64,000 nt of DNA from Paludibacteraceae bacterium. GTDB lineage: Bacteria > Bacteroidota > Bacteroidia > Bacteroidales > Paludibacteraceae. This document shows, piece after piece, positions 1-64,000 of this stretch. A program made the position numbers and the translations under genes. The number at the start of each line of letters is the position of its first letter. The first letter of the stretch is position 1. The notes below the pieces were generated by a model, which saw only the letters and a list, made by a program, of their open reading frames with translations, was not told the DNA's origin and searched no databases. The stretch lies in the NCBI GenBank assembly GCA_017630395.1, contig JAGBVI010000051.1, forward strand, positions 1 through 64,000. The letters are read 5' to 3'.

Positions 1-27
1 AGCTCCGCTATGCTTCAGACTGCGGAG

Positions 28-59
28 CAAAGGTAATAGCATCTGTTGATATAGACAAA
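28..59 (-). promoter_or_regulatory. Bacteroidota-type promoter firing out of the window
   Basis: On the minus strand TTTG (56-59) is followed after exactly 20 nt by TACCTTTG (28-35), a full match to the Bacteroidota sigma-A pattern TTTG-N20-TAnnTTTG. Transcription would start near position 22-24 and run off the left edge. The first transcribed bases include a 7-bp inverted repeat (GCTCCGC 2-8, GCGGAGC 22-28). The gene it serves is outside the window. Confidence 0.55.
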
Positions 60-113
60 TTACATGCCTCAATTTCAGCCTGCAATTTGACCTATTGAAC
101 AATACATACTTGT

Positions 114-1283
114 TTATAGCCTGCAAAATGACCTATACGCCGGATTTTTAGACGTATAGTACTCCCAACCATAAGCAACGCCATACAAATTTTCATTTTG
201 CAGAGCAGTATTATCAACCGACTCTATTCGATTTCCATCAATGTTCAACACACCATCCATCATGCAATCCAACTCCAATCCGGGGACAAAAGTTTGAGAT
301 GACGGACAAACATAAATAAGTTCATCATTATCGAAACCCGGCAAAGAGACAGGAGCAACAGATTTGAAAGTAAGTTCATTACTCTTACATTCAAAATTAT
401 CATTTACATAAACCCTAAAAATCTTTTTAATTTCCCCCTCCGATTTTTTCGTATCAAATCCCATATTTGTCAATTTCAAAGTTGCATCATAAGTTCCCCC
501 ATCAGTAGGAATAGTGGCATAACTCCCCAAATTTGCATCATAAACACGGTACTCAAATTTTTCATTAGGTATGTTTGGCAAATTACAATGCTCATCACTT
601 GAAATTTTTATCTTTTTACTATTGTCAGATAAACTATGATATACACCAAAAATAGGAGTCAACTCTGTACCAATATTTGGAGTAACCGATTGATCTGTAG
701 TAATTTTACCAACAATATAATCACAGTTATAAACGATTATTTGCTTATTGATAACAATGGTTCCTTCATTCAGCCACCTATCCTTTTCAGTTCCTTCATA
801 ATCGCAGAAACCTTCAATTTTAAAGCGAAAATTGATAGGCGTTTTTTGTTCTACTATCTGATCACCCAACAAATCATTCAAACTAATAAAAGCCTTTTGA
901 TCCCATCCATCAATAATCGCGACATAACAATTATCATCACCGGAACTATTTTCTTTTTTGAAAGAAGTAATTCCCCACGCATGCTTATAATTACGATAAG
1001 CCCCCATCGGAATGGGTTTAAATTCTTCCGAAGACCCCACACTATACTCTGCAGTGAAATACAACGTAATACTATTAATTTCACGAGCGACATAAGAACT
1101 TTTCGCATGAAGTTCAAAATTAGAAGCAGAGATTTCCACCAGTTCGTCCAATTGGTAAATTTGCTCTTTAATGGTAAACCCGGGATAGTGATTTTCCCGC
1201 AATTTAAAGAACAACTCACCTGCATTTGAATAAGAAATAAGGACAAACAAAAAAACAAATAGAGTTAAAATTTTCTTTTTCAT
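114..1283 (-). CDS. secreted protein of unknown function
   Basis: A 389-residue protein with a clear N-terminal signal peptide (MKKK, a hydrophobic stretch to about residue 20, then SNA), so it should be exported. No lipobox cysteine is present. The rest is rich in beta-strand-like segments and glycine/asparagine turns with four or more scattered cysteine-containing stretches, as in Bacteroidota extracellular Ig-like proteins, but I recognise no family. It is last of three leftward genes after a lipoprotein and an outer-membrane protein, 186 bp downstream of its neighbour. The last residues lie in a short sequence that is imperfectly repeated just past the stop (around 80-100 and 117-137), so the C-terminus may be altered or truncated. 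Confidence 0.7.
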   Translation of the reverse strand: MKKKILTLFVFLFVLISYSNAGELFFKLRENHYPGFTIKEQIYQLDELVEISASNFELHAKSSYVAREINSITLYFTAEYSVGSSEEFKPIPMGAYRNYKHAWGITSFKKENSSGDDNCYVAIIDGWDQKAFISLNDLLGDQIVEQKTPINFRFKIEGFCDYEGTEKDRWLNEGTIVINKQIIVYNCDYIVGKITTDQSVTPNIGTELTPIFGVYHSLSDNSKKIKISSDEHCNLPNIPNEKFEYRVYDANLGSYATIPTDGGTYDATLKLTNMGFDTKKSEGEIKKIFRVYVNDNFECKSNELTFKSVAPVSLPGFDNDELIYVCPSSQTFVPGLELDCMMDGVLNIDGNRIESVDNTALQNENLYGVAYGWEYYTSKNPAYRSFCRL

Positions 1284-1295
1284 ATAGTTAAATTA

Positions 1296-1318
1296 AAGTG
1301 AGTTCTATGAATTCATTT
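1296..1318. repeat. short quasi-palindromic repeat, copy 1
   Basis: Contains AGTGAGTTCTATGAATTCAT, a member of the dispersed family with core AGTTCTATAAATTCAC. It lies between two leftward genes, just 5' of the start at 1283. Confidence 0.5.
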
Positions 1319-1469
1319 TGCGGAATTATGTAATTTATTTCGAGTAGATTACAAACCGATTGACAAACAACAAGTAACCGAAAGAAACAAAAAGTTCCGA
1401 AAAGACATCAACCCACGATTTATACAATTTTAATTTAAAACGATGAATTTATGGGACACATCATTAGTA

Positions 1470-2561
1470 TCAAATTATGAATTCATATTTTTTCCATTGG
1501 CACCAGAGTCCCCATTTATCCATACATCGAAAATAGACTGTATGTGTTCCGATTGTTTGAAAAACATGATTGATAGAAGACAACGATGTAGAACGAATCC
1601 ACACTCCACCTTTCATAATAATCTTTTCATATTCACCATAATAACCCACATTAGCAACAATTCCATCACTTCTTAAGAAGCCAATATCCTTGGAGAAAAA
1701 ATCGCTATCATATCCACCGAACTCAGAAATTTCGTAAGGAGAAGATTCCACTTGATAAGGATCAATTAGGAATTCATACTTCAAAATCTCATCATGATTT
1801 GGGTCATCAGCAACAATAGTAAGGGTTCTTGACAAAGAATCAACCAAAGAATTATCCTCTACCAGTAATTTAGGAACAGGCGGTTTATTGTAATGAATAT
1901 TTAAAAGGATATTGACAGAACCCACCTTCCCCAATTTATTGGCAACATGAAGTTCGATGCGCGATTCGATTAAAGAAGTCTCCGATGATCGCTGAGGAGC
2001 TTGATTTTCAGAGACAATTAAACCAATAGGACTATTAACATTAAATTCACGAAAAGAGTAATGAATATAGTTTTCATAAAAATCCTGAGCACTTTTAGTG
2101 TTTTCAGAAATAACAATTTGCCCATTATCATTGTCGACCATAAAAGATAAGTTATCAGCAAACTGCAACTTTCTTCCCTCGCCATTAAGGAAATCAAGAC
2201 CCAAATCACTCAAAGTACCAACATTATTTGATTCTAAATTCCAATAAGAGGTAAAATTATCAGCAAACCCTTTCCAATAGTAACCATCCAACCGATTGTT
2301 ATACATAGGAACAATATCATAAAATACCTCACCAATACCCCCATACTTATCTTCCAAAGTATAATCGATTTTTACGGTCTCACCCCAGTGTAAATCGACA
2401 CAAATGTATCGCTTCCCCTCCATTGTAGTATCAGAATCCGATTGTAGATGAATAACCGGTTCCTCACAATGTTCAAAAAAATAATCATCTCTTGTATCGC
2501 AAGACAAAACACAAAAAGAGATCGAAAAGACATACAATGCCTTTCTCCAAATTTTTTTCAT
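1470..2561 (-). CDS. lipoprotein of unknown function, Ig/cadherin-like
   Basis: A 363-residue lipoprotein. The signal peptide ends in a lipobox (VLSC, Cys21), so it should be lipidated and anchored in the inner or outer membrane. Residues after about 225 (PPVPKLLVEDNSLVDS and the following DDPNHDE stretch) look like a cadherin- or PKD-like beta-sandwich with acidic calcium-type turns. The N-terminal half is not recognised. It begins 14 bp after the stop of the upstream outer-membrane protein gene, so the two are almost certainly co-transcribed. The set suggests a surface or periplasmic complex; the function is unknown. Confidence 0.75.
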   Translation of the reverse strand: MKKIWRKALYVFSISFCVLSCDTRDDYFFEHCEEPVIHLQSDSDTTMEGKRYICVDLHWGETVKIDYTLEDKYGGIGEVFYDIVPMYNNRLDGYYWKGFADNFTSYWNLESNNVGTLSDLGLDFLNGEGRKLQFADNLSFMVDNDNGQIVISENTKSAQDFYENYIHYSFREFNVNSPIGLIVSENQAPQRSSETSLIESRIELHVANKLGKVGSVNILLNIHYNKPPVPKLLVEDNSLVDSLSRTLTIVADDPNHDEILKYEFLIDPYQVESSPYEISEFGGYDSDFFSKDIGFLRSDGIVANVGYYGEYEKIIMKGGVWIRSTSLSSINHVFQTIGTHTVYFRCMDKWGLWCQWKKYEFII

Positions 2562-2575
2562 ACCAAAAATTTAAA

Positions 2576-3106
2576 TTATCTACTAAAATTGTACTTCACA
2601 CCGGCTGTAAACAGTGGTTTAAGATATTGGTCATCATTGCCAAACAAAAGGTATTGCTGAGCACGTAAAGTAAAAGAGAGGAAATGCCAAGGGACAAATT
2701 CCACTCCGGCACCGGCATTAACTCCCCCCACAATACCTTTTACTTCGGCATTAACAAGGTCGTTTCGCCAAACATCATATCCAACAGAGCCAGCCAGGGA
2801 TAGGTTCAGGTAGAACCAAGTCAGCGGACTCCACACGGCATATTCGACGCCCGGAGACAACAATACAACACCCACAAAGTCTGAACCACCAAACTTTGCT
2901 CTCTCATGATCAACTTCAACACTCAAAGAGATTTTTGAATTGAAATGATAATTGTAAGTTAAACCTACAGCAAACAAATTTTTCGTCCCGATTCCACCTC
3001 TCACGCCAAGAGAATTTATCCCTTTCACATGATTTAACTGCGCTTCTACAACGCAAACAGAACAATGGAAACAAAACAAAACAAGAATCCATTTAAGATT
3101 TTTCAT
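2576..3106 (-). CDS. small outer-membrane beta-barrel protein
   Basis: A 176-residue protein with a signal peptide (cleavage near VVEAQ, about residue 22), followed by alternating hydrophobic/polar strands such as NHKISLSVEVDHER-like and FLSFTLRAQQYLLFG segments. It ends in a strand with a terminal aromatic region (VKYNFSR), as in 8-stranded outer-membrane barrels of the OmpW/OprF-like type. It is the first gene of a three-gene leftward operon and is preceded by a good TAnnTTTG box about 60 bp upstream. Its role is probably structural or receptor-like; the exact family is not recognised. Confidence 0.7.
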   Translation of the reverse strand: MKNLKWILVLFCFHCSVCVVEAQLNHVKGINSLGVRGGIGTKNLFAVGLTYNYHFNSKISLSVEVDHERAKFGGSDFVGVVLLSPGVEYAVWSPLTWFYLNLSLAGSVGYDVWRNDLVNAEVKGIVGGVNAGAGVEFVPWHFLSFTLRAQQYLLFGNDDQYLKPLFTAGVKYNFSR

Positions 3107-3167
3107 AATATAATAAGACTTTTAAGAACACATTTTCTCACCAAAATTTCGGTCGAAAAAACGAACA

Positions 3168-3197
3168 CAAAGGTAATACAATTTTCTTAATCAGAAA
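3168..3197 (-). promoter_or_regulatory. promoter of the 3106-114 leftward operon
   Basis: TACCTTTG on the minus strand (3168-3175) matches the -7 element TAnnTTTG exactly. A TTTC (3194-3197) 18 nt upstream is a weak -33 element. It sits about 62 bp 5' of the start codon at 3106. Confidence 0.5.
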
Positions 3198-3263
3198 ATA
3201 GTTGCCAATTTTTTTTTGCACTTCGTTTTTTACAGTACATACACTTACGGTCCCCCTCTCATT

Positions 3264-3300
3264 AAAACAAAAGAGGGCATATCAATAATGATACACCCTC
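3264..3300 (-). terminator. terminator after korB
   Basis: A stem (3273-3284 with 3289-3300, one 2-nt internal mismatch) with a 4-nt loop is followed on the minus strand by TTTTGTTTT. The arm GGGTGTATCA is shared with several other terminators in this window. Confidence 0.7.
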
Positions 3301-3325
3301 TCCTATTTTTATAGCTTACAAAGAA

Positions 3326-4330
3326 TTACTTCACTTCCCATGTGTCGTTGGTCATCAACAACTCTTGGAAATTATGATATTTCTTTTTGCTCTTTACATC
3401 TTCTATTTGTTCTACAACAGCATCATCGTAAGTTGGAGCCTCCACATCACGAATAACACCTAAAGCGATAGGGAAATCCGGACCTTCCATCAAAGCCAAC
3501 TTCAATTGCAAAGTTGTATCCTCGCAGTGAGCATCATGCACCAATAAATCTTTTTCAGAGATGCCATTTTCGCCCAACTTAACAACCTTGATATTAAATC
3601 CATCTTGCATCAAACCGAACTCGTTATTCTCTCCAAAAATCATAGGCTTACCATGCTCCAAGTAGATAGCATTTTTCTTACGACCTTCAGCAGAATAAAC
3701 ACTCTCGTGAGTACCATCATTGAAGATAACACAATTTTGCAAGATTTCGCAAACAGAAGCTCCTTTATGCGCATGAGCCGCTTTTAGCACATCAACCGTA
3801 GCGGGCGCATCAGTAGCCACTGCACGAGCAAAGAAATGCCCTCTTGCTCCGAAGCACAATTCTGCCGGACGGAATGGTTCTTCAACAGTTCCATACGGAG
3901 AAGACTTACTCACAAACCCTCTCTCTGAAGTTGGAGAATATTGACCTTTTGTCAAACCATAAATACGGTTATTCAAAAGAATCATATTAAGGTTGATGTT
4001 ACGACGATTTGCATGGATAAAATGGTTACCACCAATAGCCAAACCATCACCATCACCGGAAATCTGCCAAACCGACAAATCAGGGTTTGCGACTTTGCAC
4101 CCGGTAGCAATAGCCGCAGCACGACCATGAATTGTATTCATTCCATAAGTAGCCATATAGTGTGGCAAACGGCTTGAGCAACCAATACCTGAAATCACTG
4201 CTACATTATGAGGTGCTACCCCAATCTCTGCCATAGCCTTATGCAAAGAGGCCAAAAAGAAGTGGTCACCACAACCGGGGCACCAACGCGGTTGTCCTTT
4301 CTTATAATCTTTTGCTGTATATTCGCACAT
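3326..4330 (-). CDS. korB: 2-oxoacid:ferredoxin oxidoreductase, beta subunit
   Basis: The thiamine-diphosphate-binding subunit of 2-oxoglutarate (or related 2-oxoacid):ferredoxin oxidoreductase, which decarboxylates the oxoacid to the acyl-CoA and passes electrons to ferredoxin. At 334 residues its length is normal. The N-terminus has the cluster-ligand motif WCPGCGDH (about 17-24) and the thiamine-diphosphate motif is GDGDGLAIGGNHF followed by the N...NN stretch (about 93-125). It lies 20 bp downstream of the alpha subunit gene in a two-gene operon with its own promoter and terminator. 2-Oxoglutarate is the usual substrate in Bacteroidales, but sequence alone does not exclude another 2-oxoacid. 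Confidence 0.93.
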   Translation of the reverse strand: MCEYTAKDYKKGQPRWCPGCGDHFFLASLHKAMAEIGVAPHNVAVISGIGCSSRLPHYMATYGMNTIHGRAAAIATGCKVANPDLSVWQISGDGDGLAIGGNHFIHANRRNINLNMILLNNRIYGLTKGQYSPTSERGFVSKSSPYGTVEEPFRPAELCFGARGHFFARAVATDAPATVDVLKAAHAHKGASVCEILQNCVIFNDGTHESVYSAEGRKKNAIYLEHGKPMIFGENNEFGLMQDGFNIKVVKLGENGISEKDLLVHDAHCEDTTLQLKLALMEGPDFPIALGVIRDVEAPTYDDAVVEQIEDVKSKKKYHNFQELLMTNDTWEVK

Positions 4331-4350
4331 TGTTTCTCTATTTACCGTTA

Positions 4351-6189
4351 TTACTTATTATAAATTTCCATGAAAGCCTTTTCCAAATCAGCTACTGCAA
4401 AAGGTTGTCCCTTCACCTCATTATATTGATAAGGAGCAAAATTATCCACCTTCATGCGCAACCAACCTGCAAATTGACCTAAGTTCTGCTCTGCGACAAC
4501 CACTTTCTTGTATTTTTTAAGTACAATTGCCGTATTTTTAGGCAATGGATTAATATATTTAAAGTGAGCAAAAGCCACTTTCTTTCCATTCTTTCTCATA
4601 CGGTCCATTGTAGCGCGCAAATGACCATAAGTTCCACCAAATCCAACAATCAATAACTCTGCATCATCTTCGTCACCAAGTACCTCCAAATCAGGAACTT
4701 CTATTTTGTCTATTTTTTCTTGACGCAAACGAGTCATCAAATCATGGTTATCAGGGTCTGTTGAAATTGCACCTGTTTTGTTATCTTTTTCCAAACCTCC
4801 TAAAATATGAGTAAATCCTTCTGTTCCAGGAACAGCCCAATAACGAGAACCCACTTCATTTCTTTGGTAAGGAGTCCATGAACCCCTCATTTCTGGAGTA
4901 ACATACGGAGGGTTAATTGCAGGATATTCTGCCAAATCAGGCAATTTCCAAGCAGCAGAACCATTGGCAATAAAAGCATCCGTCATCAAGACCACAGGAG
5001 TCATGTGTTCCAACGCAATCTTACATGCCATATACGCAGCATCAAAACAGTCTGTAGGAGATGTTGCTGCAATAACCGGCATAGGAGACTCTCCATTTCT
5101 TCCGAAAAGAGCTTGAAGCAAGTCTGTTTGCTCTGATTTAGTAGGAAGACCGGTAGCAGGTCCACCACGTTGAACATTAAGAACCACCAAAGGAAGCTCC
5201 ATAATAACAGCCAAATTCATGGCTTCAGATTTCAAACAAATACCCGGACCGGATGTTGAAGTACAAGCCAAGGCTCCTGCAAAAGAGGCTCCCAAAGCAG
5301 AAGCACATCCAGCAATTTCATCTTCACATTGAACAGTAACAACTCCCAAAGATTTATGCTTTGCCAACTCATGCAAAACATCCGTTGCTGGAGTAATCGG
5401 ATAAGAACCCAAATAAAGTTTCAATCCTGCTTTTTCTGCGGCTGCAATCAAACCGTACGAAGTGGCTTTATTACCATTGATATCCATGAAAACACCCTTC
5501 TCTTTAGTTCCTTTAGTTTCCACTGTATAAGTATGAGAAACAGACGAATGAGTGTTATGTCCATAATCATATCCGGCTTGAATTACCTTGATATTAGATT
5601 CAGCAATAGCCGGTTTTTTCGCAAATTTTTCTCTCAACATATTAGCTGCAATAGAAAGGTCGCGATTAAATAACCAACAAACCAATCCCAAAGCAAACAT
5701 ATTTCTGCACTTCAAAACAGCTTTTGCATCCATTCCGGAATCAGCCAAACAATCTTTCACCATTTGGGTGATTGGAGCTGCAATGACATCATTCTTGATG
5801 CCCATTTCTGCGAATGGATCATTGGTTTCAAAGTTAGCCTTCTTCAAATCCGACTCCTTAAACGAGTCTGTATCAACAATAATTGAAGCTGTAGGTTTAC
5901 AGAACTTATATTGAGTTTTAAGGGCGGCCGGATTCATTGCCACCAACACGTCACATTTATCACCGGGCGTAAAAACTTTCTCTGCACCAATATGTACTTG
6001 AAATCCGGAAACTCCGGTCAATGAGCCCTGTGGGGCGCGAATATCTGCGGGATAATCAGGGAATGTACAAATGTCATTACCCACTGTTGCGGATATAGTG
6101 GAAAATATATTTCCTGCCAACTGCATTCCGTCTCCGGAATCCCCAGAAAATCGAACCACTACCTGATCCAAATCTTCAACTTTTGCCAT
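4351..6189 (-). CDS. korA: 2-oxoacid:ferredoxin oxidoreductase, fused gamma-alpha subunit
   Basis: A 612-residue fused subunit. Residues 1 to about 190 form the gamma domain (GDSGDGMQLAGNIF at about 15-28), and about 215-580 the pyrimidine-binding alpha domain (YLGSYPITPATDVLHELA). It partners KorB in the cytoplasm to make acyl-CoA plus reduced ferredoxin, or the reverse. The fusion of gamma and alpha is the common Bacteroidota form. It is the first gene of the operon. The start is supported by a perfect promoter 42-73 bp upstream. Confidence 0.93.
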   Translation of the reverse strand: MAKVEDLDQVVVRFSGDSGDGMQLAGNIFSTISATVGNDICTFPDYPADIRAPQGSLTGVSGFQVHIGAEKVFTPGDKCDVLVAMNPAALKTQYKFCKPTASIIVDTDSFKESDLKKANFETNDPFAEMGIKNDVIAAPITQMVKDCLADSGMDAKAVLKCRNMFALGLVCWLFNRDLSIAANMLREKFAKKPAIAESNIKVIQAGYDYGHNTHSSVSHTYTVETKGTKEKGVFMDINGNKATSYGLIAAAEKAGLKLYLGSYPITPATDVLHELAKHKSLGVVTVQCEDEIAGCASALGASFAGALACTSTSGPGICLKSEAMNLAVIMELPLVVLNVQRGGPATGLPTKSEQTDLLQALFGRNGESPMPVIAATSPTDCFDAAYMACKIALEHMTPVVLMTDAFIANGSAAWKLPDLAEYPAINPPYVTPEMRGSWTPYQRNEVGSRYWAVPGTEGFTHILGGLEKDNKTGAISTDPDNHDLMTRLRQEKIDKIEVPDLEVLGDEDDAELLIVGFGGTYGHLRATMDRMRKNGKKVAFAHFKYINPLPKNTAIVLKKYKKVVVAEQNLGQFAGWLRMKVDNFAPYQYNEVKGQPFAVADLEKAFMEIYNK

Positions 6190-6230
6190 AATTTATGTCC
6201 TCTTGTTTATTATTCGTTTTCTATGATTTA

Positions 6231-6262
6231 CAAAAGTAGTGAAACATGGCATAATAAACAAA
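6231..6262 (-). promoter_or_regulatory. korAB promoter
   Basis: Minus-strand TTTG (6259-6262), a 20-nt spacer and TACTTTTG (6231-6238) match the Bacteroidota consensus in full. It lies about 42 bp 5' of the korA start codon. Confidence 0.75.
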
Positions 6263-6303
6263 TAAATTTTAATATTTGCGAATATTTTTAGCAGTTTTGA
6301 TTC

Positions 6304-6450
6304 TATTTTTGTATAAATATGCACAATATTTGGCGGTTTTTCTTTCTCTTTACGTTAGTAGAGAGTCTGCTTTATTCCGGCAGAGATACTCGCCATTTAA
6401 CCTCCATCACAGGCAGTTTTTGGAAATTACCTAATATTATATTGATTTGA
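6304..6450 (+). CDS. possible 43-residue membrane peptide in the korA-rodA gap
   Basis: The gap 6263-6519 holds one weak candidate. A TATTTTTG box (6304-6311) is followed 7 nt later by an ATG (6319) that opens 43 codons ending at 6450. The product starts MHNIWRFFFLF and is hydrophobic for about 20 residues. There is no ribosome-binding site to judge by and no recognised homologue. It may be chance. The rest of the gap contains one palindromic repeat and nothing else I can support. Confidence 0.2.
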   Translation, partial: YFCINMHNIWRFFFLFTLVESLLYSGRDTRHLTSITGSFWKLPNIILI

Positions 6451-6488
6451 GCCTCTCTCTTTTTAGTCATCATTGAAAGATGCTCTTG

Positions 6489-6511
6489 AGGTGAATTCTA
6501 TAAAATCTCCT
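6489..6511. repeat. short quasi-palindromic repeat, copy 2
   Basis: AGGTGAATTCTATAAAATCT followed by CCT, with arms GG.GA and TC.CC. It lies just 3' of rodA. Confidence 0.5.
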
Positions 6512-6519
6512 TAGAAAAG

Positions 6520-7986
6520 TCATACAAAATATTCGGTCCGACTCACATCCAAACGTAAGAAGATAAAGAGCAAGATAGTAAATCCCCACAAGGAAGATCC
6601 ACCGTAACTAAAAAACGGAAGAGGAATACCAATAACGGGAGTCAATCCGAGAACCATACCAATATTAATTGTCAGATGGAAAAAGACAATCGAGGCGACA
6701 CAATAACCATAAATTCTACTGAACAAAGAGCGCTGTCGCTCTGCCAGAAAAAGAAGTCGCAAAAAAAGGAATAAAAAGAGAAATAGTACCGTCACAGAGC
6801 CCACAAACCCATACTCCTCTCCTACCGTACAAAATATAAAGTCTGTATCTTGCTCCGGCACATATTTTAATTTTGTTTGAGTACCATTTAAAAATCCTTT
6901 CCCCGTTAATCCTCCGGAACCTATGGCAATCTTGGATTGGTTGACATTGTAGCCCGCCTTTTTAGGGTCATTTTCCATTCCTAACGTCACCTTGATACGA
7001 GTCTGTTGATGAGGAAGCAAACTATTAAAAGCCGTTTCAGACAAACTACTGAATCCGATGGAAAATAGACCGAAGAGAGCAATCAACACGAACGTTTTTC
7101 TACGTTCTGATATTGCATTAAATATTAAATAAAGAGTGACAATCCCCATAACACCAAAGCCCAGATAGGTAAATTTTATCGGGAAATCTGCCAACTTATA
7201 AACCAACATCCCTACAAAAAATATTACAGCAGATGCAATAAAAATTATAAGGGGCACTTTATTATTTTTTTCGTAAATAAGAAGAAACAATATTTGAACC
7301 AGAAGAGAAAAAATCATCACCAAAAAAAGTCCGTATGACTCTTCTGGGAACGCCGAGATAATTGGCTCTGCACCAAATCGTATCGAGACAATAAAGATAA
7401 CCGCCAAACAAAAAGCCAGAAAGAGAAAAATACCGGGCATTCCCTCCCTATATAAAACAAGTAACAAAGATACATAGACCAACGCAGACCCTGTTTCATT
7501 CTGAAGTATGATCAACAAAAAAGGGATAAAAATTATGAGACCGACAATTGTTGCATTTCTCAGATTATACAATTTAAAATTATAAGAACTCATAAATTTA
7601 GCCAAAGCTAAAGCAGTAGCCGTTTTTGCAAATTCAGCCGGCTGAAGGCTTATCGGTCCTAAAACCAACCAAGAGCGAGAACCCTTAATTTCCGGGGCGA
7701 CAAAAATTGTTACCAGCAATAGCAGTAGCAATAACGCATAGATATGGTAAGCAAAAATATTATAAATTTTACTATCAAGAAGCATTAGAAACAAAGCGAT
7801 AACAGAAGCTAATCCTATCCAAATCAATTGTTTTCCATATCTATAGTTGAAATCCCAGAACGGGACCTCTTCCATGTTGTAAACAGCCCCATAAATGCAA
7901 AACCAGCCTGCGGTTACGAGCAAAAAATAGATTGCAATTGTAACCCAATCAATATTGCTTAATATGTTAATTCGACGAGACGACAT
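6520..7986 (-). CDS. rodA: rod-shape peptidoglycan polymerase RodA
   Basis: A SEDS-family glycosyltransferase that polymerises lipid II for side-wall growth together with PBP2 (MrdA). The 488-residue protein has about ten hydrophobic membrane segments. The signature region near the C-terminus is TDFIFCTVGEEYGFVGS and then GLTPVIGIPLPFFSYGGSS. It is longer than E. coli RodA because of an extra hydrophobic block in the middle (about 215-320), as usual in Bacteroidales. Its start overlaps the end of mrdA by 20 bp, showing translational coupling. It is the last gene of the purH-mre operon. Confidence 0.92.
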   Translation of the reverse strand: MSSRRINILSNIDWVTIAIYFLLVTAGWFCIYGAVYNMEEVPFWDFNYRYGKQLIWIGLASVIALFLMLLDSKIYNIFAYHIYALLLLLLLVTIFVAPEIKGSRSWLVLGPISLQPAEFAKTATALALAKFMSSYNFKLYNLRNATIVGLIIFIPFLLIILQNETGSALVYVSLLLVLYREGMPGIFLFLAFCLAVIFIVSIRFGAEPIISAFPEESYGLFLVMIFSLLVQILFLLIYEKNNKVPLIIFIASAVIFFVGMLVYKLADFPIKFTYLGFGVMGIVTLYLIFNAISERRKTFVLIALFGLFSIGFSSLSETAFNSLLPHQQTRIKVTLGMENDPKKAGYNVNQSKIAIGSGGLTGKGFLNGTQTKLKYVPEQDTDFIFCTVGEEYGFVGSVTVLFLFLFLFLRLLFLAERQRSLFSRIYGYCVASIVFFHLTINIGMVLGLTPVIGIPLPFFSYGGSSLWGFTILLFIFLRLDVSRTEYFV

Positions 7987-9814
7987 CCTTTGGTAATAAA
8001 TTTGAGTTTAACATTTTCTCTTCCATTGGTATTCTACGAGGGGCGATATAGCCTTTTAGATACTTCTCTATCATCAGTGACGCAATTGGAGCCGCCCAAG
8101 TTGCACCAAATCCACTATTCTCGACCACAACACAAATCGCAATTTTAGGATCATCCTTCGGCGCAAATGCCATAAACAGCGAATGGTCTTCGCCGTGAGG
8201 GTTCTCAGCAGTACCGGTTTTTCCACAAACAGCCACACTATCTATCCTGGAATACCACCCTGTTCCAGCTCTCATAACCAAATCCATCCCCTCTATGATG
8301 GGGGTAAAATATTGAGGCGATATAGAAGTGATTTTCTTTGTCAAATAGAGGCTGTCAATCTCTCCCCCTTCAATATTTTTAACCAAATGTGGAACAATAA
8401 AATAGCCTCTATTCGCCACAATAGCAGCTAAATTGGCTATCTGCAAAGGAGTAGTTAAAATCTCTCCTTGTCCGATTGAATTGGATACAATCATCAACGA
8501 TTTCCACCTATCTTTACCATACAATTTATCATATACACCGGAATTAGGAATATAACCCCGTTTTTCATTAGGAACATCCGCACCCAATTTATATCCAAAT
8601 CCCAAGGATACGATGTGATTTTTCCATGTTTCGAAAGCGTCCGAAATATTTTTGTACTTTTTATGATCCATCATTGTCCTAAAAGAAGCACAATAGTAGG
8701 CATTACAAGAGTGCTGAACAGATTGAACAAGATTCAAAGGAGAATAGTGAGCATGACAACCAACAGAGAACCTGCCAACATGGTAACCCAGATGACAAGA
8801 TTGGTAGGTATTTTCTGAAATTATACCCTCTTGTTCAAAAATCAGAGCATTAGCAATCTTAAAAGTTGAACCGGGAGGATAATACGCCATTACCGGTCTG
8901 TCTAGCAAAGGTTTTAATGGATTTTTCAATAACTTCTCATAATTCTCGGATCTTTTTCTTCCTGATAGAATCGCAGGGTCGTATGTAGGACTTGAAACCT
9001 GAGCTAAAATCTCTCCCGTTTTAGGATCAATAGCCACAATACTACCAACTTTATTTTCCATCAACCGCTCCCCATACATTTGCAAATCAATATCAATAGA
9101 GAGAGTTAGGTTTTGTCCCGCCTTAGACTGAACGTCATGCGCACCATCGTCTAATTTCCCTTGGATACGTCCATGAGCATCTCTCAAAAAGACTTCGACC
9201 CCCTTCTTGCCTCTTAAAACATTCTCGTACGTCTGTTCTACCCCATTCTGTCCGGCATAATCTCCCAAGACATAAAACTCGTCCTTTTCAATCATTTTAC
9301 GATTCACCTCCCCAACAGACCCTAACAACAAAGCCGCAGCAGAATAATTATAGTTTCGTATAGTTCTCATCTGCATATAGACACCCGGGAAGCGAAAAAG
9401 TTGCTCTTGCAATACCCCATAATCTTCCGGAGGCAACTGGGTCATAAATTGTTGCGGCGTGTAAGAGGAGTACCCTACTCTCTTTTTTAGATCTTTCATC
9501 CGAATATCAAACTCCTCTTGAGAGATATTCAACAACGTACAGAAACCAAGCGTGTCAAACTGTTTCATCTCACGTACTACCATCATCACGTCGTATGAAG
9601 GCTTATTAAAGACAAGGATTTTCCCATTACGATCTTTAATCAATCCTCTGGCAGGGAATTCTATCTGTTTTAAGTAGGCATTACTATCCGCCTTATCCTG
9701 ATAGGAATCATCTAAAATTTGTAAACTAAACAAGCGCAAAATGTAGATTAATACCACCAAAACCATTAATCCACCGATGACATATTTTCTATTTCCGTAT
9801 AAATCGTTTATCAT
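7967..9814 (-). CDS. mrdA: penicillin-binding protein 2
   Basis: A class B transpeptidase that cross-links peptidoglycan during elongation, anchored by one N-terminal membrane helix (about 11-33) with the rest in the periplasm. Catalytic motifs are visible: SxxK as PPGSTFKIANA (Ser316, Lys319), SxN as SNSIGQ, and KTG as CGKTGTAENPHG. The length of 615 residues is typical. It sits between mreD (3-bp gap) and rodA (20-bp overlap), the classic elongasome order. Confidence 0.95.
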   Translation of the reverse strand: MINDLYGNRKYVIGGLMVLVVLIYILRLFSLQILDDSYQDKADSNAYLKQIEFPARGLIKDRNGKILVFNKPSYDVMMVVREMKQFDTLGFCTLLNISQEEFDIRMKDLKKRVGYSSYTPQQFMTQLPPEDYGVLQEQLFRFPGVYMQMRTIRNYNYSAAALLLGSVGEVNRKMIEKDEFYVLGDYAGQNGVEQTYENVLRGKKGVEVFLRDAHGRIQGKLDDGAHDVQSKAGQNLTLSIDIDLQMYGERLMENKVGSIVAIDPKTGEILAQVSSPTYDPAILSGRKRSENYEKLLKNPLKPLLDRPVMAYYPPGSTFKIANALIFEQEGIISENTYQSCHLGYHVGRFSVGCHAHYSPLNLVQSVQHSCNAYYCASFRTMMDHKKYKNISDAFETWKNHIVSLGFGYKLGADVPNEKRGYIPNSGVYDKLYGKDRWKSLMIVSNSIGQGEILTTPLQIANLAAIVANRGYFIVPHLVKNIEGGEIDSLYLTKKITSISPQYFTPIIEGMDLVMRAGTGWYSRIDSVAVCGKTGTAENPHGEDHSLFMAFAPKDDPKIAICVVVENSGFGATWAAPIASLMIEKYLKGYIAPRRIPMEEKMLNSNLLPKDVVSSN

Positions 9815-9817
9815 CTA

Positions 9818-10318
9818 TCAGCGCTGCTTAATATATTCAATCGAAAAAATAAAAAATACCGTAAATATAGAACAACAAAAAGCCTTTAATAGTGTATTCC
9901 AAAAGAAAACAAATGTGAAAGCTTCGATAAAAAAGAAGCATATTTGATGCATTAAGACTAAGAAAAACACATATTGGAAATACCTGATTGGTCCGAATGA
10001 ATAGAGAGAAGGAATTATCACTTCGTTATACTCGCGAGGTCCAAAGAGTCGCTGAGTATAAGGTTTAAGGTAGGCTAACAACACCGATGCAAAAGCGTTA
10101 CATCCCATTGTGCCGCTAAAAATATCAACTGAGAGACCCAAAAGAAATCCCAACAAAAGGTGCATATCCCGAGAAACAGAAGAGGGTAAACTCAAAAGAA
10201 AATATAGATATAGAAAAGGATTAATGAATCCTAAAAATTGAATATTATTAAGCAATAAAACTTGCAACAACACCCATCCTACAAAAGAAAAAACATATCT
10301 AAAAGAATCATTAATCAT
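9818..10318 (-). CDS. mreD: rod-shape-determining protein MreD
   Basis: A small polytopic membrane protein of the elongasome. The 166 residues are almost all hydrophobic, with five to six predicted membrane segments. The GFLLGLSVDIFSGTMGCNAF stretch (about 58-77) resembles the conserved G-x-x-x-D-x-x-S/G core of MreD. It overlaps mreC by 8 bp, and the position between mreC and mrdA makes the call secure despite the low conservation of the family. Confidence 0.9.
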   Translation of the reverse strand: MINDSFRYVFSFVGWVLLQVLLLNNIQFLGFINPFLYLYFLLSLPSSVSRDMHLLLGFLLGLSVDIFSGTMGCNAFASVLLAYLKPYTQRLFGPREYNEVIIPSLYSFGPIRYFQYVFFLVLMHQICFFFIEAFTFVFFWNTLLKAFCCSIFTVFFIFSIEYIKQR

Positions 10319-11144
10319 CTAAACTACCTCCTTTCATTTGCAAACTATCATTTTCTTCCGAATGGATAAAAGAAATAACATTAACAAAATGTAAATTATT
10401 ATAGTCGACTCCCAAATTGACCTTTATATCATAAAAGTTATCATTTTTCTTCCTAACCTCTTCCACAACACCTACATTTATTCCCTCCGGAAAGACTGTT
10501 GAATAGCCACTTGTTTTTACCCCATCGCCCTTAGCAATCGACACATACAAAGGGACCTCATCCAAAATCGCATAACGGATATCAGCCTTCTGCCACTTTA
10601 ACGTACCGGAATGAGTTTTTCCCTCCACTTGGACACTGATCCTCGAATTGTCGTTAATAATAGGGAGTACCGCCGAAAAATGAGTTGATACACTGCAAAC
10701 TATTCCAACAACGCCCAAATCAGATACAACACCCATCCCAACTTTCAATCCATCTGCAGATCCCTTATCCAAGGTGAGATAATTATTTCGGTAGTTAGTT
10801 GTAGCTTGTATCACTTTTGCTGTTATCAACTTATATTTAGATGAATCCGATTCAAAGGTTGGCATATATTTAAAAGAGCTTAACTGCCCTTCCAAATAAA
10901 ACAAACGTTCCTTCAACAACGAATTTTCGAGAGCTAAGGACTCATTAACATCTGATAATTTAAAATAATCAGAAACAGAATTAGACAATCGAAAAACAGA
11001 GCCTGCAAGGGAGTTACTTGTATGCAAAAAGTGTACCCGTTGAAACTGATTATGATTAACAATCAATACCAACGACAAAATCTCCAACGCCAAGAAAAAA
11101 AACAGCGTTTTGAATCTTAACAAAAATTTTATCAATGTTCTCAT
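10311..11144 (-). CDS. mreC: rod-shape-determining protein MreC
   Basis: A bitopic protein that links the MreB filaments to the periplasmic synthases. I use the ATG at 11144 (MRTLIKFLLRFKTLFF), giving 277 residues with a membrane anchor at about 10-28, a coiled coil (about 60-90) and the beta-rich MreC core with VIQATTNYRNNYLTLDKG. The open frame extends 33 codons further upstream, but that extension is cysteine-rich and unlike MreC. It overlaps mreD. The 170-bp gap to mreB holds a strong hairpin. Confidence 0.92.
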   Translation of the reverse strand: MRTLIKFLLRFKTLFFFLALEILSLVLIVNHNQFQRVHFLHTSNSLAGSVFRLSNSVSDYFKLSDVNESLALENSLLKERLFYLEGQLSSFKYMPTFESDSSKYKLITAKVIQATTNYRNNYLTLDKGSADGLKVGMGVVSDLGVVGIVCSVSTHFSAVLPIINDNSRISVQVEGKTHSGTLKWQKADIRYAILDEVPLYVSIAKGDGVKTSGYSTVFPEGINVGVVEEVRKKNDNFYDIKVNLGVDYNNLHFVNVISFIHSEENDSLQMKGGSLDD

Positions 11145-11220
11145 CTTCGAAAAGAAGGAATCAACATCAAATAAAAAACAGACATACAACTCACCCGACT
11201 GACAAAAGCAGTCATAAAAT

Positions 11221-11265
11221 AACAACCACAAGAGAAACTCCAATAAGAACTACCCTGTGGTTGTT
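11221..11265 (-). promoter_or_regulatory. hairpin between mreB and mreC (attenuator or processing site)
   Basis: A perfect 10-bp inverted repeat, AACAACCACA (11221-11230) and TGTGGTTGTT (11256-11265), lies 3' of mreB in transcription direction. On the minus strand it is followed by TATTTTATG, a weak U-tract. A second small stem (GACTG..CAGTC) follows. It may reduce read-through from mreB into mreCD-mrdA-rodA, or stabilise the mreB 3' end. Confidence 0.5.
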
Positions 11266-11315
11266 GATTCATTATTCAGAAAGAAAATTCAAATCTACCC
11301 GAAAGAGAATTCAAA

Positions 11316-12338
11316 TTAACGTTTCAAGAAAGAAAATTTATCCACGTTTTTCAACGCCACACCGGTTCCTCTTGCCACTGCATGTAACGGGTCATCAGCC
11401 ACATGGAAAGGAATACCAATTTTATTGGACAAACGCTTATCCAAACCTCTCAACAGAGCTCCTCCACCTGCCAACCAGATACCACGAGTAACAATATCAG
11501 CATACAACTCCGGCGGAGTTTGTTCCAAAGCACTTAATATAGCAGCTTCGATTTTCGAAATAGATTTCTCGATACAATGAGCCACCTCTTGATAAGAGAT
11601 AGGCACCTCCATAGGAAGAGCAGTCATTTGGTTAGGACCACGCACAATATAATCTTCAGGCGGTTCCTCCAAGCTTGTTAAAGCAGAGCCGACATTAATT
11701 TTGATTAACTCAGCCGTACGTTCTCCCACTTTGATATTATGCTGTCTTCTCATGTATTCGATAACATCATCCGTCAAGTCATCACCCGCTATTTTGATGG
11801 ACTTATTAGAAACAATACCACCCAACGATATCACGGCAATTTCTGTGGTACCACCCCCTATATCGACAATCATGTTCCCCTCGGGAGCCTCAACATCGAT
11901 ACCAATTCCTATTGCAGCAGCCATCGGTTCATAGATTGTATAAACCTCGCGACCTCCGGCATGTTCAGAAGAGTCTCTGATAGCTCTTAAATCCACTTCG
12001 GTACTACCTGAAGGGATACAAACAACCATCTTAAACGATGGAGAAGTGAACCATCTATTGCTTGAAAAAGCCATCTTAATCATACCACGCATCATGTGTT
12101 CAGCCGCACTAAAGTCGGCAATCACACCCTCGCGCAATGGGCGAACAGTTCTAATCCCCTCATGCGCTTTACCATGCATTTGGCGAGCCTTCTCGCCTAT
12201 GGCAATCAATTTATCCGTCTTGCGATCCAGAGCAACAACCGAAGGCTCATCAACCACAATTTTATCATTATGGATGATGATTGTATTGGCTGTTCCCAAG
12301 TCAATCGCAATCTCTTGTGTGAAAGAGAATAATCCCAT
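11316..12338 (-). CDS. mreB: rod-shape-determining actin homologue MreB
   Basis: A bacterial actin that forms membrane-associated filaments directing side-wall synthesis. The 340-residue length is standard. The ATP-binding motifs phosphate 1 (DLGTANTII, about 13-21) and phosphate 2 (VDIGGGTTEIAVISLGG, about 158-174) and the adenosine motif (GIWLAGGGALLRGLD, about 285-300) are intact. It starts 13 bp after purH and is likely co-transcribed with it. Confidence 0.96.
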   Translation of the reverse strand: MGLFSFTQEIAIDLGTANTIIIHNDKIVVDEPSVVALDRKTDKLIAIGEKARQMHGKAHEGIRTVRPLREGVIADFSAAEHMMRGMIKMAFSSNRWFTSPSFKMVVCIPSGSTEVDLRAIRDSSEHAGGREVYTIYEPMAAAIGIGIDVEAPEGNMIVDIGGGTTEIAVISLGGIVSNKSIKIAGDDLTDDVIEYMRRQHNIKVGERTAELIKINVGSALTSLEEPPEDYIVRGPNQMTALPMEVPISYQEVAHCIEKSISKIEAAILSALEQTPPELYADIVTRGIWLAGGGALLRGLDKRLSNKIGIPFHVADDPLHAVARGTGVALKNVDKFSFLKR

Positions 12339-12351
12339 CTTAGAATGTTTT

Positions 12352-13875
12352 TTAATGTTTAAAATGTCTAAATCCTGTCATCACCATTGCCACACCATTC
12401 TCGTTGCAATAGTCAACAGAAGCTTGGTCTTTAATAGAACCGCCTGGTTGAACAACCGCAGTAATACCTGCATTCTTAGCAATCTCTACACAATCAGGGA
12501 ATGGGAAGAATGCATCAGAAGCCATTACAGCACCATTTAAGTCAAACCCAAAAGAGTGAGCCTTTTCAATTGCTTGTTTCAAGGCATCAACACGAGAAGT
12601 TTGCCCAACACCACTTGCGCATAATTGTCCATTTTTAGCCAAAACGATTGCATTTGACTTCGAATGTTTTACAATTTTGTTGGCAAAAATCATATCTTGA
12701 ATCTCAGCATCAGTAGGAGCCTTTTCTGTAACAGTTCTCATATCCTCAGCTGTTTCACTCTTTGTATCTTTATCCTGCATCAAAACACCATTCAAAACAG
12801 TACGAATCTGTTTTGTTGGCAATTTTGTCTCTTTTTGAATCAAGATGATACGATTCTTTTTCTGAGAAAGAACCTCCAAAGCATCAGTATCATAATCCGG
12901 AGCAATGATTACCTCAAAGAAGATCTCATTGATTTTCTCAGCAGTCTGCTTATCGATAACTGCATTAGTAACCAACACGCCACCAAAAGCAGAAACCGGG
13001 TCACCAGCCAACGCATCGTTCCATGCATCAGTCAAGTTGGGTCTGGATGCTACACCACATGCATTGTTGTGTTTCAAGATAGCAAAAGTGATGTCATCAT
13101 AATCAGCAATTAAATTAACCGCAGCATCAATATCTAACAAATTGTTGTAAGAAATTTCCTTTCCTTGCAATTGCTCGAACATCTTTTCAAAATCACCAAA
13201 GAAAACACCTCTCTGATGAGGATTTTCTCCATATCTCAATGATTTTGAAGAATTGGCAGTCAATCTCAAAGCCGAATCAGCTTCGTTATCAAAATAGTTG
13301 AAAATAGCTGAATCATAATGAGAAGAGACAGCAAAAGCCTCTTTTGCAAACCATTTACGAGTCTCCAAACTTGTTGTAGCACCCTCTTCATTCAAATGAT
13401 TCAACAACGGCTCATATTGCGCTTGAGAAGCAACAATCACTACATCTTTGAAATTCTTAGCCGCAGCACGAATCAAAGAAATTCCACCTATATCGATCTT
13501 TTCGATAATAGATTGTTCGTCTGCTCCTGATGCAACAGTATCTTCAAAAGGATACAAATCAACAATCACCAAATCAATCTCAGGAATCTCATATTGCTCC
13601 ATTTGAGCTAAATCCTGTGCCAACTCTCTACGTCCCAATATTCCTCCAAAAATTTTAGGATGCAAAGTCTTAACTCGTCCTCCCAATATAGAAGGATAAC
13701 TTGTTAAAGACTCTACCGCTTGACATGGAATGCCTAACGACTCTATAAATGTTTGAGTTCCACCGGTTGAAATGAACTCTACTCCTTCTGAATGAAGCTT
13801 ACGAATTATCTCGTCTAATTTGTCTTTGTGGTAAACCGAAACTAAAGCGGTCTTAATTTTTTTATTATCAGCCAT
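12352..13875 (-). CDS. purH: bifunctional AICAR formyltransferase / IMP cyclohydrolase
   Basis: Catalyses the last two steps of purine synthesis, from AICAR to IMP, in the cytoplasm. The 507 residues comprise an N-terminal MGS-like cyclohydrolase domain (KTALVSVYHKDKLDEII, then STGGT at about 36-40) and a C-terminal transformylase (SLRYGENPHQRG about 212-223; ILKHNNACGVA about 265-275; ASDAFFPFPDCVE near 455-467). It is first in the operon with the mre genes, the usual Bacteroidales order. Confidence 0.96.
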   Translation of the reverse strand: MADNKKIKTALVSVYHKDKLDEIIRKLHSEGVEFISTGGTQTFIESLGIPCQAVESLTSYPSILGGRVKTLHPKIFGGILGRRELAQDLAQMEQYEIPEIDLVIVDLYPFEDTVASGADEQSIIEKIDIGGISLIRAAAKNFKDVVIVASQAQYEPLLNHLNEEGATTSLETRKWFAKEAFAVSSHYDSAIFNYFDNEADSALRLTANSSKSLRYGENPHQRGVFFGDFEKMFEQLQGKEISYNNLLDIDAAVNLIADYDDITFAILKHNNACGVASRPNLTDAWNDALAGDPVSAFGGVLVTNAVIDKQTAEKINEIFFEVIIAPDYDTDALEVLSQKKNRIILIQKETKLPTKQIRTVLNGVLMQDKDTKSETAEDMRTVTEKAPTDAEIQDMIFANKIVKHSKSNAIVLAKNGQLCASGVGQTSRVDALKQAIEKAHSFGFDLNGAVMASDAFFPFPDCVEIAKNAGITAVVQPGGSIKDQASVDYCNENGVAMVMTGFRHFKH

Positions 13876-13902
13876 TTACGTAATGATTTATTTTCCAAAT
13901 TG

Positions 13903-13910
13903 CAAATTTA
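13903..13910 (-). promoter_or_regulatory. candidate purH operon -7 box
   Basis: TAAATTTG on the minus strand fits TAnnTTTG and lies 28 bp 5' of the purH ATG. The nearest TTTG (13935-13938) is 24 nt upstream, a little too far, so the -33 element is weak. Confidence 0.45.
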
Positions 13911-14006
13911 AAAAATATCTCTTGAAAAATCTAACAAAAAGGCATAAATTATGTTGCAAAATTTGGAAGAAAATTTCAATACTTATAAGAAAGGAATACA
14001 TTATAA

Positions 14007-14641
14007 ATTAGTGGCTTCCTAAAAAAGGCGGGAACAAAAGTTTCTCATCAAACTATTTACAATTTGATACATGCAGATGAAACAGGTGAATTAGCGTTCA
14101 ATACTCGTCATAAAATGAAGTACAGACGCAGGGCTTGCGTAAAACACATGCCTATCGCCAATCGAATAAGCATACACGAAAGACCGGTGGAGGCAGACGG
14201 AAATAGATTTGGAGATTGGGAAATGGATTTGATTGTGGATTCTTTCAATCATGCAATACTTACGTTAGTGGAACGCTCTACAAATATGTTGCTGATGCAA
14301 AGATTGCCTCAAGGGAAGAAATCAAAGCCTTTGGCTAAAGAGGTGTCTAGATTGCTTCTGCCCTACAGAAATACAATTAAGACCATAACCACCGACAATG
14401 GACCTGAATTCGCCGACCACTTGACAATAACAAAAAAAGATTGGTGTTACGGTATATTTTGCAGATCCTTATTCTTCTTGGCAGAAAGAATGTATAGAAA
14501 ATACTAACAAACTTATTAGACAATACATACCGAAAAAATCCAATTTCAATGACTTCTCTGAAGGTTATATCAAGAAGGTGCAGAAAAAGATTAATTTAAG
14601 ACCGAGAGAAAAATTGAATTTTTTCTATCTCTTGGCGTCTC
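14007..14641 (+). pseudogene. truncated, frameshifted IS30-family transposase
   Basis: A fossil of an IS30-type DDE transposase. The reading frame opens without a start at about 14007 (..KVSHQTIYNLIHADE) and carries the catalytic-core motifs GDWEMDLIV (first Asp) and TTDNGPEF (second Asp). It breaks at about 14440-14450 and continues in another frame with VYFADPYSSWQKECIENTNK (catalytic Glu) and a C-terminal arginine-rich helix. The N-terminal helix-turn-helix half is absent and no inverted repeats are evident. It abuts the 3' end of dinB. Confidence 0.85.
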
Positions 14642-14644
14642 TTA

Positions 14645-15715
14645 CTAAAACTCCAAATACAACTGCCCATTTTCTGAAACTCTGATTGGCGAAGATATAG
14701 TCAGTCCAAGTAACCTAACCCTATTCTCACTTATCGAAAACGGCGTAAGCAATTGATAGATAAGTTGTTTTATTTCATTTTCATCATTTAATAAATAGGG
14801 CATTGTTTTCGACAAAGTTTTTTGTGAAAAATCGGAAAATTTAATTTTTATCGTTAAAGTTCGACCTTCAAAACAGGCTTTTTCCATGCGATTCAAAAGG
14901 TCAGGCAGAATCTCTTGAATAAGCTTTTCCTCCAACTGCTCCTTTTCTGTTAAATCTTCAAGAAATGTGTATTCGCAACCAACAGATTTTCTAATCCTCG
15001 TTGATTCCACTTTTCGATTATCAATTCCTCTTGCAAAATCATGATAAAGAACAGCGGAACGACCAAACATGGCAAGTAATTTCCCCAAGGGATAGTCCCT
15101 CAAATCTTTTCCGGTATGAATCCCTAATTGGTGCATCCGTTGTGCCGTCACTTTCCCAATACCCCAAAAAGACTCAATTTTTAGTCCGCCTATAAACTCA
15201 AGGGCCTTATCAGGATGAATTGTACACAAGCCATTGGGTTTACGATAATCCGATGCAATTTTCGCTAAAAATTTATTGTAAGAGACTCCGGCTGATGCAA
15301 CAAGATTCAACTGCTCTTTGATTTTAGTCTTTATCTCCTTTGCAATATCCACCGCCAACTCTATCCCTTTCTTATTCTCTGTAACATCCAAAAATGCCTC
15401 ATCATAAGATATGGGTTCAATCATATCGGTGTATTCATGAAATATTTCATGAATCTCTGCCGAAATCGACTTATATACATCCATGCGTCCGGGTACAAAT
15501 ATGAGTTCCGGACAAAATTCTTTCGCCTTTTTAGATGACATGGCAGAATGCACTCCAAAGCGTCTGGCTTCATAACTGGCTGCAGCAACCACTCCCCTCT
15601 TCCCTGCATGACCAACTGCCACCGGTTTCCCCTTTAACAAAGGGTTATCACGCTGCTCAACCGACGCATAAAATGCATCCATATCAATATGTATGATTTT
15701 TCTATACATCCACAC
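14645..15715 (-). CDS. dinB: DNA polymerase IV (Y family)
   Basis: An error-prone translesion polymerase. The 356-residue length is typical. Motifs: IIHIDMDAFYASVEQRDNP (about 7-25, first catalytic Asp), then YSRR-type segment SYEARRFGVHSAM (about 49-61), SYDEAFLDVT (about 102-111, catalytic Asp-Glu), and the helix-hairpin-helix region with FWGIGKVTAQRM. It starts with MWM, and the second Met (15709) is an equally good start. A possible -7 box TATCTTTA lies just upstream. An identical 35-bp hairpin repeat lies 5' of it and also 3' of argB, suggesting dinB once lay directly beyond argB. Confidence 0.94.
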   Translation of the reverse strand: MWMYRKIIHIDMDAFYASVEQRDNPLLKGKPVAVGHAGKRGVVAAASYEARRFGVHSAMSSKKAKEFCPELIFVPGRMDVYKSISAEIHEIFHEYTDMIEPISYDEAFLDVTENKKGIELAVDIAKEIKTKIKEQLNLVASAGVSYNKFLAKIASDYRKPNGLCTIHPDKALEFIGGLKIESFWGIGKVTAQRMHQLGIHTGKDLRDYPLGKLLAMFGRSAVLYHDFARGIDNRKVESTRIRKSVGCEYTFLEDLTEKEQLEEKLIQEILPDLLNRMEKACFEGRTLTIKIKFSDFSQKTLSKTMPYLLNDENEIKQLIYQLLTPFSISENRVRLLGLTISSPIRVSENGQLYLEF

Positions 15716-15750
15716 CGATTTCTTTCTAAGAAAGTGTAAAGATAATTAAC

Positions 15751-15785
15751 CCCTGCAGATTATCAAAATCGACAGGGGTATTTAC
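15751..15785. repeat. 35-bp direct repeat (left copy), hairpin CCCCTG/CAGGGG
   Basis: A perfect copy of the sequence at 19112-19146. It contains a hairpin with arms CCCCTG and CAGGGG plus inner ATT/AAT pairing and ends in TATTT. It marks the left edge of the lipoprotein island. Confidence 0.85.
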
Positions 15786-15853
15786 TACTCAATAGAATCC
15801 ACCTTTAACAATTGTCTCATTCTGCACAATTTTGCAAAATTTGTCCAAATCCT

Positions 15854-15885
15854 CTTGCTCGCTCCAATTTTCTTCTTTATTTTTG
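15854..15885 (+). promoter_or_regulatory. promoter of the broken lipoprotein copy
   Basis: CTTG (15854-15857), 20 nt, TATTTTTG (15878-15885). The layout is identical to the promoter at 16646-16677 and the two are related by duplication. Confidence 0.5.
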
Positions 15886-15918
15886 TGAAAAATTTTAACA
15901 ATTTCTGATTATTTAATA

Positions 15919-16040
15919 ATGAAGAAAAGATTGTTTTGGGCAATGTTGCCTTTAGTGCCCATGCCTTTCTTCTCATGTGAAGACGACGAACCGTATATAG
16001 ACTTCTAAAACTCTATAAAGAAAAATGGACAGAAAAATAA
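15919..16040 (+). pseudogene. internally deleted copy of the metallopeptidase lipoprotein gene
   Basis: The first 25 codons (15919-15992) match the start of the gene at 16711 with one base change, giving MKKRLFWAMLPLVPMPFFSC and a few more residues. The copy then jumps to the last 10 codons of that gene (16011-16040, ending KWTEK) after an in-frame stop at 16006. About 1.5 kb is therefore missing. It still carries the promoter and overlaps the next lipoprotein gene exactly as the full copy does. Confidence 0.8.
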
Positions 16041-16492
16041 TATCTTTAATTTTTGTGTTAACGTCTCTAATAACGTTTTCTTCATGTGAGCCAAGTGATG
16101 TTGACGGATTACCTCAAGGAAAATATTATTTTATGATTATTAATAACACCTGCCAAAATGTTGCTATAGAGTGTCATACTACTTGGGAAGATTACGAAGA
16201 TTTTACAATTAACTTAGCGGCAGGAGACAGTGTTATTTACGAAGGATATCCTGATGGATTTGAATATATACAATTTCCTAAAGGAGAATTATACATCGTA
16301 TTCGATGATACTTTAAAATATTCTTGTTCATATGTGGATGAAGAAAAACCGTATTATTCTCAAATGTTAAAAGAAATACTAAATTTCGATTTTGTATTAG
16401 ATGGTCCTGATATTTATCTTAGGAGTTACGAAATCACCGAAAAGGAGTACGAATATGCCAAAGCGCATCCGTATAAATTCGAGGAGGAGTGA
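16025..16492 (+). CDS. small lipoprotein, paralogue of 18315-18791
   Basis: A 155-residue lipoprotein with the lipobox TFSSC (Cys21). It shares with the 158-residue paralogue an almost identical signal sequence (MDRKIISLIFVL), the motif FDDTLKYSC near the middle, and a nearly identical C-terminus (YEITEKEYEYAKAHPYK). The stretch between is divergent. Predicted to be a beta-rich periplasmic or surface protein of unknown role. The gene overlaps the C-terminal remnant of the preceding broken gene, mirroring the intact pair, so it was transcribed as the partner of that gene. Confidence 0.7.
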   Translation: MDRKIISLIFVLTSLITFSSCEPSDVDGLPQGKYYFMIINNTCQNVAIECHTTWEDYEDFTINLAAGDSVIYEGYPDGFEYIQFPKGELYIVFDDTLKYSCSYVDEEKPYYSQMLKEILNFDFVLDGPDIYLRSYEITEKEYEYAKAHPYKFEEE

Positions 16493-16590
16493 GGAATGGG
16501 ATTCAGGTTTCAAGATGCTGATACTGGTTGCAGGTCTTATATTGGTATCGGTTGCAGTCGTTGGGGCGAATCGCATTCGCCCTATCGTAC

Positions 16591-16621
16591 GTTTCAGGTT
16601 TCAGGAAGTGCGCTACTTGAA
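16591..16621. repeat. 31-bp direct repeat, copy 1
   Basis: Identical to 19015-19045. The unit contains GTTTCAGGTTTCAGGAAGTG and ends in CTACTTGAA. Both copies lie about 100-225 bp 3' of a small lipoprotein gene, showing that the intergenic sequence was duplicated with the genes. Confidence 0.8.
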
Positions 16622-16645
16622 TCTTGAATCTTGCATCAGCAATCT

Positions 16646-16677
16646 CTTGTTTACTCCGATTATATTCTTTACCTTTG
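16646..16677 (+). promoter_or_regulatory. promoter of the metallopeptidase lipoprotein gene
   Basis: CTTG (16646-16649), a 20-nt spacer and TACCTTTG (16670-16677). It lies 33 bp 5' of the ATG at 16711. Confidence 0.65.
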
Positions 16678-16710
16678 TGAAAAATTTTAACAATTGCTAA
16701 TTGTTTAATA

Positions 16711-18330
16711 ATGAAGAAAAGATTGTTTTGGGCAATGTTGCCTTTAGTGGCCATGCCTTTCTTCTCATGTGAAGACGACGAACCAGATGTAGGATTTGAC
16801 CAATCGAGCCAGTTTCAAGAATTTCAAGCAGGAGAGATTCGGTTGGGAGAGAAAATCAACAGCCCCGTCACATTAAGAAACATGCAACGTGCAGCCGATT
16901 CTTTGGTACAACGCAATGGCATGGTTTTACGTTCTGCAACGCAATTGGAGGCAACTCACCTCTATGTGCGCTTCTTGCCACAGGACTCTGCAGAGTATGA
17001 ACTGTTGGTGAGCGATACCTTGCTGGATCCAACACCTTATCCATGGGATTATGAACTGACGGAAGGGGATAGTTACCACGATCCTTCATTGCCGCATGAT
17101 GCGTATCAATGGCAATATACCGTGATACCTGCGGAGCATGATTTGGAGCAGTACAATGTTCGGTATGAAGTATTGGAGGAACTCTATATGCCCAATGAAA
17201 TGTTTGATGAGGAGAGCAGCATCTCTACCCGAAGTACAAGCGAAGAAACAGCCTATCTAAAGGAGTTGCTCGATGAGTCTGTTCGTCAGAATGCTCCCGA
17301 CCAAATGGAATCAACAGAGACCTTGCGCAAATGGATACCTGCTGCAACGATTAAGGCATACGATGATATTTTGGATGCTTACATACCGTTGGACGGAGTG
17401 AAAGTGAGAATCACGACTTTTGCATTTGTAAAGAAAACAGCCATCACCAACATTTATGGACAGGTTAGTTTTGACAAGAGGAATCGGGATGTCTCTTACA
17501 GCATCGAGTGGGAGCGAGACAATTGGGATATTCGCGATGGTGGAACACAAGCCTATTACAATGGTCCCAATAACACTAAAAGCGCATGGAATTTGAATAT
17601 CGGCAAGGGAACTCCCAAGTCTCTACATATTTCTGCCATTCACAGAGCGTTGTTGAAGTATTATTATGGGAACATAGATGGACTGATACGTCCAAGCAAA
17701 GCCTTGAAAGTTTCGTACCAAGAAGGAGCAGACCCAGATGAAGAAGCGTTAGGCTCTACTCAATCAGCAATTGTTCGCACGTGGAGTTGGATATTTTCTG
17801 CCATTAAGATTTATGAAAAAAGACCTTCAGGACCAATTTGTACAGTAAGTCATATTCTATCCACCACTCTTCATGAATTAGCTCACGCTTCTCATTCATG
17901 CAGAATGAGTAAGGATGAATATGATAATACAAGCCTCTTTGTAAAAGAAAGTTGGGCAGTTGCGGCCGAATGGCATCTATCATTACATGAATACAAAAGA
18001 TTAGGTGCTAATTCGTATAAATTAGATTCGCTACATAGTGATAAAGCAGAACAATTTTGGCCATATTTAGGTCGTTCAGATATATATTCTCCAATGTTTA
18101 TTGATATGATAGACAATTTTAATCAGAAAAATTTATATTCAGACTATTTTTACATACCGGTTGATAATGTTGTTGGATATACTTTAGGTATGATTGATAA
18201 AAATTTAACTTCTATAAGAAATTATAATAACGTAGAATCATTCATGTTAAATAATATACCCTCAGGAGTTACAATTAATCAAATAAATGAATTTCTTAAA
18301 ATGTATAAAGAAAAATGGACAGAAAAATAA
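16711..18330 (+). CDS. lipoprotein with putative HExxH zinc metallopeptidase domain
   Basis: A 539-residue lipoprotein (lipobox FFSC, Cys20). Residues 20-210 are acidic and unrecognised, and about 215-275 looks like a carboxypeptidase-regulatory-like beta-sandwich (PLDGVKVRITTF..TNIYGQVSF). The C-terminal third holds TTLHELAHASH with His388, Glu389 and His392 as candidate zinc ligands and base, followed by KESWAVAAEW, whose Glu413 or Glu420 could be the third ligand of a gluzincin. That makes it a likely membrane-anchored peptidase, by inference only. Base composition drops in GC near 17750, inside the gene, as if the 3' part had another origin. It overlaps the next lipoprotein gene by 16 bp. 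Confidence 0.7.
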   Translation: MKKRLFWAMLPLVAMPFFSCEDDEPDVGFDQSSQFQEFQAGEIRLGEKINSPVTLRNMQRAADSLVQRNGMVLRSATQLEATHLYVRFLPQDSAEYELLVSDTLLDPTPYPWDYELTEGDSYHDPSLPHDAYQWQYTVIPAEHDLEQYNVRYEVLEELYMPNEMFDEESSISTRSTSEETAYLKELLDESVRQNAPDQMESTETLRKWIPAATIKAYDDILDAYIPLDGVKVRITTFAFVKKTAITNIYGQVSFDKRNRDVSYSIEWERDNWDIRDGGTQAYYNGPNNTKSAWNLNIGKGTPKSLHISAIHRALLKYYYGNIDGLIRPSKALKVSYQEGADPDEEALGSTQSAIVRTWSWIFSAIKIYEKRPSGPICTVSHILSTTLHELAHASHSCRMSKDEYDNTSLFVKESWAVAAEWHLSLHEYKRLGANSYKLDSLHSDKAEQFWPYLGRSDIYSPMFIDMIDNFNQKNLYSDYFYIPVDNVVGYTLGMIDKNLTSIRNYNNVESFMLNNIPSGVTINQINEFLKMYKEKWTEK

Positions 18331-18791
18331 TATCTTTAATTTTTGTACTAATAGCATCTATAACTTTACCATCTTGCGAGCCAAGTGACATTGATGGAGT
18401 TCCGTTGCAAGGGGAATGGTTGTACATGATTACCAATAAAACCAATCATAATGTAACCATAGAAATTGGGAATAATAGCCAAAGCAATCAACCCATTAAA
18501 TACGTCATTCTATCTCAAGATAGTATTATTAAGACAAGTGATATAGATGCTGCAGGGCGTCATGTTCCATTTGATGGATATCCCATTTACATTATATTTG
18601 ATGACACCTTAAGGTATAAATGTCCCTCATATATAACAGATAGGGAAAGTGTTTATGCTTCAATGATTTACCATTTAGCAAACTATACACTAATCATAGA
18701 TACTTTAGACATCCACCTCTATCGTTACGAAATCACCGAAAAGGAGTACGAATATGCCAAAGCGCATCCGTATAAACTTGAAGAGGAGTGA
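18315..18791 (+). CDS. small lipoprotein paired with the metallopeptidase lipoprotein
   Basis: A 158-residue lipoprotein, lipobox TLPSC (Cys21). The start overlaps the preceding gene by 16 bp, so the two are translationally coupled. It is a paralogue of 16025-16492: the first 12 residues and the last 25 or so are nearly identical and the middle differs. Conserved FDDTLRYKC and YEITEKEYEYAKAHPYK segments mark the family. The pairing suggests it works with, or restrains, the preceding protein, but nothing in the sequence proves this. Confidence 0.7.
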   Translation: MDRKIISLIFVLIASITLPSCEPSDIDGVPLQGEWLYMITNKTNHNVTIEIGNNSQSNQPIKYVILSQDSIIKTSDIDAAGRHVPFDGYPIYIIFDDTLRYKCPSYITDRESVYASMIYHLANYTLIIDTLDIHLYRYEITEKEYEYAKAHPYKLEEE

Positions 18792-19111
18792 GTTTCAGGG
18801 TGCTGACGCAAGATTCAGGTTTCAAGCGTGCTATTACCCAACATTTCTCTCTGCCTGGAAGGCAGTACTGAGCGTAGCGATGGTAATCCGGGACGACGTC
18901 TCGGGAAAATAGCGATGGTAGCCCGGAACGCATCTTGGGTGATAGGACACACAATGGTGCTCTGCCTGGAAGGCAGTACCTTGCATGGGTTCTAGTATCA
19001 GGGTACTAACGCAGGTTTCAGGTTTCAGGAAGTGCGCTACTTGAAATATGAAACCGGAAAGAATACTACGCTAAAAAATATCTTGTAAAATAAGTTATAC
19101 ACCTAAAATTT
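18792..19111. repeat. REP-like GC-rich intergenic repeats
   Basis: This 320-bp gap has no gene. It holds two perfect small palindromes CTGCCTGGAAGGCAG (18851-18865 and 18962-18976), a degenerate tandem pair around TAGCGATGGTAATCCGGGAC and TAGCGATGGTAGCCCGGAAC (18875-18940), and the 31-bp repeat at 19015-19045 shared with 16591-16621. It is markedly more GC-rich than the genes around it. Confidence 0.65.
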
Positions 19112-19146
19112 ACCCCTGCAGATTATCAAAATCGACAGGGGTATTT
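19112..19146. terminator. 35-bp direct repeat (right copy), bidirectional terminator
   Basis: Identical to 15751-15785. The hairpin CCCCTG/CAGGGG is followed on the plus strand by TATTTTGCTATTTTT and on the minus strand by TAAATTTTAG. It can end both the rightward lipoprotein transcript and the leftward argB transcript. Confidence 0.7.
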
Positions 19147-19168
19147 TGCTATTTTTAATAAACTTAAC

Positions 19169-19939
19169 TTAAGCCACAATCACCGTTCCGGAATCATTTC
19201 CCAACTCATCAGCCTTTGTAATTATCACCTTTGAGACACCAGAAGAGATTGCCTCAAAAGAGTTTTCCAACTTAGGTATCATCCCCTCCGTAATAATTCC
19301 TTTGGCAACATATTCATCAAAAAGAGAGCGATTAATTTCCGGAATCACACTATCATCATCATTCGCATCCAACAAGACCCCTTTTTTCTCAAAGCAATAG
19401 ACCAATGTTACATCAAAATGCTTTGCCAAAGCCTTGGCAGATTCACCGGCAATTGTATCTGCGTTGGTGTTAAGCATGTTCCCCTTTTTATCATGCGTAA
19501 GAGGAGCTAAAACCGGCACAACACCTTTTGCGATAAGGTCGGAAAGAAGTTCTGAATTTACCTCTTTAACATCGCCCACAAAGCCATAATCAACCGTTTT
19601 AACAGGACGTTTATCAGAACGCATATAATTCAAGTCGGCTCCGGTCAATCCCAACGCATTAACTCCCAATGCTTGAAGTTTTGCCACAATGGATTTATTG
19701 ACCAACCCACCATACACCATGGTAACCACCTTCAAGGTCTCCTCATCGGTGATTCGTCTGCCATCCACCATTTTACTTTCTATACCTAACTTTGTTGCAA
19801 TAGCAGTGGCAGAACGTCCACCGCCATGAACCAACACTTTATGTCCATCAATGGCTGAAAAACGTTCGAGAAGAGCCAATAACGAATTCTCCTCTTCCAC
19901 GATTTTTCCGCCCACTTTAATGACTGTCAATTTTTCCAT
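19169..19939 (-). CDS. argB: acetylglutamate kinase
   Basis: Phosphorylates N-acetylglutamate (or N-succinylglutamate, as reported in some Bacteroidota) in arginine synthesis. I take the ATG at 19939 (MEKLTVIKVGGKIVEE), giving 256 residues; seven extra codons upstream are open but not typical. The amino-acid-kinase fold motifs are present: KVGGK (about 8-12), VHGGGRSA (about 33-40), NTNADTIAGESA (about 156-167) and MIPKLENSFEAI near the C-terminus. No other arg gene is nearby. mscL lies 70 bp upstream in the same direction. Confidence 0.92.
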   Translation of the reverse strand: MEKLTVIKVGGKIVEEENSLLALLERFSAIDGHKVLVHGGGRSATAIATKLGIESKMVDGRRITDEETLKVVTMVYGGLVNKSIVAKLQALGVNALGLTGADLNYMRSDKRPVKTVDYGFVGDVKEVNSELLSDLIAKGVVPVLAPLTHDKKGNMLNTNADTIAGESAKALAKHFDVTLVYCFEKKGVLLDANDDDSVIPEINRSLFDEYVAKGIITEGMIPKLENSFEAISSGVSKVIITKADELGNDSGTVIVA

Positions 19940-20009
19940 ATACAAAGAAAAGCGGTGCAATGACCCGCCATAAGCAAATCAAGAGACACCGCTCAATAAA
20001 TTTCAAAAA

Positions 20010-20438
20010 TTATTTATTCTTTAACAAATCTCTAATCTCTGTCAACAACACCTCTTCTTTAGACGGAGCAGGAGGTGCAGCAGGAGCCGCTTCTTCTTTC
20101 TTCTTCAACGAGTTTATCAACTTAATAAACAAGAAGATACAAAAAGCAACAATGATAAAATCAAATGTTACTTGAAGGAAGTTACCATAATTAAGTGTAG
20201 CCACCCCAGCCTCTTTTGCAGCTTCCAACGTCTCATACTTTTTATCAAAGTCACCCAACTGAACAAACAAAGAGGTGAAATCAACTCCACCAACAGCCAA
20301 ACCAACAATCGGCATAAAAACATCATTCACCAAAGAGGTAACAATTTTTCCAAAAGCACCTCCAATAACAACTCCGACAGCCATATCTACGACATTACCG
20401 CGCATGGCAAAATCTTTAAATTCTTTTAAAAATCCCAT
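20010..20438 (-). CDS. mscL: large-conductance mechanosensitive channel MscL
   Basis: A pentameric inner-membrane tension-gated channel that releases solutes on osmotic downshock. The 142 residues start [20 protein letters not shown], and TM1 contains [20 protein letters not shown] with the glycine-rich gate. TM2 is at about 80-100, followed by a charged, alanine/proline-rich C-terminal helix ending EIRDLLKNK. All features are standard. Confidence 0.96.
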
Positions 20439-20512
20439 TTCAAATTAGTTTTTAAATCTATATTAATCTATTTTTTGTCTCTTTTAACAAAGCTTGTAAC
20501 GGCAAAAATACA

Positions 20513-20520
20513 TATATTTG
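20513..20520 (+). promoter_or_regulatory. candidate promoter of the XRE-cupin gene
   Basis: TATATTTG fits the -7 element and lies 33 bp 5' of the ATG at 20553. No clean TTTG at the right distance (CTTG at 20493, 16-nt spacer). Confidence 0.45.
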
Positions 20521-20552
20521 CAAATAATTTTAAATTTATAACAATAAATTTT

Positions 20553-21128
20553 ATGTCTAGCAATACAATTGTTGGTTCAAAGATTAAGAATATCCGCGAA
20601 TCTAAAAACATTTCCTTGGAGGAAATCTCAGAGAGAAGTGGTCTATCGAAAGACCAAATTTTGTCGATCGAGAATGATCAACATTTGCCATCGTTAGGAT
20701 CTTTAATTAAGGTGGCACGTGCTTTGGGAGTACGACTGGGAACGTTTTTGGACGACAATGAAGAGTTAGGACCGGTTGTTTGCCGTTCAGAAGAACAGAG
20801 CGACAGCATCAGTTTTTCCAATGGAGCAACAGATGCTCGCAAGCACATGGAGTATCACTCTTTGGCAAAGCAAAAAGCCGGAAGACACATGGAGCCTTTT
20901 ATTATTGATATTCAGCCTTCAAAAGAGGAACATTATACTTTATCTGCCCATGAGGGGGAAGAGTTTATTTATGTGATGGATGGTGAGGTTGAAATATCGT
21001 ATGGTAAAGAAGTTTACAACCTGAAAAAAGGAGATAGCATATTTTATGATTCAATTGTAGATCACCACGTACACGGCGTGAAGGATAAATCTGCTAAAAT
21101 TCTTGCTGTCGTATATACTCCACTCTAA
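20553..21128 (+). CDS. XRE-family regulator with C-terminal cupin domain
   Basis: A 191-residue DNA-binding regulator. An N-terminal helix-turn-helix (about 8-62; IRESKNISLEEISERSGLS, then IENDQHLPSLGSLIKVARAL) is joined to a cupin (about 110-190; EEFIYVMDGEVEISYGKEVY and YDSIVDHHVHGV), which probably senses a small ligand. I use the ATG at 20553, since the upstream 26 codons precede the promoter. It lies 12 bp before an acyl-CoA synthetase gene, a pair common in Bacteroidota, and so probably controls that enzyme. Confidence 0.9.
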   Translation: MSSNTIVGSKIKNIRESKNISLEEISERSGLSKDQILSIENDQHLPSLGSLIKVARALGVRLGTFLDDNEELGPVVCRSEEQSDSISFSNGATDARKHMEYHSLAKQKAGRHMEPFIIDIQPSKEEHYTLSAHEGEEFIYVMDGEVEISYGKEVYNLKKGDSIFYDSIVDHHVHGVKDKSAKILAVVYTPL

Positions 21129-21140
21129 ATTCCTATTGTT

Positions 21141-22796
21141 ATGAACTATCAATTATCTGATCGTACTTTAGGGGATTGGTTGGAACATTGGGCAGAAACC
21201 ACCCCCGACAAAGAATATATTGTATATTCTGACCGTGACTTACGGTTTACTTGGAAACAGTTTAATCAACGTGTAGATGACCTTGCCAAAGGCTTGATGG
21301 CTATCGGTGTTGAGAAGGGCTCTCACGTGGGTATTTGGGCTACCAATGTGCCGGATTGGTTGACATTCTTGTATGCATCTGCCAAAATTGGTGCGGTTTT
21401 GGTTACCGTCAACACCAATTACAAACAAAATGAGTTGGAATATCTTTGCGAAAACTCTGATATGCACACACTCTGCATCATAGATGGTACATGGGAGTGC
21501 GACTATGTGGAGATGACCTACAAAATGTTGCCGGAACTAAAAACCTCCCCTCGAGGACACCTTAAAAGCGAACGATTCCCTCGTATGAAGAATGTCGTTT
21601 ACATTGGTCAGGAAAAACATCGAGGAATGTTTAATACGGCAGAGCTACTCTTGTTGGGGAAAAATATCGATGACCAAAAATTAATCGATGCAAAAAAACA
21701 GGTCAATTGCCACGATGTGGTGAATATGCAATATACTTCCGGAACCACCGGTTTCCCAAAAGGTGTTATGTTGTCTCATCACAACATTGCTAACGATGGT
21801 TATTTCACCGGAGAACACATGAAATTCACGCAAGATGATAAACTATGTGTTTGCGTACCGCTTTTCCACTGTTTCGGAGTTGTTTTGGCAACCATGAATT
21901 GCTTGACGCATGGATGTACACAGGTGATGGTGGAAAAATTTGACCCATTGGTGGTTTTGGCTTCTGTCCATAAAGAACGTTGTACCGCACTATACGGAGT
22001 GCCAACAATGTTTATTGCCGAGTTGAACCATCCTATGTTCAATATGTTCGACATGAGCTCCCTCCGAACCGGAATCATGGCAGGATCTTTATGCCCGATT
22101 GAGCTTATGCGCTCTGTTTGCGACAAGATGTTTATGACAATCACCAGTGTATATGGACTGACCGAAACATCACCGGGAATGACGCAAACACGCATCGAGG
22201 ATAGTTTTGAACAACGTTGTACAACTGTGGGACGAGATTATCCGTTTGTTGAAGTAAAAGTTTTGGACCCTGAAACAGGAGAAGAGTGTCCTGTGGGGGT
22301 ACAAGGAGAGATGTGCTGCCGCGGATTTAACGTGATGAAGGGGTACTACAAAAACCCTCAAGCAACCGCAGAAGTAATTGATAAAAATGGATTTTTACAC
22401 TCCGGAGACTTAGGCGTGAAAGATGAAAATGGGTTCTATCGCATCACCGGTCGTATCAAAGATATGATTATCCGAGGAGGAGAAAACATCTATCCGCGAG
22501 AGATTGAAGAATTTTTGTACCACATGCCGGGAGTAAAAGATGTGCAAGTGGCAGCTGTTCCTTCAAAAAAATATGGAGAAGAGGTTGGAGCATTTATTAT
22601 TCTTCATGAAGGGGTATCAATGGAGATGGAAGATGTGAGAGATTTCTGCAAAGGGAAAATCGCTCGCTACAAAATACCAAAATATGTATTCTTTGTAGAT
22701 TCCTATCCGTTGACAGGATCCGGAAAAATCCAAAAATTCAAATTGAAAGAGTTGAGTTTGCAGTTATGCGAGAAGATGGGAATAGAGGTAATTTAA
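21141..22796 (+). CDS. AMP-binding acyl-CoA synthetase
   Basis: An ANL-superfamily ligase that activates a fatty or other carboxylic acid to its CoA thioester via an acyl-AMP. The 551 residues include the P-loop [18 protein letters not shown] (about 194-211), [10 protein letters not shown] (about 337-346), [19 protein letters not shown] (about 422-440, hinge) and [13 protein letters not shown] at the C-terminus with the catalytic lysine. The family is close to medium/long-chain FadD-like enzymes; the substrate cannot be read from sequence. Co-transcribed with the XRE-cupin regulator; queH overlaps its 3' end. Confidence 0.92.
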
Positions 22797-23428
22797 TCAA
22801 CTATCAAAAAGAGTTGGATAAAATAATTGAGGCATGCGTCCGAAATGGATGCGTGCCTTCCCTATTATTGCATAGTTGCTGCGCCCCTTGCAGTAGTTAT
22901 ACACTCGAATACCTATCTCAGTTTTTCAAAATTACCATCTACTACTATAATCCTAATATTTATCCGGAAGAGGAATTTGGGAAACGTGTGGAGGAACAAA
23001 AACGACTCATTAATTCTCTGCCCGCCCGCTATCCCATCTCTTTTATCGAAGGCGAGTACGACCCAAAAGAGTTTTATACCATAACCAAAGGATTAGAAAA
23101 AGAACCGGAAGGAGGATTACGCTGCTTTGAATGTTATCGTTTACGCTTAGAAAAGAGCGCAATTATAGCCAAAGAGAAAGGATTTGATTACTTCACAACA
23201 ACCTTAAGTATCAGTCCGCTGAAAAATGCTGCCAAACTAAACGAAATAGGGGCTGATTTAGCCACAAAATATGGAATTAAATACTTGCCATCCGACTTTA
23301 AGAAAAAAGGCGGATATCAACGCTCTATCCAACTTTCTAAAGAGTATAATCTATACAGACAAAATTATTGCGGATGCATTTTTTCGCAATCCCAAGGAAT
23401 AGGTCAAAAATTCAATGAAACGGAATAA
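22766..23428 (+). CDS. queH: epoxyqueuosine reductase QueH
   Basis: The non-orthologous replacement of QueG that reduces epoxyqueuosine to queuosine in tRNA. The 220 residues carry the [11 protein letters not shown] motif (about 32-42), [13 protein letters not shown] (about 59-71), [12 protein letters not shown] (about 119-130) and a C-terminal YCGCIFS, so four to six cysteines that bind the iron-sulfur cluster and metal are present. It starts within the last 31 bp of the acyl-CoA synthetase gene, so translation is coupled although the functions look unrelated. Confidence 0.9.
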
Positions 23429-23451
23429 ACGATTCAACGGTTATAAAAAAA

Positions 23452-23524
23452 GCGTGTAAAAATCATAAACAACCTCTTATATCATAAAACCGGCAAAGTT
23501 ATTCACGATTATTACACGCCTTTT
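23452..23524. terminator. bidirectional terminator between queH and the GH5 gene
   Basis: Arms GCGTGTAAAAATC (23452-23464) and GATTATTACACGC (23507-23519) pair with one mismatch across a 42-nt loop. T-runs follow on both strands (CTTTT on plus, TTTTTTTAT on minus). Confidence 0.7.
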
Positions 23525-23536
23525 AAAAAAAGTAGT

Positions 23537-24862
23537 TTATTCAATCAAAATTTCTTTCATTGTCGTAAAGTCAGATACATAAATCTTAACATAATAGATA
23601 CCTTTTTGCAATTGCACTGCAAACTCCTCATTTTCCCCATCAAAATCAGCAACTTGATTTCCTAAAACATCATAAACCACTACCCTCATAATAGCAAGAT
23701 CTGTTTTGATAGAAAATGTTCCGTTAGACGGATTAGGATATAAGGTCAAATCTATATAGTTATCATAATCTTCTACCCCATCTCCATCATCAAAATTAGG
23801 AATTTCATCCGGTTCATAATAAGGAGTTGTATCCGTACAAGCCACAAACTTATTCGCTTCTAACAATTTATTTTTGATATACTCACCGGATTCCGAAACA
23901 TTGTTCCAATTTTGTTGGTCTGCAGACCCCGGTTTTAATGCAGCAGAGGTCTCATTCTTGTCACAAAAACTCCAGTTAGCCCAACTGATGCAATTTTTTT
24001 CCATCCAATCGAACCACACATCACACTCTTTGGTATAAACTCCACCATTGCCGGATGCTTGCGAAGTACCAAACTCTGTAACAAAGATGGCAAGCCCCTT
24101 CTTAAGAGCCACTTCCGCTTTGTCTCTCAAATACTGCTTATGCGTACCGGAATAGAAGTGCAAAGTGTACATTAAATTATCATATTTTAAAGGCGATTGA
24201 GCTGCAATATCAACATCCTGACTCCAAGTTGGGCTACCACAAATGATGATTGTATTAGGGTCATTCTTGCGAATCAGAGGAATAATAATATTGGCATACT
24301 CCTTCACATCATTCCAATCAACATTCCCATTGGGTTCATTACAAATTTCATACAATACATGATCTTTGCCACTATGTTTTTTCGACATATACTCCCAAAA
24401 ATATTTAGCATCTTCAAGTGTAAAATTAGGATCTCCGGATCCTTTGTTCAATATATGCCAATCGATGATACAATAGATACCATATTTTTCGCAGAGATCC
24501 ACCAAACCATCAATCAAAACATGATACTCATCTCTGGATTTCCACTCATTAGTTGAATATCCACCCCATTCATGAGTATAAACAGCAATACGAAACAAAC
24601 TAATGTTCCAATCCTCCACCAAAGTCTTAATAGACGATTCATTATAAGTATTTTTGTTCCAAGCCAATCCATGTGTACTCATTCCTCGCAATTGAGTGGG
24701 ATAACCACATTCATTGACCATCTTTCCATACTCAACCTTTAATTTACCATTGAGTGCTACCGGAGAATTTTCCGGATACTGTGCAAATGACATAATCGGA
24801 ATAGTTAATAATAAACTCGTTAAAATCAATTTAACGGAAGAAACAATTTTTTTCATACTCAT
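23537..24862 (-). CDS. secreted glycoside hydrolase family 5 with type IX sorting domain
   Basis: A retaining beta-glycosidase, probably an endoglucanase or mannanase. The 441 residues have a signal peptide to about residue 28 (..MSFAQ), then a GH5 barrel (about 35-325) with the acid/base in EICNEPNG (Glu176) and the nucleophile in FVTEFGTS (Glu263), plus LHFYSGTH. Residues about 370-441 (LTLYPNPSNGTFSI..YDVLGNQVADF..GIYYVKI) form a type IX secretion C-terminal sorting domain, so it is exported across the outer membrane. Starts at Met1 or Met3. It is monocistronic, with a long untranslated leader. Confidence 0.93.
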   Translation of the reverse strand: MSMKKIVSSVKLILTSLLLTIPIMSFAQYPENSPVALNGKLKVEYGKMVNECGYPTQLRGMSTHGLAWNKNTYNESSIKTLVEDWNISLFRIAVYTHEWGGYSTNEWKSRDEYHVLIDGLVDLCEKYGIYCIIDWHILNKGSGDPNFTLEDAKYFWEYMSKKHSGKDHVLYEICNEPNGNVDWNDVKEYANIIIPLIRKNDPNTIIICGSPTWSQDVDIAAQSPLKYDNLMYTLHFYSGTHKQYLRDKAEVALKKGLAIFVTEFGTSQASGNGGVYTKECDVWFDWMEKNCISWANWSFCDKNETSAALKPGSADQQNWNNVSESGEYIKNKLLEANKFVACTDTTPYYEPDEIPNFDDGDGVEDYDNYIDLTLYPNPSNGTFSIKTDLAIMRVVVYDVLGNQVADFDGENEEFAVQLQKGIYYVKIYVSDFTTMKEILIE

Positions 24863-25056
24863 TAAAATTAAGAAACATATACTACTTTACTTTATATAAA
24901 ATACGATTCCATAAAAACAGAACCAACAAAAAAATCACCCATTCTACATCAATTTTTTGACATGTAAACAAACCACTCCCCCGAACTATAACTCAATAAT
25001 AATCAACAAAAAAAGAGGAAAACATAGTTTGACACCTCGCCTCCAAGAAACACTTT

Positions 25057-25096
25057 AGGTGAGTCTTTAAAATTTTTGAATTTATAGAACACACCT
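25057..25096. repeat. quasi-palindromic repeat, long copy 3
   Basis: The arms AGGTGAGTCTTTAAAATTTT and ATTTATAGAACACACCT form a 40-nt imperfect hairpin. It starts only about 10 nt after the predicted -7 box of the GH5 gene, so it would be the first structure in that transcript. Confidence 0.55.
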
Positions 25097-25104
25097 TTAC
25101 ATCG

Positions 25105-25112
25105 CAAAGATA
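25105..25112 (-). promoter_or_regulatory. candidate promoter for the GH5 gene
   Basis: Minus-strand TATCTTTG matches TAnnTTTG. It implies an untranslated leader of roughly 235 nt before the start at 24862. The gap 24863-25375 otherwise holds a palindromic repeat and a terminator, and no gene. Confidence 0.45.
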
Positions 25113-25275
25113 TAACTTTTTTTCAAAAGCAATACCTTTGTCGCATAAATTTACACCATAAAAGATTTGTAGAGTCAACTAGCAAAACAAGATAGAGAAT
25201 CTGTGAAATACAATAAATTATTTTCAATATAGTTAATTAAGATTTATTTCACTTAAAAATATTGCAACTACCTCA

Positions 25276-25309
25276 TAAAAAGAGGGTATATCCATCTTGA
25301 TACACCCTC
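25276..25309 (-). terminator. terminator after the 25376 gene
   Basis: Arms GAGGGTATATC (25282-25292) and GATACACCCTC (25299-25309) with a 6-nt loop are followed on the minus strand by TTTTTATG. It shares its arm sequence with the terminators at 3273 and 57891. Confidence 0.75.
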
Positions 25310-25375
25310 TCATAAGAGATTTCGAGGTCAACTTATAAATTACGATAAGTAAAAATTGCCCCAGAATTAATAAAA

Positions 25376-25972
25376 TTAATTATACAATTCCTTTATTTTG
25401 TCAATGTTACGCATCAAAACAGTATAACATTTTGACAAAAGCTCTGTTCTATCTTCTACAATTCCCATAGGATCTTCCAATTGCTCTTTTCTTTGCTTTT
25501 TAGACAAAGATGCATCAGATTCTATCTCTTGTACCTTTGCTTTAGCCTTATCCAACTCCCTGATAATTTGCTCCAATTGCAAAAGTTTATTGTTAGAGCC
25601 AAAACCAGAATAGGTTTGTTGCACATAGAATCTTTCCATTTTGTACGAAATATTTTTTTCTCCAAATACAAAAGTCCAAGTTGAAATTAAATTAGATGCA
25701 AATGACCCTGCAAACGGATTATAACTTGCTGAAACATTAAAACCAACTTCATAACTGGTAGTATCACCCTTCTCTTGTTTCACTTGACTTGTAATTTTTG
25801 AGTTATAAAACCACAACATCAAAGACTCCTTTGCAATAGCTTTATTTCCTGAATAAGGAATCTCTCCTGTTAAAACATAAACACCTTCCTCATTCAACGG
25901 AAAATTGAATTCTTGCGCTTGTAATGCAAACATACATGTACTGAAAAGTAACGAAAAAATAATTTTCTTCAT
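25376..25972 (-). CDS. secreted protein, DUF4468-like
   Basis: A 198-residue protein with a signal peptide ending at about residue 20 (FALQAQ). The segment from about 25-130 (YVLTGEIPYSGNKAIAKESL, WFYNSKI, then TWTFVFGEKNISYKMERF) resembles the TBP-like fold of DUF4468, a domain found almost only in Bacteroidota exported proteins. The last 70 residues form a charged coiled coil (LEQIIRELDKAKAKVQEIE). No function is known. It stands alone, with its own terminator. Confidence 0.6.
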   Translation of the reverse strand: MKKIIFSLLFSTCMFALQAQEFNFPLNEEGVYVLTGEIPYSGNKAIAKESLMLWFYNSKITSQVKQEKGDTTSYEVGFNVSASYNPFAGSFASNLISTWTFVFGEKNISYKMERFYVQQTYSGFGSNNKLLQLEQIIRELDKAKAKVQEIESDASLSKKQRKEQLEDPMGIVEDRTELLSKCYTVLMRNIDKIKELYN

Positions 25973-26144
25973 CTCTTAAAATTTTATCAAAGGCCCCTAA
26001 ATCAAAAAAAAACTTTATGCTGCCAGAGCCATTTAAACAACATGAAATTTATTAATATTATACTATTCCTATATAAAGTTTAATCTGAAACAATTATAAA
26101 AAATAAAATACCACTTCTTTATAAATTGTCTTAAAAAAACCGCG

Positions 26145-26152
26145 CAAAGTTA
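26145..26152 (-). promoter_or_regulatory. candidate promoter for the 25376 gene
   Basis: Minus-strand TAACTTTG fits the -7 element; about 170 bp 5' of the start codon at 25972. No clear -33 element. Confidence 0.35.
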
Positions 26153-26193
26153 AATATAAACTGAATATGTTGTCTATTATATTTACAAATATT

Positions 26194-26721
26194 TTACTTT
26201 TCCAAAATTTTTGCCGGCACTCCCACAATAGTTACATCAGAAGGAAAAGATTTATTTACAACAGCATTAGCACCTATAGAAACATTATCTCCAATTTGAA
26301 TATCACCATACAATTTGGCTCCGGGACCGATATAAACATTATCTCCCAACGTTGGAGCTCCATCTTTATCCCCAATGCTCGTTGATGGATGAATTCTACA
26401 ATTAGCCCCTACTTTGGCAAAACGAGATACCACAATTGTTCCATAGTGCACAATACATAAACCCGGTCCGAATACATTCTTAGGGATAGTAAATCCTAAA
26501 CGAGTAGCCAAACGATGATTCAGTACCTCTAAACAAAAAAGCTGAATTCTTCTAAAAAAATTATTTCTACAACAATTATGTAGATACTCAATCTTACGCA
26601 ATCGCATTTGAAATCGAAGTGCATCCATCCACCAATAATTATAGATTGACAGTTTAGAAAGTTTATGGGCCTTCAAATCTTGCTCTACATAATACTTATA
26701 GGATTCTTTATCTAATATCAT
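26194..26721 (-). CDS. serine acetyltransferase-like hexapeptide-repeat transferase
   Basis: A left-handed beta-helix acetyltransferase of 175 residues. The first 75 residues are helical. Hexapeptide repeats run from about 85 to 170 (IVVSRFAKVGANCRIHPSTS, IGDKDGAPTLGDNVYIGPGA, IQIGDNVSIGANAVVNKSFP), ending VGVPAKILEK. This is the CysE/capsular-polysaccharide acetyltransferase branch. It lacks the full CysE N-terminal domain, and no sulfur or capsule gene is adjacent, so the acceptor (serine or a sugar) is open. Confidence 0.8.
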   Translation of the reverse strand: MILDKESYKYYVEQDLKAHKLSKLSIYNYWWMDALRFQMRLRKIEYLHNCCRNNFFRRIQLFCLEVLNHRLATRLGFTIPKNVFGPGLCIVHYGTIVVSRFAKVGANCRIHPSTSIGDKDGAPTLGDNVYIGPGAKLYGDIQIGDNVSIGANAVVNKSFPSDVTIVGVPAKILEK

Positions 26722-26735
26722 TTTTTACTTTTTTG

Positions 26736-26743
26736 CAAATGTA
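26736..26743 (-). promoter_or_regulatory. promoter box of the acetyltransferase gene
   Basis: Minus-strand TACATTTG, a match to TAnnTTTG, 15 bp 5' of the ATG at 26721. Confidence 0.5.
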
Positions 26744-26767
26744 AACAGAAAAGAAAAATAAAAAAAT

Positions 26768-26798
26768 TTTGATTTTTGAAAAAAAATACGTTCCTTTG
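26768..26798 (+). promoter_or_regulatory. promoter of the candidate small RNA
   Basis: TTTG (26768-26771), a 19-nt spacer and TTCCTTTG (26791-26798), one mismatch from TAnnTTTG. The next base is the start of a self-complementary RNA-like segment. Confidence 0.45.
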
Positions 26799-26800
26799 CG

Positions 26801-26975
26801 CCTAGAATGTTCCCTGAGAGAGTAAATATGGATAGTATAAGTTTCCAAATCTTTTTATTTTCTCAAATTTTAGGTTATGTATTCCTTGAAAAAAAGGAGA
26901 GTATTTTGTTTTTATATAACAAACTAATCATAATTGGCAAAACATTCTATGGTTTGAACGATTGACCGTTCTTTT
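26801..26975 (+). ncRNA. candidate small RNA, 6S-like
   Basis: About 175 nt with no coding potential. The 5' end CCTAGAATGTT (26801-26811) pairs with AACATTCTATGG (26941-26952) to close a long rod. Inside it lie an unpaired region of some 15-20 nt on each side and an apical hairpin TCCTT..AAGGA (about 26884-26898). A terminator-like hairpin GAACG..CGTTC (26956-26971) with TTTT follows. A near-consensus promoter ends 3 nt upstream. Size, closed ends and central bubble fit 6S RNA, but the identity is inferred from shape alone. Confidence 0.4.
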
Positions 26976-27108
26976 AAGGAGATGTACGTTCTATTCGTCA
27001 ACCAAAGAGGATAGCATAAAAAACTAACCTCACATTTAAAATGACTGTAATAATGGTTTTAACATAAGCGACCTACCAAAAAAATCTACCTAAATCTACC
27101 AAAAAATG

Positions 27109-27151
27109 AAGTGCCAAGAGTTAGAATATTAACATTGGCACTTTGTTTTTT
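27109..27151 (+). terminator. rho-independent terminator upstream of ychF
   Basis: Arms AAGTGCCAA (27109-27117) and TTGGCACTT (27135-27143) are a perfect 9-bp stem, followed by TGTTTTTTT. No rightward gene precedes it, which supports a non-coding transcript in the 26722-27253 gap. Confidence 0.65.
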
Positions 27152-27171
27152 TATCTTTCATTATAAAATTG

Positions 27172-27179
27172 TATCTTTG
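27172..27179 (+). promoter_or_regulatory. ychF promoter box
   Basis: TATCTTTG, a match to TAnnTTTG, 74 bp 5' of the ychF ATG; the -33 element is only a T-run. Confidence 0.45.
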
Positions 27180-27253
27180 CACCGGTTATTAAAAATTGAG
27201 TTGTATCACCATAGTGGTTTAGATGACTCTAAAGATTTATAAAAGAGAATAAA

Positions 27254-28360
27254 ATGGCTTTACAATGTGGAATAGTAGGATTGCCCAATGTAGGTAAATC
27301 TACACTTTTTAATTGTCTATCAAACGCAAAAGCACAAGCTGCAAATTTTCCATTTTGCACAATAGAACCCAATGTAGGAGTTATCACTGTGCCAGATGAT
27401 AGATTAGTAAAATTAGAAGAGTTGGTACATCCTCAACGTGTACAACCAACAACAGTGGAAATTGTAGATATTGCCGGCTTGGTAAAAGGTGCTAGCAAAG
27501 GTGAAGGGTTAGGTAACAAATTTTTGGCAAATATTAGAGAAACCGATGCTATATTGCACGTTTTGAGGTGCTTCGACAATGAAAACGTAACCCACGTTGA
27601 TGGTAGCGTAAACCCTGTTCGCGACAAAGAAATCATAGATACTGAACTACAATTAAAAGATCTTGAAACTGTTGAAAGCAGAATACAAAAAATACAAAAA
27701 CAGGCGCAAACAGGAGGAGATAAAAACGCAAAAGCAGTTCATGAAGTGTTGATAAAATATCGCGATGCTCTAATGGCAGGAAAATCTGCCCGCGTGGTTG
27801 AGTTGACAAAAGAGGAAAAGGCCCTCGTTAAAGATGTCTATTTATTAACAACAAAACCCGTTTTGTATGTCTGCAATGTTGATGAAAAAAGTGCCGTAAA
27901 TGGTAATAAATATACAGAGGCTGTAGCAGAAGCCATCAAAGAAGAAAATGCTGAAATGCTTATTGTTGCTGCAGCTACAGAGGCTGATATTACAGAATTA
28001 GAGACATTTGAAGAGAGACAAATGTTTCTTGAAGAGGTAGGACTTACCGAATCAGGAGTGGTAAGACTTATCAAAGCTGCGTACAAATTGTTGGATTTAC
28101 AAACCTACTTCACTGCCGGAGTACAAGAAGTTAGAGCTTGGACCTTTATAAGAGGTATGAAAGCTCCTCAATGTGCCGGTATCATTCACTCAGACTTTGA
28201 AAAGGGCTTTATCCGTGCCGAAGTAATCAAGTATGAAGACTTTATTGAACTGGGTTCTGAAGCAGCTTGCAGAGAAGCAGGAAAAATTGCCATAGAAGGT
28301 AAGGATTATGTTGCGCAAGATGGTGATTTAATGCACTTTAGATTTAATGTGTCAAAGTAA
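27254..28360 (+). CDS. ychF: ribosome-associated ATPase/GTPase YchF
   Basis: A conserved Obg-family P-loop protein that prefers ATP and binds ribosomes, with a role in translation and oxidative-stress response. The 368 residues hold the Walker A GLPNVGKSTLFN (about 8-19), DIAGLVKGASKGEGLGN (about 71-87, switch II), a helical insert and a C-terminal TGS domain (AWTFIRGMKAPQCAG..GDLMHFRFNV). Everything is standard length and intact. It stands alone, with a terminator after it. Confidence 0.96.
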   Translation: MALQCGIVGLPNVGKSTLFNCLSNAKAQAANFPFCTIEPNVGVITVPDDRLVKLEELVHPQRVQPTTVEIVDIAGLVKGASKGEGLGNKFLANIRETDAILHVLRCFDNENVTHVDGSVNPVRDKEIIDTELQLKDLETVESRIQKIQKQAQTGGDKNAKAVHEVLIKYRDALMAGKSARVVELTKEEKALVKDVYLLTTKPVLYVCNVDEKSAVNGNKYTEAVAEAIKEENAEMLIVAAATEADITELETFEERQMFLEEVGLTESGVVRLIKAAYKLLDLQTYFTAGVQEVRAWTFIRGMKAPQCAGIIHSDFEKGFIRAEVIKYEDFIELGSEAACREAGKIAIEGKDYVAQDGDLMHFRFNVSK

Positions 28361-28394
28361 ATTTTTCATAATCATATTATTTTAAAATTGAATG

Positions 28395-28433
28395 TGTGTT
28401 ATCGGCTGTGAAGTTGGTAACACATTTTTTTTT
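28395..28433 (+). terminator. ychF terminator
   Basis: Arms TGTGTTA (28395-28401) and TAACACA (28418-28424) with a 16-nt loop, then nine T. Confidence 0.75.
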
Positions 28434-28943
28434 CTGAAAATCGGTTAAAATCTCGATAAATAGTAACAATACTAATTATAATTCTTAAAGTGAACTCTAT
28501 AATTTTACCTTAAAAAACTGTTAATGAATGAACAAATTTTGTGAAGAACATTGTTAATAAATTATTAATTAATTTAGAATAAAATCCTTACTTAATATTT
28601 TGTAAAAAATAAAATTTAGATATACAATCATCTATTTCAAATTAACAAATTATTTATCCTTTTTTTTTAGAAAAGTATTAACCGTTTTTTTACCATGTCT
28701 AATTCTAAAAATTTCAATTTTATTTGTAAATTTGCCTATGTGTTGAATTTGTTAATAAAGTGGTTAAATATTTATATTTCAACTATTTAATTTTAACAAT
28801 TTAAGGTTTACATTGTAAATCAATTCTTAATAACAATATATGCAAGAATTATTTAATAAATGTTTCAACCTTTTCAACAGCCTTTATTATATTTATTAAT
28901 TATTTTTTTAATATATATATATTTTTAAAATTTAAATAATAAA
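28434..28943. other. AT-rich gap, candidate replication origin (oriC)
   Basis: This 510-bp stretch has no gene. It is extremely AT-rich, with a run of alternating AT and T-tracts at 28885-28940 that could unwind easily. It contains two identical 9-mers TGTTAATAA (28552-28560, 28750-28758) and a near copy TGTTAATGA (28519-28527), each two or three bases from the DnaA box TGTGGATAA. By eye, plus-strand genes left of it are A-rich, while everything to the right up to 42 kb is T-rich on the plus strand whichever strand codes. No canonical DnaA box is present. Confidence 0.4.
28487..28511. repeat. short quasi-palindromic repeat, copy 4
   Basis: AAAGTGAACTCTATAATTTT followed by ACCTT. A degenerate family member, 3' of ychF. 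Confidence 0.4.
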
Positions 28944-29891
28944 ATGAAAGAGAGTGTTGAATTAAAAAATAAAATTTTAGAACTTAAGAAAGAAAGAAAC
29001 GCTGTTATAATGGCTCACTACTATACTATTGGAGAGATTCAAGATATTGCTGATTTTGTTGGTGACAGCCTTTATTTAGCTCAAAAAACTGCTACTACTG
29101 ATGCTGACGTAATTGTTATATGTGGTGTTCATTTTATGGGAGAAACAGCTAAAATTCTTTCGCCAGATAAGGTTGTTTTGGTACCTGATGCTTCTGCGGG
29201 ATGTTCTTTAGCTGATAGTTGTGATGCTACTGAGTTTAAAACTTTTATTGATGAACACCCCGGTTATAAAGTTCTTTCTTATGTCAACACTACTGCTGCC
29301 GTGAAAGCTTTAACTGATGTTGTTGTTACCTCTTCTAATGCTATTCAAATTGTTGAAAGTTTTCCTAAAGATGAGAAAATCATTTTTGGTCCTGATAGAA
29401 ATTTAGGTAATTATATCAATTCTGTTACCGGTAGAAATATGCTTTTGTGGAATGGGTATTGTCATGTTCATGAGCAATTTTCTATTCGTAAATTACTCGC
29501 TCTAAAAGAGATTTACCCTAATGCAAAACTTTTGGTTCATCCAGAATGTAAAGATTCAATTGTTAAGTTGGCAGATTGTGTAGGATCTACTGCTGCATTG
29601 TTAAAATTTGCTGTTAATTCTGATGTCAACGAGTTTTTAGTTGCAACCGAAGCTGGTATTTTACATGAGATGAAAAAGCAAGCTCCTGATAAACTATTTA
29701 TTCCTGTACCGCCTGAAGATAGCAGCTGTTCTTGCAATGATTGTTCTTATATGAAATTGAATACGCTTGAAAAACTATATGCTTGTTTAAAGAGTAATCA
29801 ACCTGAAATTAAGGTAGATTCCGCTATTTTAGATCGTTCCAGACTACCTATTGTGAAGATGCTTGAAATTAGTGAAAAGTTAGGTTTATAG
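28944..29891 (+). CDS. nadA: quinolinate synthase A
   Basis: An iron-sulfur enzyme that condenses iminoaspartate with dihydroxyacetone phosphate in NAD synthesis. The 315 residues show AHYYTIGEIQDIADFVGDSL (about 24-43), GVHFMGETAKIL (about 73-84), DASAGCSLADSC (about 95-106, cluster cysteine), HPECKDSIVKLADCVGST (about 199-216) and the C-terminal CSCNDCSYMKLNT. First of three rightward genes (nadA-mazG-deoC). No nadB or nadC nearby. Codon use is strikingly T-rich compared with genes to the left. Confidence 0.95.
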   Translation: MKESVELKNKILELKKERNAVIMAHYYTIGEIQDIADFVGDSLYLAQKTATTDADVIVICGVHFMGETAKILSPDKVVLVPDASAGCSLADSCDATEFKTFIDEHPGYKVLSYVNTTAAVKALTDVVVTSSNAIQIVESFPKDEKIIFGPDRNLGNYINSVTGRNMLLWNGYCHVHEQFSIRKLLALKEIYPNAKLLVHPECKDSIVKLADCVGSTAALLKFAVNSDVNEFLVATEAGILHEMKKQAPDKLFIPVPPEDSSCSCNDCSYMKLNTLEKLYACLKSNQPEIKVDSAILDRSRLPIVKMLEISEKLGL

Positions 29892-29909
29892 CTCTTTATA
29901 CTTATTTTT

Positions 29910-30239
29910 ATGTCTTCATTAAAAGATATACAATCTATTGTCGATTCTTGGATTAAGCAATATGGAGTTCGTTATTTTAGCGAGCTTACTAATACTGCTA
30001 TTCTAATGGAGGAGGTTGGTGAGTTGGCTCGGGTAATGGCTAGAAAATATGGTGATCAATCTTCTAAAGAGTCTGATTTACGTTACTCTCTGGAGGATGA
30101 GATGGCCGATGTTCTTTGGGTTTTGGTTTGTCTTGCCAATCAGACCGGTGTTGACTTGGATAAAGCATTTCAAGCTAATTTAAATAAAAAAACTAAAAGG
30201 GATGCATTGCGTCACATTAATAATGATAAATTAAAATAA
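29910..30239 (+). CDS. MazG-like nucleotide pyrophosphohydrolase
   Basis: A short all-alpha NTP-PPase of 109 residues. It has TNTAILMEEVGELARVMARK (about 26-45, the EExxE metal-binding helix) and SLEDEMADVLWVLVCLANQ (about 61-79, the ExxD helix), as in MazG and RS21-C6 proteins. It likely hydrolyses non-canonical or excess dNTPs. It lies 18 bp after nadA and 3 bp before deoC, in one operon. Confidence 0.88.
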   Translation: MSSLKDIQSIVDSWIKQYGVRYFSELTNTAILMEEVGELARVMARKYGDQSSKESDLRYSLEDEMADVLWVLVCLANQTGVDLDKAFQANLNKKTKRDALRHINNDKLK

Positions 30240-30242
30240 ATT

Positions 30243-31121
30243 ATGGATCGTTTTGAAGAGTTATTTTCTAAATATGATTTTTCTAATTTAGATTTTGAGT
30301 CAGTTTCTACTAAAGCTCATCAATTGGTAAAAGATGGATTTGAGCGTAATAATGATAAGGCTATATATAGTAAATTATTAAGTTTCATCGATATTACTTC
30401 TTTAAATTTTGGTGATTCGTATGACTCAATTATCTCTTTTGTCAATAAAATCAATGCTTTTGATGATCATTTTGAGATCCTTCCCCATCCTGCAGCTATC
30501 TGTGTTTTTCCTGCTTTTGTTCCTATTGTAAAGGATAATTTACAAGAAAATTTAGATATTGCTTCTGTTATTGGTTTTCCATATCCTCATACTTTTACTG
30601 AAGTAAAAATTGCCGAAGCTGCTATGTCTGTGATGGAAGGTGCTTCAGAAATTGATTATGTACTGCCTTCTGCTTCTTTTTTAGTAGGTAATTATGATGA
30701 TGTCTATATGGAGCTTACTGAAGTAAAATCAGCTTGTCAGAATGCAAAATTGAAGGTTATTTTAGAGACAGGTTTATTAAATTCTCCTGAGATGATTAAG
30801 AAAGCTTCTATTCTTTCTATGGCTGCCGGTGCTGATTTTATTAAAACATCAACAGGAAAGTATAGTATTAACGCTACGTTAGAGGCCGTTTACGTTATGG
30901 CTACTGCAATAAAAGAGTTTAACCAATTAAATTCATCTAAAGTTGGTCTAAAGGTCGCTGGAGGAGTTTCTACGACTTCTGATGCAGTTTCCTATTATTC
31001 ATTGGTTAGTGCTGTTTTAGGTGAAGAATGGTTGACTCCTGATTATTTTAGAATAGGTGCTAGTAAGCTCGTTAATCATCTTCTTTCATCTATATCAGGT
31101 AAGGATATTGCTTATTTTTGA
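30243..31121 (+). CDS. deoC: deoxyribose-phosphate aldolase
   Basis: Cleaves 2-deoxyribose 5-phosphate to acetaldehyde and glyceraldehyde 3-phosphate in nucleoside breakdown. The 292 residues form a TIM barrel with VIGFPYPHTFTEVKIAEA (about 109-126), EIDYVLPSASFLVG, LKVILETGLL and the Schiff-base lysine in GADFIKTSTGKYS (about 197-209). It is a long form, as in other Bacteroidales. Followed by a strong terminator. Confidence 0.94.
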   Translation: MDRFEELFSKYDFSNLDFESVSTKAHQLVKDGFERNNDKAIYSKLLSFIDITSLNFGDSYDSIISFVNKINAFDDHFEILPHPAAICVFPAFVPIVKDNLQENLDIASVIGFPYPHTFTEVKIAEAAMSVMEGASEIDYVLPSASFLVGNYDDVYMELTEVKSACQNAKLKVILETGLLNSPEMIKKASILSMAAGADFIKTSTGKYSINATLEAVYVMATAIKEFNQLNSSKVGLKVAGGVSTTSDAVSYYSLVSAVLGEEWLTPDYFRIGASKLVNHLLSSISGKDIAYF

Positions 31122-31147
31122 TTTTATAGATTCTTGAAAATTATAAC

Positions 31148-31186
31148 TCCGCTGAATATTATTCATTTTTTCAGCGGATTTTTTTT
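31148..31186. terminator. bidirectional terminator between deoC and the prenyl synthase gene
   Basis: Arms TCCGCTGA (31148-31155) and TCAGCGGA (31171-31178), then eight T on the plus strand. The minus-strand gene ends inside the T-run, and the minus strand after the stem reads GTTATAATTTTC. Confidence 0.8.
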
Positions 31187-32162
31187 ATTTATTTCTTGTT
31201 ATTGTATGATTTATAATCTTTTCTAAAGTTTCTCTAATTTCCTGATTTTTAATATCTTTTATTGTATTATATGCTTCCTTTTTAAGTTCTTCCATCTTAT
31301 TTTCAGCATATTTGATACCCCCTTTTTCAATTGCAAATTGAATTAGTTTTTTTATGTTTTCTGGTGTAAATTCTTTGTTGTTAATTACTTTAATTTTATC
31401 TTCTTTTTCTTCCTTTGAACAACTATTTAGAGCATATATCAAAGGTAAAGTAATTTTACCTTCACTGATGTCATTTCCTGTTGGTTTACCAATCTCCTTT
31501 TCATCTCCTATGTAGTCAAATATATCATCCCTTATTTGGAAACATATTCCATATATTTCTCCAAATCTTTTTATTTTTTCAATATCTTCTTCGTTTGCGT
31601 TAACAGATTTTGCACCGGCGTATGTACAAGTCGCAAATAAGCAAGCTGTTTTCTTTTTGATAACCTCAAAATATTTTTCTTCGCTAATCTTTCCGCTATT
31701 TGCATTTTCTGCTTGCATTAATTCTCCCTCTGAAACTTCTTTTCCTAATCTTGTTATCTGACTTAGTATGTCAAAACTCTTTGTTTCAGCTATTTTTAGT
31801 ATAGATTGAGACAGTAGATAATCTCCTGCGAGTATTGATATTTTGTTGTTCCATACTGCATTTACAGACTTTTGCCCTCTTCTTTCCAATGTTTCGTCTA
31901 CCACATCATCATGAATTAAGCTTGCTGTATGCAACATTTCTAAACTTATAGCAGATTTAATTGTTGTTTCGTTTATTTCTCCGTATGCTTTTGCTGCAAG
32001 GAGCGTTAGAATAGGTCTAATTCCCTTTCCTCTTTTATTTAGAATGTATTGATTAATGTTGTTCAAGAGTTCACTACTCGCTTTAAAAGATTCTTTAAAC
32101 TCACTTTCAAAGCAATTTATTTCTTTTTCTATCGTTTTTTTTATTTCTTCTAACTTTACCAT
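31185..32162 (-). CDS. polyprenyl diphosphate synthase
   Basis: A trans-isoprenyl diphosphate synthase that elongates allylic diphosphates, probably to the octaprenyl chain of menaquinone. I start at 32162 (MVKLEEIKKTIEKE, 325 residues). The open frame extends 28 codons further, but a promoter box (32182-32189) lies inside that extension. Motifs: GKGIRPILTLLAAKA, the first aspartate-rich motif LIHDDVVDE (about 83-91) and the second FQIRDDIFDYIGDE (about 204-217). The gene faces polA divergently. Confidence 0.92.
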   Translation of the reverse strand: MVKLEEIKKTIEKEINCFESEFKESFKASSELLNNINQYILNKRGKGIRPILTLLAAKAYGEINETTIKSAISLEMLHTASLIHDDVVDETLERRGQKSVNAVWNNKISILAGDYLLSQSILKIAETKSFDILSQITRLGKEVSEGELMQAENANSGKISEEKYFEVIKKKTACLFATCTYAGAKSVNANEEDIEKIKRFGEIYGICFQIRDDIFDYIGDEKEIGKPTGNDISEGKITLPLIYALNSCSKEEKEDKIKVINNKEFTPENIKKLIQFAIEKGGIKYAENKMEELKKEAYNTIKDIKNQEIRETLEKIINHTITRNK

Positions 32163-32181
32163 TATCGAACTCTTTACTTTG

Positions 32182-32189
32182 CAAAAGTA
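32182..32189 (-). promoter_or_regulatory. promoter box of the prenyl synthase gene
   Basis: Minus-strand TACTTTTG, 20 bp 5' of the ATG at 32162. It decides the start of that gene. Confidence 0.55.
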
Positions 32190-32387
32190 GTAATATTTTT
32201 CGATGTTTTTAATTAAACTTTCTCTTTTCGTATATATTGTTTCCATAATTTTATTCTTTTTTCTTTTTTATAACATTGTTATTCCTTTTTTTCTTTATTA
32301 TTTATCTTTTTTTCATTTTTTTTATCTTTATTTTTTCTTTATTTTCAATTTTTCTTTTTTTCATTTTTTTTCTTATTTCTTGAATCT

Positions 32388-32395
32388 TATCTTTG
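32388..32395 (+). promoter_or_regulatory. polA promoter box
   Basis: TATCTTTG, a match to TAnnTTTG, 17 bp before the polA ATG. The region 32247-32380 is almost entirely T with scattered C and A and has no gene. Confidence 0.5.
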
Positions 32396-32411
32396 TTAAA
32401 AATTTGTATGA

Positions 32412-35177
32412 ATGAAAAATAAATTATTTCTTATTGATGCTTATGCATTGATTTATAGGTCATATTATGCCTTTATTAAAAATCCTAGGTTTAATTCAAA
32501 GGGGTTTAATACTTCTGCAATTTTGGGTTTTGTGAATGTTTTAGAAGAAATTTTAAAAACAGAATCTCCTTCTCATATTGCTGTTGCTTTTGATCCTTCC
32601 GGACCTACTTTTAGGCATGAAGCTTACGAAGAGTATAAAGCTCAAAGAGAGGCAACTCCTGAAGATATCAAATTGTCTGTACCTATTATAAAACAGATTG
32701 TTACAGCTTATAATATTCCTATTTTAGAGGTTCCTGGTTTTGAGGCTGATGATGTTATTGGTACTATTTCAAAACTTGCTGAGGAATCTGATTTTAATGT
32801 TTTTATGCTGACTCCTGATAAGGATTATGCTCAATTGGTTTCTGATAATGTCTTTATTTATAGACCCAGACATGGAGGTGGGTATGAAACGTTAGATGTT
32901 CAGGGTGTAAAAGATAAATGGGGTATTTCATCTCCTGCTCAGGTTATCGATCTTTTGGGCTTAATGGGTGATTCTTCTGACAATATTCCTGGTTGTCCGG
33001 GAGTGGGGGAGAAAACTGCCGTTAAATTATTAAATGATTTTAATTCTATAGATAATTTATTAAATTCTACTGATTCTTTAAAAGGTGCTTTAAAACAAAA
33101 AATTATTGATAATTGTGAAAAAATTAGGTTTTCAAAGTTTTTAGCCACAATAAGAACTGATGTTCCTATAGAATTTTCACCTGATAAATTTTTATTGAAG
33201 ACACCTGATAAAAATTCACTTTGTGAAATATTTTCTGAATTAGAATTTAAGTCACTTTTAAAAAAATATTCGGGAGATAAGAAATCATCTCAGAAAGTGG
33301 ATCTTCAACCCTCTCTCTTTGATGAATTCCTTGATGAAGATACAGGAATTTTCAAATATTCAAATCTCAGCGAGTTAAATTTGTCTGAAATTAAGTACCA
33401 ATTAATTGATAATCAGACTGATATGGGCGAATTTTTGCTTAAAATTTCTACTCAGGATTTTTTCTGTTTTGACGTAGAAACAACAGGAATTAGCCCTTAT
33501 TGTGATGAATTAGTAGGAATTTCCTTTAGTTGGGTTAAAAACGAAGCTTATTTTATTCTTCTTCCTATTGATAGATTAGAAGCAGAAAATTTTCTACGTC
33601 AGTTAAAGCCACTTTTCAGTAATGAGTCTAAATTAAAAATTGGTCAGAATTTGAAATTTGATATTTCCTTTCTTGAGAGTTATGGTATTTCAGTGAAGGG
33701 TCCTTTTTTTGATACGATGATTGCTCACTATTTATTGCAACCTGAACTTAAGCATAATTTAGATTATTTGGCAGAGGTATTTTTGAACTACAAAATGATT
33801 TCATACGAAGATTTGTGCGGAGAGAAGGGTAGGGGGCAGTTACCAATACGTTCTGTTTCCAAAGAAGCTTTGACTAATTATGCTTGTGAAGATGCTGATA
33901 TTACTTTGCAACTTAAATCTATATTAGAGCAGCAAATTCATACAGAAAATCTTGATTATCTATTTTATAATATTGAATTGCCTTTGCTTTCTGTTCTTAT
34001 AGATGTCGAGAGGGCAGGAGTTTCATTGGATGTTGTTTCGTTATCTTCTTCATCAAAGTTACTTACAACAAAGATGAATGAAATTGAGAAACATGTTTTT
34101 GATTTAGTAGGTTTTGAATTTAATCTTTCCTCTCCAAAGCAAGTAGGAGAAGTTATTTTTGATAAATTACAAATAATTGAAAATGCGAAAAAAACTAAAA
34201 CTGGTCAATATTCTACGTCTGAAGAAGTTTTAGAATCATTGCGAGGTAAGCATCAAGTTATTGATTATATATTGGAGTATAGAGGAATTAAGAAATTATT
34301 ATCCACTTATATTGATTCTTTACCCCTTTTACTAAATTCAAAAACGCATAAACTGCATACAAGTTTCAATCAATGTATTACATCAACTGGAAGGTTAAGT
34401 TCAAGTAACCCAAATTTACAAAATATTCCGATAAGGGATGAATTAGGAAAAGAGGTTAGGAAAGCCTTTATTTCTGATCAAAATTGTTATTTTTTGTCTG
34501 CTGATTATTCACAGATAGAATTAAGAATAATGGCTCATTTAAGTGAGGATGAAAATTTAATTGAAGCATTTCAATCTGGTTATGACATACACTCTGCTAC
34601 AGCTGCAAAAATTTTCAAAGTACCTTTAGATGAAGTTACATCAGATATGAGAAGAAAAGCAAAAACTGCAAACTTTGGTATTATTTATGGAATTTCCGTT
34701 TTCGGATTAGCAGAGAGATTATCTATTCCACGTTTCGAAGCCAAGGAGTTAATTGATGGATATTTTTCTTTATATCCTAAGGTAAAAGATTATATGAGTA
34801 ATATTATTTCTTCTGCCAAAGATAAAGGTTATGTTCAAACTCTTTTTAATAGAAAAAGATTTCTTCCAGATATTAATTCACGAAATAGTGTTGTTAGAGG
34901 TTTTTCGGAGAGAAATGCAATTAATGCTCCAATACAAGGAACAGCTGCAGATATTATTAAACTTGCGATGGTTAATATACATAATAGATTTATATCTGAA
35001 AAATTACAATCAAAGATGATTTTACAGGTTCATGATGAGTTGAATTTTAATGTTGTAGGGGAGGAGTTGGATATTGTTAAATCAATAGTTATTTCCGAAA
35101 TGGAGTCAGTTATACAATTAAAAGTTCCTTTAGAAGTTGAGTGTGGAGTAGGGAAGAATTGGTTAGAAGCGCATTAA
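32412..35177 (+). CDS. polA: DNA polymerase I
   Basis: A repair and Okazaki-fragment polymerase of 921 residues with all three domains. The 5' nuclease is at about 1-290 (LIDAYALIYRSYYAF, then FEADDVIGT and DSSDNIPGCPGVGEKTA). The 3'-5' proofreading domain (about 330-510) begins with an intact FDVETTG exonuclease motif I. The polymerase domain (about 545-921) has SADYSQIELR (motif A), the O-helix RRKAKTANFGIIYG (motif B) and LQVHDELNF (motif C). The gene is unusually AT-rich, like the whole 29-42 kb block. Confidence 0.97.
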   Translation: MKNKLFLIDAYALIYRSYYAFIKNPRFNSKGFNTSAILGFVNVLEEILKTESPSHIAVAFDPSGPTFRHEAYEEYKAQREATPEDIKLSVPIIKQIVTAYNIPILEVPGFEADDVIGTISKLAEESDFNVFMLTPDKDYAQLVSDNVFIYRPRHGGGYETLDVQGVKDKWGISSPAQVIDLLGLMGDSSDNIPGCPGVGEKTAVKLLNDFNSIDNLLNSTDSLKGALKQKIIDNCEKIRFSKFLATIRTDVPIEFSPDKFLLKTPDKNSLCEIFSELEFKSLLKKYSGDKKSSQKVDLQPSLFDEFLDEDTGIFKYSNLSELNLSEIKYQLIDNQTDMGEFLLKISTQDFFCFDVETTGISPYCDELVGISFSWVKNEAYFILLPIDRLEAENFLRQLKPLFSNESKLKIGQNLKFDISFLESYGISVKGPFFDTMIAHYLLQPELKHNLDYLAEVFLNYKMISYEDLCGEKGRGQLPIRSVSKEALTNYACEDADITLQLKSILEQQIHTENLDYLFYNIELPLLSVLIDVERAGVSLDVVSLSSSSKLLTTKMNEIEKHVFDLVGFEFNLSSPKQVGEVIFDKLQIIENAKKTKTGQYSTSEEVLESLRGKHQVIDYILEYRGIKKLLSTYIDSLPLLLNSKTHKLHTSFNQCITSTGRLSSSNPNLQNIPIRDELGKEVRKAFISDQNCYFLSADYSQIELRIMAHLSEDENLIEAFQSGYDIHSATAAKIFKVPLDEVTSDMRRKAKTANFGIIYGISVFGLAERLSIPRFEAKELIDGYFSLYPKVKDYMSNIISSAKDKGYVQTLFNRKRFLPDINSRNSVVRGFSERNAINAPIQGTAADIIKLAMVNIHNRFISEKLQSKMILQVHDELNFNVVGEELDIVKSIVISEMESVIQLKVPLEVECGVGKNWLEAH

Positions 35178-35191
35178 TCTTTTATTACCTA

Positions 35192-35222
35192 ACTGCTCGA
35201 TTTTAATCGAGCAGTTTTTTTT
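35192..35222 (+). terminator. polA terminator
   Basis: A perfect stem ACTGCTCGA/TCGAGCAGT (35192-35215) with a short AT loop, then eight T. Confidence 0.85.
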
Positions 35223-35237
35223 GTTCAACGTGAAACA
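35222..35237. other. parS-like site 1
   Basis: TGTTCAACGTGAAACA, one base from the 16-bp chromosomal centromere TGTTCCACGTGAAACA bound by ParB. It directly follows the polA terminator. Confidence 0.75.
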
Positions 35238-35702
35238 TATTTTTTTATTTAATTTAAAAAATTTTTAAAATTTATTTCGAATATATTTTACGTTTTTTTT
35301 TAAAAAAAAGGATTACTTTTTTTATTCTTTTGCAGTTAATAGTACTTTTTTTTTCAAAATAAAATTGTTTAAATTAACTAAATAGCATCTTGATGAGCTA
35401 GAAAATGATAGAGTAAAACTCAAAAATAAATTAATAATAAAATTTTAACTACTTCTTAGTAATTTTAAATGCAATTCTTGTATCATATCAACTATTTTTT
35501 TTTTTATTTTTTTAAGGATGATTTTTTTTATTTAATAATCTAAATATGTTATTAATTTTATTGAAGAAGTTATAATTTAGAAATAATTACCCGTAATTTT
35601 TATATAAAATATATCCGACTTCTATTGGTAGTTTTTATATATTGGTTTATCTATAATATATTTTTTAGTCTATTAAATATTATTTTTATGTATATTTTTA
35701 TA

Positions 35703-35718
35703 TGTTCCACGTGAAACT
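35703..35718. other. parS-like site 2
   Basis: TGTTCCACGTGAAACT, one terminal base different from the parS consensus. Confidence 0.8.
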
Positions 35719-35868
35719 TTTATTGTATAATTTTAAAAATATCGTTGTATAAAATTTTAATAGCTTCAATAGAGTAGGAATATATATTTAGTTACTTCTA
35801 TTTTAAAATTATTTAGTATTTTTTTAGTTTTATCAGAGAAATATTTTAAAGATTTTTTATTAATGCAT

Positions 35869-35913
35869 GAGACTATTATTAAATAGTAAATTTTATAGTT
35901 TAATAATAGTCTC
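35869..35913. repeat. 15-bp perfect inverted repeat
   Basis: Arms GAGACTATTATTAAA and TTTAATAATAGTCTC with a 15-nt AT loop. No T-run follows that would mark a normal terminator. Confidence 0.7.
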
Positions 35914-36103
35914 AAAATTGTGTTGTAGAAGAGTGAGACTCAAATTTTTAGTGTATTTGTAATTAATTTAACTACTCTTTAATATTTTTTACTCTCTTAC
36001 ATGTTTCTACTGTTCTTTCTTTTATCTTAGTAATTTCTTCTAATTAATTTAGAAATTTCACGAAATCTATTTATATATCTGTTATTTTAGTAATTTTTAT
36101 ATA

Positions 36104-36119
36104 TGTTCCACGTGAAACA
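36104..36119. other. parS site 3
   Basis: TGTTCCACGTGAAACA, an exact match to the parS consensus, four bases before the dusB stop codon. Confidence 0.9.
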
Positions 36120-36122
36120 TTC

Positions 36123-37112
36123 TTAATAATTAATATTATAATCCTTTTCTATATTGTCTATTAGTTCAAATAATTCTTTTTTAGTATCTGCTCTAAGTAT
36201 TTTTATTTTTGTTTGTTTGAAATGATCTATTCCCTTGAATAGGGGAGTAGCAGCGATATGTCTTCTAGAATGTAATATTCCTCTGATTTCATCTGCTCTT
36301 TCTATATTATTTTCAACTTGTTCCTTTAGTATTTCTAAATAGAATTTAAAGTTTTTTCTTTCTAATTTACTATTATTGTATAAGTAATGTTTTATTTCTT
36401 CAAAAATCCAAGGTTGCCCAATACTACCTCTACCTATCATAATTGCATCTACTCCATATTTATCAAAGCATTCTTTTGCTCTTTCAGGAGTTGTAATATC
36501 TCCGTTTCCAATGATAGGAATTTTAATGCGTGGATTATTTTTAACCTCTTCAATTAAAGTCCAGTCGGCTTCTCCTGTGTACATTTGAGCTCTTGTTCTT
36601 CCATGAATAGTGATAGCTTGAGCACCATTGTCTTGTATTTGTTCTGCAATAGTAGTAATTATTTTACTATTATTATCCCAACCTAATCTTGTTTTAACAG
36701 TAATAGGTATGCTTACATTTTTAGCCACACTATTAATGATTTCCATCATCTTAGGTATATCTTTTAATAAACCTGCACCTCCACCTTTCCCAGCTACTTT
36801 TTTTACAGGACACCCAAAATTTAAATCAATTATATCAGGTTTAGCACTTTCTGCAATTTTAGCAGCTTCAGTAATTGATTCTACATCTCTACCATATAAT
36901 TGAATTGCTACAGGTCTCTCTTGGTCATATATCTCTAACTTTCTTTCAGTGCTTTTAATGCTTCTTATAAGTGCATCAGATGATATAAATTCTGAATAGA
37001 CCATATCTGCTCCAAATCTTTTACATAATAATCTAAATGCAGGATCTGTAACATCCTCCATAGGAGCTAAAAATACAGGATATTTTTCAAATTCAATATT
37101 TCCTATTTTCAT
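36123..37112 (-). CDS. dusB: tRNA-dihydrouridine synthase
   Basis: A flavin enzyme that reduces uridines in the tRNA D-loop. The 329 residues form a TIM barrel with LAPMEDVTDPAFRLLCKRFG (about 15-34), IDLNFGCPVKKVAGKGGGAG (about 95-114, catalytic Cys), TVKTRLGW (about 138-145) and TIHGRTRAQMYTG (about 168-180). DusB-like, since Bacteroidota usually have one such gene. Third-position composition is A-rich on the coding strand, consistent with a gene on the lagging strand. A parS site lies on each side. Confidence 0.93.
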   Translation of the reverse strand: MKIGNIEFEKYPVFLAPMEDVTDPAFRLLCKRFGADMVYSEFISSDALIRSIKSTERKLEIYDQERPVAIQLYGRDVESITEAAKIAESAKPDIIDLNFGCPVKKVAGKGGGAGLLKDIPKMMEIINSVAKNVSIPITVKTRLGWDNNSKIITTIAEQIQDNGAQAITIHGRTRAQMYTGEADWTLIEEVKNNPRIKIPIIGNGDITTPERAKECFDKYGVDAIMIGRGSIGQPWIFEEIKHYLYNNSKLERKNFKFYLEILKEQVENNIERADEIRGILHSRRHIAATPLFKGIDHFKQTKIKILRADTKKELFELIDNIEKDYNINY

Positions 37113-37120
37113 ATAAATTT

Positions 37121-37136
37121 TGTTTCACGTGGAACA
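37121..37136. other. parS site 4
   Basis: TGTTTCACGTGGAACA, the exact reverse complement of site 3, in the 24-bp gap between the U32 gene and dusB. Confidence 0.9.
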
Positions 37137-38405
37137 TTATTGATTGTTTGGAACTTCCGATGCATCAACCATTTTATATACTTTGTCAGATGGTCTGACT
37201 TTACAAGGAACTTTGATGGAAAATAATTCACCCCTTTCACATCTGGAGGCAGGATGATTATCTACATGCATTTCATCAACTTTTACTTCAATTACTCCCG
37301 TTGTTGGTCCCGTAATCAGTAATTCATCACCTATATTGATACCGTATTTTGTTTCAACTAAAAATTCACCAACACCAATTTTAGAAAAATATTTTAAACT
37401 TTTTCCAACATATACTTTTCTTTTTGTTGCTTCTGATCCATAAGTAGAACTCCATTCTCCTAATCTCTGTCCTAAATAATAACCATTCCAAAAACCACGA
37501 TTGAATACAGTTTTTAATTTTTCGTCCCACTCTGAAATCTTCTCTTCGCTGAATGTTCCATCTAAGTAAGAGTTGATAGCTTCATTATAACAACTTACAA
37601 CTCTCTTTACATATTCAGGTCCTCTTGCTCTACCTTCTATCTTAAATACTCTAACTCCTGAATCAATCAATTTATTGATGAAATGGATAGTTTTTAAATC
37701 TTTCGGCGACATCAAATACTTGTTGTCAACCTTAATTTCAATATCCCTTTCATCGTCAATTAATCTGTATGCATGTCGACATACTTGGTAACAAGCACCT
37801 CTATTGGCAGATGCATTTAACTCATGCAAACTTAAATAACATTTTCCGGATACTGCCATACAAAGTGCTCCATGACAAAACATCTCTATCTTTATCAATT
37901 CTCCTTTAGGACCTTTAATATTCTCCTCTTTAATTTGTTTCCAAATTGCTGATACCTGATCCATATTTAATTCCCTTGCCAATACAACTACATCTGCATA
38001 TTGAGAATAAAATTTTAAAGCATCTACATTGGCAATATTCAACTGCGTGGATAGATGAACTTCAACCCCAACTTTATATGCATATAACATGGCTGCTACA
38101 TCTGCTGCTATAATTGCACTTACTTCAACCTCCTTTGCAGTATCAATGATTTTTCTCATCATATCTAAATCATCGTTGTAGATTACAGTGTTGACAGTTA
38201 AATAGCTCTTGATGTTATTTTCTTTGCATATCTTTACTATTTCTCGTAAGTCATCTGTGGTAAAATTACTGGCAGAGCGAGAACGCATGTTCAAATTTTC
38301 TATGCCGAAATAGACCGAATTTGCTCCTGATTCGATGGCTGCCATCAAACTTTCATAGGAACCAACCGGTGCCATTATTTCAAAATCAGATCTTTTGTGT
38401 TCCAT
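37137..38405 (-). CDS. U32-family peptidase-like protein (TrhP/YegQ type)
   Basis: A U32 protein of 422 residues. Members of this length in E. coli (YegQ/TrhP) take part in prephenate-dependent hydroxylation of tRNA U34; others act on rRNA (RlhA). Motifs: MAPVGSYESLMAAIESGANSVYFG (starting near residue 11), VHLSTQLNIAN (about 116-126) and the signature EMFCHGALCMAVSGKCYLS (about 173-191) with its conserved cysteines, then a C-terminal beta-barrel. It lies 2 bp from dtd in one leftward operon. A tRNA-modification role is inferred from family. Confidence 0.88.
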   Translation of the reverse strand: MEHKRSDFEIMAPVGSYESLMAAIESGANSVYFGIENLNMRSRSASNFTTDDLREIVKICKENNIKSYLTVNTVIYNDDLDMMRKIIDTAKEVEVSAIIAADVAAMLYAYKVGVEVHLSTQLNIANVDALKFYSQYADVVVLARELNMDQVSAIWKQIKEENIKGPKGELIKIEMFCHGALCMAVSGKCYLSLHELNASANRGACYQVCRHAYRLIDDERDIEIKVDNKYLMSPKDLKTIHFINKLIDSGVRVFKIEGRARGPEYVKRVVSCYNEAINSYLDGTFSEEKISEWDEKLKTVFNRGFWNGYYLGQRLGEWSSTYGSEATKRKVYVGKSLKYFSKIGVGEFLVETKYGINIGDELLITGPTTGVIEVKVDEMHVDNHPASRCERGELFSIKVPCKVRPSDKVYKMVDASEVPNNQ

Positions 38406-38407
38406 CT

Positions 38408-38860
38408 TTATTCTTTATTTTTTGTGTCTATACATATCGTTACCGGACCGTCATTTAAAAGTTCAACTTTCATGTCGGCTCCAAATTCCCCCGTTTTAAC
38501 CTCTTTCCCTATAATTCCTTCTGTAACCTGACAAAACTTTTCGTACATAGGTATCGCAAAATCAGGCTTGGAAGCTTTTATGTAGGATGGACGATTCCCT
38601 TTCTTTGTCTGAGCCATTAGTGTAAACTGGCTAACAATGAGTATTTCTCCATCTATTTCTTTTAATGATTTGTTCATAACTCCGTTTTCATCGCCAAAAA
38701 TCCGTAGATTAACTATCTTTGAACTTAACCATTCTATATCTTCATCTCTATCTGCATCTTCAATTCCTAATAATACCAATAATCCCGATTCTATCGAAGA
38801 TTTTGTCTTATTGTTAATCGTTACTGATGCCTTACTCACTCTTTGTATTACAGCTCTCAT
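38408..38860 (-). CDS. dtd: D-aminoacyl-tRNA deacylase
   Basis: Hydrolyses D-aminoacyl-tRNA to stop D-amino acids entering proteins. The 150 residues start MRAVIQRVSKASVTI. The active-site motifs SQFTLMAQTKKGNRPS (about 77-92) and NDGPVTICID (about 136-145, the Gly-cisPro motif) are intact. Eight bp separate it from uvrC. Confidence 0.95.
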   Translation of the reverse strand: MRAVIQRVSKASVTINNKTKSSIESGLLVLLGIEDADRDEDIEWLSSKIVNLRIFGDENGVMNKSLKEIDGEILIVSQFTLMAQTKKGNRPSYIKASKPDFAIPMYEKFCQVTEGIIGKEVKTGEFGADMKVELLNDGPVTICIDTKNKE

Positions 38861-38868
38861 AGACTCTT

Positions 38869-40689
38869 TTATTTATTTTCTTTATGGAAATATTGAAAGA
38901 TTATTTGCGCTTTGCTATTTCCTATTTCATTTTCTAATTCATTAATACTCAATTCTTTAATTCTTTTTACGCTCTTAAAACGTTTAATTAATTGCTCCCT
39001 TGTCTTGGGACCAATTCCCTTTATTTCTAATTCACTTTTAACTTGATTTTTGCTCCTTTTTTCTCGATGAAATTTTATCGCATATCTGTGAACTTCATCC
39101 TGAATAGAGGCAAAAAATCGAAATACTTCATCGTTCGGGTCCATTCCTACAACTTTTGGAGGAAAACCAAATAACAATTCTTTTGTCTTATGTTTTTCGT
39201 TTTTTGCCAATCCGGCTATAGGTATCGAAAGTTTTAACTCATCTTCTATCACTTCTCTTATCACTTCCATTTGTCCTATTCCACCATCCGCAATAATTAA
39301 CTGAGGTAGGGGAGACTCCTCTTCTATAAGCCTGGTATATCTTCTTCTTACAACTTCTCTCATTGAAGCATAATCGTCCGGACCTACTACACTCTTAATG
39401 TTGTACTTTCGATAATCTTTCTTTGAAGGTTTTGCCATTTTATATACAACACACGCAGCAACTGCGTCGCTTCCTTGTATGTTTGAGTTATCAAAACACT
39501 CAATCTGTATAGGTAAATTATTGAGCTTCAATAAATTACGAATATTGTTAAGTAATTTTGCTGCTCTTTGTTCCGGATTAAATTTTTCTCTCTGTTTAAG
39601 TCTGTCAAACTTATATTGTTTTACATTCTGAATTGATAAATCCAACAATTTCTTTTTGTCGCCACGTTGAGGGACAGTAATTGTTACACCATTTAATTCA
39701 TAATTAATATCAAAAGGCAATAAAATCTCTTTTGATTGACTTTTAAATCTATTTCTTAATTCAATGATAGCACTTGCAAGAATTTCCTCTTTTTCCTCTT
39801 CTGTTCTGATTTTATACTCTAACGTGTAGGCTTGAGTAATAGTGCCGTTTGTCACTTTTAAGTAGTTTATAAAAGCGTCACTATCATCAATTTCTATAGC
39901 GAAAGTATCAATATTAGTCAGCAGAGGATTAACAATGGTTGATTTAGATTTATATTGAGCTAAAATTTCTAATTTTTCTTTCACTTTTTGAGCCTTTTCA
40001 AACTCTAAATTTTCAGCATAACTAATCATCTCTTTTTTCAAGTCATCTTCTATTTCACTGATTTCTCCTTTTAAGATCGACTTAATTTTTTTTATGTTTT
40101 CATCGTATTCTTCTCGGCTTTGCAAACCTTCGCAGCATCCTGCACATTTTTTGATATGGTATTGCAAACAAACCTTGTAATTTTTTCGATGAATACTTTC
40201 CGAGGTAAGATCTAACTTGCAAGTTCTAAGAGGAAAAATTTGTTCTATAAGTTCCAAAATTGTTTTAATGGCAGGACCATACGTGTAGGGACCATAATAT
40301 TTAGAACCATCCTTGACAAGATTTCTTGTTTTAAAAACGCGTGGAAAAAACTCGTTTTTTATACAAATCCAAGGATAAGTTTTTCCATCTTTAAGTAAAA
40401 TATTGTAGCGAGGCTGAAATTTTTTAATCAAACTATTTTCAAGCAGAAGAGCATCTTGTTCATTCTCAACGACAATATATTTTATGTCATGAATTTGTTT
40501 GACCAAGACCTTAGTTTTAACACTTTGCTGCTCTTTGTTAAAATAAGAAGAAACCCTCCGTTTAAGATTTTTTGCCTTTCCAACGTAGATTATTTCCTCT
40601 TTTTCATTCAAATATTGGTATATACCCGGACTTTCCGGGAGTGATAAAACTATCTGTTTAAGAGGTGATATTTCTTTTGTATTTATCAT
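38869..40689 (-). CDS. uvrC: excinuclease ABC subunit C
   Basis: The dual-incision nuclease of nucleotide excision repair. The 606 residues include the GIY-YIG domain ([20 protein letters not shown], about 18-37), a UVR motif (about 205-240), the RNase H-like 5'-incision domain ([21 protein letters not shown], about 380-480) and C-terminal helix-hairpin-helix repeats ([19 protein letters not shown]). Its start overlaps the mnmG stop by 4 bp, so the two are coupled. Confidence 0.96.
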
Positions 40690-42560
40690 CTTCCCATCAA
40701 AATCAAAAGAATATTTATGTCGCTCGGGGAAATTCCCGGGATTCTACTTGCTTGTCCTATTGTTTCCGGATCAATTTTTTCCAATTTTTGTCTTGCCTCT
40801 GTAGAGAGAGATTTTAACGTTGAGTAATCAAATTTTCCTTTAATTTTGATATTTTCCAAACGTTGTAACTTATTGGCTATCAATGTTTCTCTTTCTATAT
40901 ACCCTTTGTATTTAATTTGAATTTCGCTCGCTTCAATAATCTCTTCTTTACGGTTTGGAATTTTTTCAAGCGTATTTTTTAATGCAGGAATAGTTTCTGT
41001 AAGGATTTCGATGTTCAGTTGAGGTCTCATTACCAAATCAACCAATTTGCATCCATTTTTCAGCGCTGTTGTTCCCTTACTTTCAAGAAAATCATTAATA
41101 TAAGCCGGTTTTATCGAATAATTATTGATGAAATCGGTAATTCTTTCTATCTCATTTTTCTTTTCGTTGTAAAGGTGAAATCTCTCCTTAGTAGCCAAAC
41201 CAATTTTATAAGATTTTTCTGTCAATCTGCTATCTGCATCATCCTGTCTTAATAGAATACGATATTCGGCGCGAGAAGTAAACATTCTGTAGGGTTCATC
41301 AACACCTTTGGTAACTAAATCGTCGATGAGAACGCCAATATATGCTTCGTCTCTATGCAAAATAAATGGATCTCCACCATGACAATTAATGTGCGCATTT
41401 ATACCGGCAATCAATCCCTGACCTGCAGCCTCTTCATATCCTGTTGTACCATTTACCTGACCTGCCAAAAATAGATTTTTTATTAATTTTGACTCCAAAG
41501 TATGATTTAGTTGTGTTGGGTCGAAGTAATCATATTCAATAGCATATCCCGGTCTGTATATCACAGCATTTTCCAATCCTTTAATTGTTTTAAGAGCTTC
41601 CAACTGAATGTTGAGAGGAAGAGATGAGGAAAAACCATTTAGATAATATTCTTGAGTTGTTTCTCCCTCCGGTTCTAAAAATAGTTGGTGTCTCTCTTTC
41701 TCGGAGAATGTCACTATTTTTGTCTCAATACTTGGGCAGTATCTAGGACCAATACTTTGAATTTGTCCGTTATACAAAGGAGAATCCGGTAATCCTTTTC
41801 TTAAAATCTCATGTGTTATTTCGCTCGTGTAGGTTATATAACAACTTTTTTGTTCTAAAGGTCTCGGTTTAAAATCGAGGTAAGAAAATTTGTGAAAATC
41901 GTTCTCTCCATCTTGTTTATCCATGCAAGAAAAATTGATGGTTCTTCCGTCAATTCTTACCGGTGTACCCGTTTTCATTCGATCTGTTTTAATACCATAC
42001 TGAGCAAGTTGCTCTGTAATTCCGTATGAAGCAGGTTCTGAGATACGACCGGCATGAATTTGAGTCTTACCGCAATGTATTAAGCCTGTAAGAAATGTAC
42101 CGGCAGTTAATATAGCGCATTTACACTCAAACTCAGCTCCCATGGAAGTTATCACACCTTTAATCTCACCATCTTTTATAATAAATTGATTTACAGTATC
42201 TTGCCAAATATTTAGGTTATCAGTATTCTCCAAAACTGATCTCCACATTTCGCTAAATTTTTGGCGATCAGCTTGAGAGCGCGGACTCCACATGGCAGGA
42301 CCTTTTGATCTATTAAGCATTCTATATTGAATAGCAGTCATATCTGTGATAATACCACATTGACCGCCCAATGCATCAATTTCTCGAACAATTTGCCCCT
42401 TTGCAATTCCACCGATAGCCGGATTACAGCTCATTTGAGCAATCTTATGCATATCCATGGTTATCAAAAGAGTTTTTGATCCAAGATTAGCAGCAGCTGC
42501 TGCAGCTTCACATCCGGCGTGGCCGGCTCCAATCACAATAATGTCGTACTTAAAGATCAT
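40686..42560 (-). CDS. mnmG: tRNA uridine 5-carboxymethylaminomethyl modification enzyme MnmG (GidA)
   Basis: The FAD enzyme that with MnmE modifies wobble U34 of tRNA. I use the ATG at 42560 ([16 protein letters not shown]), giving 624 residues, the family norm; an open extension of 48 codons upstream is basic and Cys-rich and spans a promoter box. Motifs: [10 protein letters not shown] (about 11-20, dinucleotide binding), [30 protein letters not shown] and [16 protein letters not shown] (about 365-380). gidA lies beside oriC in many bacteria, which fits the parS sites 5 kb away. Confidence 0.96.
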
Positions 42561-42601
42561 ATTTTTACCTTTTAAAGGGGCATAACACTTCAATATCGTT
42601 A

Positions 42602-42609
42602 CAAAATTA
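42602..42609 (-). promoter_or_regulatory. mnmG promoter box
   Basis: Minus-strand TAATTTTG, 42 bp 5' of the ATG chosen for mnmG; the -33 region is not convincing. Confidence 0.4.
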
Positions 42610-42831
42610 CAGTTTTTTTGTGAAATTGCGAGATTATTAACAAAATATGAACAAGTTTTCAACTTTATCGAGCAAATACCCCGGTATTTTACATAATTCT
42701 TCATTCTATTTTGAGAGTATTTTCATTATATCTGTAATAAAAATTCTTACTATTTCCTACTTTTTGTAAATTAATATATTCTTTTAATGTTATTTTGTTT
42801 TATAAAAAGGGTTGTATTGGATAAATTTTGT

Positions 42832-42839
42832 TATTTTTG
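42832..42839 (+). promoter_or_regulatory. maeB promoter box
   Basis: TATTTTTG, a match to TAnnTTTG, 84 bp 5' of the maeB ATG. Confidence 0.4.
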
Positions 42840-42922
42840 TGCCGAAAAACATATTATGATTTAAAATTAGATAATTTAGTTCGTTGGATAAACGAGTTAA
42901 ATTTCTGTAAAACAATAAAAAA

Positions 42923-45199
42923 ATGAGTGACGAAAAAAAGAGATCTGACGCGTTGAAGTATCACGCAGAGGGAAGACCCGGAAAGATTCAGGTTGTCCCT
43001 ACTAAGCCAACAGCTACGCAAAGAGATTTGGCTTTGGCTTATTCACCCGGAGTTGCAGAACCTTGTTTAGAGATTGAAAAGGATCCGCAAGCTGCTTATG
43101 ATTATACTGCAAAAGGAAACTTGGTTGCAGTGATTTCTAATGGTACGGCAGTATTAGGTTTAGGAAACATCGGTGCCGAAGCAGGTAAACCTGTTATGGA
43201 GGGTAAAGGTCTTTTGTTTAAGATTTTTGCTGACATTGATGTATTTGACATTGAGGTGAATGAAACCAATATTGACAAGTTTGTTGATACAGTAAAAGCC
43301 ATTGCTCCTACATTTGGTGGTATTAACTTAGAAGATATTAAGGCTCCTGAATGTTTTGAGATTGAAGATCGTTTGAAAGCTGAATTGGATATTCCTTTAA
43401 TGCACGATGATCAACATGGTACTGCTATTATTTCTGCTGCTGCATTGCTTAATGCGTTGGAGTTGGTAGGGAAAAAAGCCGAGGAGATCAAGTTGGTTGT
43501 TAATGGTGCAGGTGCTGCTGCTAACTCTTGTACTCAATTATACATGGCTTTGGGTGTTAAGTTGGAAAATATTGTGATGTGTGACTCAAAAGGAGTTATT
43601 AGTACTAAACGTACCGATTTGAACGATCGTAAGAAACCTTTTGCTACTAGTCGTGACATTACAACTTTGCAAGAAGCTGTAAAAGATGCCGATGTTTTCT
43701 TAGGTCTTTCTGTTGCAGGTGTTTTGACCAAAGAGATGGTTTGTTCTATGGCTGAAAATCCAATTGTTTTCGCATTGGCAAATCCTAATCCGGAAATTTC
43801 TTATGAAGATGCAAAAGCTTCTCGTCCTGACTTAATCTTTGCAACTGGTCGTTCCGATTATCCTAACCAAATCAATAATGTATTGGGATTCCCATACATC
43901 TTTAGAGGTGCTTTAGATACTCGTGCCAAAGGTATTAACGAAGCTATGAAATTGGCGGCTGTTTATGCGTTGGCTGAGTTGGCTAAACAACCTGTTCCTG
44001 ACGTAGTTAGCATTGCTTATAACAACAAAAAGATGAAGTTCGGTCGTGAATATATTATTCCTACTGCTTTAGACCCTCGTCTTTTGGAGACAGTTGCTCC
44101 TGCTGTAGCTGAAGCGGCTATGAAATCAGGTGTGGCTCGTCGTGCAATCGAAAATTGGGATGAGTATAAAGAGCAATTGCGTGCTCGCATGGGATTGGAT
44201 AACAAATTCCTTGATGCTTTGACTGTTACTGCTAAAGCTAATCCTAAACGTGTTGTCTTCACTGAAGCCAACAATGTGAATACTTTGCAAGCTGCTTCTA
44301 TCGTGAAGAAAGATGGTATTTGTATTCCTATTTTGTTGGGTAATGAAGAGAGAATCTCTAAAATTGCTAAAGAAAATAATATCGATATTTCCGGAATAGA
44401 AATCGTAAATCTTCGTCATGATCGTGAGGAAGAACGTAGAAATCGTTATGCTGCCTATCTTGCAGAAAAATTGTGCAGAAAAGGTTATACATATATCGAA
44501 GCTAACGAGAAAATGTATGATAGAAACTATTTCGGTACTATGATGGTAGAAACCGGTGATGCTGACGCAATGATTACCGGTGTTTATACCAAATATACAG
44601 ATGCGGTTAAACCTGCTTTGGAGATTATTGGTACTCGAGAGGGAGTTAATCATATTGCTGCATTGAATATCATCAATACTTCTAAGGGTATTTTCTTCTT
44701 TGCTGATACTTTGGTTAACAATCGTCCTTCTAAAGAGACTTTGGAAGAGATTGCTGTATTGACAAACCAAACAGTGAAGCTGTTCAATGAACATCCGGTT
44801 ATTGCAATGTTGTCTTATTCTAACTTTGGTGCTGATACTACCGGTAGCCCTTGCACTGTACACGAGGCAGTTGAGTCTATTCACCAAAATCATCCTGAAA
44901 TTCTTATTGATGGTGAAATGCAAGTTAATTTTGCTCTTAATAAGAAGTTGCGTGACGAGAAATTCCCATTCTCTAAACTGAAAGGACAAGATGTTAATAC
45001 ATTCATTTTCCCTAATTTGAATTCTGCTAATATCGCTTATAAAATGATGTTGGAGATGGGATTAGCTGAAAATATCGGTCCTGTTCAAATGGGATTGAAG
45101 AAGGCTGTTCATGTGTTGGATGTGGAAAGTTCTGTTCGTGATATCGTAAATATGACAGTGATTGCAGTTATTGATGCTCAAATCAACGAGACGAAGTAA
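42923..45199 (+). CDS. maeB: NADP-dependent malic enzyme with C-terminal phosphotransacetylase-like domain
   Basis: Oxidatively decarboxylates malate to pyruvate. The 758 residues comprise an N-terminal malic enzyme (about 1-425; YSPGVAEPC, GTAVLGLGNIGAEAGKPVMEGK, DDQHGTAIISAAALLNAL, VVNGAGAAANSC) and a C-terminal phosphate acetyltransferase-like domain (about 430-755; VFTEANN, GDADAMITGVYTKY). That domain is regulatory in E. coli MaeB. Codon use is strongly T/G-ended, consistent with a well-expressed leading-strand gene. Confidence 0.95.
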   Translation: MSDEKKRSDALKYHAEGRPGKIQVVPTKPTATQRDLALAYSPGVAEPCLEIEKDPQAAYDYTAKGNLVAVISNGTAVLGLGNIGAEAGKPVMEGKGLLFKIFADIDVFDIEVNETNIDKFVDTVKAIAPTFGGINLEDIKAPECFEIEDRLKAELDIPLMHDDQHGTAIISAAALLNALELVGKKAEEIKLVVNGAGAAANSCTQLYMALGVKLENIVMCDSKGVISTKRTDLNDRKKPFATSRDITTLQEAVKDADVFLGLSVAGVLTKEMVCSMAENPIVFALANPNPEISYEDAKASRPDLIFATGRSDYPNQINNVLGFPYIFRGALDTRAKGINEAMKLAAVYALAELAKQPVPDVVSIAYNNKKMKFGREYIIPTALDPRLLETVAPAVAEAAMKSGVARRAIENWDEYKEQLRARMGLDNKFLDALTVTAKANPKRVVFTEANNVNTLQAASIVKKDGICIPILLGNEERISKIAKENNIDISGIEIVNLRHDREEERRNRYAAYLAEKLCRKGYTYIEANEKMYDRNYFGTMMVETGDADAMITGVYTKYTDAVKPALEIIGTREGVNHIAALNIINTSKGIFFFADTLVNNRPSKETLEEIAVLTNQTVKLFNEHPVIAMLSYSNFGADTTGSPCTVHEAVESIHQNHPEILIDGEMQVNFALNKKLRDEKFPFSKLKGQDVNTFIFPNLNSANIAYKMMLEMGLAENIGPVQMGLKKAVHVLDVESSVRDIVNMTVIAVIDAQINETK

Positions 45200-45220
45200 T
45201 TGTAATTAACATACAATTAA

Positions 45221-45263
45221 GGGAGTGTGTCTGAATATAAGTTTGACGCACTCCCTTTTTTTA
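45221..45263 (+). terminator. maeB terminator
   Basis: GGGAGTGTGTC (45221-45231) pairs with GACGCACTCCC (45245-45255), then eight T. A variant of the recurring GGGTGTATC terminator. Confidence 0.85.
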
Positions 45264-45310
45264 TGGGTTACAATAGATATTTATTCTATCTTCTCTTTAC
45301 TTTCCCCTCG

Positions 45311-46183
45311 TCATAATATAATCTTTAATCCATTATGTACGATTTCAACGTGTATCTCTTTGCCTAAATTTACCGCCTCTCCATCAATATGAAATTCGCC
45401 TTCATTTTCTCTGATTAAAGTAGCTGATTTGGCCCTGAGTATTGAGATATGTCTGCTTTTGTCTATCTGTTTTTTAAATAGCAGATAGGCTAATTTGGGT
45501 ATAGAGTAGATTGGGAATGTATCTAAAATGCAAATATCCATAACTCCATCTTGTGTGCTGGCGTGCGGCGCAATATAGGCCATATTACCATATTGTGAAG
45601 CATTGGCAAATGTTACAAGAAATGCTCTTCGAGAAAATGAAAAACAGTCGAGGTTGATTTTATAAAAATTGGAATGATAGCCAAAATATTCTTTAACAAT
45701 GATTTTCAAGTACGATAAGAACCCTCTTTTTTTGGTGGTCGCAAAAGAGTGACTGATATGGGCATCAAAACCGGTTCCGCAGGTACAGAAAAATTTTTTA
45801 TTGTTGACAATCCCGTAGTCAATCACCATTTCGTTTCCATGATTGATTTGCATCAAGGCAAGCCGCGGAGTCATTGAATAGCCTAAATGTCGTGCCAACC
45901 CATTCCCGGAGCCATAAGGGACAATGGCAAATGCAGTATCGGAATGTACCAGTCCGGAAGCAATTTCGTTCATTGTTCCATCTCCGCCACACGCAACCAC
46001 TACATCATAATTCTCTTTAACAAACACTTTGGCCAATTTGTAGCCATGTCCTGCATATTCGGTGAATGTAATCGTTGGCTTTTCCCATTTGTCATCGATT
46101 ACCTCTCGAATTAGTTCCGGAAGTTCTTTCTTTCCTGATGTTCCCGACTTTGGGTTGATGATAAATGCAATTTTTTTTTTCAT
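45311..46183 (-). CDS. diacylglycerol/lipid kinase of the YegS/BmrU family
   Basis: A 290-residue lipid kinase. The DAGK catalytic domain has INPKSGTSGK (about 9-18), VACGGDGTMNEIASGL (about 63-78, the nucleotide-binding GGDGT) and AIVPYGSGNGLARHLG (about 86-101). It probably phosphorylates diacylglycerol or a sphingoid-type base; Bacteroidales make sphingolipids, but the substrate is unproven. It is alone on its strand between maeB and the DUF2851 gene, and a TAACTTTG box lies 20 bp upstream. Confidence 0.88.
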   Translation of the reverse strand: MKKKIAFIINPKSGTSGKKELPELIREVIDDKWEKPTITFTEYAGHGYKLAKVFVKENYDVVVACGGDGTMNEIASGLVHSDTAFAIVPYGSGNGLARHLGYSMTPRLALMQINHGNEMVIDYGIVNNKKFFCTCGTGFDAHISHSFATTKKRGFLSYLKIIVKEYFGYHSNFYKINLDCFSFSRRAFLVTFANASQYGNMAYIAPHASTQDGVMDICILDTFPIYSIPKLAYLLFKKQIDKSRHISILRAKSATLIRENEGEFHIDGEAVNLGKEIHVEIVHNGLKIIL

Positions 46184-46203
46184 AAAAAAATAGAAATTAT
46201 AGG

Positions 46204-46211
46204 CAAAGTTA
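46204..46211 (-). promoter_or_regulatory. promoter box of the lipid kinase gene
   Basis: Minus-strand TAACTTTG fits TAnnTTTG, 20 bp 5' of the ATG at 46183. Confidence 0.45.
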
Positions 46212-46300
46212 TGAAAAAATTACCATATTTGCTCCAAGTTTTGTAATGCATGAATTGAGTATATGTTCTCAATTTATTTTTTTTTATTATATTTTAATCT

Positions 46301-47584
46301 ATGAAAGAAGAATTTCTACACTATGCTTGGCAGTATAGGTTGTTTGCGCAGGAAAATCTGAGGACGACAGATGGCGAATCGTTAACCATTGTCGATGTGG
46401 GTCAAAAGAACGTAGATGCAGGACCTGATTTTTTTAATGCAAAAGTTGTAATTGGTGACACGTTATGGGCAGGAAATGTAGAGATTCATTTAGCTGCTTC
46501 TGATTGGTATCATCATTCTCATCACGAAGATTTTTGTTATGATACTGTCATTCTTCATGTTGTATGGCACTCTGATATTGTTGTACATCGCAAGAATGGG
46601 GAGACTATTCCTCAATTGGTGCTTCCTATTTCGCATGAAACTATCAAACGAAAAGGGCTATTGGATTTGGGCGGATGTTGGATCAGATGTGAAAAGTTTT
46701 GGAACGAATTGAATCAGAAATTTCTTGACATTCAATTAAGTAAAGTATTGTATGAAAGGTTACAGCGAAAATCTGAAGAGGTGTTTCTGTTGCTTAAATC
46801 AACTAAAAATGATTGGGATGAGGTCTTTTACAGAATTCTTTTAAAAAGTTTTGGATTGCATGTAAACTCACTCCCATTTGAGCAACTTTCAAAGTCGTTG
46901 CCGCTTGCTTACTTGCGAAAACATCGCGACAATTTGTTTCAACTCGAAGCATTGCTTTTGGGACAAGCTTCTTTGTTGGATTGTGAAAATTCTGATGAGT
47001 ATCAAAAACTTTTAAAACGAGAATATTGTTTCTTTAGTAGTAAATTCGATTTAAAACCCATTGATAAAAATCTTTGGAAATTTTCAAGAATGAGACCATC
47101 TAATTTCCCAACAATAAAAATTGTGCAGTTTGCATCGCTGCTTCATCATTCAGACAAGTTTCTTTCCAACTTGTTATCAGTTACTGATGTTGAGAGTATA
47201 AGGGGAATGTTCAGATGTACACCTTCTGCCTATTGGGATACGCATTATCAGTTGGGGAAGCACTCTGTCTATCGGTCCAAACAATTAGGTGAGAGTACGA
47301 TAGATCTTTTGATTATAAATGCCGTAGTTCCGATATTATTCACCTATGCGCAACAAAAGGAAGATGAGTTGTTGATGGAGCGTGCATTCACTTTTTTAGA
47401 AGCCCTTTCGGCTGAACACAATTCCATAGTTGATGGTTGGAAAAATTTAGGCGTTGGTGTTGATAATGCATATAGAAGTCAGGCCTTAATAGAACTGAAA
47501 CGACAATATTGCGATTTACACAAATGCTTAAGATGCAGTATAGGACATGCTTTGCTTACCACATCCAAGTCAAGCAATACCTAA
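46301..47584 (+). CDS. DUF2851 family protein
   Basis: A 427-residue protein of a family confined mostly to Bacteroidota. The N-terminal stretch EEFLHYAWQYRLF and then VGQKNVDAGPDFFNAKVVIG, WAGNVEIHLAASDWYHHSHH and VILHVVWHSD (to about residue 95) are the signature of DUF2851. The glutamate and histidine residues there recall a nuclease-like fold, but no activity is established. The C-terminal half is helical with WDTHYQLG. It has no signal peptide and is cytoplasmic. Confidence 0.85.
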   Translation: MKEEFLHYAWQYRLFAQENLRTTDGESLTIVDVGQKNVDAGPDFFNAKVVIGDTLWAGNVEIHLAASDWYHHSHHEDFCYDTVILHVVWHSDIVVHRKNGETIPQLVLPISHETIKRKGLLDLGGCWIRCEKFWNELNQKFLDIQLSKVLYERLQRKSEEVFLLLKSTKNDWDEVFYRILLKSFGLHVNSLPFEQLSKSLPLAYLRKHRDNLFQLEALLLGQASLLDCENSDEYQKLLKREYCFFSSKFDLKPIDKNLWKFSRMRPSNFPTIKIVQFASLLHHSDKFLSNLLSVTDVESIRGMFRCTPSAYWDTHYQLGKHSVYRSKQLGESTIDLLIINAVVPILFTYAQQKEDELLMERAFTFLEALSAEHNSIVDGWKNLGVGVDNAYRSQALIELKRQYCDLHKCLRCSIGHALLTTSKSSNT

Positions 47585-47602
47585 GGTAACATTCATTCCA
47601 CG

Positions 47603-47625
47603 AAGTGAATTTATAGAACTAATTT
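47603..47625. repeat. short quasi-palindromic repeat, copy 5
   Basis: AAGTGAATTTATAGAACTAA and ATT; inverted orientation of the family core. It follows the DUF2851 gene. Confidence 0.5.
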
Positions 47626-47714
47626 TAAAAATTTCTCTCATATATGCGCGAAATAAAACTTTAAACAACTTTTAAAAAGTATCCGAAATAAATGATGACA
47701 ATAAAATAAATTGG

Positions 47715-47722
47715 TAATTTTG
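47715..47722 (+). promoter_or_regulatory. promoter box of the GNAT-like gene
   Basis: TAATTTTG fits TAnnTTTG, 20 bp 5' of the ATG at 47743. Confidence 0.45.
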
Positions 47723-47742
47723 CACTCACTAAAATAGAAGTC

Positions 47743-48861
47743 ATGGTAACAATAAAGAAGGTTGAAAATCGAAAAGAACTCAAGATGTTCATTCGTTTTC
47801 CTTATGAATTGTATAAAAACAATCCGTATTGGGTTCCTCCACTAGAGATGGATGAAATGAATACGTTGAGAAAAGATAAAAATCCGGCTTTTGAGCATTG
47901 CGATGCGGAGTATTGGTTAGCTTATAAAGACGGGAGGATTGTAGGTCGTATTGCCGGAATTATTAATTACCTTGCAAATAATAAGTGGGGAAATAAGGTA
48001 CGATTCGGTTGGATTGATTTTATAGATGATTTTGAAGTAGTTCGATTACTTATATCTGCTGTGATAGAGTGGGGGAAGAGCAAAGGAATGATCGAGTTGC
48101 ACGGACCTTTGGGCTTTAATGATATGGATAAAGAGGGATTGTTGGTTTATGGATTTGATAAGCTTCCAACGATAGCTAATATTTATAATCATGCCTACTA
48201 TCCCAAACATTTAGAAAAGTTGGGTTTGCAGGCTGCAGAAGATTGGGTTCAATACAAAATGCGTGCATCTCAAAATGTTCCGGATAAAATTGAGAGAATC
48301 AATAAAATGATTGAGGAAAAGTACAATTTGAAGACGATTGTATTTGACCGAAAGAGAGATTTGCTAAAATATGGTAAATCAATGTTTAGAACTCTTAATT
48401 CTTCTTTTTCAGAACTATATGGATTTTCTCCTCTATCTGAAAAAGAGATTGAATCGATTATTGCGACCTACTTTTCTTTTGTTAATCCTAAATTGATTTG
48501 TTTTGTATTGGATGAAAATGATGAGGTAATAGGATTTGGAGTTAGTATTCCGAGTCTTTCTAAGGCTTTCCAAAAAGCGAAGGGTAAATTATTCCCTTTT
48601 GGTTTTATTCATTTGTTAAAGGCCATGAGAAATACCGATGAGATAGATTTATATTTAAATGGTGTTCACCCTAATTGGCAAAAAAAGGGAATTCATTCTC
48701 TCTATTATTCTCGGTTGAATCATGCCTATATAGATAACGATGTTAAGGTTGCAATAACTAATCCACAATTGGAAAGTAACTTTAATGCAGTGTCTGTTTG
48801 GAACAACTATGAGAAGGAATTATATACCCGACGCAGATGCTATTCAATGTCATTATTGTAA
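47743..48861 (+). CDS. GNAT-like N-acetyltransferase (YghO-type)
   Basis: A 372-residue cytoplasmic protein common in Bacteroidota. The N-terminus FIRFPYELYKNNPYWVPPLE and the segment GRIAGIINYLANNKWGNKVRFGW followed by HGPLGFNDMDKEGLL mark it. The C-terminal part has GFGVSIPSLSKAF and NGVHPNWQKKGIHSLYYSRL, which fits an acetyl-CoA-binding GNAT motif A. Acceptor unknown. The thioesterase gene begins 1 bp after its stop, so they are co-transcribed. Confidence 0.78.
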   Translation: MVTIKKVENRKELKMFIRFPYELYKNNPYWVPPLEMDEMNTLRKDKNPAFEHCDAEYWLAYKDGRIVGRIAGIINYLANNKWGNKVRFGWIDFIDDFEVVRLLISAVIEWGKSKGMIELHGPLGFNDMDKEGLLVYGFDKLPTIANIYNHAYYPKHLEKLGLQAAEDWVQYKMRASQNVPDKIERINKMIEEKYNLKTIVFDRKRDLLKYGKSMFRTLNSSFSELYGFSPLSEKEIESIIATYFSFVNPKLICFVLDENDEVIGFGVSIPSLSKAFQKAKGKLFPFGFIHLLKAMRNTDEIDLYLNGVHPNWQKKGIHSLYYSRLNHAYIDNDVKVAITNPQLESNFNAVSVWNNYEKELYTRRRCYSMSLL

Positions 48862-48862
48862 G

Positions 48863-49255
48863 ATGAATATGGAAAATAGATTGGATGCTTTAAAAAAAGA
48901 TGCTTTTGCACTCTCCATTGGAATCTCTATTTTAGAGGTGGGAGAAGGTTGCGCAAAAGGAAAAATGGTGATTTCTCCTACTCATTTGAATGGAGTAGGG
49001 ACAGTTCAAGGTGGAGCTCTTTTTACCTTGGCTGATTATATTTGCGCTGTTGCGGCAAATTCTCGGGAGAAAAGTGCTGTTTCGTTGGATGGTCATATTG
49101 ATTTTATCAAAGCAGTGTCGTCCGGAACTTTAATTGTGACAGCTAAAGAGGTTTTCTTACGGAGAACCATAGCCGCTTACATGGCTGAAATTCGTAGAGA
49201 GGAGGATAACGTTTTGGTAGCTACCTTCCAATCTAAATTTTATCGTAAGGATTGA
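48863..49255 (+). CDS. hotdog-fold thioesterase (PaaI/YdiI type)
   Basis: A 130-residue acyl-CoA thioesterase-like protein. I start at 48863 (MNMENRLDALKKDAFALSIG), just after the previous stop; a longer frame begins inside that gene. The hotdog signature is HLNGVGTVQGGALFTLADYI (about 44-63), with the catalytic-position Asp/Glu region after VQGG, then SAVSLDGHIDFIKAVSSG. It is not clear whether it acts on phenylacetyl, menaquinone-precursor or other acyl-CoA. Confidence 0.86.
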   Translation: MNMENRLDALKKDAFALSIGISILEVGEGCAKGKMVISPTHLNGVGTVQGGALFTLADYICAVAANSREKSAVSLDGHIDFIKAVSSGTLIVTAKEVFLRRTIAAYMAEIRREEDNVLVATFQSKFYRKD

Positions 49256-49279
49256 TAAAAAATGCGATATGTTATAAAT

Positions 49280-49300
49280 TGTGATTTATAGAAGTTTCAT
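49280..49300. repeat. short quasi-palindromic repeat, copy 6
   Basis: GTGATTTATAGAAGTTTCAT, the inverted orientation and rather degenerate; it follows the thioesterase gene. Confidence 0.35.
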
Positions 49301-49383
49301 CGAATTAAATAAATACCTTTCTTGTTTAAGTCGTGAAAAATTGCGAATATTGCATAAGATAATGAATTTTAATATTTTCAATT

Positions 49384-50097
49384 GTGAGACAATTAATTGG
49401 TGTTCTGCTTTTATTCTCTTTTTGGGCGTGTACTTCATCTGAAGAAAATGAGGTTATGCAGGTGGAAGAATTTTCTATGCACCAAGAACAAACAATTGAT
49501 TTTGAACAAATTAAGAAACATTCTTCTTTGTATGATAATTTGAAGAAGAGTCGTTACCTAAGAGATCCTAATAAGTTACATATCCAAGCAGGGCGAGAAT
49601 TAGGCATAGAACCATTCAGGAAGAATGCAGATTTTTTGGCTGTCAGAGACTCTATCCTAAGCAATGAAATACTATTTTATTTGGAAGATGGTGAGTTTTA
49701 TCGAAAAAAGAAAATGGGTCATTCTTATCCCTATCTTACCAAAGAGGCGATTGATTTAATAAAGGAGTTAAGTGAGAGATTTCAAAAAAATTTAGAGAAG
49801 AAAGGGCAAGAAAACTATTCTCTTTTGATAACGTCAGCACTTAGAACAGAAGAGAGTCAGAAAAAACTTCGTCGCAGTAATCGTAATGCAACAAAGGATA
49901 CCACGAGCCATCTTTTTGGAGCTTCATTTGATGTCTCTTATTGGGATTTCTATCGTAATTCTAACGGCGAAATTTATCGTTATAAGAATTTACAAAAGAT
50001 TCTTACCAATACCATTAAAGAGATGAGAAACGAGAAAAAATGTTTGGTTATCAAAGAGACAGGACACTATTGTTTTCATATTACCGTGATGCAATAA
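49384..50097 (+). CDS. DUF5715 lipoprotein, M15 peptidase-like
   Basis: A 237-residue lipoprotein (lipobox SFWAC, Cys16) that starts with GTG. The C-terminal half holds ITSALRTEES, then SHLFGASFDVSYW (about 178-190) and HYCFHITV near the end. This His-x6-Asp plus late His pattern is that of VanY/M15 D-Ala-D-Ala carboxypeptidases, so it may trim peptidoglycan peptides in the periplasm. The family name DUF5715 is used in Bacteroidales; activity is inferred. Confidence 0.78.
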   Translation: MRQLIGVLLLFSFWACTSSEENEVMQVEEFSMHQEQTIDFEQIKKHSSLYDNLKKSRYLRDPNKLHIQAGRELGIEPFRKNADFLAVRDSILSNEILFYLEDGEFYRKKKMGHSYPYLTKEAIDLIKELSERFQKNLEKKGQENYSLLITSALRTEESQKKLRRSNRNATKDTTSHLFGASFDVSYWDFYRNSNGEIYRYKNLQKILTNTIKEMRNEKKCLVIKETGHYCFHITVMQ

Positions 50098-50126
50098 TTT
50101 ATAGATTCTAATCCGAGTTTTCCCTT

Positions 50127-50855
50127 ATGTTTGTTAAAACCGAAGCATTGATTTTAAGTGTAAAAAAACATCGTGATAATGCGATGTTGGTACAAGGTTA
50201 TGCTTCTGAATTTGGAAGGATATCGTTTTTGGTTTATGGAGGTCATGGCAGACGGGGAGGGAAGTCTTTTGCATCTGTTCTGCACCCCTTTTCATTGGTT
50301 GACGTAGAGCTTGAGATGAAGCCCCATAGAGATTTGCATATTTCGAAAGAGATAAAAAGCTCTGAGCCTCTGAACGGAATTTTGTTCGACCCACAGAAAA
50401 GCACCTTAGCCATTTTTCTTGCTGAAATTCTCTTATCATCTTTAAAAACAGCAGAAAAAGACAGAGCTCTTTTTGCATTTCTAAAAGAATCCGTCCTCAC
50501 GCTTGATAGGTTAGAGAGAGGAATAGCTAATTTCCACATCGCATTTTTGCTTAAATTTACCTACTTTCTTGGAGTCTTCCCGAATGTTTCTGATTCAGGT
50601 ACAATTGGTTATTTTGACATGAGGCAGGCAGAGTTCTCTTTTTCTCGCCCATTGCATTCTCAGTATATCGATTCTGTTCATGGTAGAGCGATACAATTGT
50701 TGACCAGAATGAATTATCATAATCTGCATCTCTATCGGTTTTCAAGAGATCAGCGCAGAGAAACATTAGAAAAAATTATCGAATATTATCGAATACATTT
50801 GCAAGGTTTCGGTGACATCATCTCACTCTCTGTTTTACAATCGATTTTTGCTTAA
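50127..50855 (+). CDS. recO: DNA repair protein RecO
   Basis: Recombination mediator that helps load RecA on gaps with RecR. The 242 residues begin with an OB fold (MFVKTEALILSVKKHRDNAMLVQGYASEFGRISF region) followed by a helical domain with LERGIANFHIAFLLKFTYFLGVFPN (about 131-155). The zinc-finger cysteines of some RecO proteins are absent, as is common in Bacteroidota. It lies 29 bp after the DUF5715 gene. Confidence 0.9.
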   Translation: MFVKTEALILSVKKHRDNAMLVQGYASEFGRISFLVYGGHGRRGGKSFASVLHPFSLVDVELEMKPHRDLHISKEIKSSEPLNGILFDPQKSTLAIFLAEILLSSLKTAEKDRALFAFLKESVLTLDRLERGIANFHIAFLLKFTYFLGVFPNVSDSGTIGYFDMRQAEFSFSRPLHSQYIDSVHGRAIQLLTRMNYHNLHLYRFSRDQRRETLEKIIEYYRIHLQGFGDIISLSVLQSIFA

Positions 50856-50889
50856 GTGTAAAGGAAAAAGAATAATATAAATTATCCCT

Positions 50890-50914
50890 AGGTGAGTTCT
50901 ACTAAAATTTGTCT
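50890..50914. repeat. short quasi-palindromic repeat, copy 7
   Basis: AGGTGAGTTCTACTAAAATT followed by TGTCT; 3' of recO. Confidence 0.5.
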
Positions 50915-51054
50915 GAATAATGCTAATAGAGAGAATTTTATAGTGTTAAAAAATTCAAACTAAATTCTTTGTTAATAAATTGATTGACAAAAATTTTCAT
51001 TTATCCATATAATTTCCTTATTTTCGCAATCGTCAAATTATTAAAATTAGAACT

Positions 51055-51435
51055 ATGTCGGAGAAAACAAGATATTCAGATGCTGAATTAGAAGAATTCA
51101 GGTCTTTAATCGTTGAGAAATTGGAAATTGCTCAGCGAGATTATGAGTTATTAAAAGCCAATGTGGCAAATATGGATGGTAATGACACGAGCGATACTTC
51201 TCCAACTTTTAAGATTATGGAAGAGGGTGCTGTTACAATGTCTAAAGAGGAGGCCGGAAGGTTGGCTCAGAGACAAATGAAGTTCATCCAACATTTGCAA
51301 GCAGCATTGGTGCGTATTGAAAACAAAACCTACGGAATCTGTCGTGAAACCGGTCGTTTGATTCCGAAAGAGCGTTTGAGAGCAGTTCCTCATGCAACTT
51401 TGTGCATCGATGCAAAAAATAACGGTGCAAAGTAA
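51055..51435 (+). CDS. DksA/TraR-family protein with degenerate zinc finger
   Basis: A 126-residue DksA-like protein that would bind RNA polymerase through the secondary channel. A coiled coil (about 10-85) is followed by the finger region GICRETGRLIPKERLRAVPHATLCIDAK (positions about 95-122). Only two of the usual four cysteines remain (C in GICRETG, C in LCIDAK). This loss is common in the Bacteroidota branch. It is the first gene of the dksA-lspA-DUF4296 cluster, with an internal terminator after it. Confidence 0.88.
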   Translation: MSEKTRYSDAELEEFRSLIVEKLEIAQRDYELLKANVANMDGNDTSDTSPTFKIMEEGAVTMSKEEAGRLAQRQMKFIQHLQAALVRIENKTYGICRETGRLIPKERLRAVPHATLCIDAKNNGAK

Positions 51436-51451
51436 ATTTGAATTATTATAA

Positions 51452-51490
51452 GGGGTGTATCTTTCAGGTACACTCTTTTTCTTTTTTTTA
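51452..51490 (+). terminator. terminator between dksA-like gene and lspA
   Basis: GGGGTGTATC pairs with GGTACACTCT across a small loop (51452-51476), followed by TTTTCTTTTTTTT. A further member of the shared-arm terminator family. Its position suggests partial read-through to lspA. Confidence 0.7.
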
Positions 51491-51493
51491 AGT

Positions 51494-52120
51494 ATGACTA
51501 AACGCGTAAAAAATAAATTTTTTATCTCATTAGGAGTTTTTATTTTGTTATTGGTTCTTGACCAATGGTCTAAGTTTTATGTTAAAACCCATTTCGTTTT
51601 AGGTGAAAGTGTTGAGGTCTTTAATTGGTTTTACATCCGTTTCATCGAAAATAATGGGATGGCATTCGGTATCGAATTGTTTGATAAGTTTTTTTTGACC
51701 TTGCTTAGAATTGTTGCTGTTTGCGCTATCTTGTACTACTTAGTAAAAATTATAAAAAACGATATGAAATTAGGCTATATTGTGGGTGTCACGTTGTTGC
51801 TTGCAGGAGCCTTAGGCAATATCATTGATTGTGTTTTTTATGGCGTTTGGTTTGATTCAAGTTATGGTCAAGTGGCAGAATTTCTACCTTCTCAAGGAGG
51901 CTATGCCTCTTATTTTTATGGGAAAGTGGTGGATATGTTGTATTTCCCATTGATAGATACAGTTTTACCAAGTTGGTTTCCTATCTGGGGTGGAGAACGC
52001 TTTACATTCTTTGACCCTGTATTCAATGTCGCAGATTCTGCTATTTGTGTCAGTGTGGCTTATATGATCATTTTTGAGTATAAAACTTTGAATGAGGAGT
52101 TTTCTTCAAAGTTGGATTAA
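51494..52120 (+). CDS. lspA: lipoprotein signal peptidase
   Basis: Cleaves signal peptides of prolipoproteins in the inner membrane; its substrates abound in this window. I use the ATG at 51494 (MTKRVKNKFFISLG), giving 208 residues; an earlier in-frame ATG lies inside the terminator. Four membrane segments and the two catalytic aspartates are present: GNIIDCVFYG and FNVADSAIC. It carries an insertion between them that is typical of Bacteroidota LspA. Confidence 0.95.
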   Translation: MTKRVKNKFFISLGVFILLLVLDQWSKFYVKTHFVLGESVEVFNWFYIRFIENNGMAFGIELFDKFFLTLLRIVAVCAILYYLVKIIKNDMKLGYIVGVTLLLAGALGNIIDCVFYGVWFDSSYGQVAEFLPSQGGYASYFYGKVVDMLYFPLIDTVLPSWFPIWGGERFTFFDPVFNVADSAICVSVAYMIIFEYKTLNEEFSSKLD

Positions 52121-52489
52121 ATGTTGTTTGGTATGAAATTCAACCCCTTCTATATTTTTGTTTTGTTTACTCTCTTATCCATGTTTTCTTGCTCAATTGA
52201 TAAGGGAGAACCGGTTATTCCGGAAGATAAAATGGCAGAGATACTAACAGATTTTTACTTAACGCAGGCCACAGTGAATGATTATGTGTTGCCGAAAAAC
52301 GAAAATCGGGTGATGTATTATTGTGGAGTGTTGGCAAGACATGGAGTGACGGAGGCTGAGTTTGATTCTGCAGTTTCTTGGTACACCCAAAATTTTGATG
52401 TTTATGAAAAGGTGTATGATAAAGTGTTGTCTAACCTTGCCGTTGTCAAAGATTCTGTTGCAAAATCTATCAAAACTCAACCTCAATAG
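52121..52489 (+). CDS. DUF4296 lipoprotein
   Basis: A 122-residue lipoprotein (lipobox MFSC, Cys24 from the first Met; the Met at residue 5 is another start). The conserved core IPEDKMAEILTDFYLTQATV and FDSAVSWYTQNFDVYEKVYD is the DUF4296 pattern. Genes of this family sit directly after lspA across Bacteroidota, and here the start touches the lspA stop. Function unknown. Confidence 0.88.
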   Translation: MLFGMKFNPFYIFVLFTLLSMFSCSIDKGEPVIPEDKMAEILTDFYLTQATVNDYVLPKNENRVMYYCGVLARHGVTEAEFDSAVSWYTQNFDVYEKVYDKVLSNLAVVKDSVAKSIKTQPQ

Positions 52490-52498
52490 TGTTTTAGT

Positions 52499-52783
52499 AT
52501 GGTACGTTTAGCTTCACATAGAATCTATTTTGGTCCATCTTCATACACCGCCAATGGTGTGGTTGTTCTCGATGAAGAGGGAAGATTTGTTGAACTTTTT
52601 TCTCTGCAAGATTGCATCGTAGAACCTGCTAATACAGTTTTTTATGATGAAGATATTTTTCTTATGAGAAAAGGAGAATCACCCGAAAATGGAGATTTAC
52701 CTTTCTTGCCTCTCTTTGGCGATCCTGTTGATATTTTTCTTCATAAGGCATCTTTTGATAATTTTTCTTATAAGGGGATTTAG
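52499..52783 (+). CDS. small conserved protein, amidohydrolase-N-terminus-like
   Basis: A 94-residue protein following DUF4296 by 9 bp. The stretch ASHRIYFGPSSYTANGVVVLDEEGRFVELF resembles the N-terminal beta-sandwich of the amidohydrolases that often occupy this position in Bacteroidales, but the metal-binding barrel (HxH and onwards) is absent. It may be a shortened relic or an independent small protein. No signal peptide. Confidence 0.5.
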   Translation: MVRLASHRIYFGPSSYTANGVVVLDEEGRFVELFSLQDCIVEPANTVFYDEDIFLMRKGESPENGDLPFLPLFGDPVDIFLHKASFDNFSYKGI

Positions 52784-52839
52784 AGGCTAAGAAGTTGTTT
52801 TAAATTTTATTTTAAGCCTATTTGAGAGGGATTTTTAGG

Positions 52840-52860
52840 GGTGAGTTTTATAGATTCACC
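52840..52860. repeat. short quasi-palindromic repeat, copy 8 (best palindrome)
   Basis: GGTGAGTTTTATAGATTCACC: arms GGTGA and TCACC exact, with a pairing interior. The clearest hairpin of the family; 57 bp after the 94-codon gene. Confidence 0.55.
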
Positions 52861-52966
52861 ATTTAAGATTTAGAAATTCTAAATCGCAGGTTGATAAACT
52901 TTTAGGTGCTTTTTGATTTATTTCGGCAACAATAAATTTATAGAATTTACTTTAATTCTTAATACA

Positions 52967-54295
52967 ATGAAATACAAATTTACTACGATTCTATTGGGAT
53001 GTTTTTTCTCGACGCAACTATTTTCCATTGTCCCAAATCAACTTTTAACAAGAGGAGTTGTGGCAAAAACTTCCGATGGTGATAACTCTTATATCACAGA
53101 CGGACAACTCACCGGATGGAAGAATTCCAAAGCAAAGGATATTGCGATACAAATCTCCAATCCGGTAGATACACTTTTAATCACGTGGGAATCTATGGGA
53201 GACTTTGCTTGGGCTACAGATTTCACTACCGGCTGCTCTCACAATGGTACTCCTTTGAAGAACTTTAAAATTTTAACTTCTGCCAATTCAACGGATGGTA
53301 AAGATGGCGATTGGGAAGAGGTGGCTGTTGTTGAAAATAATCCGGTTATGTCTCGTGCTCTATCCATTCCTTTTTCCGGTAAATCTTGGTTTCGATTTGT
53401 CAGTGATGAGAGTGTAGGAGAGATATTGGAAATTGAAGCTTTTGACATTAGCAACGGTGGGAACGACACGTGGTTTTTCATGGGAACAAGTATTAGTCAG
53501 ATGGGAATGAAACAACAAGATACCGATACCACAGTGGCGGATTTGATTCATGCAAGATTTCCTAATTATACCCCGGCAATGCTTCGCGGAGGAATTGGGT
53601 GCATAAACAGTACAGAGGTGGTAGCCCGTTTGTCTGATTATCTGAAGTATGCAGGCAATGTTAAGTATTGGGCTATAGAGATGGGTACCAATGATGCTTG
53701 GGGAGGTGGCGATTGGAATGCCGAAACATTCAGAAAGAATATGCAAACAATTATTGATTCTGCCCAAGCTCGTGGAATCACGCCTGTTTTGGCGCGTATC
53801 ATTGCTACAGATCCGGACAAAGCAGGTTGGCAGGTTAATCCAAAATTCCTTCAAATCATCGATGATTTGACAGAAAAAAATAGTTTGCCACAAGGACCTG
53901 ATTTTTACTCCTATTTTGAGAGTCACCCCGAGTTGTTAGGCAGTGATGGCGTTCATCCCAATGGAAGTGCAGGTGGCGGACAAGCCATGCATCATCTGTG
54001 GGCAGAAGCATTAGCCCCGTTGTATGAGCAGAGCGGTTCTACCGGTGAAAACGATGTAAATATTAACCAACTCCCCAAAATCCGTATAGAGGGAAAAAGT
54101 ATATTTTTGTCGGACAACATCGATAAGGATTGTTTGTTGGAAATTATCTCGATGAATGGGGCAGTATTAGAATCTTGTAGAGTTGCGGAGCGAGAGAATG
54201 TTATAACTACTAATCTTGTTGGTGGTAACTACATTTTGGTGCTTAAAACCCCTGAAAAGGTTTTTAACACGAAGATATTTCTCCCTTTTGATTGA
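52967..54295 (+). CDS. secreted SGNH/GDSL esterase with type IX sorting domain
   Basis: A 442-residue exported esterase, probably a carbohydrate (acetyl) esterase. Start at 52967 (MKYKFTTILLGCFF, a signal peptide); an upstream in-frame ATG is out of place. After a beta-rich domain (about 25-165) comes the SGNH hydrolase: GTSISQMG (block I serine), RGGIGC, EMGTNDAW (block III Asn) and SDGVHPNG (catalytic Asp-His). Residues about 370-442 form a type IX secretion sorting domain (KIRIEGKSIFL..LLEIISMNGAVL..NYILVLK). Confidence 0.88.
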   Translation: MKYKFTTILLGCFFSTQLFSIVPNQLLTRGVVAKTSDGDNSYITDGQLTGWKNSKAKDIAIQISNPVDTLLITWESMGDFAWATDFTTGCSHNGTPLKNFKILTSANSTDGKDGDWEEVAVVENNPVMSRALSIPFSGKSWFRFVSDESVGEILEIEAFDISNGGNDTWFFMGTSISQMGMKQQDTDTTVADLIHARFPNYTPAMLRGGIGCINSTEVVARLSDYLKYAGNVKYWAIEMGTNDAWGGGDWNAETFRKNMQTIIDSAQARGITPVLARIIATDPDKAGWQVNPKFLQIIDDLTEKNSLPQGPDFYSYFESHPELLGSDGVHPNGSAGGGQAMHHLWAEALAPLYEQSGSTGENDVNINQLPKIRIEGKSIFLSDNIDKDCLLEIISMNGAVLESCRVAERENVITTNLVGGNYILVLKTPEKVFNTKIFLPFD

Positions 54296-54322
54296 GGCGT
54301 TCTATGCTTTAAAAAATATCAA

Positions 54323-54364
54323 ATAGGAAGTTGACTTTCTACAAAAGAGAGGTCAACTTCCTAT
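54323..54364. terminator. bidirectional terminator after the SGNH esterase
   Basis: A perfect 13-bp stem, ATAGGAAGTTGAC (54323-54335) and GTCAACTTCCTAT (54352-54364), between converging genes. T-rich sequence follows on the minus strand (TTGATATTTTTT). Confidence 0.85.
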
Positions 54365-54372
54365 GTTTAAAT

Positions 54373-54816
54373 TTATTCGTTTTCTGATTCTTTCTTTTTC
54401 TTGAATTCTTTGTATTCTTCATCAGTTCGAATATGGTAAGCTACCCCTTTAACTTTAACGTCTTTAGTTACTACTGTTAAAAATACCAATGGCACGCGAA
54501 CTCTATGGTAATCAAGAGTCGCATCTAATAGCCCATCTGCGTTTGGGTAACTTTTTAATGCATTTTTCGTAGCTCTGCTTTTTAGCCATTTATCTCTTGC
54601 CCATCCAAATGGAATAAACAATAGCCAAAGACGAGCCCCTCCTGCATTCCCTTCTGCCTCTCCTAAGATTTCAATTCTATCTTTATCTAACATCATAAGT
54701 GATGTTGAATTGGGGATAGGATTTACATCCAATGTTACGCATGAAGTTAGAATACTCAAAGAGAGTATGAAACATAAGATTTTCTTAATGTAAAATTTAT
54801 TTCTCTTTCTATTCAT
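54373..54816 (-). CDS. lipoprotein of unknown function
   Basis: A 147-residue lipoprotein (lipobox ILTSC, Cys26). It has MMLDKDRIEILGEAEGNAGGARLWLLF, then ATKNALKSYPNADGLLDATLDYHR and VKGVAYHIRTDEEY near the end, a pattern of a small Bacteroidota family without known role; the AL..YP..DGLLD..LD stretch recalls DUF6567-like proteins. It lies 16 bp after the lipocalin-like gene and shares its transcript. Confidence 0.65.
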   Translation of the reverse strand: MNRKRNKFYIKKILCFILSLSILTSCVTLDVNPIPNSTSLMMLDKDRIEILGEAEGNAGGARLWLLFIPFGWARDKWLKSRATKNALKSYPNADGLLDATLDYHRVRVPLVFLTVVTKDVKVKGVAYHIRTDEEYKEFKKKKESENE

Positions 54817-54832
54817 TTTATTGTCCTATTTT

Positions 54833-55336
54833 TTAAAAAGAATATGCTTCCCATTCTTCATAAAATTTTCCATCAGTTTCCATTTCTGCCCAGTACCATT
54901 CCAATCTTAATTCGGATGTTGTCAATTCAATTATAGTAACTGCCTCAATATCATCGTCTTGGTTATCATTATATATCAAATTAATTTTGTTCTTATCACT
55001 TGTCCATTTCCCGGTTGAACCTTTTTCCCAATTATACTCTCCAGAATCAGAATCAATGTCATACTTGTACGTATACTTGTACATTGAGAAAGTTCCGTCT
55101 GCGTTGAATTGGATTCTAAAATCCTCTTCTTGTTCTCTACCTTCTTCTACAAGTTTCCCATCTTCTAATTCCTTGTAATATACATATTCACTTTGCCATA
55201 ATCCTGTCAAATTACTGATTGAAATTTCGTCGTTAGTGGAATCGTAATCTTCATCTTCTTCATCTGAGCAGGCTGTGAAATTTAAAGTACCGAATAGCAA
55301 CATGGCTATCACCCATAACAAATTTGTTTTTTTCAT
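54833..55336 (-). CDS. lipocalin-like lipoprotein
   Basis: A 167-residue lipoprotein (lipobox FTAC, Cys23) followed by an acidic linker. From about 45 onward it matches the pattern of Bacteroidota lipocalin-like domains: LTGLWQSEYVYYKELEDGK, FRIQFNADGTFSMYKY, TGKWTSDKNKINLIYND, VTIIELTTSELRLEWYW. It is predicted to be a single beta-barrel that binds a small hydrophobic ligand, which is unknown. First gene of a two-gene leftward unit. A run of eight C lies 160 bp upstream. Confidence 0.72.
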   Translation of the reverse strand: MKKTNLLWVIAMLLFGTLNFTACSDEEDEDYDSTNDEISISNLTGLWQSEYVYYKELEDGKLVEEGREQEEDFRIQFNADGTFSMYKYTYKYDIDSDSGEYNWEKGSTGKWTSDKNKINLIYNDNQDDDIEAVTIIELTTSELRLEWYWAEMETDGKFYEEWEAYSF

Positions 55337-55843
55337 TTTAAATTGTTTTAATAGTTAATAAATATTTATTTTTATCTCTATATTTCGACAGTTTTTTAGT
55401 CAACCTCTTAAGTCTTATTTTGCAAGAAATAATTTTAATTTTCTGCGAAAATATCTCATTATTTCTAAAAATTTTAAATACGATACCTCTAATTTACCCC
55501 CCCCGTTTTATTGATTATTATCAATAGTTTAATTTTAATTATAGCCATTCAATACCTTTTATATCAACCCAACGAACTCAATTTCCATAAATCAAGTGTC
55601 GATGATTTTGGAAGATATTTTGTTTAGGTTCTTTTTATCAACAGAGGAGTGAAGTGAGCGTTGCAACGGAATGAATAGAGGCAAGATAAGTAAAATTAAT
55701 TCCAATACATCCGAAACATAATTTATGATTTGAAAGTAGGAAATCGTAATTAAAAAAGTTGCTTTAAACTACTCTTAATATTCGTTAGCTTTGAATATCG
55801 TTTTGCCCTAAAATATTTTTTCTCTATAGAATTTGTTTCAACT
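55337..55843. other. AT-rich gap upstream of gyrB
   Basis: About 500 bp between divergent genes with no credible coding frame. The only notable item is C8 (55497-55504) in otherwise AT-rich DNA, upstream of the lipocalin-like lipoprotein. No leftward TAnnTTTG box was found. Confidence 0.4.
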
Positions 55844-57853
<2,010 letters not shown>

Positions 57854-57890
57854 TGAATAGATAATACCAATTAGGTGTCTTTAATTATGT

Positions 57891-57940
57891 GAGGGTGTAT
57901 CTCAACTTTATAGTTTTGATGCACCCTCATTGATTTTTTG
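57891..57940 (+). terminator. gyrB terminator
   Basis: GAGGGTGTATC (57891-57901) pairs with GATGCACCCTC (57918-57928), then ATTGATTTTTT. The same arm as the terminators at 3273 and 25282. Confidence 0.8.
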
Positions 57941-58214
57941 AATGGATCTAATTTCATCTCCGCACAACATGTGAACAGATGATTAAATAAAACTGATTTC
58001 TAAGAATTTTTATTTTACAAAGTTAGTCACACGGATAACTTTTGTGAACCTAACAATCTTTTGTAATTATTGAGCTATACATTTTTTACAATCTATAAAT
58101 TGACTGGATTGAGAATACTTACAATCCAAAAATAACCCATTATAAGGTGCTTTATTTAGTTGGTCTCCATTTAATTAAAAACACCTATGAGTGAATTTCT
58201 CTTCTTCTGTCATA

Positions 58215-58518
58215 GGATTACTCAGTGATGAATTGGCAGCGCACTATCCCAATAAGCTAGCTAATGCATTCCTCGATTGGTTTACTTACAGCGACAACAC
58301 CATTGATGGGCAGGGTCGTAAATAAGGCTTATTCTTTGTTTGAAAGCTGAATGCTGAATCGTTTGGAGCCGGGTAGTATAAAGTGCTTGCAGCAGATACA
58401 CGCCTACCTCTTTTGTGGATTGTATGAGTTTGCAGGGCAGATTCGTACTCAAATATCAGTAAAGGAGGGTTTACTTTTGCTAATGCGTTGCATTTTTCAG
58501 CTTACCACTTCTCATAAG
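58215..58518 (+). pseudogene. broken Fic-family AMP-transferase gene
   Basis: Remnant of the N-terminal part of a Fic protein. Frame 1 reads AAHYPNKLANAFLDWFTYSD with NTIDGQG and hits a stop at about 58323. A second frame gives KAYSLFES, a stop, then RLEPGSIKCLQQIHAYLF and LYEFAGQIRTQ. After a one-base loss a third frame gives NISKGGFTFANALHFSAYHF and a stop. The catalytic HPFxxGNGR region is missing. The gap 57941-58214 has nothing I can support. Confidence 0.75.
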
Positions 58519-58545
58519 AAATTGTGCTCTTTGCAAATTTCTCTA

Positions 58546-61500
58546 TCATCTCTCTTTCTGCGATGGGGTATGACCAAAATATTCTTTGTATTTTCTCGTA
58601 AAATAGGATGGGTCGTTGAACCCTACCATGTAGCATATATCGCTGATGGAATAGTCGTTATTCGGCTTTTGTAATATCTCTTTTGCTTTTTTTAGTCGGT
58701 ATTCTGTCAGTAATATGATTGGTGATTGAGAGGTTAGCGTGCGTAGTTTCCGGTTTAATGTCGATTGACTGACGTTCATTTTTTGTGCCAATAATTCCAC
58801 TGATACTTGGCTCTCTGTATAACACTCTTCCAACACCTCCATGAAGTGAGCTACAAATGGATTTACCTCCTCACTAATTACTTCATCCTTAATTTGGTTG
58901 GCTTGGAATTGTTCTATATACTTTCTTTGCTGTTCTTGTCGAACGCTTAGTATGTTGGATAGTTTTATCAGTAGCTCCTTTTTATTGAATGGCTTGGTTA
59001 TATAATCTATCGCTCCATGCAAGTAGCCGGATAGTCTCCTGTTCTCTTCGGTGCATGCCGAAACAAACAGAATCGGGATATGATTGAATTGTGGATCTTT
59101 ATGCAAGATGCTGCACATTTCTATGCCATCCATTTCTGGCATCTCTATGTCGCTTATTATTATGTCCGGCATATTCTTTTGCGCAATTTCAATTGCTTCT
59201 TTCCCATTACTTGCTGTAATTACAGTGGTGTACTGACTTATCATGTATGAGATGTTCTCCCTGATTAGTATGTCATCATCTACCACCAATATTACGTTGC
59301 CATCAAATATGCTTGCATCTAATTGTATATCCACCGGCAGAGTTAGATTGTTTCTTGTTTCGTTGGTTTCAAACATCAACTCTTCTTCTGATATTGGAAG
59401 TGAAATGATGATGGTTGTTCCTACATCTTTTTTACTTTCAATCTCCATCTTGCAATTATTCTTCAGCAAGTATTCTCTGCACAGATTGATTCCTATTCCA
59501 TATCCTTTCTCCTTTCTGGTACCCATGGTAGATAGGTTTTTCTCACCATTGAGTATGCTTTGTATTTGGTTGGAAGTCATTCCCACTCCTGAATCTTTGA
59601 TTGTTAGTAGAATAGAATTGTTGTTTTGTTCTCCGATAACCTCAATATCTCCTCCTTCAGGAGTGAATTTAATGGCATTGACCAGCAAATTTCTTAGCAC
59701 GGTCTCTATCATCCTTGCATCTACGTATGCATAGTTTCTCAAACTGAATTGAAGCTTCAGATTCAAATTCTTTCCGTTAACCAACGACAATATCAATTGA
59801 ATGATGTTATTGGTGCAGAGTTCCAAATTGGTATTTTGTGGTTTGAATGCAATCTCTTTAACGTCAGAGCGTGCCCAATTTAGTAGTTTTATCATTTCTG
59901 ATTGAAGTGCGACAGCAGATTCATGCACTTTTTCGATTGTTTGACGGTCGTCATTTTTTTCTTTTTGCAGCCATGTATTCAACGCTCCCACAATCGCAAA
60001 CATTGGATTTTTAAGGTCGTGCGCAATTACAGAAAGCAGCCTGTTCTTTTCTCCCAATGCCTCTTTCAGCTCCCATGTACGCTCTTCAACAACATACTCC
60101 AATTCTCTCTTTTTTCTGAGCAGATGGCGGAAGCGGAAATAGAAAAATAAACTAATCAGTGCAATTGCCAAGAAAGCCATAATCGTGTAGAAATACCAAC
60201 TTTCCCACCATGGTGGCAGTACAACAATTTCTAACGAAATCTGTTTGGATTTTTCCGGATTAGTACGGAAGGTCTCAACAACTAATTGGTATTTCCCTGT
60301 TGGCATATAGTTGATGGTAATCTCTCTTTTGCCATTCATATCTACCCATTTGTTATTGAAACCGATGATTTTATATCGACATTGTATCTTTTCAGACTGT
60401 GATAAATCCAATAGATTAATACCGATTTTTATGTCGGTTTCATCGTAATTTAGTTCAATTTTTGAATGATTGCTTAAATTCCCCTTTTCTAAAACCGATT
60501 TGTCATAGGGTTTGATTTTTTTCTGATTGATGTATAATTCTGAAAAATCAAAATTGTCTATCTCACTCTCTTTAAAGATATTTTCCGGTTTAAATTTAAA
60601 GAATCCGCTATTGGTTCCAAAATAGATGTTTCCCTTCGAGTCTTTGTAGCCGGAGCGACAGAAAAAGTAATATTTCGATATGTCTTTGATATCCAGATGT
60701 ACCTTTTGGTATTTTTTGTTTTCGTAATCAATTGAGATGATTCCATCGATACTTGCAGCCCATATTGTTCCATTATTATCGAACCTTATGATTCTGTAGA
60801 TAGAATTTGGGATGAAATTAAGGGTGTCCGGAGCTCCTCCTTCTGCAGGGAATCTATAGATACCATAGTTGGTGGCAATGAAGAGGTTACCCTCTTTGTC
60901 GCAAATTCCATCTTCGATGGATAGTGGTCTGTGCGACTTTGATGCGCTGAAGTCCGGCAACATTGCTTTTATTTCGTTTTTATTCAATTTCCATAAAGTG
61001 TTGGTTGTGACTACCCATTTGGTGTCGTTTTTTCCATCTATGACGTTAAAAATCCATTTGTTGGGATATGCAGAGAGGGAGTCATCTTTCAGCTCCGGAA
61101 TGTGCCATTTCCCGTTGTGATGCCTGACGTATAAACCATCACCTGCAGAACATGCAAAATAGTTGCCTTGGTCATCTTTATGTATATTAAAATAGCAATT
61201 TACCGGTTGTTCGATTCCATCGAAAATTTCTTCTCTCGTTGTTCCGGTTTCCGGGTTGATCTTAAAAATGCCTCCTCCCCAAGTTGCAACTACAATCTCA
61301 TTTTTGTCGTAGCAAATTCCCAAAATATTGTTGTTGGCAAATTTGTAATGTTTAATGATTTTGCATTGTTCATCAACCGCAAAAACACCGTTTCCATCCG
61401 TTGCAACCCAAATTTTTCCTTTGTCATCTTCTGTAAATGAAGTGCATGGGAAAGAGGGGAAACCACAATCTGATGAGAAAATCATTTCGTTGTTTGTTGA

Positions 61501-62490
61501 ATTCTTCAGTCTCCAAATTCCTCCATTTTGCGTACCTACCCAAATATTGCCTCTTCTGTCTTCTAGCATGGCATAGATCTTGTCCATTCTTTCTGCCTCT
61601 GCATTGAGAGGTATGATTTTTTCAAATTTTCCGCTCTTCAATCCTTCAAAGGTGGTTCTCCACAATCCATCGCCATCGGTTCCAAACCAGATGTTGTTGT
61701 CTCTATCCTCGATGAGTTGGCAGATATTACTGAATGGAAGGTATATGACGGAAGGTTCATTCAACTCTTTATCCTTATTGTCAAATATCCATAGCTCATT
61801 TGATAATAGGGTGACAATTAGTTTTTTGTTCTTCAATTCTCTCATCCCGGTAACAAATGCCATCCCTTGTCCCTTTTTTGAAAATTCTTTTATTTTTTTT
61901 CCGCTTTTTTCGTAAACAGAGACGTTGTTATAAGTAGTTCCAATCCAAAAACGATCATACTCATCGATATGCATTGCTCTTACAACACTTTGGATGGAGT
62001 CATATGCTGCAAAATTGGTATTATACTCTTCCTTCTCTTTGTCATAAATGTAGATACCGCTTCCGGTCATCAGATACTCCCATTTCTCATTCTTATAAAT
62101 ACCCCCTATTTCTTTGTAATAGTTTTCTTCGAAATCCTTTGGTTTGATGTCGTAAAACTCATCTTTTTCTATGTCGTACTCCATCAGCATCCCATTGTAA
62201 CCACATATCATGATTTTGTTGTTATGCACATATTTTACACCGTGAAAATCATTTCTAATAAGTTTGGGGTACTCTTTTTTTTGGTAATGCTTAAATCGTT
62301 TCCCGTCAAACCGTTCCAACCCAAAATCTGTCGCCATCCAAATGTATCCTAATGAATCTTGTGTGATGGAGGTAATACGATTAGAGATCATTCCATCCTC
62401 TGTGGTGTAGTGATCAAAGTGTGCATACCTTTCGCTCAACAATGGGCGAAATAAGAGAAGCAATATTATAGATATCCAAAATTTATTCAT
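58546..62490 (-). CDS. hybrid two-component system sensor/regulator (HTCS)
   Basis: A one-protein signalling system of 1314 residues. An N-terminal signal sequence is followed by about 14 two-component-regulator propeller repeats (about 25-690; motifs such as SLGYIWMATDFGLERFDG and RGNIWVGTQNGGIWRL), a Y_Y_Y domain (about 690-755) and one membrane helix (about 765-788). Then come the histidine kinase (SVIAHDLKNP, His824; HATPase with NAIKF and DSGVGM), a receiver (VVDDD; phospho-Asp near 1114) and an AraC-type DNA-binding domain (about 1215-1312). Such proteins sense glycan fragments and switch on polysaccharide-use loci, but no susCD genes are adjacent. Confidence 0.95.
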   Translation of the reverse strand: MNKFWISIILLLLFRPLLSERYAHFDHYTTEDGMISNRITSITQDSLGYIWMATDFGLERFDGKRFKHYQKKEYPKLIRNDFHGVKYVHNNKIMICGYNGMLMEYDIEKDEFYDIKPKDFEENYYKEIGGIYKNEKWEYLMTGSGIYIYDKEKEEYNTNFAAYDSIQSVVRAMHIDEYDRFWIGTTYNNVSVYEKSGKKIKEFSKKGQGMAFVTGMRELKNKKLIVTLLSNELWIFDNKDKELNEPSVIYLPFSNICQLIEDRDNNIWFGTDGDGLWRTTFEGLKSGKFEKIIPLNAEAERMDKIYAMLEDRRGNIWVGTQNGGIWRLKNSTNNEMIFSSDCGFPSFPCTSFTEDDKGKIWVATDGNGVFAVDEQCKIIKHYKFANNNILGICYDKNEIVVATWGGGIFKINPETGTTREEIFDGIEQPVNCYFNIHKDDQGNYFACSAGDGLYVRHHNGKWHIPELKDDSLSAYPNKWIFNVIDGKNDTKWVVTTNTLWKLNKNEIKAMLPDFSASKSHRPLSIEDGICDKEGNLFIATNYGIYRFPAEGGAPDTLNFIPNSIYRIIRFDNNGTIWAASIDGIISIDYENKKYQKVHLDIKDISKYYFFCRSGYKDSKGNIYFGTNSGFFKFKPENIFKESEIDNFDFSELYINQKKIKPYDKSVLEKGNLSNHSKIELNYDETDIKIGINLLDLSQSEKIQCRYKIIGFNNKWVDMNGKREITINYMPTGKYQLVVETFRTNPEKSKQISLEIVVLPPWWESWYFYTIMAFLAIALISLFFYFRFRHLLRKKRELEYVVEERTWELKEALGEKNRLLSVIAHDLKNPMFAIVGALNTWLQKEKNDDRQTIEKVHESAVALQSEMIKLLNWARSDVKEIAFKPQNTNLELCTNNIIQLILSLVNGKNLNLKLQFSLRNYAYVDARMIETVLRNLLVNAIKFTPEGGDIEVIGEQNNNSILLTIKDSGVGMTSNQIQSILNGEKNLSTMGTRKEKGYGIGINLCREYLLKNNCKMEIESKKDVGTTIIISLPISEEELMFETNETRNNLTLPVDIQLDASIFDGNVILVVDDDILIRENISYMISQYTTVITASNGKEAIEIAQKNMPDIIISDIEMPEMDGIEMCSILHKDPQFNHIPILFVSACTEENRRLSGYLHGAIDYITKPFNKKELLIKLSNILSVRQEQQRKYIEQFQANQIKDEVISEEVNPFVAHFMEVLEECYTESQVSVELLAQKMNVSQSTLNRKLRTLTSQSPIILLTEYRLKKAKEILQKPNNDYSISDICYMVGFNDPSYFTRKYKEYFGHTPSQKER

Positions 62491-62561
62491 TACTCGGCTA
62501 AGGTAATGAATTTTAGATATTTTCTTCTTTATTTTCCCAAAAAATTGAATTTATTGACGTT

Positions 62562-63281
62562 TTATTTTTTTCTTCTTATTTCTGCTAAATAGTCGTAATG
62601 TTCTCCATCTTTCACTATTTTGACGATGAAATCGTGTTTTATTGCTTCTTCTTGTAGTTTTTCTGCATCTATGTACAACCACGGAAATTTTTCTCCCAAG
62701 ATGTTTTTATATTGCATTTGAAAACTTATTTCCCCATAGTAATTTTCATCGTTGGGTAATTCGATGATTCCCTCTTCGTCTTCGTATAAGTAACATAAAT
62801 CAGACGAATCGAGATATACGCACCCATCAGGGGTAAGAATTTTATCCAAATGTCTGAAAAAGTGGGGCAAATTTGCCATATTTCCCACGATTCCTATCCC
62901 ATTCATCAGCATCAATATGGTCTCAAATTTTTCCTCTATCTCCCAAAAATCAATAAGTCTGGCATCTTTTATTCCTCTTTTCACCATCGTTTCTACGCAG
63001 AGTGGCGAGATGTCTATGGCAGTTACACTTTTGTTCATCTCCTGTAATACTAAAGAGTGACACCCTGCGCAAGCTCCTACATCCAAGATTTTTCCTCTGG
63101 CCAGTTCTAGTGCCTTTTGTTCCAATGCCGGCATCTGATTATATTGTCGGAATAACATTTGTACCGGCATTTCATCGTCATCAAACATTGGCGAATAAAT
63201 AACAATTCGCTCTTTCCCTTTTTCTCCTTTGGCAAAATATTCTGCCACTGCATGACCCATTGGGTCTTTCTCTTTTTTCAT
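62562..63281 (-). CDS. class I SAM-dependent methyltransferase
   Basis: A 239-residue methyltransferase. The SAM-binding core is KILDVGACAGCHSLVLQEM (about 65-83), followed by VTAIDISPLCVETM (about 88-101) and a motif-IV-like LMLMNGIGIVGNMANLPHFF. The C-terminal region is acidic with DSSDLCYLYEDEEG. The substrate is not recognisable. It is 22 bp downstream of the nuclease-domain gene on the same strand and may be co-transcribed. Confidence 0.85.
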   Translation of the reverse strand: MKKEKDPMGHAVAEYFAKGEKGKERIVIYSPMFDDDEMPVQMLFRQYNQMPALEQKALELARGKILDVGACAGCHSLVLQEMNKSVTAIDISPLCVETMVKRGIKDARLIDFWEIEEKFETILMLMNGIGIVGNMANLPHFFRHLDKILTPDGCVYLDSSDLCYLYEDEEGIIELPNDENYYGEISFQMQYKNILGEKFPWLYIDAEKLQEEAIKHDFIVKIVKDGEHYDYLAEIRRKK

Positions 63282-63303
63282 ACTGTATGATTGTAGTTTC
63301 TCT

Positions 63304-64000
63304 TTATATCACCGCCTCATAAATCCGCTTGCCATCATGCTCAACCCACACCGGCTCTTCTTGAATGGTTTTGTTTTTCAGGAAGGAGAAGGTGACCAAA
63401 TAACCTTCGCTGAGGTTGCGTGTTTTAAGGTATTCCGCCAACTGCACTTTCCCCTCCACTTCGTATTTCTCTCCTCGCCAGATTTTCAGCTCGATGACGA
63501 ACTCTTCGCCGCCGAAACTTACCACCAAGTCCATTCGTCCGCCATTGCGGGTCTCCGGCTCCACGTAGTAGAAGCCTGTGCCGTTGACAATAGGTTTGAG
63601 GAAGCAAAGGAAAAGCAGCCTACCTTGTCGCTCCAGAAACTCGTTGTCCGCCCTGCGGCGTTCATTGCGCATTAGTTCTTGAAAACGAGCTATTACCAAA
63701 GGCATGTTTAGTCTTCCGTTTGTCACATAAATAGAGCGGTTGCCTGAGAAGTCGGAGTTACCTTTCAGCGACTCTTTCGCCACAAAATAGTTGTAAAGTT
63801 TCTGTTCAAATACAAGGTTATGAACCGTTATGTGACCATGAGCATCCTCCTTTACTGCGCTGAAAGTCAAAGCAAGGTCGATAGCCGGAACGTTTGGCTC
63901 GTAAACTATTTCCTTGTCGTGAAGAAGCACATCCGTCATCAGTTTTTCAAAATCAGGATAAGTCTCTATATTTTTCGTTAAATCCCCGAGAAGCGTGTTC
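63304..64000 (-). CDS. AAA-ATPase/PD-(D/E)XK nuclease-like protein (DUF1703), partial
   Basis: The C-terminal 230 or so residues of a longer protein whose frame stays open to the window edge (an internal Met at 63939 is not the start). The end carries a PD-(D/E)XK nuclease core: NGGRMDLVVSFGGEEFVIELK, with the catalytic Asp and the ELK of the family, and Q/Y residues after it (KVQLAEYLKT). The preceding part (VLLHDKEIVYEPNVPAIDLA) is typical of the Bacteroidales family with an N-terminal AAA ATPase domain (DUF1703). Its role is unknown, and such genes are often multicopy. GC content is higher than in the neighbours. Confidence 0.82.
   Translation of the reverse strand, partial: NTLLGDLTKNIETYPDFEKLMTDVLLHDKEIVYEPNVPAIDLALTFSAVKEDAHGHITVHNLVFEQKLYNYFVAKESLKGNSDFSGNRSIYVTNGRLNMPLVIARFQELMRNERRRADNEFLERQGRLLFLCFLKPIVNGTGFYYVEPETRNGGRMDLVVSFGGEEFVIELKIWRGEKYEVEGKVQLAEYLKTRNLSEGYLVTFSFLKNKTIQEEPVWVEHDGKRIYEAVI

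Follow-up and report, generated by a model that had tools for sequence, protein, structure and literature searches.

What is the function of four nearly identical 16-bp palindromes that lie within 1.9 kb of one another, around polA and dusB, in a draft Bacteroidales genome? The window analyzed here covers the first 64,000 nucleotides of contig C31 (105 kb) in this draft (3,566,168 bases in 128 contigs; 99.8% complete). A preliminary description had read the palindromes as parS centromere sites, two exact and two with one altered base, in non-coding DNA, and we found all four where it had placed them. Compared with the parS consensus TGTTYCACGTGRAACA, itself a 16-bp palindrome, site 1 (35222..35237, forward strand; TGTTCAACGTGAAACA) has one mismatch and overlaps the T-run end of a terminator-like hairpin after polA. 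Site 2 (35703..35718, forward strand; TGTTCCACGTGAAACT) also has one mismatch. Site 3 (36104..36119, forward strand) is an exact TGTTCCACGTGAAACA separated by 3 bp from the stop codon of dusB. Site 4 (37121..37136, reverse strand), likewise an exact TGTTCCACGTGAAACA, takes up the greater part of the 24 bp that separate dusB from a gene for a U32-family protein. All four are thus intergenic. Sites 1–3 fall inside the polA–dusB gap (35178..36122; 945 bp, 17.9% G+C), with the 3′ ends of polA and dusB at sites 1 and 3, respectively.

The clustering is far from what base composition would produce. When up to three mismatches were allowed, the 16-mer gave eight strand-wise matches at these four places in the window, against a mean of 0.55 and a maximum of 3 in shuffled sequence. 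At one mismatch or fewer, the 3.57-Mb draft genome contained no place other than these four, so that the whole-genome search proposed in the preliminary description returned a single cluster and no scattering; the reversed pattern, used as a control, gave no match in the whole draft. Three places with two mismatches lie elsewhere (on contigs C14, C37, and C105). One of these, C37:112503, is near parB; we set it aside, as three such sites outside the cluster are about what rough arithmetic predicts by chance. In the closest relative (G006), sites 2–4 align as nearly or fully identical blocks within an otherwise diverged gap: the 16-mers of sites 2 and 4 are identical, and 15 of the 16 bases of site 3 are kept. 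G006 also has a site after polA, an exact TGTTCCACGTGAAACA, which does not align with site 1 of the window.

The genes around the sites were named by NCBIfam search (polA, dusB, the U32-family gene, uvrC, mnmG, mreB, and gyrB), whereas nadA, dtd, deoC, ychF, maeB, and the like are provisional names, given by the look of the sequences. The forward strand carries the nadA-like open reading frame (28944..29891) and polA, encoding DNA polymerase I (32412..35177; NF004397/TIGR00593, over cut-off). On the reverse strand follow dusB, encoding tRNA dihydrouridine synthase B (36123..37112; TIGR00737, over cut-off; nearest matches 72–78% identical, their names pointing to a Paludibacteraceae-like host), the gene for the U32-family, TrhP/UbiU-like protein (37137..38405; NF011996 and NF047963, both below cut-offs), uvrC (38869..40689; TIGR00194, over cut-off), and mnmG, also called gidA (40686..42704; TIGR00136, over cut-off). 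Between 28000 and 40000, around the putative origin, G+C content is 25–33% in 2-kb steps, compared with 33–41% in the remaining window. Farther left, an open reading frame at 14064–14507 resembles a transposase fragment, presumably with an IS30-type integrase core, and two similar short lipoprotein-like open reading frames (16025–16492 and 18315–18791), both starting with MDRKIISLIFVL, flank a larger gene and probably represent a duplication.

A parS cluster calls for a ParB to read it. The genome encodes one ParB (TIGR00180, E 1.8e-54, over cut-off), on contig C37, whose nearest structures in the PDB are Spo0J/ParB chains. A ParA-like gene, with family matches below the curated cut-offs, adjoins parB just upstream. 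The parS-reading residues of ParB are R173 and G201 (numbering and roles as given in PMC7383237), and an alignment with Caulobacter ParB, in which positions 173 and 201 (Caulobacter numbering) were fixed via the GKxR motif, showed that the equivalents of both are present. The ParB homolog and its ParA-like neighbor, for which the preliminary description had asked, thus exist, and together with the unique parS cluster and the two reading residues they bear out its proposal that the organism uses a canonical ParABS. Against this reading, parAB, on C37, shows no linkage to the parS sites; dnaA, too, lies on another contig (C116). The same separation is seen in G016, a relative assembled as one contig of 3,685,504 bp, in which parS lies at 2,536,363–2,536,440, parB at 1,718,238, and dnaA at 181–1539; parAB is about 0.82 Mb and dnaA about 1.15 Mb from parS.

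What the sequence shows directly is the four sites and their uniqueness, a ParA-like gene and a ParB gene, the reading residues of ParB, the origin-like skew described below, and the conservation in relatives. From these observations we conclude, with a probability of about 0.93, that the only detected chromosomal ParABS has its parS centromere at the four sites, within the origin region of the chromosome of a Bacteroidales (Paludibacteraceae-like) organism. The sites are most likely the places where the segregation protein of this gut bacterium grips the newly copied chromosome, a centromere of a known kind and an ordinary, well-supported parS cluster. Binding, spreading, and segregation at the sites are inferred by analogy with established ParABS work. 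ParB dimers would bind CTP and load as clamps at the palindromes; the clamps would slide outward across polA, dusB, and adjacent genes, and nucleoid-bound ParA-ATP would draw the two sister origins, each coated with ParB, away from each other shortly after replication of the region.

Does the window indeed lie in the origin region, as the preliminary description had claimed? It has already been published that in Bacteroidota dnaA does not indicate where the origin lies (PMC10197239; PMC4755523). We examined base composition. Cumulative GC skew of the window is lowest at 42760, which is also the minimum for the 105-kb contig, and is driven partly by gene direction. Over the same contig, cumulative A–T skew reaches its maximum at 28649 and the G+T measure its minimum at 27948. 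At fourfold-degenerate sites, tabulated for 41 chosen reading frames, A–T skew is positive in all 17 genes tested between 3326 and 28360 and takes values of −0.61, −0.49, −0.38, and −0.31 in the next four; it is mixed from dusB to mnmG and negative in 14 of 15 genes tested beyond mnmG. GC skew at fourfold sites is negative up to 32246 and then near zero or mixed, with no switch at 28533–28935. In G016, a step fit of GC skew, based on 36 sampled 20-kb stretches, of which 16 formed a single block around parS, was best with the origin at the position of parS (2.54 Mb) and almost as good with it at 2.52, 2.50, or 2.58 Mb; the fit depends on this dense sampling near parS. The best fit of coding-strand bias lay elsewhere, at 2.64 or 2.12–2.20 Mb. 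The skews of the contig itself and of G016 thus support placement in the origin region, but the measures partly disagree.

Where in this region might replication start? We consider it probable, with moderate confidence, that the start corresponds to a conserved, AT-rich, non-coding element at 28533..28935 (forward strand), 6.3 to 8.2 kb to the left of the parS sites. This candidate occupies most of the ychF–nadA gap (28361–28943), which is 583 bp long and AT-rich and in which fourfold A–T skew changes sign; the A–T skew maximum of the contig falls inside the element itself. The A–T and G+T measures of the contig and the GC minimum of G016 are consistent with a strand-composition switch at the element, and the GC minimum of the contig and fourfold GC skew are not. 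Over ungapped columns, the gap is 95% identical to its G006 counterpart, compared with 93% for nadA, 95% for the mnmG–maeB gap, and 69% for the polA–dusB gap. In 13 distinct sequences of the clade, some 420 bp ahead of nadA can be aligned with one another, and a profile was built from this nadA-upstream DNA (15 sequences, two duplicates dropped). It matched the window element with an E-value of 1.6e-53, the window sequence itself being in the profile, and a held-out genome, G016, with an E-value of 1.9e-28 at 2,525,156–2,525,545. The G016 element is 983 bp from the cumulative GC-skew minimum (2,524,173) of a 320-kb block, 6.4 kb from the G+T minimum (2,518,726), and 10.8 kb from parS; the A–T skew extremes over the 320 kb are 54 and 107 kb away from it. 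The element also carries a recurrent box, TTATYAACA (TGTTRATAA), which occurs 31 times in the 8.4 kb of 16 element stretches and 46 times in the other 352 kb, compared with a mean of 1.1 and a maximum of 6 in 200 letter shuffles. These counts are to be read with the motif having been chosen after viewing the alignment and with the 16 stretches being related, one of them having no box and the window copy only two. By contrast, TTATNCACA occurs three times in the 16 stretches and is absent from the element of the window; in the window as a whole it does not cluster (two exact copies, 3.8 expected). A search for clusters of E. coli-consensus DnaA boxes, by the thresholds used, returned none at the parS sites or in the 105-kb contig.

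The element might instead serve nadA alone, as its promoter or leader RNA, with oriC elsewhere, for example in the mnmG–maeB gap (42705–42922), an explanation that we regard as less likely. The profile was, after all, made from nadA-upstream DNA, and its held-out match in G016 also adjoins nadA; the mnmG–maeB gap contains the GC-skew minimum of the contig and is as well conserved in G006 as the ychF–nadA gap. However, in two further held-out genomes, G004 and G009, the element lies 415–490 bp from deoC, which leaves no space for nadA between them and argues against a nadA leader. Moreover, no Rfam family matched anywhere in 26–44 kb, the element included, up to an E-value of 1, and the position of the A–T skew maximum, together with the reversal of fourfold A–T skew on passing the element, speaks for more than a leader.

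The polA–dusB gap could itself be oriC, with the palindromes as part of it. It contains the lowest-GC 500-bp stretches of the window, and fourfold GC skew leaves its negative values nearby. However, neither its length nor its sequence is conserved: the gap is 520 bp in G006, in which it is the diverged one of the regions compared above, and, by match ends, about 80 bp in G001, G007, G009, G010, and G015 and about 390 bp in G004. As it also has no cluster of DnaA boxes and is far less well conserved than the ychF–nadA gap, we rejected this explanation as improbable and retain the ychF–nadA element as the candidate origin.

We then asked where relatives keep their centromeres. Among 61 genomes, the present one included, 46 have a site within one mismatch of the window 16-mer; the other 15 have none, which counts against the parS reading. 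Among the 30 loci listed around such sites in relatives (L010–L039), mnmG lies within the 1.5-kb flank in 22, while seven are in the uvrC–dtd–U32–dusB–polA genes and one (L012) is in neither. A phylum-wide sample gave a similar picture: an exact TGTTYCACGTGRAACA occurs in 87 of 118 genomes (reversed control, 1 of 118), and mnmG is in the flank of 26 of the 29 new loci listed, the exceptions being L165, L167, and L174. In several genomes of this sample, two sites are spaced by 1.9 kb, which equals the length of mnmG, and we take these pairs to flank mnmG. That the palindromes are targets of some other regulator controlling polA, dusB, or the U32 gene, as their closeness to gene ends might suggest, is very improbable, since the same 16-mer adjoins differing genes in relatives (mnmG, uvrC, dtd, U32, dusB, and polA), has no further place in the genome at one mismatch or fewer, lies behind polA and dusB, at their 3′ ends, in sites 1 and 3, and deviates from the published parS consensus no more than is usual for parS.

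The parS sites of the window, in contrast to the prevailing arrangement, lie 3.5 to 5.5 kb past the 3′ end of mnmG, beyond uvrC and around dusB; there is no room for a site between mnmG and uvrC because the two genes overlap by 4 bp. Among 80 dusB loci from named genomes, 11 have sites within one mismatch of the consensus. Ten of these have dusB in the company of polA, uvrC, or further block genes; the eleventh (L083) has a lone one-mismatch site. L109 has polA near dusB yet no site. The occurrence of the sites is therefore not tied to dusB itself. We also mapped 21 genomes of the family besides the window, a set that overlaps with the dusB loci, as L045/L197, L090/L203, L041/L193, and L042/L196 look like the same records. 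parS is between mnmG and uvrC in G016, G017, G021, G024, G026, G033, G035, and G036, and 3′ of mnmG in G028. G018 and G019 have sites both at uvrC–dtd and around dusB; G034 has them between uvrC and U32 as well as inside the U32 match, with none at dusB. Eight mapped genus mates of the window genome (the stretch of G002 being cut inside dusB) and G020 have parS around dusB only. As one G019 site is also inside the U32 match, some sites in relatives are not intergenic. In G018, G019, G020, and G034, mnmG was not found within 6–7 kb beyond uvrC; parS there therefore goes with uvrC–polA and not with mnmG.

In a UvrC tree of 24 genomes, the 13 genomes with the block arrangement fall on one side of a single branch (support 99/98), so that one change of arrangement suffices, compared with a mean of 8.2 when arrangements were shuffled. 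The tree is unrooted, includes only three order-level rows from outside the family, and omits G028, for which the stretch contained no uvrC; G020 was assigned to the middle group, though its parS pattern is that of the window genus. The simplest reading is a single relocation, with parS in the uvrC–U32–dusB–polA block in one Paludibacteraceae-like clade.

We also considered the 15 genomes without a canonical site. A degenerate consensus at one mismatch gave sites in three of them (G043, G044, and G053), and its reversed control matched equally many (3 of 15). Of these sites, that of G043 and one in G044 are at an mnmG end, and no mnmG flanks the one in G053. As for the other 12, mnmG is absent from eight assemblies at an E-value of 1e-60, and in G008 and G012 the mnmG contig ends in or soon after mnmG. 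Two genomes are left, G030 and G037, and both carry variant palindromes. That of G030, TGTTCCGCGCGGAACA (C13:209377–209392), begins 15 bp beyond the point where the mnmG match stops. No other perfect 16-bp palindrome occurs in 20 kb, and the genome has no second exact copy; at two mismatches or fewer, the palindrome is as frequent as its reversed control (3 and 3). It is present in the G030 loci L218 and L283 and also in L227. G037 has two TTTTCACGTGAAAA palindromes on its mnmG contig (L288; C32:2163 and 2763), one of them directly before the mnmG start, and none in about 205 kb of other G037 stretches; L281 is listed beside G037 for the same palindromes.

The ParB proteins of these two genomes are themselves exceptional. 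ParB is over cut-off in 58 of the 61 genomes, which formed the residue survey (the G031 ParB is a fragment, G027 and G047 gave no match, and a G045 fragment was left out). R173 is kept in 57 of the 58 proteins, the exception being Asn in G037, and G201 in 56, the exceptions being Ala in G030 and G055. Both residues have been reported as absolutely conserved in extant ParB orthologs, with R173 bonding guanine 1 and position 201 bearing on base 6 (PMC7383237). With this base numbering placed on the 16-mer, base 1 is altered in the TTTTCACGTGAAAA of G037 and base 6 in the TGTTCCGCGCGGAACA of G030. The notion that a changed parS follows from Ala201 alone was rejected, as G055 combines this residue with canonical parS. 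Against a joint change of ParB and parS stand this G055 pairing, the single site of G030, and the small number of cases, just two. At slightly less than even odds, we tentatively propose that the centromere of Bacteroidota is mostly anchored at mnmG and served by ParB without Smc–ScpAB, that within the order ParB and parS may have been naturally re-specified together in G037 (Asn173/base 1) and G030 (Ala201/base 6) at two contacts reported as absolutely conserved, and that the lineage of the window may have moved a canonical centromere.

The origin region and centromere of a draft Bacteroidales genome could thus be placed from its sequence. As dnaA is a poor guide, mnmG suggests itself as a simple anchor for finding the centromere in many Bacteroidota drafts. 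The lineage of the window offers a centromere that appears to have moved relative to its genes, the oriC candidate of 0.4 kb is small enough for a plasmid test, and the two natural ParB–parS pairs of G030 and G037 bear on how centromere recognition changes. Beyond an ordinary parS cluster, the analysis would add the location by mnmG, the apparent relocation, the putative oriC, and these two exceptional pairs. A literature search by titles and abstracts yielded nothing on mnmG–parS linkage in Bacteroidota or on natural exceptions at R173 or G201, which is no proof of absence.

How does this system compare with known ones? The chromosomal ParABS of Bacillus, Caulobacter, and others uses the same 16-bp palindrome, clustered near the origin, and has likewise one ParB, with a GERR-type motif and the helix-turn-helix residues, and an adjoining ParA-like gene. 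Unlike in these bacteria, parAB is here far from parS. A second difference concerns Smc–ScpAB, which ordinarily partners ParB and is loaded by it. In the 61 Bacteroidales genomes, the present one included, no Smc (TIGR02168) was over cut-off and no ScpA (PF02616) was found, while the same ScpA profile matched 9 of 14 controls. All 61 gave Smc matches that were weak (E-values up to 0.001), none of which we accepted as a real Smc; most of those listed fall in the middle profile columns, presumably the coiled coil, and some in short end stretches. Therefore, ParB here probably acts through ParA, and a loop extruder beside ParB–ParA, if any, is probably of some other kind.

Closer parallels exist within Bacteroidota. 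A Hi-C study of the OMM12 community described parS clusters that mark the skew-defined origin, not always together with dnaA, in Bacteroides caecimuris and Muribaculum intestinale, and reported no known condensin homolog in these two Bacteroidetes (PMC10197239); our system resembles theirs in both respects. The main text of that study does not use the words mnmG, gidA, nadA, or oriC, and the mnmG position, the apparent shift to the dusB–polA genes, and the putative oriC are additions of the present analysis. For Prevotella intermedia, Ori-Finder with E. coli DnaA boxes found a multi-box locus (PMC4755523, citing DoriC). Unlike that locus, the candidate element here has TTATYAACA boxes and few TTATNCACA, but the origin of the Bacteroidetes described there is, as here, unlinked from dnaA.
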